From: Acidobacteriota bacterium
Lineage (GTDB): Bacteria > Acidobacteriota > UBA6911
DNA length: 39,571 nucleotides
Direction of reading: 5' to 3'
NCBI GenBank assembly: GCA_012719455.1
Contig: JAAYAJ010000042.1
Location: 1 to 39,571, forward strand
The position numbers and the translations under genes are program-made. Numbering within the stretch: position 1 is the first letter of the stretch; each line of letters opens with the position of its first letter. A model generated the notes under the pieces. That model saw nothing but the letters and a program-made list of their open reading frames with translations, did not search any database and was not told the origin of the DNA. This document shows, piece after piece, positions 1 to 39,571 of the stretch.

Positions 1-405
1 ACTGACGGCACCATCGCGGCTTCCGTGTATAATCGCGCCGGCGGCTGCAACCTGAAGGCGCTGGCCCTGGCGTCCGATCCCACTCACATAGTGGTCCGGA
101 ACGCGCGTCCGGGCGAAATCGGCAACCTGGGCCCGAACTCGCTGACGGGGCCGGGCCGCTGGAATCTGGACATGGCCATGTCCAAGTCGATCGAGTTCAT
201 GGAAGGCAAGCGGATCGAATTCCGGATCGACGCCCAGAACATATTCAATCACCCGATGCCGTCCAACAGCACGAGGGCCTGGAATGCCCGCTACACCGAG
301 ATCTACAACCCGAACTTCGCGTTGAACAACAGCTCCAAGTTCGGGTACATGGCCACCAAGGGCGGACATCGCACCTTCCAGGGGAAGCTCCGCATCAGCT
401 TCTAG
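1..405 (+). CDS. TonB-dependent receptor, C-terminal fragment
   Basis: The reading frame is open from the first base, so this is the last 134 residues of a longer gene cut by the window edge. The visible part contains GKRIEFRIDAQNIFNHP and ends in KLRISF. That combination, a 'FRxDxQNxFNHP' stretch near the end and a final aromatic beta-strand ending in Phe, is typical of the large outer-membrane TonB-dependent receptors with a carboxypeptidase-regulatory-like N-terminal domain that are abundant in Acidobacteriota. Such proteins import large substrates, often oligosaccharides or chelates, across the outer membrane using TonB energy; the substrate cannot be told from this fragment. A strong intrinsic terminator follows the stop codon, so this gene ends its transcription unit. 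Confidence 0.8.
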   Translation, partial: TDGTIAASVYNRAGGCNLKALALASDPTHIVVRNARPGEIGNLGPNSLTGPGRWNLDMAMSKSIEFMEGKRIEFRIDAQNIFNHPMPSNSTRAWNARYTEIYNPNFALNNSSKFGYMATKGGHRTFQGKLRISF

Positions 406-2023
<1,618 letters not shown>

Positions 2024-2035
2024 AGGCGGTTACAA

Positions 2036-2104
2036 ATCGGGAATCAGGAATTCGAAATGATGACAACTCCAATAGCTGGAAATCATTGATTACTGATTCC
2101 CGAT
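2036..2104. repeat. Intergenic long hairpin with perfect 12-bp arms
   Basis: ATCGGGAATCAG at 2036-2047 is exactly complementary to CTGATTCCCGAT at 2093-2104. An inner AATGAT/ATCATT pair could extend the stem imperfectly. It lies 12 bases after the esterase stop and has no T tract, so it is either a weak transcription end or RNA-stabilising hairpin, or a copy of a dispersed REP-like element. Only one copy is seen in this window. Confidence 0.6.
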
Positions 2105-2139
2105 CTCCGTTTATGTAAGACGAAAAACAGCGACGACGC

Positions 2140-2946
2140 ATGACCGATTCCGTGTATATCGCCAAGAGGTTGCTCGAGTGGGTATTTTCCCCCGTGGGGA
2201 TCATGGTCCTGCTCCTTGCCGTCGGGTTTCTGTGGAGCGTCACGCGGCGGCAATCGCGCGGGGGACCGCGCCTGTTGGCGGCGGGCGCCCTCCTGTTTCT
2301 GGTTTATTACGCTTCGCCGCTCGCCAACGTCATGCTGGGGAAGCTCGAGCGGGAGCATGCGCCGCTGGTGAACCTCGCGTCAGTGCCCAAAACCGACCGG
2401 ATCGTGGTCCTGGCAGGGTACGCCGAGGAGCAGCCGCACCTGCCGATCACCAGCCGGGTGTCGGAACAGACGCTCGCCAGCCTGGCCGAGGGACTGAGAC
2501 TCTACCGCGCGCTGCCCGGCAACAAGATCATCACCTCGGGCGGAGTGGCAATCGAGGGGGAGAAACCGGTGGCGGCCGCCATGGCCGACCTGCTCGTGGA
2601 GCTCGGGGTGCCCCGGGAAGACCTCGTGGTCGAGGGAAAATCCGAAAACACCTACGAAAACCTGTTCGAGGTCCAGGCCCTGGTGGGCGGGCGGCCCTTT
2701 ATCCTGGTTGCGTCCGCCTGCGACCTGCGCCGCGCCATGGGGGTGGCCCGCAAGCTCGGGCTCCACGCCATCCCCGCGCCCGCCTACATCCGCACCCTGC
2801 AGCGGTGGAAGGCGCCGCAGGGCCTGGGCGGCCGGGTGCGCCATTATGCACGCCGGCACGTGTCGCTCGGCAACTTCGCCAAACTGCAGTGGGCGCACCA
2901 CGAGTACGCCGGCTACCTCTGGTACCGGCTGCTTGACCGCATCTGA
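2140..2946 (+). CDS. ElyC/SanA/YdcF family (DUF218) membrane protein
   Basis: This 268-residue protein begins with two hydrophobic segments (about residues 17-34 and 42-62), then a DUF218 domain from about residue 86. The domain core RIVVLAGY corresponds to the IVVLGG strand of this family. It is followed by LYRALPGNKIITSGG, then ENTYEN and FILVASACDLRRAM, the family's conserved second half. The E. coli relative ElyC affects peptidoglycan assembly and lipid-carrier metabolism, and SanA affects envelope permeability, so an envelope role is likely but not proven. It is convergent with aguA, with only 5 bases between the stop codons. Confidence 0.75.
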   Translation: MTDSVYIAKRLLEWVFSPVGIMVLLLAVGFLWSVTRRQSRGGPRLLAAGALLFLVYYASPLANVMLGKLEREHAPLVNLASVPKTDRIVVLAGYAEEQPHLPITSRVSEQTLASLAEGLRLYRALPGNKIITSGGVAIEGEKPVAAAMADLLVELGVPREDLVVEGKSENTYENLFEVQALVGGRPFILVASACDLRRAMGVARKLGLHAIPAPAYIRTLQRWKAPQGLGGRVRHYARRHVSLGNFAKLQWAHHEYAGYLWYRLLDRI

Positions 2947-2951
2947 CCCCG

Positions 2952-4019
2952 CTAGCGCGCGGCCGGCTCCTGCTGGGTGATGCAGTGGATCCCGCCGTAG
3001 CCGTACACCAGCTCGACCGCCGGGATCGCCGCGATCTCGCGCCCGGGAAAGCAGGAGCGGAGGATGGCCACCGCTTCCCGGTCCATCGGGTCGCCGAACA
3101 CCGGCAGGAGCACCGCGGCGTTGCCGATGTAGAAGTTGGCATAGCTCGCCGGCAGCCACCGCTGCTCTTCTTCCAGCCAGATCGGCTCCGGCAGCGGGAG
3201 CGGAATCACCTCGAGCCGGTTGCCCGACTGGTCGCGGGCCGAGCGGAGGATGTCAAAATTTTCCTGCAGGACGGAGGCGTTCCCCCCCTTGCTGGAGGTG
3301 GAGGAGGCGCAGAGCACCCGGCCGGGGGCCACGAAGCGGGCGAAATCGTCGACATGCCCGTCGGTGTCGTCCCCGTCGATGCCCGATTTGAGCCAGACCA
3401 TCCGTTCGGTGCCGAGGTAGGCGTGGACGATCTCCTCGATCCGCTCCCGGGAAAGGGCGGGATTGCGGTTCGGGTTGAGGAGGCACTGCTCGGTCGTGAG
3501 CACGGTCCCGTGGCCGTTGACGTCGATCGAGCCCCCCTCGAGCACGATCCCCGGACGGAAGATCCGGTCCGAAAGGGTGGCCACCACGGCGTCCCCGGTG
3601 GCGTCGTCGGGAAGGATGTCGTCGTACTTCTCCCCCCAGGCGTTGAAGCGCCACTTCACCGCCGCGCGCTCCCCCGAATCGGGGTGGAGCAGGAAGGTGG
3701 GGCCGTAGTCCCGAATCCAGACGTCGGCGCTCGGGATGGACAGAAGTCTCACCCGGTCCATGACAGCGCCGTGACTCTCGAGCATCCGGGCGACGCGGAT
3801 GCGGGCAGCTTCGTCGTCGACCAGGATCCGGACGATCTCCCCGCGTGAGAGCGCCTGCACCATCCGGCAGTAGATCTCCTCCACCGCGCCGAGGATCTTT
3901 GCGGGGAAGGTGAGGGGGTTTTTCGGCCACGAAAGCCAGGTAGCCTCGTGTTCAACCCATTCAGCCGGCATCCGGAAGCCGGCCGCTTTCGGTGTCTCGT
4001 GGTTGTTCGCTTTCGTCAT
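2952..4019 (-). CDS. aguA: Agmatine deiminase
   Basis: The enzyme hydrolyses agmatine to N-carbamoylputrescine and ammonia, the second step of the arginine decarboxylase route to putrescine. Its 355 residues match the usual length of the peptidyl-arginine-deiminase-like family. Visible family motifs are an early WLSWPKNP, WIRDYGPTF, VLEGGSIDVNGHGTVLTTEQ with the following NPNRNP, and DGDDTDGHVDDFARF. The catalytic cysteine is Cys346 in the C-terminal GYGGIHCITQQ. The ATG overlaps the last 4 bases of aguB, so the pair is translationally coupled; aguB makes the next product in the pathway. No signal peptide is seen, so it is cytoplasmic. Confidence 0.95.
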   Translation of the reverse strand: MTKANNHETPKAAGFRMPAEWVEHEATWLSWPKNPLTFPAKILGAVEEIYCRMVQALSRGEIVRILVDDEAARIRVARMLESHGAVMDRVRLLSIPSADVWIRDYGPTFLLHPDSGERAAVKWRFNAWGEKYDDILPDDATGDAVVATLSDRIFRPGIVLEGGSIDVNGHGTVLTTEQCLLNPNRNPALSRERIEEIVHAYLGTERMVWLKSGIDGDDTDGHVDDFARFVAPGRVLCASSTSSKGGNASVLQENFDILRSARDQSGNRLEVIPLPLPEPIWLEEEQRWLPASYANFYIGNAAVLLPVFGDPMDREAVAILRSCFPGREIAAIPAVELVYGYGGIHCITQQEPAAR

Positions 4020-4888
4020 GGCGTCATCTCCCCCCGTTCGACGATTTTACGGTACTGGTCCGGGCGGCGGTTATGAAAGAAACGCCACCCTTCCCTCACA
4101 TTGCTGCCGTGGGCCAGGTCGACTTCGGCCAGGACCACTTCCTCCCCAGCACCCGCGCGCACGAGGGTCTTGCCGAAGGCGTCCAGGACGACGGAGCCGC
4201 CCCAAAAGTCCATTTGGTCTTCCTTACCCGCGCGGTTGACGGCGGCAACCACGCAGCCGTTGGCGATGGCGTGCCCGCGCATCACGTTTTCCCACGCCTC
4301 CTGCCAGTCCCCTTCTTCCTCCGGCATGCCCAGCACCCGGCCGATGGCCGTGGGATAGAAGATCATCTCGGCCCCCATCAGGGCGTTCACCCGCGCCGCC
4401 TCTGGAAACCACTGGTCATAGCAGATCAGGGTGCCGATCCGGCCGCTGCCTGTCTCATAGACTCGGAACCCGAGGTCCCCGGGGGTGAAGTAGTCCTGCT
4501 CGTAGAAACTCTCGTCGTGCGGGATGTGGATCTTCCGGTATTTTCCCAGGAGGTTCCCCTCCCGGTCGAACGTCATGCAGGTGTTGAACCGGCCGTTCGG
4601 GGCGCGCTCGTAGATCGACCCCGCCACGAGGATCACCCGGTTGTGCGCGGCGCAGGCCGAGAGCGCGCGTTCGGTCTCCCCGGGAATCGATTCCAGGAAC
4701 CGCTCCCCTTTTCCTTCCGGGCCGCGGTACTGGGCGAAATAGTGGGAGGTGAACAGCTCGGGCAAACAGACGACGTCCGCCCCCCGGCGGGCCGCCTCCG
4801 CGACGAGTTCGCACGCGCGCGCCCGGTTGCGCGCAGGATCGGCCTCCATGACCATCTGCGCAAGCCCGATGACGACCTTCCCGACCAT
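4016..4888 (-). CDS. aguB: N-carbamoylputrescine amidohydrolase
   Basis: This 290-residue protein is a nitrilase-superfamily amidase that converts N-carbamoylputrescine to putrescine, CO2 and ammonia. The Glu-Lys-Cys triad is visible as Glu44 (CLPELF), Lys119 (YRKIHIPHDE) and Cys156 (GTLICYDQWFPE). FTSHYFAQ after the Glu and HIPHDESFYEQDYFTPGD are typical of the AguB branch rather than of beta-ureidopropionases. The start codon follows AAGGAG at a 7-base spacing. It is the upstream partner of aguA (4-bp overlap) and lies 64 bases after lysC on the same strand. With aguA it forms a complete agmatine-to-putrescine module; the arginine decarboxylase needed to make agmatine is not in the window. 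Confidence 0.94.
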   Translation of the reverse strand: MVGKVVIGLAQMVMEADPARNRARACELVAEAARRGADVVCLPELFTSHYFAQYRGPEGKGERFLESIPGETERALSACAAHNRVILVAGSIYERAPNGRFNTCMTFDREGNLLGKYRKIHIPHDESFYEQDYFTPGDLGFRVYETGSGRIGTLICYDQWFPEAARVNALMGAEMIFYPTAIGRVLGMPEEEGDWQEAWENVMRGHAIANGCVVAAVNRAGKEDQMDFWGGSVVLDAFGKTLVRAGAGEEVVLAEVDLAHGSNVREGWRFFHNRRPDQYRKIVERGEMTP

Positions 4889-4952
4889 GATCCGCTCCTT
4901 TCAGCCGAATCCTGCCACATCCCGCCCCCCCGGACAACCGCCCGCTAGGAAC

Positions 4953-6347
4953 CTAGCCGAGATCGAAAGCGTCGTGGATCGCCCGCACCGCCCGGTGCGC
5001 CTCCGACTGGTCCACGACGAAGGAGATGTTCAGCTCCGAGGAGCCCTGGGCGATGGCGATAACGTTGATGTCGGCCCGGGCCGCGGCGGTGAAGGTCCTG
5101 GCCGCGATCCCGGGAACCCCCCGCATCCCCTCCCCCACCACCGCGATGATGGAAACCGAGTCCCGGACCCGGACCGCCTCGACCGCCTTGCGCGCAAGTT
5201 CCGGGTCCAGCTCGGCGCGGAGTTCCTCGACCGCGCGGCGGCAGTCCTGCTCGGGGATGATAAGGCAGACGTTGTGCTCCGAGGAAGCCTGCGAGATCAT
5301 CATGACGTTGACGCCGACGCGGGCGAGCGCGGCGAAGAGGCGCGCGATGACCCCGGGCGCCCCCATAAGGCCGCTCCCCTCCACGGCCACCAGGCCGAGC
5401 TTGTCGATGGAGGTCACGTTCTTGACGATCTTGGCGGAGCTGTTGCCCGCGCTCGAGATCAACGTCCCCGGGTGGGAAGGGTTGAAGGTGTTCTTGATCC
5501 GGATCGGGGTGCCATGCTCGATCGCCGGCTGCATCGCCTTCGGGTGGATGACCTTGGCCCCGAAATATGACATCTCCGCCGCCTCCCGGTAGGAGATCTC
5601 GCCGAGCGGCGACGCCCCCTCGACCACCCGCGGGTCGGCCGTCATCACCCCGTCGACGTCGGTCCAGATCCAGATCTCGCTGCATCCCAGGGCGGCCCCG
5701 ACAATCGACGCGGTGTAGTCCGACCCGCTGCGCCCGAGCGTGGTGGTGATCTCCTCGGCGTTCGAGGCCACAAAGCCGGTCACCACGGGGACCACGCCCG
5801 ACTCCACCAGGGGGAGGAGGGCGGCCCGGATCCGGTCATTGGACACGGCGATATCAACCGCCGCCTCGCCGTAGCTGCTGTCGGTGCGGATCAGCGGGCG
5901 CGCGTCGACGAAGCGCGCCGGGATCCCGCGCGCCTCGAGGATGGCGGCGATCTGCATGCAGGAGAGGAGTTCGCCGAAGGAGGCGATGGCGTCGAGCGAG
6001 CGCGGGCTCAGCTCCCCGAGCAGGTGCACGCCGCGGAAGAGGGTCTCGAGCTTGTCGATCAGCTCCCCCTGCTCCCGGACAAGGCGGTCCCGCGCATCCC
6101 CCGGCTCCACCAGCGCCATGACGATCTCGAGGTGCTTCCGCCGGAGCTCCTCCGTATTGCGGAGCCCCTCATCCTTCTTCCGCTCGAGCGCCAGGCGCGC
6201 CGTGCCCAGAAGCAGGTCGGTCACCCCCGACATCGCCGAGGCGACCACGACCGGCCGCCGGGACAGGTGGGAGCGCACGATGGCCGCGACTTCGCACAGG
6301 CGCTGTGCGTCACCGACCGAGGTTCCGCCGAATTTCATCGTAATCAT
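4953..6347 (-). CDS. lysC: Aspartate kinase (lysine-sensitive type layout)
   Basis: This enzyme phosphorylates aspartate, the first step to lysine, threonine and methionine. It has 464 residues. The kinase domain opens with KFGGTSVGDAQR and contains FGELLS and the GRSGSDYTAS nucleotide/aspartate loop. Two ACT regulatory domains fill the C-terminal third (for example LVAVEGSGLMGAPGVIARLF and VSIIAVVGEGMRGVPGIAARTF). The length is that of a monofunctional kinase with no homoserine dehydrogenase fused to it. I chose the ATG at 6347, about 10 bases after GAGGG. An in-frame TTG at 6353 would add two residues, and the ATG at 6338 gives the shorter MKFGG start. The ACT domains imply feedback control by an end-product amino acid; which one cannot be told. 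It heads the lysC-aguB-aguA run. Confidence 0.93.
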   Translation of the reverse strand: MITMKFGGTSVGDAQRLCEVAAIVRSHLSRRPVVVASAMSGVTDLLLGTARLALERKKDEGLRNTEELRRKHLEIVMALVEPGDARDRLVREQGELIDKLETLFRGVHLLGELSPRSLDAIASFGELLSCMQIAAILEARGIPARFVDARPLIRTDSSYGEAAVDIAVSNDRIRAALLPLVESGVVPVVTGFVASNAEEITTTLGRSGSDYTASIVGAALGCSEIWIWTDVDGVMTADPRVVEGASPLGEISYREAAEMSYFGAKVIHPKAMQPAIEHGTPIRIKNTFNPSHPGTLISSAGNSSAKIVKNVTSIDKLGLVAVEGSGLMGAPGVIARLFAALARVGVNVMMISQASSEHNVCLIIPEQDCRRAVEELRAELDPELARKAVEAVRVRDSVSIIAVVGEGMRGVPGIAARTFTAAARADINVIAIAQGSSELNISFVVDQSEAHRAVRAIHDAFDLG

Positions 6348-6515
6348 AGGCAACCGTCCCTCACAGGTTCATGGCGGCGCCCGCCGGCGGACGCCGTTCC
6401 GGGGGGAAAGGATATCACACTCTCCGTCCCAGGCCCCCCGGTCAATGGAGATAATGGCCCAATCCACCCCGGGATGCGGTAAAATAACTGGCTTATCGAT
6501 CCAAGGAGGTTTTCG

Positions 6516-7442
6516 ATGTACCGCGGCAAGTACCCCCCCATCACCCTGACGCCCACCCTTTTCCAGCTGGGGACCCCGGCATTCCCCGCCTTCCTGTCAC
6601 TGGGCGAGAGCGCCATGCTGATCGAGGGGGGCACCGGCCCCACCTTTCCCATCCTGGTGGAACAGATCCGGTCGCTCGGCGTCAGCCCGGAAAAAATCCG
6701 GTTCATCGCCCTGACCCACACCCACGCGGACCACATCGGGGGGATCCCCCATTTGAAGCGCATCTGGCCCCACGTCCGCGTCATCGGGAGCGCCGCGGCG
6801 GAGAAGATCTTCCAGAAGCGCGAGCTCTTCCACGAGTACCTCCTGGCCGATGCCGCCATCGCCCAGCTGATGAAGATCAAGGGCGAAATCGAGGACCTGC
6901 CGCCGTTTCTGCCCGACTACCATTTCGGGCTGGACGCCGTCGTGCAGGAGGGGGAACGGATCGACCTGGGAGGAGGAGTCGTCTGGGAGGTCTACGAGAC
7001 CCCGGGGCATTCCCCCTGCCACGTCTGCTACCTGGAGCGTTCGGAGGGGACGCTGGCGATGGGCGACGCCACCGGCTTCTACGTCCCGGAAAAGGACGCC
7101 CTGTGGCCGAACTATTTCGTGTCCCTCCCCATCTACCTCGACAGCATCCGCAAAATAGCCGCCCTGCCGGCGGCGCGCGCCGTCCTGGGCCATAACTGCG
7201 TCCTGCACGGCTGGGTCCGCGAGCACTTCGAGTACGCGCTGAACGCCACGGAGAAGTACCACCGCAACCTGCTCACGCGGCTCCAGGCCGGGGAGAGCGC
7301 GGAGAAGATCGCCGTCGACAGCGCCCGCTTCGTCGACGGGATCACCGACGTCCAGCCCTTCCGGGTCCTGTACGACCTCAGCCGGCTCCTGATCAAACGG
7401 TCACAGAAGGCGGGGCCCGACGTCTCCTTCGCCCTCGAGTAG
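6516..7442 (+). CDS. Metallo-beta-lactamase-fold hydrolase
   Basis: This 308-residue protein carries the full metal-binding set of the superfamily: H68-T-H70-A-D72-H73, then His165 (TPGHSP), Asp184 (GDATGF) and His226 (GHNCVL). This suggests a dinuclear zinc or iron hydrolase. The C-terminal part (residues about 235-308) is helical and resembles the tail found in many uncharacterised MBL hydrolases; the substrate is not evident. A near-perfect ribosome binding site, AAGGAGG, lies 6 bases before the ATG. No signal peptide is seen, so it is cytoplasmic. It is divergent from lysC, and the 165-base gap from the next gene suggests it is its own unit. Confidence 0.85.
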   Translation: MYRGKYPPITLTPTLFQLGTPAFPAFLSLGESAMLIEGGTGPTFPILVEQIRSLGVSPEKIRFIALTHTHADHIGGIPHLKRIWPHVRVIGSAAAEKIFQKRELFHEYLLADAAIAQLMKIKGEIEDLPPFLPDYHFGLDAVVQEGERIDLGGGVVWEVYETPGHSPCHVCYLERSEGTLAMGDATGFYVPEKDALWPNYFVSLPIYLDSIRKIAALPAARAVLGHNCVLHGWVREHFEYALNATEKYHRNLLTRLQAGESAEKIAVDSARFVDGITDVQPFRVLYDLSRLLIKRSQKAGPDVSFALE

Positions 7443-7607
7443 CCGGAACCGCGAGCGGCCGCCCGCCTTCTTGGCAAACCCGGCGGTCTCCCCTGAAGTA
7501 GCGTTTCGCGCCGGCCGCAAAAGAGTGTACAATCGCACCATCAGCGCCGACGGGTTTTCACGCCTCCGGCACCCGAAGCGCAATCACCGGACCCGATGGG
7601 AGACCTT

Positions 7608-9056
7608 ATGACAATCCATGCAGGAAGGCGTACCTTCATAAAAACCACCGCCATGGCCGGCATCGCCGCAACCCTCCCGGTCGCCGGCCGCGCGGGCCGG
7701 GGCGCCGTTATGCCGGCCGCAAAGCCCGGCACAGGGCCGAAACATCTGCTCCTGCTGAGTAATGACCCGAAGAACTACGAAGGGTGGATCGCAACCGTCC
7801 AATCAGCGGCGGGAAAAAACCTCCGGGTATCCTCCCTGAAGGTGGACTACCAGAAGCCGGATGAAATCATCCGCGTTCTTCGGACGCAGCAGATGGACAT
7901 CCTGCTTCTGTGCCTGCCCCACCGCACCTTCAATTTCGGAAGCCTGTATGACGCCATGGGCGATTTGCGCGCTCCGGTGATCGTGCTCTCGGCAAACCCC
8001 GACCTGATCCCCATTGACGCCAACCTGGTGGCCTCGCTGAGGGGGAACGGCGCCAACGTCCGCTTCGCCCTGTCCCGCGACCAGGCGGCGGACCTTGTCG
8101 GGATTGTCGCCGCGCCCGGGATCCTGCAGGACCATCGCGCGGTGCTCTTTGGAAAACCGTTTGATTCCACCACCGTCCCCGCCCGCAACCTGACGGAAGA
8201 CAAGGTCTACCGGCATACCGGCGTAAAAATGGAGTACCGGCCGCTTGCCGAACTGGCGTCACAATACCGCAGCGCCGATGAAACCGCCGCCCGCAAGGAA
8301 ATGCAGCGGTGGAAGAAAGAGGCGACGGAAGTCGTCAATGTCCCGGATGAAACGATCCTCGATGCCTGCAGGTTGTACGTGTACCTGCGCGCCATGGTGG
8401 AACGGGAGGGCTTGTCGGCGGTGTCCATGGATTGCCTCGGGTTTACCATGAGCCCCGACCCCATCCTTCCCTACCCTTGCCTGGCGTTTGCCAGGCTGAG
8501 GGACGACGGCATCACGGCCGCCTGCGAAGCGGACGTGTGCGGCATGCTGACGTCGATGTTCTTGGAAAGGGCCAGCCGGAAGCCTTCCTTCATGTGCAAT
8601 ATCATGTCGCTCGACGCTTCCGGTTCCAAAATCCTCCTGAGCCATTGCACTTCCGCGCTGAAGCTGAACGGCCCGGCGGCGCCGCCCCTAAAATACAGGC
8701 TCCACAACTACCACAATTTCGGCAAAGGGGTGGTGCCGGAGGTCGCTTTCCCGCTAGGGAAGGAAGTCCTGCTCGGCGGGTTCAGCAAGGACCTGAAAAG
8801 CTTTGCGGCATGGCCCGGCCGCATTCAAACCCAGCTGCAGGATACCGAGAAAACCACGGCCGCCGACGGCACGCCGCTCAACGCGTGCGCCAACACCATG
8901 GAGGTGAAAATCAGGGACGCCGGCCGTTTCCTCCAGAACATCAACGGACTCCATCAGGTCATGGTTTTCGGCGACTACACGAAAACCATCGGCGATGCAT
9001 TGTACGGAATGAACGTGAGCCTGGTCGGGCCGGCGGAATTCAACCCTCCGGCGTAA
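7608..9056 (+). CDS. Tat-exported sugar-isomerase-like protein (FucI/AraA superfamily)
   Basis: This 482-residue protein starts with a twin-arginine signal (RRTFIK at about residues 7-12, then a hydrophobic stretch to about residue 28), so it is probably exported folded to the periplasm. The mature part resembles the L-fucose/L-arabinose isomerase superfamily. An N-terminal Rossmann-like half is followed by a C-terminal half with SMDCLGF, PCLAFARLRDDG, CEADVCGMLTSM, NIMSLD and LSHCTS. By analogy the metal ligands would be Glu307, Asp336 and His346. Members are normally cytoplasmic ketol-isomerases, so an exported version is unusual; it may act on a free sugar or may have another function. I start it at ATG 7608, which follows GGGAG; the ATG at 7596 would put four extra residues before the signal. 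The next gene also encodes a Tat protein. Confidence 0.75.
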   Translation: MTIHAGRRTFIKTTAMAGIAATLPVAGRAGRGAVMPAAKPGTGPKHLLLLSNDPKNYEGWIATVQSAAGKNLRVSSLKVDYQKPDEIIRVLRTQQMDILLLCLPHRTFNFGSLYDAMGDLRAPVIVLSANPDLIPIDANLVASLRGNGANVRFALSRDQAADLVGIVAAPGILQDHRAVLFGKPFDSTTVPARNLTEDKVYRHTGVKMEYRPLAELASQYRSADETAARKEMQRWKKEATEVVNVPDETILDACRLYVYLRAMVEREGLSAVSMDCLGFTMSPDPILPYPCLAFARLRDDGITAACEADVCGMLTSMFLERASRKPSFMCNIMSLDASGSKILLSHCTSALKLNGPAAPPLKYRLHNYHNFGKGVVPEVAFPLGKEVLLGGFSKDLKSFAAWPGRIQTQLQDTEKTTAADGTPLNACANTMEVKIRDAGRFLQNINGLHQVMVFGDYTKTIGDALYGMNVSLVGPAEFNPPA

Positions 9057-9127
9057 ATCCATAGCGGTCCGCACCTGCGGAAATGACATCCGGGCACATC
9101 CCGGGTCCATGAAAAGGAGAAGCAGCC

Positions 9128-9808
9128 ATGATTTCAGTTCCCGAAAAGCAACAAGGAACGACAAGGCGGGGATTCGTGAAGGAACTCACCGGCAACGCCG
9201 CCGGATTGGCCCTGGCCGGCGTTTTAGCGGCCGCGTTCAGGCCGCTCCAGGAGAGCTTTGCCCAGGAAATCGGCGGATCCGGTGGGAGCGCTTCCCAGGC
9301 GTCCGGGTCGAAATACCGCAAGTGTTTCCTCAACGAACTGACCCCGGAGGAAAGGGAAATCGGCTACGGCGCCATGAAGATGTTCACGGCCTTTACCGAC
9401 GACGACATCATCGAAGGGAGTAATTATTTTTCGGTCATGTGGATGAGGGAAAGCTCCACCAAGACCATGGGGCACGGCCCGCACACGCACCCGGTCCCGG
9501 AACTCCTGGCCGCCATCGGCTCCGACCCCGACAACCCGATGGACCTGGGGGCGACTTTCGAAATGTACATGGGCGAGGAGATGGAAAAGCACATCATCGA
9601 CAAATCGACCCTGATCTACGTGCCTCCCGAAACCGTTCACTGCCCGTTCACCATTTTAAAATTCACCCGCCCGTTCATCTTCATCCAGGCGCACTACGGC
9701 CCCAAGCTGGTGGAAACCCCGAGACAGGACCTGGTGCCGGAGGAGATGAGGAGCAAGTACATTTTCATCAAGAGCGACGGCAAGTCGCAGAAAAAACCGA
9801 AGAAGTAG
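9128..9808 (+). CDS. Tat-exported cupin-like protein
   Basis: This 226-residue protein has a twin-arginine signal (TRRGFVKE at about residues 12-19, hydrophobic core to about residue 38). The mature part looks like a cupin: a first metal motif H116-G-P-H119-T-H121-P-V-P-E125 and a second with His171 in YVPPETVHCPF. That gives the two-histidine-plus-Glu and later His pattern of metal-binding cupins. No specific enzyme family could be assigned. The start is set by AAGGAGA 8 bases upstream. It lies 71 bases after the exported sugar-isomerase-like gene on the same strand, so the two are probably co-transcribed and may act on the same carbohydrate. That link is inference only. Confidence 0.65.
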   Translation: MISVPEKQQGTTRRGFVKELTGNAAGLALAGVLAAAFRPLQESFAQEIGGSGGSASQASGSKYRKCFLNELTPEEREIGYGAMKMFTAFTDDDIIEGSNYFSVMWMRESSTKTMGHGPHTHPVPELLAAIGSDPDNPMDLGATFEMYMGEEMEKHIIDKSTLIYVPPETVHCPFTILKFTRPFIFIQAHYGPKLVETPRQDLVPEEMRSKYIFIKSDGKSQKKPKK

Positions 9809-9819
9809 GGACCTGCAAC

Positions 9820-9841
9820 GGCGGCGGCGATTGCCGCCGCC
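9820..9841. terminator. GC hairpin between convergent genes
   Basis: A 9-bp stem (9820-9828 with 9833-9841) and a 4-base loop lie between the convergent cupin-like gene and the conserved unknown gene. No T tract follows on either strand, so termination here is only suggested by position. Confidence 0.35.
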
Positions 9842-9844
9842 CCC

Positions 9845-10612
9845 CTATTCCATGCCGAACATCGGTTCGCCGCCCAACTCGGCCAGGATCCCGCGGGCGC
9901 ACTCCTCCTGCTCCGCCGTTCCCGAGATGGCCAGCCAAACGGCCCCTTCCGCTCCGCCCACTCCGCCCGCCGCCACCAATTCCGCCCTGGCGCCGGTAAG
10001 GATCCCGACAGCCTCCAGTTCCGTCACAACCTCCCCCGGAACGGGAAGCATCCGTGCCCCGCTTGCGCCCGGCGCGTTCAGCCGCGCGGCGATCTCCTTC
10101 AGCCCGGTCGAGACCCGCTTTTCGAGCCCGACGGGAAGGATGAGGCGAACGCGCCTTCCGACCACCGCCTGCAGCGCCGCCACGATCGTCCCCCCCGCCG
10201 GGTGCCCGACAAGGACTCCCGCCCCCCCTGCGGGGTCGACGGCATTGGCGCCCTTGAGAATGACGTCCCCCTGCTCGAGTTCATCGATGACGTCGTATAT
10301 GTTCTTCCCCTTCAGCCACTCCCCTTTCCGGATGACGACATCGCCCGGAAACCCGCCTTCGCTGGACAACCGCCCACTATCCGCCGTCTTCGCGCCTGGC
10401 GGCAAGGTGATCCCGCGGAAAAACCCTTTGCGCGAAAACCCGTCCCGCTTGCCGCATTCCTGCAGCAACTCCTCGGCCACGTATCCGTTGGTCGTTCCCG
10501 CGACAATCACGACGGTGCCGGATTCCAGCGCCCTCCTTATCGCCGCGTGCTTGACAAGCGCCCTGGCGATCAGCCGCTTTCCAGCCGCCGGTGTAATTAC
10601 TGTCTGGATCAT
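9845..10612 (-). CDS. Conserved protein of unknown function with TTNGYVAEE motif
   Basis: This is a 255-residue soluble protein without a signal peptide. Its most distinctive stretch is [19 protein letters not shown] (about residues 32-50). Later it has [30 protein letters not shown] and a Gly/Ala-rich C-terminal half ([18 protein letters not shown]). I recall similar proteins as uncharacterised in archaea and various bacteria, but cannot name a family or function. The repeated Gly-rich loops after beta-strands suggest a nucleotide- or phosphate-binding fold; that is inference. AGGA lies 8 bases before the ATG. It is flanked by a GC hairpin downstream and the AT-rich patch upstream, and has no obvious partner. 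Confidence 0.7.
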
Positions 10613-10793
10613 ATCGTTAGTCCTATCCTCCAGCCTTTGGTATCAGCGACGCCGCGCTTGGCATAGCCGGCATCGACCCCAGACAAATGGCCGCTTTTAT
10701 TCCGTCGAACCCCTGATGCGAGTTTTCGCTTAACTGCGCCGCCGCAAGTCTCGCTTTTGAATGTTCTGATTTTGTGGCGAACATTAAGCAGTT

Positions 10794-11261
10794 TCACATT
10801 AATGAGCCTTCCTTCCACTTGATATGCAGACCATTATTAATAATAAATACAAAAAGGCTTTGAGTCGCTTCTTCTATCGCATCATAAAAGGAAAGATTGA
10901 TTGCATGAAGAGTCTCCTCCTCATGCATTTCATACAGAGAAATGCGGAGCTCGTGATCATCGGGGGGCATCCCGTTAGGAAATAAGTCAAAGGCACGCTT
11001 AATTGCTTCAATTGCAGAACTTGCATTGATGGCTCTGAATGCTTGAAACATCTGTCTGTAGTTTGAATCCCCCGGAAACTCAGATTGAAAAAGATATTTA
11101 AACCCCCCGTTCTCAATAATTCCGATAGCAGTCCATACGAGTACAATTACACGTTCATTTTCTGGAAAATCATTTGTATCGGAATCTTCTCCGTATTTCT
11201 CAATTATTCTTCTGTTTATCTTGTCGCACAGACTCCATTCATATGCTCTATCATTATTCAT
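10794..11261 (-). CDS. DUF4375 (DMP19-like) domain protein
   Basis: This 155-residue protein has the pattern of the DUF4375 domain: an early helix, then VWTAIGIIENGGFKYLFQS, with 'NGGF.Y.F' as the hallmark, followed by AFRAINASSAIEAIKRAF and LFPNGMPPDDHE. Members occur alone or as likely immunity or accessory proteins in polymorphic-toxin loci; their biochemical role is not established. The gene is clearly richer in A and T than its neighbours and no strong ribosome binding site is seen before the ATG. It is the last gene of a run of small minus-strand genes at 10794-12070 that looks acquired. Confidence 0.65.
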   Translation of the reverse strand: MNNDRAYEWSLCDKINRRIIEKYGEDSDTNDFPENERVIVLVWTAIGIIENGGFKYLFQSEFPGDSNYRQMFQAFRAINASSAIEAIKRAFDLFPNGMPPDDHELRISLYEMHEEETLHAINLSFYDAIEEATQSLFVFIINNGLHIKWKEGSLM

Positions 11262-11306
11262 TCAGCACATCGTCCAAAACAATGTATCCAAGTGAAGAAA
11301 ATGTGG

Positions 11307-11561
11307 CTAATGGCAGGCAGCAGCTGCGCCCATCAAACATTGTCGCCTTGCCTCATATTCCCGATCGGATTCTCCAATGCCCTGCGTGTTTTGGAGAAAT
11401 TCCTGTAATTTCTTTGCATCTTCCTCGGCTTTCCTTCTTGCTTCGGGATCTTTGAAGGTATCATCTGCCCATGCTTCACGCGGCTCGGTGAGAATAATTG
11501 CCCCAACGCTCAAAAATAGTTCCATTGTTTTAAGGTATTTGGTCCACGATCGAGCTGCCAT
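11307..11561 (-). CDS. Small hypothetical protein
   Basis: This open frame encodes 84 residues, or 73 if it starts at the second ATG at 11528. The shorter form begins with a weakly hydrophobic, signal-like stretch (MELFLSVGAIILTEPREAWA) followed by a highly charged helix (DPEARRKAEEDAKKLQEFLQ). No family is recognised. It fits with its neighbours in strand and spacing (19 bases after the broken small gene, 45 before the DUF4375 gene), but no good ribosome binding site supports either start. Confidence 0.4.
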   Translation of the reverse strand: MAARSWTKYLKTMELFLSVGAIILTEPREAWADDTFKDPEARRKAEEDAKKLQEFLQNTQGIGESDREYEARRQCLMGAAAACH

Positions 11562-11579
11562 GGAGCCGCTATGGCCCTT

Positions 11580-11789
11580 TCAGGCCTTCAGCCAGGCAAG
11601 ATTATCACTTATCACCCTGTCCAGTTTCCCGAATCCACTTCTCTCTTCCGTGCCGTCTTTAAAACGGATTATGAAAACTTGACCAGCGTATTTTGTACTG
11701 AAGCGGTCGAGAATTTTTTGATCGGTAATAAGCGTATCCGTTGTTTTTTAACCTACAGCTGCCCAGGCCGAACGAATCAGTGTATGCAT
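11580..11789 (-). pseudogene. Broken small gene with in-frame TAA
   Basis: A start ATG at 11789 overlaps the TGA of the upstream small gene (TGATG). It reads 13 codons (MHTLIRSAWAAVG) and then meets TAA at 11750-11748. The same frame continues open for 55 codons to TGA at 11580 with protein-like composition, for example LITDQKILDRF and KYAGQVFIIRFKDG. No ATG, GTG or TTG lies near the start of this second part, so it cannot easily be a gene by itself. The stop sits at a run of six A. Either a nonsense mutation or a one-base homopolymer error would explain it. An alternative GTG start at 11796 in another frame would join if one A were removed. No family is recognised. Confidence 0.4.
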
Positions 11790-12070
11790 CAATCACCCGG
11801 CCACTGGGGCAGAAGCTGCTTTATGCGATCAACTAAGCGCCATAGTGGAAGACTAAGATCAAGCCTCATTTCCATGTCGAAATAAGTGTCGAGCCGACGC
11901 GCGATTTCCGTCGGTTCAGTTCCAACGGCATCCAGAAGCGATGCTTCATCTGTAAGGATGAACGGCTGATATTGGGGGTCCGGTTCGGCTATGTTAATTA
12001 AAAGCTGAATCTCCCGTTTTCGTTCTTCGGTCTCGCTCGATGACGCTAACTTAATCTTCTTGCTCGACAT
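11789..12070 (-). CDS. Small hypothetical protein
   Basis: This 93-residue, charged, soluble protein has a Lys/Glu/Ser-rich start (MSSKKIKLASSSETEERKRE) and a helical C-terminal half ending in LPLWRLVDRIKQLLPQWPGD. There is no signal peptide or membrane segment and no recognised family. It is the first gene of the AT-richer minus-strand patch and its stop overlaps the start of the next broken gene, as in an operon. No clear ribosome binding site precedes the ATG. Size, acidity and context resemble immunity-type or antitoxin-type small proteins, but nothing in the sequence proves that. Confidence 0.45.
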   Translation of the reverse strand: MSSKKIKLASSSETEERKREIQLLINIAEPDPQYQPFILTDEASLLDAVGTEPTEIARRLDTYFDMEMRLDLSLPLWRLVDRIKQLLPQWPGD

Positions 12071-12464
12071 ATCATTTTGCCCGGCTAACTAGCAATTAGC
12101 GGTCCTGCCTAAAATCATCGGTGCTGCGTGCCTGGTCTGTGTAAACGGGACAGGGCGGCCGCGCGCTTCGGGTTCAACTTTCTATTAGGATCTATCTTAC
12201 ACCTTTTTGGGGGTCGGTGGCTGCGGAATTAGATTGCAAAATCCGGTCGGGCTAAGGAGCAATGTGCTGGAGCGTGAGGGGGAGGCGGGGGACCGGGAGA
12301 TCCGCGTCTTCGGCCGGGGGATTCATTTGCCGTGGATCCCGGGGGCGCCACTGGGTCGGGGCCGGACGGGCTGCAGGAGGACGGGACGGGGGATACGACA
12401 AAGGGTCACGGGCGGCGATGGGGGAATCCGCGGGTGTCTTGGATTGAATGGTTTCCGGTAAAAG
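12071..12464. other. Non-coding gap between AT-rich patch and tRNA-Pro(CGG)
   Basis: This is a 394-base stretch. The frames that cross it give low-complexity Gly/Arg-rich sequence without family resemblance. I see no transposase, no direct repeat of the adjacent tRNA 3' end and no convincing promoter. It is extremely G-rich on the plus strand between about 12250 and 12440. Confidence 0.5.
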
Positions 12465-12541
<77 letters not shown>

Positions 12542-12662
12542 TCCAAGTGCTGCAAATCCTAGCTCAATTCAGGTTTGGGATCAAGAACCATAAATGGAGA
12601 ACGGCAAATGGCCGTGCGGTGGAAGGCTCGGGGAACGGGGACAGGCGCGGGAGATGGCGGGG

Positions 12663-13418
12663 CTAATCGGGCGGCAGGATGCGCGCGGCCTCCCGGATGA
12701 GGGAGCGGGCGGAATGGTAATCGGTCTGGTCGCGCTGCAGGGGGGTGATGGAGACGTAGCGGTCCAGAATGGCCTGGTGGTCGGAGATCAGCTCCGCCGG
12801 TTGCCCGCGGCCGGGGTTCGGGGGGATCTCGCCGTATTCGGGGCGGCGCTCGGGGCTGTTGAAATGGGGCACGTGTTCCGAGTACCCCTGCCGGGTGATT
12901 TTGACTCCCTTGATCCGGCGGATGGGGAGGTTCACGTTGAGGCAGATCTCGCCGTGCAGCCCGTCGGCCAAAAGCGCCGCCACCAGGCGGCGCACGAAGG
13001 CCGCCCCCTCCTTGAAGCGGATGGGCTTGCCGTCCTGGTACGCCTGCGAAACCGCCAGGGCGGGGACCCCGTGGCACGCGGCCTCGCGCGCGCCGGCCAC
13101 CGTCCCGGAATACATGATGTCGTCGCCGAGGTTGGCGCCGTGGTTGATCCCCGAGATCACCAAGTCGGGCATCTGCACGTACAGGCGCCCGAGGGCGAAG
13201 ATCACGCAGTCGGCCGGGGTCCCGGCCAGGGTGTAGCGGTCGGGCTTGATTTCGCGGAAGTCCAGGGGGGAGCGCAGCGTGAGGCCGTGGCTGACGGCGC
13301 TCCGTTCCCGGTCCGGGGCGACGACGGTGATATGGGCAAGCCCCTGCAAGGCTTCCTCGAGGACCCGGAGCCCCTCCGCGTCGATGCCGTCGTCATTGGT
13401 CAGTAGGATGGATTTCAC
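12663..13418 (-). CDS. surE: 5'/3'-nucleotidase SurE
   Basis: SurE is a metal-dependent phosphatase that removes phosphate from nucleoside 5'- and 3'-monophosphates and supports stationary-phase survival. The metal-binding residues are all present at the expected places: Asp9-Asp10 in LLTNDDGI, Ser40 in APDRERSAVSHG, and Asn92 in ISGINHGANLG. The GTPADCV and TVAGAREAA segments also match. At 251 residues it has the normal family length. The start codon is GTG; I see no strong ribosome binding site. It sits between two tRNA-Pro genes on the same strand, 31 bases downstream of tRNA-Pro(GGG), and may be read from the upstream merR/tRNA transcript. Confidence 0.95.
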   Translation of the reverse strand: MKSILLTNDDGIDAEGLRVLEEALQGLAHITVVAPDRERSAVSHGLTLRSPLDFREIKPDRYTLAGTPADCVIFALGRLYVQMPDLVISGINHGANLGDDIMYSGTVAGAREAACHGVPALAVSQAYQDGKPIRFKEGAAFVRRLVAALLADGLHGEICLNVNLPIRRIKGVKITRQGYSEHVPHFNSPERRPEYGEIPPNPGRGQPAELISDHQAILDRYVSITPLQRDQTDYHSARSLIREAARILPPD

Positions 13419-13449
13419 AGCGAAAAAAGGGATTTAATAAAAACAGAAA

Positions 13450-13526
13450 TGGTCGGGACGAGTGGATTTGAACCACCGACCACACGCACCCCAAGCGTGT
13501 GCGCTACCAGGCTGCGCTACGTCCCG
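13450..13526 (-). tRNA. tRNA-Pro (anticodon GGG)
   Basis: This is a 77-base minus-strand cloverleaf. Acceptor stem CGGGACG pairs with CGTCCCG, the D-arm is GCGC...GCGC around AGCCTGGTA, the anticodon stem CACGC/GCGTG encloses TTGGGGT (anticodon GGG, reading CCC), and the T-loop is TTCAAAT. CCA is encoded. It starts 17 bases after the MerR-type gene. Confidence 0.95.
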
Positions 13527-13543
13527 ACTCCAAATTGAGGTTA

Positions 13544-13957
13544 TCATTCGCGATCGAGCAAAGTCAATATGTTCCGAAGCTCCGACTGCACCCGCTTGAG
13601 GCGGTCCGAACTCAGCTCTGCCTTGGCCTCCCCGACCGGCGGTTCGGCCGGCGCCTGCGGGATTTTTTCCTTACGGGAGGGGCGGGCGGCGGAGGGCTCC
13701 TTCGGCCGGGTGACGGGGCGGGCGCCCAGGCGTTTGCGGGCTCCCGCGATCGTGTAGCCCTCTTCGTAAAGGAGCCTGCGGATCACGAGCAGCAGCTCGA
13801 TGTCCCGGGGGCGGTAGGTGCGGTGGCCCGACCGGCTCTTGGGGGGCGCCAGCGAGGAAAACTCCGTTTCCCAAAAACGGAGCACGTGGGCCGGAACGCC
13901 CACGATCTCGCACACTTCCCCGATTTTGTAATACAGCTTGTTAGGTACGAACTCCAT
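13544..13957 (-). CDS. MerR-family transcriptional regulator
   Basis: This 137-residue protein starts with a MerR-type winged helix-turn-helix: YYKIGEVCEIVGVPAHVLRFWE, then SGHRTYRPRDIELLLVIRRLLYEEGYTIAGARKRLG. The C-terminal part (about residues 80-137) is charged and lacks the cysteine pattern of metal-sensing members. It belongs to the small MerR-like group found next to ihfA and proline tRNA genes in many bacteria; the target is unknown. It begins 4 bases after the HU/IHF stop codon with a short GAGG ribosome binding site, so the two are co-translated. Confidence 0.85.
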   Translation of the reverse strand: MEFVPNKLYYKIGEVCEIVGVPAHVLRFWETEFSSLAPPKSRSGHRTYRPRDIELLLVIRRLLYEEGYTIAGARKRLGARPVTRPKEPSAARPSRKEKIPQAPAEPPVGEAKAELSSDRLKRVQSELRNILTLLDRE

Positions 13958-13961
13958 GGCC

Positions 13962-14231
13962 TCAGACCGATTTCAGGCGTTTCGACGGTTTGAACTTGAT
14001 CGAATTCCTGCCCGGGATGATCACGGGCTCCCCCGTCCGGGGGTTCACCCCCTTCTTGGCCTTGCGCCGCATCACGTTGAAGCATCCGAACCCGCTGAGC
14101 AGGACCTTCTCCCCCCGCGCCAGCCGGCTTTTGATGACCTCCAGGATGAAGTCTACAATCTTCTGGGACTCAACGTAAGACAATCCGCCGTGCACTTCAT
14201 GAATTCTTTTACTGAGATCGCTTTTGTTCAT
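13962..14231 (-). CDS. HU/IHF-family DNA-binding protein (IHF alpha type)
   Basis: This is a small DNA-bending protein of 89 residues if started at ATG 14231 (MNKSDLSKRIHE), which gives the usual HU/IHF length. That ATG lies one base after the der stop codon. An in-frame ATG at 14249 would add six residues and overlap der; neither start has a visible ribosome binding site, so translational coupling to der is likely. The family core is clear: KVLLSGFGCFNV, the DNA-clasping arm with NPRTGEPVIIPGRNSIKFKPS, then a short tail. The RNPRTGE-type arm and place before the MerR gene fit IHF alpha better than HU, but the two are hard to separate by eye. Confidence 0.88.
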   Translation of the reverse strand: MNKSDLSKRIHEVHGGLSYVESQKIVDFILEVIKSRLARGEKVLLSGFGCFNVMRRKAKKGVNPRTGEPVIIPGRNSIKFKPSKRLKSV

Positions 14232-14232
14232 T

Positions 14233-15570
14233 TTAGGAGGTCTTTGCATTCCGGCGCCTGGGCGCCTTGGTGCGCTGTTGAATTCGAACCGGGGCCGCGA
14301 AGAACCCGAACCGGTCGCGGATCCGGTTTACCAGGTATCGCTCCGTCGAAAAATGGAGCTTTTGGCGCCCGGAGCAGAAAACGACGAAGGTGGGCGGATC
14401 AGAGCGCGCCTGGGTGATGTAACGGATCCCCAGCTTCTGGTTCGGATTGCTCGAGGCGAACCGGTCAGCCAGGTCCGGGACGAACAGGTTGTTGAGCGTT
14501 CCGGTCGGGACCCGCACCTTGCGCGCCGCGTAAGCCCGGTCGAGCAGCTCGAAGATCTTCGACACCCGCTGGCCGGTCACCGCGGACACCGTGATGATGG
14601 GGGCGAAGGCGAGGTATTTCATCCGCCGCTCGATCGATTCGCGGAAGGTTTGGAGCGTGTGGGTGTCCTTCCCCTCGACGAGGTCCCACTTGTTGAGGAC
14701 GATGATGACCGAGCAGCCCGCCTCCAGGGCATACCCGCCGATGGCGGCGTCGAGCTTGGTCACCCCTTCGTCGGCGTCGACGAGGAGCAGGGCGACATCG
14801 GCGTCCTTGAGGCTCTTCTGGGCCATGACCACGCTGATCTTTTCGGCCAGCCCCTCGGTCTTCCCCTTGCGCCGGATTCCGGCGGTGTCGACGAGGCGGT
14901 AGCGCTTTCCCTCCCGCAGCAACAGGGTGTCCACGGCGTCGCGCGTTGTGCCGGGGATGTCGGTCACGATCGAGCGCTCGAACCCGAGCAGCCGGTTGAC
15001 CAGCGACGACTTTCCCACGTTGGGCCGCCCCACCACCGCGATCCGCATCTCCTCTTCCGCGGCCGGTTCCTCGGGCGCCGCGCCGGCGCGCTCCATGATG
15101 GCGTCGAGGAGAGCGCCCAAGCCGCGCGAGTGCTCGGCCGAAACCGGGAACACCCCCGCGGTGCCGAAGGCGTAAAAGGGGGCGGCGTAGGCCTCCAGTT
15201 CCGGCCCGTCGATCTTGTTGACGACCGTGAAGACGGGCTTGCCCGTCTTGCGCATCATCGGGAGCAGCTGCTCGTCCAGGGGGGTGACCCCCGCCCGGCC
15301 GTCCACCACCAAAAGCACCAGCGCCGATTCGCGGATGGCCGCCTCCGCCTGCCGGAGGATTTCCTCCGGAATGACGTCCTGGGAGTCGGGAATCACCCCC
15401 CCGGTGTCCAGGACCGACACCGCCTTCTCCCCCCTGCGGGCCACGCCGTAGATGCGGTCGCGCGTGATTCCCGGCTCATCCCCCACGATGGAGCGGCGGG
15501 AGCCGCAAAGCCTGTTGAACAGGGTGGATTTGCCCACATTGGGCCGACCGACGATGGCAACCTGGTACAT
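14233..15570 (-). CDS. der: Ribosome biogenesis GTPase Der
   Basis: Der (EngA) is a GTPase with two tandem G domains that assists 50S subunit assembly. The 445-residue form begins MYQVAIVGRPNVGKST (first P-loop). It has a DTGG motif, NKID, a second P-loop GRPNVGKSS near the middle, DTAGIRRKGK and NKWD, then a C-terminal KH-like domain ending in basic residues. The frame stays open upstream to 15687, but that region lacks Der homology, so ATG 15570 is preferred. The gene starts a closely packed run: der, HU/IHF, MerR, tRNA-Pro and surE. Confidence 0.95.
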   Translation of the reverse strand: MYQVAIVGRPNVGKSTLFNRLCGSRRSIVGDEPGITRDRIYGVARRGEKAVSVLDTGGVIPDSQDVIPEEILRQAEAAIRESALVLLVVDGRAGVTPLDEQLLPMMRKTGKPVFTVVNKIDGPELEAYAAPFYAFGTAGVFPVSAEHSRGLGALLDAIMERAGAAPEEPAAEEEMRIAVVGRPNVGKSSLVNRLLGFERSIVTDIPGTTRDAVDTLLLREGKRYRLVDTAGIRRKGKTEGLAEKISVVMAQKSLKDADVALLLVDADEGVTKLDAAIGGYALEAGCSVIIVLNKWDLVEGKDTHTLQTFRESIERRMKYLAFAPIITVSAVTGQRVSKIFELLDRAYAARKVRVPTGTLNNLFVPDLADRFASSNPNQKLGIRYITQARSDPPTFVVFCSGRQKLHFSTERYLVNRIRDRFGFFAAPVRIQQRTKAPRRRNAKTS

Positions 15571-15647
15571 AGATGCTTCACTCTTCCCGCTTTCCCGGCG
15601 GAAAAACGCTGAACCGCTCAATCTACGATATCCGTACACTATAACCG

Positions 15648-15666
15648 AAAGGCCCCCGGGGAGGCC
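15648..15666 (-). terminator. Weak hairpin terminator candidate after lipid-kinase gene
   Basis: On the minus strand GGCCTC...GGGGCC can form a short GC stem (15651-15666) followed by only three T (15650-15648). It lies about 30 bases after the lipid-kinase stop and before der. The T tract is poor, so confidence is low. Confidence 0.3.
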
Positions 15667-15694
15667 ATAGCTCAGTGCCCCCCGCAACCCCGCC

Positions 15695-16594
15695 CTAACT
15701 CCCGGGGACGGCCGAAGGAGGGACCGTCAGCGGGAGAACCAGGGGGGACAGGCCGACCTCGAGGGGGAGCCGGCCGGCCAGTTCCCCGTCGGTCTCCACC
15801 AGAACCTCCGCCGGACCTTCGATGCACGCGCTCCGGGTCCGGACCCTGAGGACCCAGTCCCTCTCGGCCGCCACCCCGAGCAACGCCTGGAGGAGAAAGA
15901 GGACCAGCCCGGCGCGGTGCACCCCCTGGATGAGCAGCAGGTCGAGCAGCCCGTCCTGCATGTCGGCCCCGGGGCAGAAGAGGAGCCCCCCGCCGTAGCT
16001 CTTGGCGTTGCAGACAAGGCAGCTGGTCGCCCGCCGAACGCCGGCGTCGGAATCCACCTCGAACTCGGGAAACCCGTAGCGGCAGAGGCACTCGGCCACG
16101 GCCACCACGTAGGCTCCTATCCCCATGACCGACTTCAGCCGCGGGCGCATCCGGGCGACCGCGCAGGCATCGAAGCCGATCCCGGCGACAAAGAGGAACC
16201 GGCGGTCGGAACCTCGGCGCAACTCCCCCAGGTCCACCCGCCGGACGCGCAGGTCGAGCGCGACGCCGAGAGCCCGGACCGGATCGAGGGGGAGCCCCAG
16301 CTCCCGCGCCATGACGTTGGCCGTCCCCCCGGGGAGGATCGCCAGCGGGAAAGGCGGGGGGGAGGGGAGACTGGAGACCACTTCGTTGATCGTGCCGTCG
16401 CCGCCGCATACGGCCAAAAGGTCGGGGGGATCGTCCAGCAGGCCGAGCGCCAGCGCCCCGGCGTGCAGCCGGTCCCTGGTTAGGAGCAGGGTGGGCTCCC
16501 AATCGGGACGGTTCCACCGCCCAAGAGCCCGGCGGATCCGCCTGCATGCCCGTCCGCCGCCGGCGGCGGGGTTGGCGATGATCGTCACCCTCAT
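15695..16594 (-). CDS. Diacylglycerol/lipid kinase family protein (YegS/BmrU type)
   Basis: This 299-residue protein opens with VTIIANPAAGGGRA and has the nucleotide-binding GGDGTINEV at residues 64-72 and LPGGTANVMARELGLP from about 87. All are hallmarks of the diacylglycerol kinase catalytic family. A conserved GIGFDA comes in the second domain. It probably phosphorylates a membrane lipid such as diacylglycerol, or a sphingosine-like base, at the cytoplasmic face; the substrate is not determined by the sequence. It lies downstream of an outer-membrane-like protein on the same strand with a 48-base gap. Confidence 0.88.
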   Translation of the reverse strand: MRVTIIANPAAGGGRACRRIRRALGRWNRPDWEPTLLLTRDRLHAGALALGLLDDPPDLLAVCGGDGTINEVVSSLPSPPPFPLAILPGGTANVMARELGLPLDPVRALGVALDLRVRRVDLGELRRGSDRRFLFVAGIGFDACAVARMRPRLKSVMGIGAYVVAVAECLCRYGFPEFEVDSDAGVRRATSCLVCNAKSYGGGLLFCPGADMQDGLLDLLLIQGVHRAGLVLFLLQALLGVAAERDWVLRVRTRSACIEGPAEVLVETDGELAGRLPLEVGLSPLVLPLTVPPSAVPGS

Positions 16595-16642
16595 CGTGAA
16601 CCCGCACTCGAATAGTGTTGAGGCCGTCCCGGGAAAGGAAGG

Positions 16643-17197
16643 TCAGCGGCCGAGGGGAACCGTCAGGCCGGCGGAAAGCTCCAGCATGTCAAGAGTGTTC
16701 GAGACCACCCCGGCCCGGATGCCGCGCACGTCCAGCCTCAATCCCAGCGGGCCGAACACGCGCGGCACTTTCACGCCGCCGCCGTAGTTGAAGGCAAACC
16801 GGGTCCCAACCGGCGTCGGCCCGTCCCCGTACTGCCCGAGCAGGCCCACCCCCGCGGTTAGAAACGGGACCGCGCGCCACGTCCGCATGGGGAAACCCAA
16901 GACCAGGTTGCCGCTATAGGCCGCGCCCCGGGTGTCGCCCCCCGAGGATCCGCCCGACGGGTAGAGGTAATCGGAACTGAAGGCCAGGGTATGTTCCATC
17001 CCGAAGCCGGGGACGAAATCGGCATGGAACCGGAATCCGTACACGGGACTGTTGTCCAGGCCGGTTGCCACGTCCTCGACTTCGATCGTCCCGGGCATGA
17101 CGCTCCCCAGGAACAGGGAGAGATCGGCCGCCGGCAGGGACCCGGACAGCAGGAGCACCGCCAGCGCCCATCCCCCCATCCGCGTCATTCCGCCCAT
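16643..17197 (-). CDS. Probable outer-membrane beta-barrel protein
   Basis: This 184-residue protein has a signal peptide (residues 1-24, ending around LPAAD). The mature part consists of alternating short amphipathic strands: VYGFRFHADFVPG, HTLAFSSDYLY, AAYSGNLVLGFP, VPFLTAGVGLLG, RFAFNYGGGVKV and LGLRLDVRGI, ending in LSAGLTVPLG. This matches small 8-stranded outer-membrane barrels (OmpA/OmpX-like). No specific family or ligand is recognised. AGGGGAG lies just before the ATG. A second in-frame ATG at 17188 is possible. Confidence 0.6.
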   Translation of the reverse strand: MGGMTRMGGWALAVLLLSGSLPAADLSLFLGSVMPGTIEVEDVATGLDNSPVYGFRFHADFVPGFGMEHTLAFSSDYLYPSGGSSGGDTRGAAYSGNLVLGFPMRTWRAVPFLTAGVGLLGQYGDGPTPVGTRFAFNYGGGVKVPRVFGPLGLRLDVRGIRAGVVSNTLDMLELSAGLTVPLGR

Positions 17198-17232
17198 GCT
17201 CCCCTTCCCGTCAATGCCCGGCGTGGCTCCGG

Positions 17233-18528
17233 CTAGCTGCCGGGATCCGGCTCGAGCGCCGCCTGTCTCGTGTCAACGTCCGCCAGCTGCAGCTGTGCCA
17301 GCAGCAACTCGCACTGTTCGCTGAACTGGGCCATGCGGTCGGCCCCGACCGGTTTGCCGGGCGGGAACGCCACCTTGACCGGGTTGACCGCCTTCCCGTT
17401 TTTCCAGACCCGGAAATCGAGGTGGGGGCCGGTCGAGATCCCCGTGGACCCGACGTTGCCGATGATGTCCCCCTGGCTGACGCGCGCACCGGTCTTCACC
17501 CTGATCTTCGAAAGGTGCAGGTAGGCGGTTTCGTATCCCCCCGTGTGCCGGATCCGGACCATGTTCCCGTTCCCCCCCTTGCGCCCCGCGAAAGTGACGG
17601 TTCCGCTTCCGACCGCCTGGACCGGGGTCCCCGTCGGCGCAGCATAGTCAACCCCCAGGTGGGGGCGCACGACTTTCAGCACCGGGTGCCGCCGGGCCAT
17701 GGAAAAGCGCGAAGTGATGCGGATAACCTTGAGCGGGGCCTTGAGGAAGGAGCGTTTCATTGCCCTGCCGTCGGGCGCGTAATAGGCCGGCTTGCCGTTC
17801 TCGTCATCGAACCGGACGCCGGTATAGCTCTTCCCCCCTGCCGTCATCGTCGCGGCCAGGATCGGGCCGTTCCGGGAAAACTCGCCGTCGAGGTATTTCT
17901 GCTCGACCAGCAGCTCGAACGCGTCCCCCTTCTGGATATCGGTGTTGAAATCGATGTCCGAGCCGAAGATCTCCACCAGCTCCATCGCCAGGTCGTATCC
18001 TCCCCCCGCACCCACGACCGCGGCGAAAAGGGAGGAATCGATCGTGCCGTCGATGCGCACACGCTTGGTGTCGAACTGGTACTCCTTCATCTCCGGCACG
18101 AAGCGCCCCTCGGTCCCGTCGCGGTAAACGGTGAGGTAGTGGTCGCCGTCGACCGGGTAGCGGAAGTCGTGGAATTCTCCGTTTTCGGTGAAATAGATCC
18201 AGTACAGCTCACGCGCGCGCACCTTGGCGAGGTTGTACACGGGGCGGGCGGCTTCGATGATCTGGTGCACAGTTTCGGGCGTGAGCCCCTGGTGCAACAA
18301 CACCTCGTTGACGGTCTGGTTCTTTTCGAAACTCCCGACGATTTCCCGCAGGCGCGGGGGCTCGGGCTCGGCCGGGACCTGCTCCACGGCGGCGACGGAA
18401 TCGGCCCCATCGTGCGACGTCCTCAGGCTGTACTGGCGCCACATGGCAACCGACAGCCCCAGAACCAGGAGAAGGGCGATCCCTCCCGCGTTGCGGCAAT
18501 ACCTCCCGAACCCCGAATCAGCCACCAT
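17233..18528 (-). CDS. M23-family peptidase-like protein, altered metal motif
   Basis: This 431-residue envelope protein has an N-terminal membrane anchor or signal (about residues 15-36), then an OapA/LysM-like region with IIEAARPVYNLAKVRARELY. A C-terminal LytM/M23 domain begins at about residue 260. The first metal motif H290-L-G-V-D294 is intact. The usual second motif H-x-H reads GPH369-L-D371-F, with Asp in place of the metal-binding His. M23 enzymes cleave peptidoglycan cross-bridges; with this change it may be inactive, use Asp as ligand, or act as an amidase activator like EnvC. I chose ATG 18528 because AGGAGGGAG precedes it; a TTG at 18552 is the alternative. It starts 36 bases after coaD. 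Confidence 0.85.
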   Translation of the reverse strand: MVADSGFGRYCRNAGGIALLLVLGLSVAMWRQYSLRTSHDGADSVAAVEQVPAEPEPPRLREIVGSFEKNQTVNEVLLHQGLTPETVHQIIEAARPVYNLAKVRARELYWIYFTENGEFHDFRYPVDGDHYLTVYRDGTEGRFVPEMKEYQFDTKRVRIDGTIDSSLFAAVVGAGGGYDLAMELVEIFGSDIDFNTDIQKGDAFELLVEQKYLDGEFSRNGPILAATMTAGGKSYTGVRFDDENGKPAYYAPDGRAMKRSFLKAPLKVIRITSRFSMARRHPVLKVVRPHLGVDYAAPTGTPVQAVGSGTVTFAGRKGGNGNMVRIRHTGGYETAYLHLSKIRVKTGARVSQGDIIGNVGSTGISTGPHLDFRVWKNGKAVNPVKVAFPPGKPVGADRMAQFSEQCELLLAQLQLADVDTRQAALEPDPGS

Positions 18529-18564
18529 CAGAACCGTCTCCCTCCTGCGCAAAAACTTACCCGC

Positions 18565-19053
18565 CTACAACTGCAGGCCGAATTTCTCCCCCAACCGCCG
18601 CTCCACCCCCCCGGGGACGAATTCCTTGATCGACCCCCCGTGCTGGGCGATCTCCCTGACCAGCCTGGAACTGAGAAACGAATACGATTCCGCCGGTATC
18701 ATGAACACGGTTTCCATCCGGTTGGAGAGGCGCCGGTTCATCAGGGCCATCTGCAGCTCGTACTCGTAATCGGAGACCGCCCGGATGCCCCGGATGATGA
18801 TCGAGGCCCCGACCTGCCCGGCGAAATCGACCAGCAGTCCGGAAAAGGCGACGACACTGACATTGTCGAGCCCCTGGACCACCTCCTCGAGCATTTCCAT
18901 CCGTTCCTTGACCGTGAAGAGCGGCGCCTTTTCCATGTTTTTCAGGATGGCGACGATGACCTTGTCGAAAAGCTTGGCGCTTCTCTGGATCAGGTCGATG
19001 TGACCATTGGTGACGGGGTCGAAGGATCCGGGATATACGGCACGAGTTTCCAT
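18565..19053 (-). CDS. coaD: Phosphopantetheine adenylyltransferase
   Basis: CoaD transfers AMP from ATP to 4'-phosphopantetheine, the penultimate step of coenzyme A synthesis. The 162-residue length is normal. The nucleotidyltransferase signature YPGSFDPVTNGHIDLI is near the N-terminus (T/H-x-G-H at residues 15-18). RGIRAVSDYEYELQMALMNR in the middle binds ATP and pantetheine, and FLSSRLVREIAQ closes the active site. A good sigma-70-like promoter lies about 35 bases upstream. The M23-like gene follows at close range and is probably co-transcribed. Confidence 0.96.
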   Translation of the reverse strand: METRAVYPGSFDPVTNGHIDLIQRSAKLFDKVIVAILKNMEKAPLFTVKERMEMLEEVVQGLDNVSVVAFSGLLVDFAGQVGASIIIRGIRAVSDYEYELQMALMNRRLSNRMETVFMIPAESYSFLSSRLVREIAQHGGSIKEFVPGGVERRLGEKFGLQL

Positions 19054-19087
19054 GACAGTCGCTCAGGTCAATACAAAACAAGTCCGG

Positions 19088-19117
19088 ATTATAGTGGCAA
19101 CCCTTCCGGAAATGCAA
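19088..19117 (-). promoter_or_regulatory. Candidate coaD promoter
   Basis: The minus strand reads TTGCAT (19117-19112), an 18-base spacer, then a perfect TATAAT (19093-19088), 35 bases before the coaD ATG. The -10 box is consensus while the -35 matches at three of six positions. It overlaps the end of a possible small gene upstream. Confidence 0.45.
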
Positions 19118-19490
19118 TACATCGTTCCAGTTCCGCGACAATATCTCCCAGGATCCGTGACAGGTGCGCGGGGTCGTCGCTATCGGCGATCCCCCGGAGC
19201 GACTCGAGCGCCCCGGACCCGGTAAAGGAATTTATCGCCCGATCTTCCCGGGAAGCGCGCATTTTCTTCAGCACTCGTACCAGTCTTTCATCCGTATCCA
19301 GGTAGCGCCGCATCACCGCCGGGGGAGTCGATCGGCGGCCGGCGGCGGCGGCGACGGCCAGCCTCGTGCGGGCCGACTGCAGGGCCAGCACCAGTTCCGC
19401 CCGGGGGTTGTTCGCTGCGCACCTGTGATTCACGGCCCCCCCATTTTTTCTGAAATACCCTTCCGGCTGGATAAACAATAGGAGCGTCAC
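19089..19490 (-). CDS. Possible small hypothetical protein upstream of coaD
   Basis: An open frame of 133 residues can start at GTG 19490 behind AAAGGGG. The translated part is helical and charged (for example VMRRYLDTDERLVRVLKKMRA and LSRILGDIVAELERC), more protein-like than typical GC-rich shadows. No family is recognised. It fills most of the 483-base gap between coaD and the ECF sigma factor and would be divergent from the latter. The frame stays open further upstream across the sigma gene, which lowers confidence that this is a real gene. Confidence 0.35.
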   Translation of the reverse strand: MTLLLFIQPEGYFRKNGGAVNHRCAANNPRAELVLALQSARTRLAVAAAAGRRSTPPAVMRRYLDTDERLVRVLKKMRASREDRAINSFTGSGALESLRGIADSDDPAHLSRILGDIVAELERCIAFPEGLPL

Positions 19491-19536
19491 ACGCGCCCCT
19501 TTACTAACGGTCTCCTGTCGGTTTGAGCCAAAAAAA

Positions 19537-20160
19537 ATGACCGAAGACACCCCCGCAACGAACCTGCGCTCCTCGCTGGAAACCCTATTCACCCGGAACG
19601 GGGAGAAGTGGCGCCGGTTCGTCATGACCATCGTGAAAAACCGGGAAGATGCCGAAGACGTCCTCCAGGAAGCGATCCAGCGGGTGCTCATACGCAACCG
19701 TCCCCTTCCCAGCCAGGACCAGGTCAGGATGTACCTCAACCGGGCCATCGGCAACGCCGCACTCGAATTCTACAACACCCGGATGCGGGAACGACGCAGG
19801 CTCCTCCCCATCCAGGAGCAGCTGGTCCGGCAGGCGCAGATAGAAGGCCCGGACGCGCTGATGGAGGAGAGCGAGCGCCGGGCCCGGAAGGAATACCTGC
19901 TGAAGATCCTGCGCCGGGAACTCCGCAGGCTGCCGGGAAAACAGCTCCAGGCGCTGCGCCTGACCCTGCTCGACCGGCGCGGCTTGTCGATCCGGGACGC
20001 CGGCGCCGCCCACGGGATTCCCTATTCCACCCTCCGGCACCGGAGCCGCCAGGGGCTGAAGAGCATGCGCCGGCGCCTCGAGCGCGCTCTCGAGGCGCGC
20101 GCGGCCGGGGACGGGAGCGGGCTCAGGCCGAGGGGAGCGGGGCGGCCGCGTAAAAACTGA
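19537..20160 (+). CDS. ECF-like RNA polymerase sigma factor
   Basis: This 207-residue protein has the two-domain layout of ECF sigma factors. Region 2 (about residues 12-65) contains FVMTIVKNREDAEDVLQEAI, the canonical 'D-A-E-D-x-x-Q-E' helix. Region 4 (about 130-185) has LRRLPGKQLQALRLTLLD, SIRDAGAAHGIPYSTLRHR as helix-turn-helix, and a basic tail. No anti-sigma factor gene is next to it, so how it is held inactive is unknown. No clear ribosome binding site precedes the ATG. The gene is inserted on the opposite strand between rsmD and coaD and its 3' end overlaps the 3' end of rsmD by 38 bases. Confidence 0.8.
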   Translation: MTEDTPATNLRSSLETLFTRNGEKWRRFVMTIVKNREDAEDVLQEAIQRVLIRNRPLPSQDQVRMYLNRAIGNAALEFYNTRMRERRRLLPIQEQLVRQAQIEGPDALMEESERRARKEYLLKILRRELRRLPGKQLQALRLTLLDRRGLSIRDAGAAHGIPYSTLRHRSRQGLKSMRRRLERALEARAAGDGSGLRPRGAGRPRKN

Positions 20161-20689
20161 GACAGTGATCCCCCTGGCGCACCAGGCGCGTGCTGGCGAA
20201 ACCGTCCCCCGCTGCAGGCGGCGGCGTCCGGAACTGGTGTTCGATGATGACCCATGCGCCCGCCCGGGCGAGCCCGCGGCCGAAGGCCAGCGTCAACAGG
20301 TCGCCGTACGGTTCCCAGTCATATGGCGGGTCGAAGTAGAGGATGTCAGCCGCGAAGCCCTGCCGCGCAAGGAAGCGCAGGGCGGCAAAAATGTCCTGCT
20401 CCACGATACGGGCGCCGGCGGCGATGCCGCAGGTGCCCAGGTTCCGGCGGATCAGCCGGGAACCGGCGGGCGATTTCTCGATGAAGACGACCTCGCGCGC
20501 CCCCCGGCTGAGCGCCTCGATCCCGATGGCGCCCGTGCCGCCGAAGGCGTCGAGCACAACGGCCCCGGGAATCCGCGGGGCGAGGATATTGAACAGGGTC
20601 TCCTTGAGCCGGTCGCCGGTGGGACGGATTTCCAGCCCCTGGGGTCCCCTGAGCCGCCTGCCGCGATATTTTCCCGCAATGACCCGCAC
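20123..20689 (-). CDS. rsmD: 16S rRNA (guanine966-N2)-methyltransferase
   Basis: RsmD methylates G966 of 16S rRNA. The 188-residue form starts at GTG 20689 with VRVIAGKYRGRRL, matching the normal 'MRVIAGxxRGRxL' start of the family; upstream in-frame codons to 20740 lack homology. The SAM-binding motif VLDAFGGTGAIGIEALSRGA is at residues 45-64. The catalytic DPPY is at 120-123 (ILYFDPPYDW). It follows recG on the same strand with a gap of under 100 bases and converges with the sigma-factor gene, overlapping it by 38 bases. coaD, the frequent partner of rsmD, lies just beyond that insertion. Confidence 0.93.
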   Translation of the reverse strand: MRVIAGKYRGRRLRGPQGLEIRPTGDRLKETLFNILAPRIPGAVVLDAFGGTGAIGIEALSRGAREVVFIEKSPAGSRLIRRNLGTCGIAAGARIVEQDIFAALRFLARQGFAADILYFDPPYDWEPYGDLLTLAFGRGLARAGAWVIIEHQFRTPPPAAGDGFASTRLVRQGDHCLSFYAAAPLPSA

Positions 20690-20777
20690 AGCACCCGCCC
20701 ATCCGCGCCCGGCACACCTCCGCAGGGCGCAAATTGCCAATGATCGGCCCCCTTCCGCCCGCCGTCAACCGCAATTT

Positions 20778-22892
20778 TTAGCTCAGCGCCGGGCCGAAAT
20801 GCTCCTTCCATCGCTCGCGGATCATCCCGGCGATGCGGCGGCTTTCCGCGTCGGGCCGCCGCAGCAGCCCCGCCACGAACCGTTCGGCCTCCACCCGGGC
20901 GATTTCGAGCGCCCGGCGGTCGCGGAGCAGGTTGGCGTAGCGGAAGGCGGGGATCCCCGACTGCCGGGTGCCGATCATCTCCCCCGGCCCCCGCAGTTCC
21001 AGGTCCGTTTCGGCGATCCGGAAGCCGTCGTTGGTCTCGCACAGGATGTCCATGCGCCGCCGGGCTTCGCCCCCTGGGCCCGCGTCGCCGACCAGGATGC
21101 ATTCCGACCGGTCGGCCCCGCGCCCGACCCGCCCCCGCAGCTGGTGCAGCTGCGCCAACCCGAAGCGCTCGGCGTGCTCGATGACCATCAGGGTGGCATT
21201 CGGGACATCGACCCCCACCTCGATCACGGTGGTCGCGACCAGGATCCGGATCTCCCCCGCGGCAAAGGCGCGCATGGTCTCCTCCTTCTCCTCCCCCTTC
21301 ATCCGGCCGTGCAGCAACCCGACGCGGACGCGGGGGAAACGGCCGCCGAGTTCGCCGGCCGCTTCGGTTGCGGCGCGCAGATCGCTCCTTTCGGTCTCCT
21401 CGACCAGGGGGTAGACCACGTAGGCCTGGTGTCCCTCCCGCACCGTCCTTTCGATCGCCGCAAGCGCCCGCGGGCGCTCCCCGGGCTCGAGCCAGGAGGT
21501 GGCGACCGGCTGGCGGCCCGGCGGCAATTCGTCGATGACCGACACGTCCAGGTCGCCGTACAGGGTCAAGGCAAGGGAGCGGGGGATGGGGGTGGCCGTC
21601 ATCACCAGCACGTCCGGCCGCCGGCCCTTCTCCCGGAGCAGGTTCCGCTCCACGACGCCGAAGCGGTGCTGCTCGTCGATCACGGCAAGCGCCAGGCGCT
21701 GGAACCGGACCGATTCCTGCACCAGGGCGTGGGTGCCGATGGCGATCCGGGTTTCCCCCCGTTCGAGCCGCTCCTGCGCCAGCCGCTTCTCCTTCGACCG
21801 GAGGCTCCCCTTGAACAGATCGATCCGGTAGCCCAGGGGCTCCAGCAGCCTGCGGAAGGAGTAGAAATGCTGCTCGGCCAGGATCTCCGTCGGCGCCATC
21901 ACCGCGGCCTGGTACCCGTTTTCCACCGCGATGACGGCGGCCTGGGCCGCCACGATCGTCTTGCCCGAACCCACGTCTCCCTGCAGCAGCCGCCTCATGG
22001 GATGGGGCGAACCGAGATCGGCCGCTATCTCCCCGAGCGCCCGCTTCTGGGCCTCGGTGGGATGAAAGGGGAGGATCTTCTTGAGCGCCGTCCTGACCCG
22101 GTCGTCCAGGCGGATGGTGTGCTCCTTCACCTGCCGCACCCTCCCCTCGCGCACCATGCGGATCGCAACCTGGAGGTTGAAAAGCTCCTCGAAAATCATC
22201 CGCTTGTGCGCAGGGGAAGAGCCGGAGTTGTACCGCGCCAGTTCCCTGTCCCTCTCCTCGGGGCGCCGGAAACGGAATTCGGGAAAATGGAGCTGCCGGA
22301 CGGCCGCGCCCTTCTCCGGCAGGCGCAGTTTCCGCGCCAGCCCGGCGGGGATCCCGTCCGGGATCTCCCGGGGGAGGCCCGTGACCACCTCGTGGAGGAT
22401 TTGCCGGAGGGTGCGCGTCTTCAGGTCCCCCAGCCTGCGGTAGACCGGGACGACACGCCCGGAATGGATCCCCTCCCCATCTTCGTTCAGGATTTCACAC
22501 TCCGGGTTCACGACGACCAGGGCGCCGCGCGCGTAGGGGTCCCGTTTCACCTGGCCGTAGAGCACCATCCGGACCCCGGGCTGGTAGACCCGCCGGAGGT
22601 AGGGCTGGTTGAAGAACTTGACCCGCACGGTGCCCCGTTCGTCCCGGACCAGCAGCTCGAAAACCGAAAACCCGCGGCGGCGGCCGGAGACACCCCTCAC
22701 GCTGCATACCTCCCCCCGGAGGAGGACCCACTCCTCCGGCCGGAGGCCCACGGTGGACCGGAACCGGGTCCGGTCCTCGTAGCGGAAGGGAACGTGGTGG
22801 AGCAGGTCGCCGACGGTCCGGATCCCGTGGGCCGCGAGGATTTCAGAGCGCCGCGGACCGATCCCCTTGAGAAACTGGACCGGGGTATCCAT
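20778..22892 (-). CDS. recG: ATP-dependent DNA helicase RecG
   Basis: RecG remodels stalled replication forks and branched recombination intermediates. The 704-residue form starts MDTPVQFLKGIGPRR, the typical RecG opening. Next are the wedge/OB domain (about residues 60-160), helicase motif I GDVGSGKT near Lys311, motif Ia APTEILAEQH, the DEQH box (about 406-409), TATPIPRSLALT, and a C-terminal half with VIEVGVDVPNATLMVIE and QLRGRVGRG. DEQH in place of DEAD/DEAH is normal for RecG. Upstream in-frame ATGs at 22925 and 22958 exist; none has a strong ribosome binding site, so the start is chosen by homology. rsmD follows on the same strand. Confidence 0.95.
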   Translation of the reverse strand: MDTPVQFLKGIGPRRSEILAAHGIRTVGDLLHHVPFRYEDRTRFRSTVGLRPEEWVLLRGEVCSVRGVSGRRRGFSVFELLVRDERGTVRVKFFNQPYLRRVYQPGVRMVLYGQVKRDPYARGALVVVNPECEILNEDGEGIHSGRVVPVYRRLGDLKTRTLRQILHEVVTGLPREIPDGIPAGLARKLRLPEKGAAVRQLHFPEFRFRRPEERDRELARYNSGSSPAHKRMIFEELFNLQVAIRMVREGRVRQVKEHTIRLDDRVRTALKKILPFHPTEAQKRALGEIAADLGSPHPMRRLLQGDVGSGKTIVAAQAAVIAVENGYQAAVMAPTEILAEQHFYSFRRLLEPLGYRIDLFKGSLRSKEKRLAQERLERGETRIAIGTHALVQESVRFQRLALAVIDEQHRFGVVERNLLREKGRRPDVLVMTATPIPRSLALTLYGDLDVSVIDELPPGRQPVATSWLEPGERPRALAAIERTVREGHQAYVVYPLVEETERSDLRAATEAAGELGGRFPRVRVGLLHGRMKGEEKEETMRAFAAGEIRILVATTVIEVGVDVPNATLMVIEHAERFGLAQLHQLRGRVGRGADRSECILVGDAGPGGEARRRMDILCETNDGFRIAETDLELRGPGEMIGTRQSGIPAFRYANLLRDRRALEIARVEAERFVAGLLRRPDAESRRIAGMIRERWKEHFGPALS

Positions 22893-23035
22893 GCTTCGGG
22901 GTTCTCCGGGCTTGGTCGTCTGCATAGGCAACGGGTTCCAGCATACCCCCTCCCGCATGACGGCGCAAGCGCCCGAACCGGGCGGGGGACAAGCGGCGGT
23001 TGCATCGGCGGGGGCGCATCCTGTATTTTATAGGG

Positions 23036-23626
23036 ATGACAAAGCGGAACCGGATCATCGCCGTGCTGGGACTTTGCATCCTGGTCCTGGCGGCCTCCGC
23101 CTGCGGCAAGAAGCAGTTGAACCCAGGCTCGGCCGCGGCCCGCATCGCCAAGACCCCCCAGCTGGCCCTCCAGAAGGAAGACGTGGAAATCGTGAAGGTA
23201 ACCCAGGTTTCGGGATCCGAAGCCGTGGTCGAAACCAAGCTCCAGGCCGCGTTCCGGATGGAGCGCCGCGACGGAGAGTGGAGGGTGCGCGAACTCCGCC
23301 TGGGGCACGGCCAGTGGGAGAGAATCGAGGATCTGGCGGCCGCCCTCGACAGGGTCAAGGGGGAGGAAACCGCCCGAATGCTGGATCGGGTCGCCGAGGG
23401 GATCGCGCTCTACCGCCGTGCCCACGGCCGAATGCCCGACTTCGATGGCTACGTGGCGCTTTCGGACCTGCTCACGCCCGATTACGTCACCCCCCTGATT
23501 CGGCTCGATTCCTGGCGCCGTCCCCTGGCCGCCCTGAAAACGGAATCGGGCGCCATCCTGCTCCGCTCCGCCGGCCCCGACGGGCGCCACTCCACTCCGG
23601 ATGACATCCAGAAAACGGTACCCTAG
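23036..23626 (+). CDS. Lipoprotein with pseudopilin-like C-terminal tail
   Basis: This 196-residue protein is started at ATG 23036, which gives a clean lipoprotein signal: a basic start MTKRNR, a hydrophobic core, and a lipobox-like ASAC with Cys23. The ORF upstream of that ATG is not protein-like. A charged helical middle part is followed by a 40-residue tail: LDSWRRPL, then LLRSAGPDGRHSTPDDI. This closely resembles the end of type II secretion major pseudopilins (GspG), where 'D-x-W-G-x-P ... S-x-G-P-D-G ... T-x-D-D-I' forms the calcium-binding loop. There is no prepilin N-terminus here. Its function is unknown. It is divergent from recG and convergent with ribA. Confidence 0.7.
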   Translation: MTKRNRIIAVLGLCILVLAASACGKKQLNPGSAAARIAKTPQLALQKEDVEIVKVTQVSGSEAVVETKLQAAFRMERRDGEWRVRELRLGHGQWERIEDLAAALDRVKGEETARMLDRVAEGIALYRRAHGRMPDFDGYVALSDLLTPDYVTPLIRLDSWRRPLAALKTESGAILLRSAGPDGRHSTPDDIQKTVP

Positions 23627-23635
23627 CCTGCGGGA

Positions 23636-24229
23636 CTACACGTTTTTCAGGATGTGACCTAGCTTTTCCTTTTTGACCTTGAGGTAAGGGCGGGAAATGG
23701 TACTGGGAGTGATTTCCAGGGGGAGGCGCCGTTCGACTCGGACCCCCTCCTGCTCGAGCCCCTGGACCTTCTCGGGATTGTTTGACAGCAGGTGGATGCG
23801 GGTGGCGCCCAGGTACTTCAGGATTTCCGCCGGCAACCGGTAGTCGCGCAGATCCGCCTCGAACCCGAGCGACAGGTTCGCCGCCACGGTGTCGAGCCCC
23901 TGGTCCTGCAACTCGTAGGCATAGATCTTGTTGATCAGACCGATCCCCCGCCCTTCCTTCTGCTGGTAGACGAGGACACCCGTCCCCGACCGGGCGATCA
24001 GTTCCATCGCCGCCGCCAGTTGCTCGCCGCAATCGCAGCGGCGCGAGGAGAAGACATCCCCGGTCAGGCATTGGGAATGAATGCGGACCAGGGTGATGGC
24101 GTCCGGCTTGGGAGTCCCCACGACCAGCGCGACGGCTTCCTCGCCCGTGTCCGGGTCGCGGAAGCCGTAGATGATAAACTCCCCGTACCGCGTGGGGAGT
24201 TGGGCTCGAGGTACTCTTTCAAAAATCAT
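23636..24229 (-). CDS. ribA: GTP cyclohydrolase II
   Basis: RibA opens the imidazole ring of GTP, the first step of riboflavin synthesis, releasing formate and pyrophosphate. The 197 residues form a stand-alone enzyme without the DHBP synthase domain of RibBA. The zinc site is Cys54, Cys65 and Cys67 in HSQCLTGDVFSSRRCDCGEQ. The QKEGRGIGL loop (residues 90-98) and the NNPEKV segment near the C-terminus are also conserved. It lies 50 bases after rplQ on the same strand, so it may be the last gene of the ribosomal transcript; no strong ribosome binding site is seen. No other riboflavin gene or FMN riboswitch is in the window. Confidence 0.94.
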   Translation of the reverse strand: MIFERVPRAQLPTRYGEFIIYGFRDPDTGEEAVALVVGTPKPDAITLVRIHSQCLTGDVFSSRRCDCGEQLAAAMELIARSGTGVLVYQQKEGRGIGLINKIYAYELQDQGLDTVAANLSLGFEADLRDYRLPAEILKYLGATRIHLLSNNPEKVQGLEQEGVRVERRLPLEITPSTISRPYLKVKKEKLGHILKNV

Positions 24230-24279
24230 CGCGCCAATCGTACGGTCCGGCGGCGGAAGGCCGCCCGGCCAAATCCGGG

Positions 24280-24723
24280 CTACTTTTCCTTCTTCTCGCC
24301 TTCGGCGGCAGCCTTTTTGGGAAGTTTCTTCCCCTTCTTCCCCTCATCCTTGCCGGCGACCTTGAATTCGCTGCCGACCAGTTCGATCCTCGCCTTCTGG
24401 GCGCCGTCCCCGTCGCGGAATCCCAGGCGGATGATACGGGTGTATCCCCCCGGCCTCTCCGCAAACCTGGGACCCAGGGTCGAGAACAGCTTCGACACCA
24501 CCGCCGGGTCCTTGACGAAAGCCGCCGCCCGCCGGCGGTCGTGCAGCGAGCCGTGCCGGCCCAAGGTGATCATCTTCTCCGCGATGGGGCGCACCGCCTT
24601 GGCCCGATCCAGGGTGGTCACCATGCACTCCTTGTCCAGGAGCGAGGTGACCATATTGCGGAACATCATCAAGCGATGCGCGGTCTTCCGCCCCAGTTTC
24701 TTCCCACCCACACGATGTCTCAT
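24280..24723 (-). CDS. rplQ: 50S ribosomal protein L17
   Basis: The first ~118 residues match L17: MRHRVGGKKLGRKTAHRLMM, FRNMVTSLLDKECMVTT and RAKAVRPIAEKMITLGR. The C-terminal ~30 residues are a Lys/Glu/Ala-rich extension (KKGKKLPKKAAAEGEKKEK) beyond the usual core, giving 147 residues. L17 binds 23S rRNA near the exit tunnel. The gene is last in the alpha-operon part, 34 bases after rpoA. Confidence 0.97.
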   Translation of the reverse strand: MRHRVGGKKLGRKTAHRLMMFRNMVTSLLDKECMVTTLDRAKAVRPIAEKMITLGRHGSLHDRRRAAAFVKDPAVVSKLFSTLGPRFAERPGGYTRIIRLGFRDGDGAQKARIELVGSEFKVAGKDEGKKGKKLPKKAAAEGEKKEK

Positions 24724-24757
24724 GAATCCCTTCTCCGATCTGCTTCCGGACTTCCGG

Positions 24758-25747
24758 TCATTTCACCCTGGGATCAGGAACCGGCTTGCCCTCCAAATCA
24801 AATTTCATTCCGAACGACAGGTTCATTGCAGCGAGGATTTCCTTCATCTCGTTCAGGGACTTGCGCCCGAAATTCTTCGTCTTCAACATCTCGGCCTCGG
24901 TCTTCTGGACCAGTTCGCCGATCGTCTTGATATCGGCGTTCTTGAGGCAGTTGTAGGAACGAACCGAAAGCTCCAGCTCTTCAACCGAGCGCTTCAGGTT
25001 TTCGTACATCCGGATTGTTTCGGTATCCTCCTCCGGCTCCTCCTCCTCCGGCCTCTCCTCGAAGTTGATGAAGATGAACATGTGATCCTTGACGATCTTC
25101 GCAGCCTGCCCGATGGCGTCCTGGGGCCGGATGCACCCGTTGGTCCACACGTCCAGCACCAGCTTGTCGTAGTCCGTCGTCTGTCCCAGCCGGGCGGCCT
25201 CGACCGAATAATTGACCTTCCTGATCGGCGAGTGCACGCTGTCGAGGGGGATGTAGCCCAGGGGGAGGTCCTCCTCGAAATTTTCGTCCGCCTGGACGTA
25301 GCCCCGCCCCTTTTTGACCCGCATCTCGATCTTGAGCCGCCCCCCTTCTCCGATGGTGGCGATATGCACGCTGGGATCAAGGATCTCCACGTCCGGATCG
25401 GATGCGATGTTGGCGGAGGTGACCGTTCCCACCTCGTCCGATTCCAGCGTGATGGTCTTCGGGTGGTCGACGTGGAGCCTGAGCGGAACCTGCTTGAGGT
25501 TCATGATGATATTGGTCGCGTCCTCCTTGACGTTGGGGATAGGCGTGAACTCGTGAAGCACTCCCTCGATCTTCACGGCCGTGATCGCCGCCCCCTCGAT
25601 GGAGGAGAGCAGCACCCTGCGCAGCGCGTTCCCGATCGTCGTGCCGAACCCTCTTTCGAACGGCTGGGCGTAGAAATGCCCATAAGTCGGACTCAGGGTA
25701 TCAAGATCGCAGATCAGCCTTTTGGGCTTCTGAAAAGCTCTAGTCAT
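24758..25747 (-). CDS. rpoA: DNA-directed RNA polymerase alpha subunit
   Basis: This 329-residue alpha subunit nucleates RNA polymerase assembly and binds UP elements and activators. The N-terminal domain shows [20 protein letters not shown] and [21 protein letters not shown]. An acidic linker ([14 protein letters not shown]) leads to the C-terminal domain with [23 protein letters not shown] and [15 protein letters not shown]. The length is normal. It lies between rpsD and rplQ, the standard order; GGGG lies upstream of the ATG. Confidence 0.98.
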
Positions 25748-25778
25748 AATATTATATTCCCCTTACCGGATCTCTCCC

Positions 25779-26414
25779 TTACTTCGAATAGAGTTCCACG
25801 ATCAGCTGTTCGTCGATGGGCATCTGGATGTCTTCGCGCTTGGGCAAAGCGACCACGGTCCCCTTGAGGGCGTCGGCATCCAGGGTGAGCCAGGCCGGGA
25901 CACCCCCGCGCCCGCTGATCGTCGCGACCGAATCCAGCACCTGCTGGTTCTTCCGCATGCGCTCAACGAGCGAGATCGTATCCCCGACGCTGACCGGCGC
26001 CGAGACGATATCGACCTTTTTCCCGTTCACCTGGATGTGCCCGTGCGTAACCAACTGCCGCGCCTGATCCCGGGAAGGGGCCATGCCGAGGCGGTGCACG
26101 ACGTTGTCGAGCCTCCGCTCCAGCATCATCAGCAGGTTCTCACCGGTGACCCCCTTCATCTTGTCGGCCTTGGCGAAATAATTCGCAAACTGCTTCTCCA
26201 GGACCCGGTAGATGCGCTTCACCTTCTGCTTTTCGCGCAGCTGCACTCCGTATCCGGCCGTTCTGGGGGGGCGTCGACTGTGGCCGTGCTGCCCCGGGGG
26301 GAAATTCCGTTTTTCAACGGCGCAGGTATCCCTGAAGCAGCGGTCGCCCTTTAGGAAAAGCTTCGTTCCCTCTCGTCGGCACAGCCGGCATTTTGCGTCA
26401 CGGTATCTAGCCAA
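25779..26414 (-). CDS. rpsD: 30S ribosomal protein S4
   Basis: This 211-residue protein binds 16S rRNA first in 30S assembly. It is the zinc-binding type: Cys9, Cys12, Cys26 and Cys31 in the N-terminal region (CRLC and RCFRDTC). The S4 domain follows with [13 protein letters not shown] and the [21 protein letters not shown]-binding loop. The start is TTG (ARYRDAK follows), supported by AAGGAG 8 bases upstream. In many bacteria S4 autoregulates the alpha operon by binding its mRNA; no such site could be recognised here by eye. Confidence 0.97.
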
Positions 26415-26482
26415 TTCCTGATCTCCTTCTTTTATGCAGCCTTTGCGCTACCTGTTCCATCCCCAATCGGCAATCCCGACCG

Positions 26483-26905
26483 TTACACCCTGCGCCGTTT
26501 GGGTGGGCGGCACCCGTTGTGCGGGATCGGGGTCAGGTCCCGGATCGCCTTGACCTCGAGCCCGGCGTTCTGCAGCGCCCGGATCGAGGATTCCCGCCCG
26601 GCCCCCGGTCCCTTCAAGCGTACCTGCAGGGTGCGCATACCATATTCCTTCAAGGCCGCCGCCACCGCCGAGGCGGCCTGCTGGGCGGCAAACGGGGTTC
26701 CTTTTCTCGACCCCTTGAACCCGGCGGCTCCGGCGCTCGAGGCGGCCAGCAGGTTGCCGTCCAAATCCGTGACGCTGATGATCGTGTTGTTGAAGGTCGC
26801 GAGGATGTGCGCCACGCCTGCAGGGACGGTGAGCTTTTCCCGCTTCTTCCCCGTCTTCTTCTTGCCCTTGCCCGTCCTCTTCGCTTTTACCTGTTTCTCT
26901 GCCAT
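26483..26905 (-). CDS. rpsK: 30S ribosomal protein S11
   Basis: This 140-residue platform protein has a Lys-rich N-terminus ([20 protein letters not shown]) and then the S11 core: [38 protein letters not shown] and [16 protein letters not shown]. It ends in the conserved [23 protein letters not shown] precedes the ATG. It sits between rpsM and rpsD as usual, 21 bases after rpsM. Confidence 0.98.
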
Positions 26906-26926
26906 GAATAGCCCCCGGAAGCTCCT

Positions 26927-27289
26927 CTATTTTTTGCCCGCGATTCTGCGTGGTCCCTTGCGCGTTCGCGCGTTGGTATGCGTCCTCTGCCCACGAACCG
27001 GCAACCCGCGGCGGTGGCGCAGCCCCCGGTAGGAGCCGATTTCCATAAGCCGCTTGATATCCATGGAAACCGCCTTGCGCAGGTCTCCCTCGACCATCCC
27101 GTCGCGCTGGATGATGTTGCGGATCCGGACGGCTTCTTCCTCCGTCAGGTCCTTCACCTTGGTTCCCAGCTTGATTCCGGCTTCCTGGCAGATTTTGACC
27201 GCCCTGCTTTGACCGATGCCGTAGATATAGGTCAACCCGATCTGCACCTGCTTGTTCAGCGGCAGATCAACTCCTGCGATTCTGGCCAA
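26927..27289 (-). CDS. rpsM: 30S ribosomal protein S13
   Basis: This 120-residue head protein contacts the P-site tRNA and 50S subunit. The sequence opens [20 protein letters not shown], has the helix-hairpin-helix [14 protein letters not shown], and ends in [19 protein letters not shown] with a basic tail. It starts at TTG behind GGGAGG with a 5-base spacer. rpmJ lies immediately upstream. Confidence 0.97.
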
Positions 27290-27301
27290 TGTAACCTCCC
27301 C

Positions 27302-27415
27302 TTAACCCTGGCGCTGCTTGTGCTTCGGGTTAGAGCACCGAATCTGAACCACTCTCTTGCGGCGCACAACCTTGCATTTTGCGCATATTTTCTTGACGGA
27401 CGCCCTTACCTTCAT
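27302..27415 (-). CDS. rpmJ: 50S ribosomal protein L36
   Basis: This 37-residue gene is too short for most ORF tables. The translation starts [20 protein letters not shown] and ends NPKHKQRQG. The zinc ligands Cys11, Cys14, Cys27 and His32 are all present, so it is the zinc-binding form. It lies between infA and rpsM, its standard place. Confidence 0.96.
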
Positions 27416-27459
27416 TGTCGTAACCCTATGGAGTACAGGGTGTGCGGCCACACCCCTGG

Positions 27460-27678
27460 TTATTTATACCGATACACGATCCGTCCCCTGGTCAAATCGT
27501 AAGGGGACAGTTCCACCAGGATCTTGTCTCCCGGCAGGATTCGGATAAAATTCTTGCGCATCTTACCCGATATATGCGCCAGAACCAGATGTTTGTTTTC
27601 CAGCTCGACCCGGAACATGGCGTTCGGCAGTGTTTCCACCACCGTCCCCATAACCTCTATCGCATCCTCTTTGGGCAT
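27460..27678 (-). CDS. infA: Translation initiation factor IF-1
   Basis: This 72-residue OB-fold protein binds the 30S A site during initiation. It matches closely: [40 protein letters not shown] and [20 protein letters not shown], ending in IVYRYK. It lies 55 bases after adk. In many bacteria a methionine aminopeptidase gene lies between adk and infA; here it is missing. Confidence 0.97.
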
Positions 27679-27733
27679 ATTCCCGCTTCAATAGTGCGAC
27701 CTGCCGCCGCAACCCGGCCACCCCCTACGGGGC

Positions 27734-28420
27734 CTAAAGGCTCGTTTGCAGCTTCAGATCAGTTCGTTCCCTGACAATATCGATAATATCGTCGAAAATC
27801 TCCTTTACCGATCTGTCCCCGTCGATCTCCACGTACACCCCCCGCTCCCGGTAGTACCGGATTACGGGCAGGGTCGTTTTGTGGTACACCTGCAACCGTT
27901 CGGCGATCACTTCTTCCGTGTCGTCCTTGCGCTGTACCAGGGGCACCCGGCACCGGCTGCACCGGCTGTTGACCGTCCCCGGCGCCAGGTTCTCGCTGTA
28001 GGTCCGGCCGCACCGCGGACAGGTCCAACGCGAGGACAGCCGTTTCATGAGGACGTGGTTCTCGACCAGGATCCCCAGCGTCAGGACCCGCACCCCCTCC
28101 CGTGCAAACAGCTCTCCCAGGAATTCCGCCTGGGGTATAGTCCGGGGGTAGCCGTCCAGGATGAACCCCTGCCGGCAATCCTCCCGCCGCAGCCTGTCGC
28201 TGACGATGGCATCGACCAGCTCGTCGGGAACCAGGCCCCCCGATTCCATGTATGCCCTGGCCCGCCGGCCCAACTCCGTCTGCTCTTTCTGCGCCCCCCT
28301 CAGCATGTCCCCCGTGGAGATGTGAGGGTAACCCAGCGCCTCGCCCAGCAGCTGTGCCTGCGTCCCCTTGCCGGCGCCCGGCGGCCCGAACATTATAATC
28401 GCTAATCGGAAGTTTGCCAC
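27734..28420 (-). CDS. adk: Adenylate kinase
   Basis: The enzyme interconverts ATP and AMP with two ADP. It has 228 residues from a GTG start. The P-loop is GPPGAGKGT (residues 12-20). HISTGDMLR and FILDGYPRT follow. The LID domain holds a zinc site, Cys134/Cys137 and Cys154/Cys157 in CPRCGRTY and CSRC, as in Gram-positive and many other bacterial enzymes but not E. coli. The ATG at codon 10 would leave too short an N-terminus, so GTG is preferred. It is downstream of secY. Confidence 0.95.
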   Translation of the reverse strand: MANFRLAIIMFGPPGAGKGTQAQLLGEALGYPHISTGDMLRGAQKEQTELGRRARAYMESGGLVPDELVDAIVSDRLRREDCRQGFILDGYPRTIPQAEFLGELFAREGVRVLTLGILVENHVLMKRLSSRWTCPRCGRTYSENLAPGTVNSRCSRCRVPLVQRKDDTEEVIAERLQVYHKTTLPVIRYYRERGVYVEIDGDRSVKEIFDDIIDIVRERTDLKLQTSL

Positions 28421-28508
28421 AAATACCTATTGACGATCATAGCCTGCGATCCACGGCGGAATCATTTCCGTCAACGCTTCAACCGTCCATCGCGAACCGT
28501 CAATCCTT

Positions 28509-29915
28509 TCAGCCTCTTCTCCCCCGGATTCTCCCCTTTTTCATGAAGCCGTCGTAATGCCTCATGATCAGCTGCGACTCGATCTGCTGAATCGTGTCCA
28601 TCGCGACTCCAACGACGATCAGAAGCGATGTCCCTCCAAAATAGAAAGTTACGCCTAATCCCGTCGTGACCCAACTCATCTGCATCGCGTTCAGCAGGTC
28701 ATCCAGCTTGGGGCCGATCCATGGAATGGGTTGCACTTTAAAACCCGTCATCAGAAATTCCGGCAGCAGGCAGATCAGCACCAGGTAGACGGCGCCCGCA
28801 GCCGTAAGCCGGCTCAGGATCCTGTCGATGTATTCCGCGGTACGATGCCCGGGACGGATTCCCGGGATGTAGCCGCCGTATTTTCGGATATTGTCCGCCA
28901 CTTCCATCGGGTTGAAGATGATGCTTACGTAAAAAAAGCAGAAAAAGATGATTCCCGCGCAGTACAGCAGGTTGTACAGCGGCATCCCCTGGCTCAGCTG
29001 TTCCGAAAGGCTGCGCATGAAGTCGTACGGCAAGACCGCCCCCAGGGTGGAGGGGATGGCCACGATCGAGGCGGCGAAGATCACCGGGATCACTCCGCCC
29101 GAGTTCACCTTCAGGGGGAGGTGGGTCGCCTGCCCGCCGTACACCCGCCGCCCGACCACCCGCTTGGCATACTGGACCGGGATCTTCCGCTGTCCCCGCT
29201 CGACGAAGACCACGGCGGCCACCACCAGCACCATGAACACCAGCAGGAAGATGGCCGTCAGGGGGGACCAGGTGCGCAACTCGACGACGTTGGTCCATAT
29301 GAAGCCGATGGCCGACGGCAGGCCCACCACGATGCCGGCGAAGATGATCAGGCTGATGCCGTTGCCGATCCCCCGCTCGGTGATCTGCTCCCCGATCCAC
29401 ATGATAAAGGCCGTCCCCGTGGTCAGGGTGATCATCACCAGGAGCCGGAAGCCCCAGCCGGGCGACGTTACGATCTGCTCGCCCGAGCGCTCCAGGGCGA
29501 CGGCGGTCATGAATCCCTGGAACAGGGTCAAAACCACCGTCAGGTAGCGCGTGTACTGCGTTATCTTCTTGCGCCCGAGTTCCCCCTCCTTGGAAAGCTT
29601 CTCCAGGTAGGGGACGACGACGGTGGCCAGCTGCAGGATGATCGAGGCCGTGATGTAGGGCATGATGCCCAGGGCGAAGATGCTGAAACGGCGCAGGGCG
29701 CCGCCCGAGAAGACATCCAGGAATCCGAAGATGGTGCCCGCATTGGACTGGAACAGCTGCTCCAGCGCCACATGGTTGATCCCCGGGGTCGGTATGAAGG
29801 CGCCCACACGGTACACGGCCAGCAGCCCCAGCATGTACAAGACCCGCTTGCGCAGGTCCGGAATGCTGAAGATGTTTTGGATCGAACTGAGAATTAGGCT
29901 TCGTTCTTCCGGCAT
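28509..29915 (-). CDS. secY: Protein translocase subunit SecY
   Basis: SecY forms the protein-conducting channel in the inner membrane. The 468-residue sequence has ten hydrophobic segments. Early motifs are LRKRVLYMLGLLAVYRVGAF and IPTPGIN. Later ones are GIMPYITASIILQL, GIGNGISLIIFAGIV, LPLKVNSGGVIPVIFA, and the end IESQLIMRHYDGFMKKG with a basic tail. SD support is weak, but the start fits the family. It lies between rplO and adk as in the classical spc operon. Confidence 0.98.
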   Translation of the reverse strand: MPEERSLILSSIQNIFSIPDLRKRVLYMLGLLAVYRVGAFIPTPGINHVALEQLFQSNAGTIFGFLDVFSGGALRRFSIFALGIMPYITASIILQLATVVVPYLEKLSKEGELGRKKITQYTRYLTVVLTLFQGFMTAVALERSGEQIVTSPGWGFRLLVMITLTTGTAFIMWIGEQITERGIGNGISLIIFAGIVVGLPSAIGFIWTNVVELRTWSPLTAIFLLVFMVLVVAAVVFVERGQRKIPVQYAKRVVGRRVYGGQATHLPLKVNSGGVIPVIFAASIVAIPSTLGAVLPYDFMRSLSEQLSQGMPLYNLLYCAGIIFFCFFYVSIIFNPMEVADNIRKYGGYIPGIRPGHRTAEYIDRILSRLTAAGAVYLVLICLLPEFLMTGFKVQPIPWIGPKLDDLLNAMQMSWVTTGLGVTFYFGGTSLLIVVGVAMDTIQQIESQLIMRHYDGFMKKGRIRGRRG

Positions 29916-29994
29916 CGTCTTTTTAGAACCCCAAAGGCCTCGAATTAAAGGCCCGAAGACTCCCCTGTTTCCCGATACAGAGCCGTCGGTTTAA

Positions 29995-30444
29995 TTATTG
30001 AGCGATGACCTCGATCGTGCCGCCCGCGTTTTGAATCTTTTCCGCGGCGCCCTTGCTGAACTTGTGCGCCCTGATGTGCAGCGCATGCTTCAGCTCACCC
30101 GTCCCCAGGATCTTGACGTCCAGGTGGAAATTCCGGATGATCCCGTGCTGCCGCAACACGATCGGGTCGATTTTGGATCCCTCCTCGAACCCGGCGAGCT
30201 TTTCCAGGTTCACGCACGCATATTCCTTGCGGAAGATGTTGGTGAACCCACGCTTGGGCAGCCGGCGGTAGAGAGGCATCTGCCCGCCTTCGAACCCCGG
30301 ACGCATGCTCGATCCCGACCGCGAATGCAGGCCGCCATGGCCACGGGTGGAGGTCTTGCCGTGTCCCGATCCCATGCCGCGTCCCACGCGCTTGCTCTTG
30401 CGGTTCGCCCCGGGGGCCGGTTTCAGTGTATTAATGCTCAACAT
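29995..30444 (-). CDS. rplO: 50S ribosomal protein L15
   Basis: This 149-residue protein matches L15: GRGMGSGHGKTSTRGHGGLHSR at the basic N-terminus (residues about 21-42), then FEGGQMPLYRRLPKRGFTNI. The C-terminal domain has KILGTGELKHALHIRAHKFS and KGAAEKIQNAGGTIEVI. The Gly-rich N-terminal tail threads into 23S rRNA. rpmD is directly upstream and secY directly downstream. Confidence 0.97.
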   Translation of the reverse strand: MLSINTLKPAPGANRKSKRVGRGMGSGHGKTSTRGHGGLHSRSGSSMRPGFEGGQMPLYRRLPKRGFTNIFRKEYACVNLEKLAGFEEGSKIDPIVLRQHGIIRNFHLDVKILGTGELKHALHIRAHKFSKGAAEKIQNAGGTIEVIAQ

Positions 30445-30486
30445 AATCTTTGTCCCGCTCTCATGGGGCCTCCGGCCCCGGTTGCG

Positions 30487-30705
30487 TTAGTCCCGGCTTT
30501 CCAGGATCCTGACCAGGTGGGGCACCTGCGCCACCATCCCCCGGACGGCGGGCGTGTCCACACGCTCCACGACCTGGTTCAGACGCTTGAACCCCAGGCC
30601 CTTGATGATCAGCTTGTGTTTTCTGGGCGTCCCGATCGCACTGCGATAATAGAGGATTTTCATGGTGGCGCCCGGTTGCTCCGCTGCTTTCTTTTTCGAT
30701 ACCAT
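30487..30705 (-). CDS. rpmD: 50S ribosomal protein L30
   Basis: This 72-residue protein has a short non-conserved N-terminal extension of about 14 residues. The L30 core follows: MKILYYRSAIGTPRKHKLII, KGLGFKRLNQVVERVDTPAV and RGMVAQVPHLVRIL. The initiation could be at the internal ATG before KILYY (codon 15), but the spacing of 3 bases after rpsE favours the first ATG. Confidence 0.94.
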   Translation of the reverse strand: MVSKKKAAEQPGATMKILYYRSAIGTPRKHKLIIKGLGFKRLNQVVERVDTPAVRGMVAQVPHLVRILESRD

Positions 30706-30708
30706 CGC

Positions 30709-31203
30709 TTACAGTTCCTCGACCTGTCTGCCGCGCAGTTTGGCGATCTCGCTCGGCTCGCGCAGCCGTCTCAACCCGTCGAAGGTGGCCTTGACCACGT
30801 TGTGGGGGTTGGTAGTGCCCAGAGACTTCGTGAGAATATTGGAAATTCCAGCGGTTTCCAGCACCGCCCTAACCGGTCCGCCCGCAATGACGCCCGTCCC
30901 CTCGGAAGCCGGCTTGAGGATCACCCGCCCGGCTCCGAAGCGTCCCAGGATGAAGTGCGGAATGGTGCGCCCCTTGAGCGGCACGCGGATCATGTTCTTG
31001 CGCGCCTGCTCCACTCCCTTGCGGATCGCCTGAGGCACTTCCTTGGCTTTTCCCATTCCGTAGCCGACCATGCCGTTCTGGTCGCCCACAACCACGAGAG
31101 CGCTGAAACTCAGGTTCTTCCCCCCCTTGACCACCTTGGTCACGCGTTTGATGGAAACCACCTGGTCCTTCAGCTCCAGAGCATTCGGATCGTTCTTTTC
31201 CAA
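30709..31203 (-). CDS. rpsE: 30S ribosomal protein S5
   Basis: The correct start is TTG 31203, giving 164 residues, the family's usual length. It begins (M)[15 protein letters not shown] behind GGGGGA. The frame remains open 44 codons further but that would overlap rplR without any S5 homology. Core motifs are [40 protein letters not shown] and [18 protein letters not shown]5 helps translational fidelity and binds near the mRNA entry. Confidence 0.95.
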
Positions 31204-31249
31204 GCTTCCCCCTTGTCGGCGTGCGTCCGTCCGGGCGCCCGCCTCCCAG

Positions 31250-31618
31250 CTAAAATTTGAGTCCAGATTCCCGCGCCGCCTCGGCCAGCGCCTTGACCCG
31301 CCCGTGATAGAGGTATCCCCCGCGGTCGAAAACAACGTTTTCGATCCCCTTGGCCCGGGCCCGGTCCGCGATGGCCTTGCCCACCAGCTTGGAGGCCTCG
31401 ATATTTCCCGCGTTCTTCAGATCCCCCCTGACGACCTTTTCAAGGGTGGAAGCGGCCACCAGCGTCCGCCCCTCGGTGTCATCGACTATCTGGGCGTAGA
31501 CGTACCTGGAACTGCGATAGACGCAGAGCCGCGGGCGGCCGGGCCGGCCGGAAATCTTGCGCCGGATTCTCCTGTGAATCCTGCAGCGCTCGACGGAACG
31601 GTTGGTTGAAGAAATCAT
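31250..31618 (-). CDS. rplR: 50S ribosomal protein L18
   Basis: This 122-residue 5S-rRNA-binding protein carries [57 protein letters not shown] and [20 protein letters not shown]. It ends in REGLKF-type residues (RESGLKF). Its ATG overlaps the last base of the rplF stop (TAATG), so the two are coupled. Confidence 0.97.
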
Positions 31619-32178
31619 TACGCACCCTTCTTTCCGACCTTGAGCCGGACAGCCTCGGAGGCATACCGGAGTCCTTTACCCTTGTAGGCGTCAGGTTTGC
31701 GCAGCGATCGCATGTCCGCCGCCACCTGCCCTACCACCTGTTTGTCGGAACCGGAGATGACGATCGTGGCGACATAGTCCTGGATGGTCCGGTTCTGCTT
31801 CTCGACCTTGACGCTGATCCCCTGGGGAATCGGGAACTCGATCGGGTGAGAATACCCAAGCGAAAAGAGAACCGACTTGGGCCTGGCATCCACCTTGAAG
31901 CCGATTCCGACCACGTCCAGTTGCTTGGTAAACCCCTCGCTGACCCCCTGCACACAGTTGGCGGCCAGGCTCCGGGCCAGTCCATGATACCCCGGATAGG
32001 GTTTATCGTCGGAGGACCGGATGGCCGTCAGCGTATCCCCGTTCTGTTCAAAGCGTATTCCGGGCGGAATCGGGGCCGTCAGCTTGGCCAGTTTCCCTTC
32101 CACCTCGAGCTCGCGCTCGCGGATGGTCACCTTGACCCCGCTCGGCACGATGATCGGCTTTTTCCCTATTCGCGACAT
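31618..32178 (-). CDS. rplF: 50S ribosomal protein L6
   Basis: This 186-residue protein begins [18 protein letters not shown] and has the second-domain signature [19 protein letters not shown]. It ends in [20 protein letters not shown] plus a short basic tail, as in the family. L6 sits near the GTPase centre of the 50S subunit. It is followed by rplR with a one-base overlap and preceded by an 84-base gap after rpsH. Confidence 0.97.
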
Positions 32179-32262
32179 AACACACCTTCTGGTCGTTCGG
32201 GATCCGGACCCGCCACTTCGCGGGACCCCTCCCGCGCGGCTCCGGGATATCGAACCGTTAAT

Positions 32263-32661
32263 TTAGCTTATGGCACAGAGCACTTCGCCGCCCAAACCCT
32301 TTTCCCGGGCCTGCTTGCCGGTCAACACCCCCTGGGAGGTGGACACGATGCAGATTCCCATCCCGCCCAGCACTTCCGGTATTTCGCCCTTGCCCGAGTA
32401 GACCCGGCACCCCGGCCGGCTCACCCGTTCGAGCGTCGTGATCACGGGGCTCCTCCCCGCCACGTAGCGCAACAGGATGCGGATCACACCCTGCTTGTCG
32501 TCCTCGGCAAGGCTGTAGTTGGCAATATACCCCTCTTCCTTCAAAATCCGGACGATTTCCAGTTTCAACCTGGACGAGGGGACATCCACGGTCTCATGCC
32601 GTGCCTTGCTGGCGTTTCGAATCCGCGTCAGGAGATCGGCAACGGGATCGGTCATTGTCAT
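32263..32661 (-). CDS. rpsH: 30S ribosomal protein S8
   Basis: This 132-residue protein starts at ATG 32661 (MTMTDPVADLLTRIRNA) with GGAG upstream. A TTG-initiated form four residues longer is possible but less likely. The core has VDVPSSRLKLEIVRILKEEG and ends in STSQGVLTGKQAREKGLGGE followed by VLCAIS, the RNA-binding C-terminal motif. In E. coli S8 represses the spc operon by binding the rplE leader; I could not identify an equivalent site. Confidence 0.97.
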   Translation of the reverse strand: MTMTDPVADLLTRIRNASKARHETVDVPSSRLKLEIVRILKEEGYIANYSLAEDDKQGVIRILLRYVAGRSPVITTLERVSRPGCRVYSGKGEIPEVLGGMGICIVSTSQGVLTGKQAREKGLGGEVLCAIS

Positions 32662-32702
32662 GATCAACTCCAACTCTTGATAAAATTGCGTGTGCTACCG
32701 CT

Positions 32703-32888
32703 CTACCAGCTCGACTTGGTCACCCCCGGAATTTCACCCGCGAGGGCCAGGCTCCGGAAACAAAGACGGCAGAGCTGGAATTTTCTATAATATCCTCGAG
32801 AACGTCCGCAACGCAGACAGCGGTTGTGAGCACGCACGGCGAACTTGGGCGTCCGCCTGGCTTTGGCTATCATACTGGTCTTGGCCAC
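32703..32888 (-). CDS. rpsN: 30S ribosomal protein S14, short zinc-binding type
   Basis: The 61-residue length and two CxxC pairs (Cys24/27 and Cys40/43, CLRC and CRLC) define the short zinc form of S14. The start is GTG, with GGGAG 5 bases upstream. It lies between rplE and rpsH. The end [11 protein letters not shown] is typical. Confidence 0.96.
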
Positions 32889-32942
32889 AGTAACTCCCGT
32901 CAGCAGTGTGAACCCGGGCCTCGCGGCCCGATTCTTGACTCC

Positions 32943-33494
32943 CTATTGCTGCCCCTTCTTTGCAAAGGGCATACCCATTACCTTCAAAAGTTCGAAAGCC
33001 TCGTTGTCGCTCTCGGCCGTTGTCACGATGGTGACGTTCATCCCGCGGGTCTTGTCCACCTTCCCGTAGTCGATCTCGGGAAAAATCAGCTGGTCGCGCA
33101 ACCCCAGGGTGTAGTTCCCCCTGCCGTCGAAGGCCCGGGGGGACACGCCCCGGAAGTCCCGCACCCGCGGCAACGCGATGCTGACCAGGCGGTCGAAGAA
33201 CTCGTACATCCGGTCGCCGCGCAGGGTGACGGTGACACCGATCGGCATCCCCTGCCGAAGCTTGAACGCCGCGATCGATTTCTTGGCCTTGGTGACCACC
33301 GGGCGCTGCCCCGTAATCGCCGCCAGCTCCTCCGCCGCCGTGTCCAGGATCTTGGCGTTGGCGATCGCCTCCCCCAGCCCCATGTTCACGTTGATCTTCA
33401 CCAGCCGGGGCACCGCCATGATGTTCTTGTATCCGAACTGCTTCGTCAGGGCAGGTATGCCGTCCGTCCTATATACTTCCCGAAGTCTGCTCAT
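32943..33494 (-). CDS. rplE: 50S ribosomal protein L5
   Basis: This 183-residue 5S-rRNA-binding protein starts at ATG 33494 behind AAGG; the longer TTG form is not needed. Motifs are [60 protein letters not shown] and [12 protein letters not shown], with [12 protein letters not shown] near the C-terminus. Confidence 0.97.
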
Positions 33495-33522
33495 GATCTG
33501 ACCTTTCAACCCTCGTCATGCC

Positions 33523-33849
33523 CTATGCGTCGACAATCTCGTTGCAGTTCTTGCATACCCTGGCCTTGCGGCCGTCCGGGGTGACGCTTGTGCCCACCCG
33601 CGCATGCTTGCCGCACCGCTTGCAGACCACCATCAGGTTGGAGATGTGGATGGGCGCCTCCTTGGGCAGGATTCCCCCCTTCACATTCTTCTGCGGATTC
33701 GGGCGCGTATGCTTCTGGATGTAGTTGACTCCCTCGACCACGGCCCGCCCCTTGTCCCGGTAGACCTTGAGCACCTTGCCCGTCTTGCCCTGGTCCTTCC
33801 CGGACAGCACGTAAACCATGTCGTTTTTCTTTATGTGTACACTGGACAT
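33523..33849 (-). CDS. rplX: 50S ribosomal protein L24
   Basis: This 108-residue assembly-initiator protein has the KOW motif DMVYVLSGKDQGKTGKVLKV near the N-terminus and VEGVNYIQKHTRPNPQ after it. The C-terminal part carries two CxxC pairs (Cys76/79 and Cys99/102), a small zinc-ribbon-like element present in many but not all L24 proteins. It follows rplN with a 25-base gap. Confidence 0.97.
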   Translation of the reverse strand: MSSVHIKKNDMVYVLSGKDQGKTGKVLKVYRDKGRAVVEGVNYIQKHTRPNPQKNVKGGILPKEAPIHISNLMVVCKRCGKHARVGTSVTPDGRKARVCKNCNEIVDA

Positions 33850-33874
33850 CGGATTCCGTCCCTTTCAACCTCTG

Positions 33875-34243
33875 CTAGAGCACCTCAGGCGCCAGCGAAA
33901 CGATCTTTAAAAATTCCCTGTCCCTCAGTTCGCGACTGACCGGGCCGAAGACGCGGGTGCCAATCGGCTCCTTCTGATCATTGACCAGGACCGCCGCGTT
34001 ATCGTCGAAACGGATATACGTGCCGTCCTTGCGCCGATACTCCTTGCGTGTCCGCACGATAACGGCCTTGACCACCTGCCCCTTCTTCACCGTGCCGTCC
34101 GGGGTGGCCTCCTTCACGCTGGCGGTGATGATGTCCCCAAGGCTGGCAACCCGACCCACCTGGTTGCCCACGGGGTGAATGCAGGAGATCCTGCGTGCCC
34201 CCGAATTGTCCGCCACATCCAAAATCGTCCTCATCTGTATCAT
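33875..34243 (-). CDS. rplN: 50S ribosomal protein L14
   Basis: This 122-residue protein closely follows the L14 pattern: [60 protein letters not shown] and [20 protein letters not shown], ending LAPEVL. L14 binds 23S rRNA at the intersubunit face near bridge B8. It lies between rpsQ and rplX, its conserved place. Confidence 0.98.
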
Positions 34244-34285
34244 GATGACCCTCTATCGATCGACGCTGCGAAAACCGTCCCTTCG

Positions 34286-34561
34286 TTACTCGACGCTTGG
34301 CGCGCTCACAATCACCTTCTCCACGCGCCATCTTTTCCGCGCGCTCAGGGGGCGCGTCTCGACGATGCGGACGCGGTCGCCCACCTTGCATGCACCCTGT
34401 TCGTCGTGCGCCAGGAATTTCGAGGTCTTCCGCTGGATCTTCTTGTACAGCCGATGCTGGACCAGCCGGTCCACGGCGACGGTGACCGTCTTCTGCATGG
34501 CCGTACTGGTTACGGTTCCCACCTGGCTCTTGCGGATTCCTCTCTTCTGTTCAGTCCCCAT
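34286..34561 (-). CDS. rpsQ: 30S ribosomal protein S17
   Basis: This OB-fold 16S-rRNA-binding protein has 91 residues from ATG 34561 (MGTEQKRGIRKSQVGTV). An ATG immediately before it (34564) is possible; GAGGG lies just upstream and better fits 34561. The longer frame to 34609 has no homology. The core includes VGTVTSTAMQKTVTVAVDRL and VGDRVRIVETRPLSARKRWR. Confidence 0.95.
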   Translation of the reverse strand: MGTEQKRGIRKSQVGTVTSTAMQKTVTVAVDRLVQHRLYKKIQRKTSKFLAHDEQGACKVGDRVRIVETRPLSARKRWRVEKVIVSAPSVE

Positions 34562-34619
34562 CATTCCCTCATTCGAACACCGCGTGACGCTTCGGAGGCC
34601 GCGCGTCACCCGTCGCCCG

Positions 34620-34813
34620 TCACTTGGTAAGTTCCATTTCCCTCAAAACCGTCTGGATGCGCGCAATGTCGCGCCGTACGCCCCTCATTTTGGGGCCGCT
34701 CTCCACTTGCCCGATCGCGGTCTGAAACCGGAGCCTAAGCAGTTGCTTGCGCAATTCCGATTCTTCCAGGAGCAGGTCTTCCCTGGACATGTCCCGCAGC
34801 TTGGAAGCCTTCA

Positions 34814-34814
<1 letters not shown>
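34620..34814 (-). CDS. rpmC: 50S ribosomal protein L29
   Basis: This 64-residue, two-helix protein near the exit tunnel starts at ATG 34814 (MKASKLRDMSREDL) with GGAGG 4 bases upstream. The ATG overlaps the last base of the rplP stop. RKQLLRLRFQTAIGQ, then MRGVRRDIARIQTVLRE, are the conserved helices. The frame is open further upstream, but only because it runs antisense-frame through rplP. Confidence 0.96.
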
Positions 34815-35233
<419 letters not shown>

Positions 35234-35253
35234 GACTGATGGACTCCTCGATC

Positions 35254-35907
35254 CTACCGGGCCGCTTTTTCGGGCTTCTGCATATCAAATACTTCGCCCT
35301 TGTAAATCCACACCTTTACGCCGATGACCCCGTAGGTGGTACGGGCCTCGGCGAAACCGTAATCGATATCCGCCCGGAGCGTGTGCAGCGGCAGCTGACC
35401 GCTCAGGTACCATTCCGTGCGCGCAATTTCAGCGCCGTTGAGCCGGCCCGACACCCGGACCTTGATCCCCTTGGCGCCGAACCGCAGCGTGCCGTCCACC
35501 GCCCGCCGCATGGCCCGGCGGAAGGCGATTCGTTTCTCCAGCTGCTGCGCGATCCCTTCCGAGACGAGTTGGGCGTCCAGTTCCGGCTTGCTGACTTCCT
35601 GGATCTTCAGGTTGACATCCCTTCCGGTCAGCAGCTGTAGATCCTTCTTCAGCTTCTCGATCTCCGTCCCCTTCTTGCCCACGATGATGCCGGGGCGCGA
35701 AGTAAAAATGATGATCGTCAGCTTGTTGGCAGCCCGCTCCACCTCGATGCGGGAGATCCCCGCATGGGCGAACTTCTTCTTGAGACTGACTTTGAGCCGG
35801 AGGTCCTCATGAAGCAGCGCCCCGTAATCCTTGCGCGCAAACCATCGTGAACGCCATGTCCGGTTGATTCCCAGCCTGAAACCGAAAGGATGAACTTTCT
35901 GACCCAC
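35254..35907 (-). CDS. rpsC: 30S ribosomal protein S3
   Basis: This 217-residue protein starts at GTG 35907 ([12 protein letters not shown] follows), with GGGAGG 6 bases upstream. The frame stays open upstream through rplV and is not part of the gene. The KH domain has [20 protein letters not shown]. The C-terminal half includes [20 protein letters not shown] and [17 protein letters not shown]3 lines the mRNA entry tunnel. Confidence 0.96.
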
Positions 35908-35918
35908 GGATGACCTCC

Positions 35919-36275
35919 CTACCCTTCCTCGATATCCTTGCCCTTGATGGTGATGCTGACGTGTTGGTAGTGCCGCTGCTGTCGGTATGCCCGGCCCATG
36001 GGCGCCGGCCGCACCCTGCGTCGCCACTTCGTCGGCCCGGTATCCACAACCGCGCGATGCACGATGAAGCTGTCCACGTCGGCGGCCGCATTTTTCTCCT
36101 TCGCGTTGGCTACGGCGGAGAGCAATACCTTCATGATCGGCTTGGCCGCCCGCTTGTTGGTGAAACGAAGTATGGCCAGCGCATCCTGGACATTTCTGCC
36201 GCGGATAAGGTCTATGACCAAGCGGGCTTTCTGGGGCGATCCCCTCAAGTATTTGCCTTTAGCAATAGCTTCCAT
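35919..36275 (-). CDS. rplV: 50S ribosomal protein L22
   Basis: This 118-residue protein has [38 protein letters not shown] and the tunnel-loop region [20 protein letters not shown] with a C-terminal HVSITIKG strand. Its loop lines the exit tunnel where macrolides bind. A 150-base gap separates it from rpsS, unusually long for this operon. Confidence 0.97.
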
Positions 36276-36425
36276 AGTAGTAAACCGGGCAGTCCGGACG
36301 CACCGTCGGAATGTTCCGCCGACATTCGGTTCGCCCTGGATCCGCCTCCTTCCTCCCGTATGGTGACTGCTCTGTACTCCATCCGGCCAGCCTGCGGCCC
36401 GTACGCGCCGGGCCCGACCCGCCCA
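36276..36425. other. Unusually long gap within the S10 operon
   Basis: This is 150 bases between rpsS and rplV, where most neighbours are 0-50 bases apart. The minus strand carries a purine-rich GGAGG-like stretch about 70 bases before the rplV ATG but no convincing gene. It might hold an RNA structure or an internal promoter; I see no clear sign of either. Confidence 0.4.
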
Positions 36426-36713
36426 CTACCTCACCGAGGTGGTCTTTTCCGAGGCCTTGGTGGTGTGCCCCTTGAACACGCGCGTAGGGGCGAATTCCCC
36501 GAGCTTGTGGCTGACCATATTCTCGGAAATATAAATGGGAATGAACTTCTTGCCGTTGTGCACGGCCATCGTCATACCGACCATTTCCGGAGTGATCGTA
36601 GAGCGCCGGGACCAGGTCTTGATAACCGTCCGGCTGTCCGAGCCGGCCAAAGCTCTCACTTTAGTGAGCAAATGCTCGTCGACAAAAGGGCCTTTTTTGA
36701 CTGATCTGGTCAT
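36426..36713 (-). CDS. rpsS: 30S ribosomal protein S19
   Basis: This 95-residue protein matches S19 throughout: [58 protein letters not shown] and [13 protein letters not shown], with a short tail. S19 forms a head complex with S13 near the A site. It starts 8 bases after rplB. Confidence 0.98.
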
Positions 36714-36721
36714 GCTGCTCC

Positions 36722-37549
36722 CTATTTACCCCGGCGCTTGATGATAAAGCGCTGGGTGCGTTTATTGTTCCGGGTTTTGTAACCTTTCGTGGGCTGCCCC
36801 CATGGACTGACCGGGTGCCGGCCTCCCGAGGTCTTCCCTTCCCCTCCGCCATGCGGGTGATCGATCGGGTTCATCACCACCCCGCGGACCGTGGGTCGCC
36901 GGCCCAGCCAACGGGATCGTCCCGCCTTGCCGATGGAAACGTTTTCGTGGTTCAGGTTCCCCACCTGCCCGATGGTCGCGTAGCACTCCAGGTGCACCAT
37001 CCGGGTCTCCCCGGAGGGCATCTTGATCTGCGCGTATCCCGCTTCCTTGGCCAGCAGCTGGCCCGCCGCTCCCGCCGAGCGCGCCATCTGTCCCCCCTTG
37101 CCCCTGCGGAGCTCGATGTTGTGGATCATCGTGCCCAGGGGGATGCTCTTCAGGGGAAGGGAGTTGCCCACCAGGATGTCGGCGCCCTCTCCCGCGATCA
37201 CCGAGCTCCCCACCTCCAGGCCGTCCGGAGCGAGGATGTACCGCTTTTCCCCGTCGGCGTAGGCCAGCAGCGCGATCGTCGCGGAGCGGTTGGGATCGTA
37301 TTCAAGCGCCACCACCTTCGCGGGGATATCCCGCTTGTCGCGCTTGAAATCGATGATGCGGTAGATCCTCTTGTGCCCGCCGCCCCGGTGCCGGATCGTC
37401 ATCCGCCCCTTGTTGTTACGCCCGGAGATGCGATGCCGCCCTTCCGTCAGGCTCTTGAGCGGCCGCTTGGTCGAAAGCTTGCTCTTGTCGAGGCTCGTCT
37501 TGAACCGCACCGCGGGTGAAGTGGGATTGTATGTCTTTATGGCAGCCAT
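36722..37549 (-). CDS. rplB: 50S ribosomal protein L2
   Basis: This 275-residue protein, essential for subunit association and peptidyl transfer, has the expected order: [33 protein letters not shown] and [17 protein letters not shown]. The C-terminal signature [20 protein letters not shown] contains the conserved His thought to lie near the catalytic centre. The basic tail ends IIKRRGK. Confidence 0.98.
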
Positions 37550-37570
37550 GATTTTAGCCTAGCTCCTGCG

Positions 37571-37864
37571 TTATGCCGTCTCGGAAAATTCGATCATCTT
37601 TTCGCCCGCCTTGAGCGTGACGTAAGCCTTCTTCCAGTCCGACCGCCGCCCGACAAAGCGCCCCTGGCGCCGTTTCTTGCCGTGGAAGTTGGCCGTGCGC
37701 ACGCTCTCGACCTTCACCTTGAAGATCTTCTCGACGGCGTCCCGGATCTCGATCTTGTTGGCGTCCCGCAAAACCCGAAACGCCACCGTGCGAAAGTTTT
37801 CCTTCAGCAGGGTGCTCTTCTCCGTAATAACGGGGAGCTGCAGTACGTATTCTCTCCGGTTCAT
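37571..37864 (-). CDS. rplW: 50S ribosomal protein L23
   Basis: The protein has 97 residues from ATG 37864, which overlaps the rplD stop by 4 bases (ATGA). It reads LQLPVITEKSTLLKENF, then FRVLRDANKIEIRDAVEKIF and KVESVRTANFHGKKRRQGRF. L23 is the docking site for trigger factor and SRP at the exit tunnel. Confidence 0.96.
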   Translation of the reverse strand: MNRREYVLQLPVITEKSTLLKENFRTVAFRVLRDANKIEIRDAVEKIFKVKVESVRTANFHGKKRRQGRFVGRRSDWKKAYVTLKAGEKMIEFSETA

Positions 37865-38487
37865 CGGCTCAGTACCTCCTGGACCTTGAGGATGGATTCC
37901 TTGGAAAAGAGCAGCACGTTGCTGTTGACCACATCGTAGATGTTCACCCCCGTCCCGGGGACCAGCTTGACTCCGGGAAGGTTCCGCAGCGCCAGCATCA
38001 GGTTGCGGTCCCCGCTCGAATCGACAACCAGGATCCTCCCGGTAAAACCAAAGCCCTGGAGGATCTTGACAAACTCCTTCGTCTTGGGCCCCTCGAGCGG
38101 CATCGATTCGACCACCGTCAGGGAATTTCCGCGCAGCTTGGCCGACAGCGCCGAGCGCATCGCCCCGCGCAGTTTCTTGCGCGGAAAGCGGTAGCCGTAG
38201 TCCCTGGGCTTCGGTCCGTGGACCGTTCCGCCGTGCCGCCACAGGGGGCTGCGGGCGCTGCCGATGCGGGCGCGTCCGGTACCCTTCTGCCGCCACAGCT
38301 TCTTCCCGCTCCCTCTTACCTCGCCGCGAACCTTGGTGCTGGCCGTCCCGGCACGCAGGGAGTCGTTGTAGTGCTTCACCGCCTCCCAGATGAGGGGCTG
38401 ATTGAATTCGGCCTTGAACACCTCGTCGGAAAGCTCGATCTTTCCGACCACCTCATTGGCAAGGTTTTTAACCTCGATTTCCGCCAT
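37861..38487 (-). CDS. rplD: 50S ribosomal protein L4
   Basis: This 208-residue protein starts at ATG 38487 (MAEIEVKNLANEVV) with GAGAGG 6 bases upstream; a TTG two codons earlier is less likely. The long extended loop GSGKKLWRQKGTGRARIGSA with RSPLWRHGGTVHGPKPRDY reaches the exit tunnel. The globular domain has VVESMPLEGPKTKEFVKIL. In E. coli L4 represses the S10 operon; its leader would lie beyond the window edge. Confidence 0.97.
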   Translation of the reverse strand: MAEIEVKNLANEVVGKIELSDEVFKAEFNQPLIWEAVKHYNDSLRAGTASTKVRGEVRGSGKKLWRQKGTGRARIGSARSPLWRHGGTVHGPKPRDYGYRFPRKKLRGAMRSALSAKLRGNSLTVVESMPLEGPKTKEFVKILQGFGFTGRILVVDSSGDRNLMLALRNLPGVKLVPGTGVNIYDVVNSNVLLFSKESILKVQEVLSR

Positions 38488-38548
38488 TACCAACCTCTCG
38501 AATTTCGAATGCCGCCCGGCCCCCGGTGGGCCGGCGATCCGCCCGTCC

Positions 38549-39178
38549 TTAAGCCTTCCTGATTACGACGTAGCCGCCGTTGCGGCCCGGCACGGCCCCC
38601 TTCACCAGAAGGAGATTGTCCTGCTCCTCGACCCGCACGACCCGGAGATTCTGGACCGTCACCCTTTCGCTCCCCATGTGGCCCGCGGCGAGCTTCCCCG
38701 GAAAGATCCGGCCGGGGTAGGCGCTGGCCCCGATCGACCCGGGAGCGCGGTGAAACATGGAACCGTGGCTCCCGAAACCACCGCCGAAATGGTGGCGCTT
38801 GATCACGCCGGCGAAACCCTTCCCCTTGCTGGTCCCCCAGATGTCCACCTTGTCGTTCGCCCGGAAGACCTGGCCGACGAGGATCTGCGTCCCTACCTTC
38901 GGCGCCTCCTCGGCGCCCGCGGACCGGAACTCCTTCAGGACGCGGCAGGGCGGCACCTCCGCCTTCTTGAAGTGCCCGCCGCGGGGTTTATTCACCCGGG
39001 AAGGGCGTATGAATTCGACCAGGCCCAGCTGGAGCGCTTCGTAGCCGTCGGAATCCTTCGTTTTGGCCTGAACCACGACGCAGGGGCCGGCCTTGATCAC
39101 CGTGACCGGGACCACGACCCCGTTCTCGTCGAACACCTGGGTCATGCCCATCTTAATTCCAATCAGTCCATCAACCAT
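38549..39178 (-). CDS. rplC: 50S ribosomal protein L3
   Basis: This 209-residue protein begins [19 protein letters not shown]. It has the signature [20 protein letters not shown] with [20 protein letters not shown] and [12 protein letters not shown]-type residues ([18 protein letters not shown]). L3 reaches the peptidyl transferase centre. It lies between rpsJ and rplD; 82 bases separate it from rpsJ. Confidence 0.98.
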
Positions 39179-39260
39179 AATCGCACCCGGTTAGATTTCG
39201 GCGGAAAGCAGGCGGCTGTTTTCCGCCCCGCAGCCTCCCCGTTCGTTATCACGCAATGTC

Positions 39261-39571
39261 CTACTTGTGGTCCGTGCCGAAGGCCTTTATCTCGACGTCG
39301 ATGGCCGCGGGCAGATCCAGCTTCATGAGAGCGTCCACGGTCTGCGGCGTGGGCTCGAGAATATCCACCAGCCGCTTGTGCGTCCGGATCTCGAACTGCT
39401 CCCGGGACTTCTTGTCCACGTGGGGCGAGCGCAAAACGCAGAACTTGTTCTTGACCGTGGGCAGGGGAATCGGCCCGGAAACACGGGAACCGGTCCGCTT
39501 TGCGATATCCACGATCTCAGAGGTGGACTGGTCCAGCACCCTGTAGTCGTAAGCCTTCAGCCTGATTCTTA
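39261..39571 (-). CDS. rpsJ: 30S ribosomal protein S10, partial
   Basis: The gene runs off the right edge of the window. The frame reads [20 protein letters not shown] back to the last base, so the true start lies just beyond 39571, probably a few codons away given the ~102-residue family length. [40 protein letters not shown] and [13 protein letters not shown] are diagnostic. Besides its ribosomal role S10 (NusE) acts in transcription antitermination. Confidence 0.97.

Follow-up and report, generated by a model that had tools for sequence, protein, structure and literature searches.

A Tat-signal protein of the FucI/AraA superfamily with asparagine at a catalytic aspartate position, and its neighboring cupin, in an acidobacterial genus

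Sugar isomerases of the FucI/AraA superfamily are, in the textbook picture, cytoplasmic enzymes. What, then, might a relative of theirs with a twin-arginine signal be doing next to a cupin with a signal of the same kind? The question is raised by two adjacent genes, here termed P1 and P2, on a 39,571-nucleotide contig from an Acidobacteriota genome (the whole contig being the window, C15 of a 107-contig, 2.79 Mb, 97% complete assembly, G000), and an earlier note made from the letters of the DNA had offered a periplasmic sugar-modifying module as the answer. Both open reading frames of that note are real and lie on the same strand, with 71 bp between the stop of P1 and the start of P2 (Table 1). 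Translation of P1 likely begins at 7608, downstream of GGGAGACCTT; residue numbers here are nevertheless counted from the start of the longest ORF at 7596, and are the earlier note's numbers, which fit the start at 7608, plus four. No RNA family was found in 6000-10800, and a search of 7300-10000 gave no promoter-like site and four terminator-like sites with 3.8 expected. The MBL-fold gene upstream (6516-7442) keeps its position in genome G113; it is left outside the two-gene unit considered below because nothing in the G104 stretch matches it. Elsewhere in the window, overlapping reverse-strand genes (2952-4019 and 4016-4888) read as an agmatine deiminase and an N-carbamoylputrescine amidase, putatively of a polyamine route.

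Table 1. Window coordinates of the two genes and of the signals and residues discussed
Feature	Position	Strand	Remark
P1	7596..9056	+	486 aa from longest ORF; start at 7608 likely, giving 482 aa; FucI/AraA-superfamily Tat-signal protein, as assigned from sequence
P2	9128..9808	+	226 aa ORF; single-domain cupin with Tat signal, as assigned from sequence
GGGAG upstream of the GGGAGACCTT-preceded P1 start at 7608	7598..7602	+	plausible ribosome-binding site; sequence
AAGGAG upstream of P2	9113..9118	+	plausible ribosome-binding site; sequence
GRRTFIK, P1 twin-arginine motif	7623..7643	+	sequence; RRxF in most A1 rows
TTRRGFVK, P2 twin-arginine motif	9158..9181	+	sequence; signals of paralogues near-identical
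Glu311 codon (Glu307 of the earlier note)	8526..8528	+	equivalent of FucI Glu337 / AraA Glu306
Asn335 codon AAT	8598..8600	+	aligns with FucI Asp361
Asp340 codon (Asp336 of the earlier note)	8613..8615	+	frequent, not invariant
His350 codon (His346 of the earlier note)	8643..8645	+	HC motif
His453 codon	8952..8954	+	likely site of the C-terminal metal His (FucI His528)
Cupin metal residues H119, H121, E125 of P2	9482..9502	+	invariant in 26 aligned rows
Cupin metal residue H171 of P2	9638..9640	+	invariant in 26 aligned rows

The first step concerns location, and both products are probably exported in folded form by the Tat system. The twin-arginine signals already pointed out, GRRTFIK in P1 and TRRGFVK in P2, are present, and the source genome encodes TatC (E 1.7e-68). 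In the P1-family alignment of the source genus (A1; 21 rows, P1 included) RRxF is found in 19 rows, the remaining two starting at contig ends. It is found in every row of a wider alignment, A2, whose 25 P1-family rows comprise 10 of the source genus and 15 picked from 18 distant relatives, the three omitted being L018, which is short, L030, which has a long N terminus with the twin arginines further in, and L075, which is without a Tat motif. Curated Tat models do match both proteins, albeit weakly and below cut-off. For background, which is rough since the set has redundant members and the relatives are among them, RRxF[LIVM][KR] falls within the first 45 residues in 30 of 1043 ORFs of at least 150 aa. 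For P2, the signal persists in the relatives from G113, G104 and G266 (88%, 72% and 57% identity, respectively, in A3, an alignment of 26 rows hand-picked from the collected cupins) but not in those from G188 and G037 (51 and 42% in A3; 52% across the matched part), which are among the 10 A3 rows lacking the motif; the other 16 have it. Over all 58 non-redundant cupin ORFs collected, the motif occurs in 18, and other cupin types carry Tat signals with nearly the letters of that of P2.

As to what P1 is, the likeness to FucI/AraA that the earlier note saw is borne out by profile comparison, and membership of that superfamily, for the central and C-terminal domains, is the assignment the sequences support. 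A profile-profile comparison (hhalign) of A1 with 15 cytoplasmic FucI-type proteins yields E 7.7e-22 (probability 99.4, 391 columns), A2 against the same proteins yields E 8.2e-29, and a PDB search with the A2 profile reaches chains of L-arabinose isomerase, AraA, at E 2.9e-7. Common to P1 and FucI/AraA, in addition to the homology over those 391 columns, are the CE-x-D, HC and C-terminal His motifs, whereas P1 is set apart by its Tat signal, by Asn at the position of FucI Asp361 and by having no Pfam AraA or Fucose_iso match of its own. Of the two database comparisons that had been proposed, then, the one with PDB leads to AraA but the one with Pfam names no enzyme domain in P1, returning a weak Tat signal only; among the 25 A2 members 14 touch AraA_central weakly (E <= 0.1). 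The best named model for P1 is that of the sulfoquinovose isomerase SftI (NCBIfam NF048012; E 1.4e-9), matched also by 23 of the 25 A2 members. SftI as the identity of P1 is ruled out because the score is 37.2 bits against a cut-off of 700 and residues 200-354 alone align. Searching plasmids with P1 brought eight distant matches, of which seven carry the annotation fucose isomerase or L-fucose/L-arabinose isomerase family and one has none; the viral contigs searched held no relatives of P1 or of P2. A structural model of P1, built with one relative (two sequences), is below usable quality (mean pLDDT 41). Foldseek with this low-confidence model puts AraA chains 15th and 23rd (TM about 0.24) and response-regulator receivers first, the latter fitting any Rossmann-like first domain.

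A different use of the fold is hinted at by the N-terminal part of P1, which in PDB profile searches is weakly similar to periplasmic binding proteins (E 0.008 to 0.8), with Peripla_BP_4 similarity in one of the 25 A2 members. Together with the loss of one catalytic acid, treated below, this would suit an exported protein that descends from the FucI/AraA fold and binds a ligand without catalysis, such as one that senses or carries a sugar-like compound. However, resemblance to binding proteins is expected of that domain because of the shared Rossmann-like fold, and in the catalytic half conservation is strong at Glu, His and Cys; a binder of this sort is considered unlikely.

The catalytic half is where P1 departs from its cytoplasmic relatives. 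In the published account (PMC6894278), Mn in FucI is bound by Glu337, Asp361 and His528, and Glu337 and Asp361 carry out the proton transfers. Alignment of P1 to the cytoplasmic set places Glu311 in the CE-x-D motif, His350 in the HC motif, His453 at the C-terminal His pair and Asn335 at an invariant Asp; of the FucI ligand set Glu311 and His453 are kept and the Asp361 position is Asn. Counted over 56 non-redundant family rows with gaps set aside, Glu311 is conserved in 52/52, His350 in 53/53 and His453 in 52/52, and residue 335, which 53 rows cover, is Asn in 27 and Asp in 26. Asn occupies it in all 23 source-genus rows that cover it (one being a shortened copy of another) and, beyond the genus, in L082 from a sister genus and in L173, L174 and L175 from other families. 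Asp is found there in 15/15 cytoplasmic rows, in 26 rows from other genera and in L075, a G298 protein of 480 aa that is more distantly related, is outside the 56-row table and has no Tat motif. A quick tree of 65 rows, made after six short rows had been dropped and with column 335 omitted, unites the 21 genus rows kept in one clade (SH-aLRT 100%, stem 1.99 changes per column) and needs three changes for the letter at residue 335, its deeper branching order being unsure because of long branches, about which the program warned. L173, L174 and L175, Asn-type and without a Tat motif ('MANP'), may be an older Asn branch.

The statement of the earlier note that the likely metal residues remain, naming Glu311, Asp340 and His350 under its own numbers, accordingly needs amendment. 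The Glu and the His hold; Asp340 is rejected as the equivalent of FucI Asp361, since it sits five residues past that position, which is occupied by Asn335, and is not invariant. In every genus row Asn takes the place of one of the FucI site's two acids, and the C-terminal His453 had gone unnamed.

Because Asn335 is present in all genus rows where cytoplasmic relatives have Asp, it is improbable that P1 works as an ordinary ketol isomerase, and such activity must be called doubtful on the alignments. There are nonetheless ways in which P1 could be a working periplasmic ketol isomerase: it might tolerate Asn335, or use Asp340 or Asp313 as the base instead. Glu311, His350 and His453 are conserved, as just described, Asp313 is Asp in 50/52 family rows, and Asp340, which could in principle replace the lost acid, is Asp in 18/23 genus and 46/53 family rows. 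However, besides the uniform Asn335, the five genus rows without Asp at 340 (K in three, N in two) include the 57%-identical copy of G266 (L006), and only 3/15 cytoplasmic rows have Asp at that position. The suggestion is judged improbable for P1. It may suit others better, as FucI-like proteins with Tat motifs occur in other genera, in several families of the phylum (L012-L032, L163, L164), that belong to the same superfamily and retain Asp335, and for this reason could be isomerases; at 17-22% identity to P1 (15 aligned in A2), these may be true exported ones. Among the Asp rows of the tree the Tat motif is present in 22/25, the N terminus of L018 and of L072 looking short and the twin arginines of L030 lying further in.

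For P2, the H-x-x-H-x-H-x-x-x-E site and later His171 reported by the earlier note are both there (H116-x-x-H119-x-H121-x-x-x-E125 and H171). The 26 rows of A3 all share H119, H121, E125 and H171, but not H116, and the HxH(x)3E ... H motif marks P2 as a probable metal cupin. E151 and E153 are also invariant in A3 and H155 is nearly so; residues 149-155 belong to a second conserved set, MGxExExH, of the cupin family. Pfam has no match for P2 itself; the paralogous L113 cupin, which the family profile of P2 also recruits, passes Cupin_2, and the A3 profile finds cupins in PDB, 7eqk (E 4.6e-4) and 6j4b (E 0.009). With these small single-domain cupins P2 has the HxH...E...H motif and flanking strands in common, and it differs from them in its Tat signal, in having GxDPxNPxDLG inserted ahead of the second motif and in the missing Pfam match. 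The model of P2 alone, with the signal removed, is below usable quality (pLDDT 33).

The distribution of P2 is narrow and its multiplication within that range considerable. Relatives at E <= 1e-3 occur in 10 of 396 genomes of the phylum, all of the source genus (one of 210 genera), and in none of the 386 others; outside the phylum P2 was searched for in plasmids and viral contigs only, and those plasmids yielded relatives neither of P2 nor of its paralogue, the L105 cupin. Matches per genome number 4, 6, 12, 13, 17, 19, 21, 22, 30 and 34, with 13 in the source genome, in a search that covers P2-like cupins only and in which two matches can be domains of one gene. The expanded family takes single, Tat-motif and two-domain forms (e.g. 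L107, L109, L113, L114).

Whether the two genes belong together is a matter of their recurrence side by side. Copies of P1 of at least 56% identity exist in four genomes, and adjacency, put forward earlier as a check, is seen in three of them, with P2 following P1 at 71 bp in G000, 71 bp in G113 and 45 bp in G104, but not in G266, whose P2 relative is on a contig other than that of the P1 copy. Further pairings involve other members of both families. At G113:C8 and G000:C57 a different Tat-motif cupin lies 1373 and 1365 bp, respectively, from a P1-family gene, the gene between being what we take, from a motif, for an esterase of GDSL/SGNH type, and at G298:C48 a third type of Tat-motif cupin is 222 bp from a P1-family gene. 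Thus at six of 20 P1-family loci a Tat-motif cupin is within 1.5 kb, against 0.26 expected, the six involving three different Tat-cupin types. The loci are not independent, and because the six fall into only three ortholog groups, probabilities calculated for this excess come out too optimistic. (The 20 omit contig-end fragments and weak matches, namely G172:C186, G172:C102, G242:C75 and G104:C164, as well as G250:C673, the second match in G250:C100, G266:C110 and G298:C31.) At G266:C242 a cupin without Tat motif is 5.5 kb away, and at 13 of the 20 loci no cupin is within about 6 kb, although at six of the 13 the sequence stops short of 6 kb in one direction or both; P1-family proteins and cupins are therefore not obligate partners. 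The last figures, the absence of adjacency in G266 and the sheer abundance of cupins would fit a chance event, in which members of two expanded families came to adjoin a single time and three close genomes then inherited the arrangement. That explanation is quite improbable given the two additional, non-orthologous pairings with other Tat-motif cupins and the excess over expectation. That P1-family genes and Tat-motif cupins pair non-randomly is supported.

On the compound concerned, neighboring genes give only a hint. Selected neighbors of P1 paralogues and of the cupins include Tat-motif FAD oxidoreductases, carboxylesterases, GH3 with PA14, MFS transporters, an AFOR_C-domain protein and ETF-QO, several others having no family match. 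Tat-motif FAD_oxidored proteins (PF12831) are encoded near both P1 paralogues and cupins, at L097:5970-7472, L101:6597-8114, L101:14661-16145 and L106:13680-15206. Ten selected neighbors of the Asp-type relatives are mixed (Nramp, aldo/keto reductase, SASA esterase, DUF481, TPR, beta-helix, methyltransferase, and three without a family match). Esterase and GH3 genes lie close to some other copies of both families, which makes a plant-derived glycoside or phenolic plausible as the source; the genes around P1 and P2 in the window do not themselves indicate glycosides.

The reading preferred here, tentatively and at a little short of an even chance, is of a two-gene unit in which a Tat-exported, metal-site P1 without the usual isomerase chemistry and a metal cupin, P2, deal with a shared compound or with successive ones. 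Both products would leave the cytoplasm folded through Tat and act outside it. P1 would adopt a FucI/AraA-like fold, with Glu311, Asn335 and His453, perhaps also His350, as ligands of a divalent metal, and would be unable to run the two-acid ene-diol proton shuttle; for want of that shuttle it would perform another step on a polyhydroxylated ligand, e.g. a lyase reaction, dehydration or epimerisation, or else ligand recognition. Metal-bound P2 would act on the compound of P1 or on the next one, derived, plausibly, from a plant glycoside or phenolic. Counting against this two-gene reading are the P1-family loci with no cupin nearby, the small number of ortholog groups among the pairings, the aligned cupins that lack a Tat motif, the silence of the window's other genes on glycosides, and that Asn can still bind metal and Asp340 or Asp313 might act as base. 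A bolder version, which we regard as rather unlikely, is that an exported FucI/AraA branch has abandoned two-acid chemistry through the change of Asp to Asn and, in the one genus with the cupin expansion, teams with Tat-exported cupins as periplasmic metalloenzymes for a reaction that neither family is known to perform. A literature search in a collection with few subscription journals found no paper joining fucose isomerase with twin-arginine or a cupin with a Tat signal and, within the same scope, nothing relevant on the cupin expansion, the sulfoquinovose isomerase link, the AraA ligand residues or the PDB entries.

The most telling facts are the Asn clade of the P1 family and the genus-limited expansion of the cupins. 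If the two-gene reading is true, the relatives with Tat signals from several families of the phylum, one branch of them minus a catalytic acid but with the remaining site intact, would be isomerase-fold proteins performing periplasmic chemistry of another type. The genus-restricted cupin expansion provides a defined set of proteins with which to hunt for the substrate.
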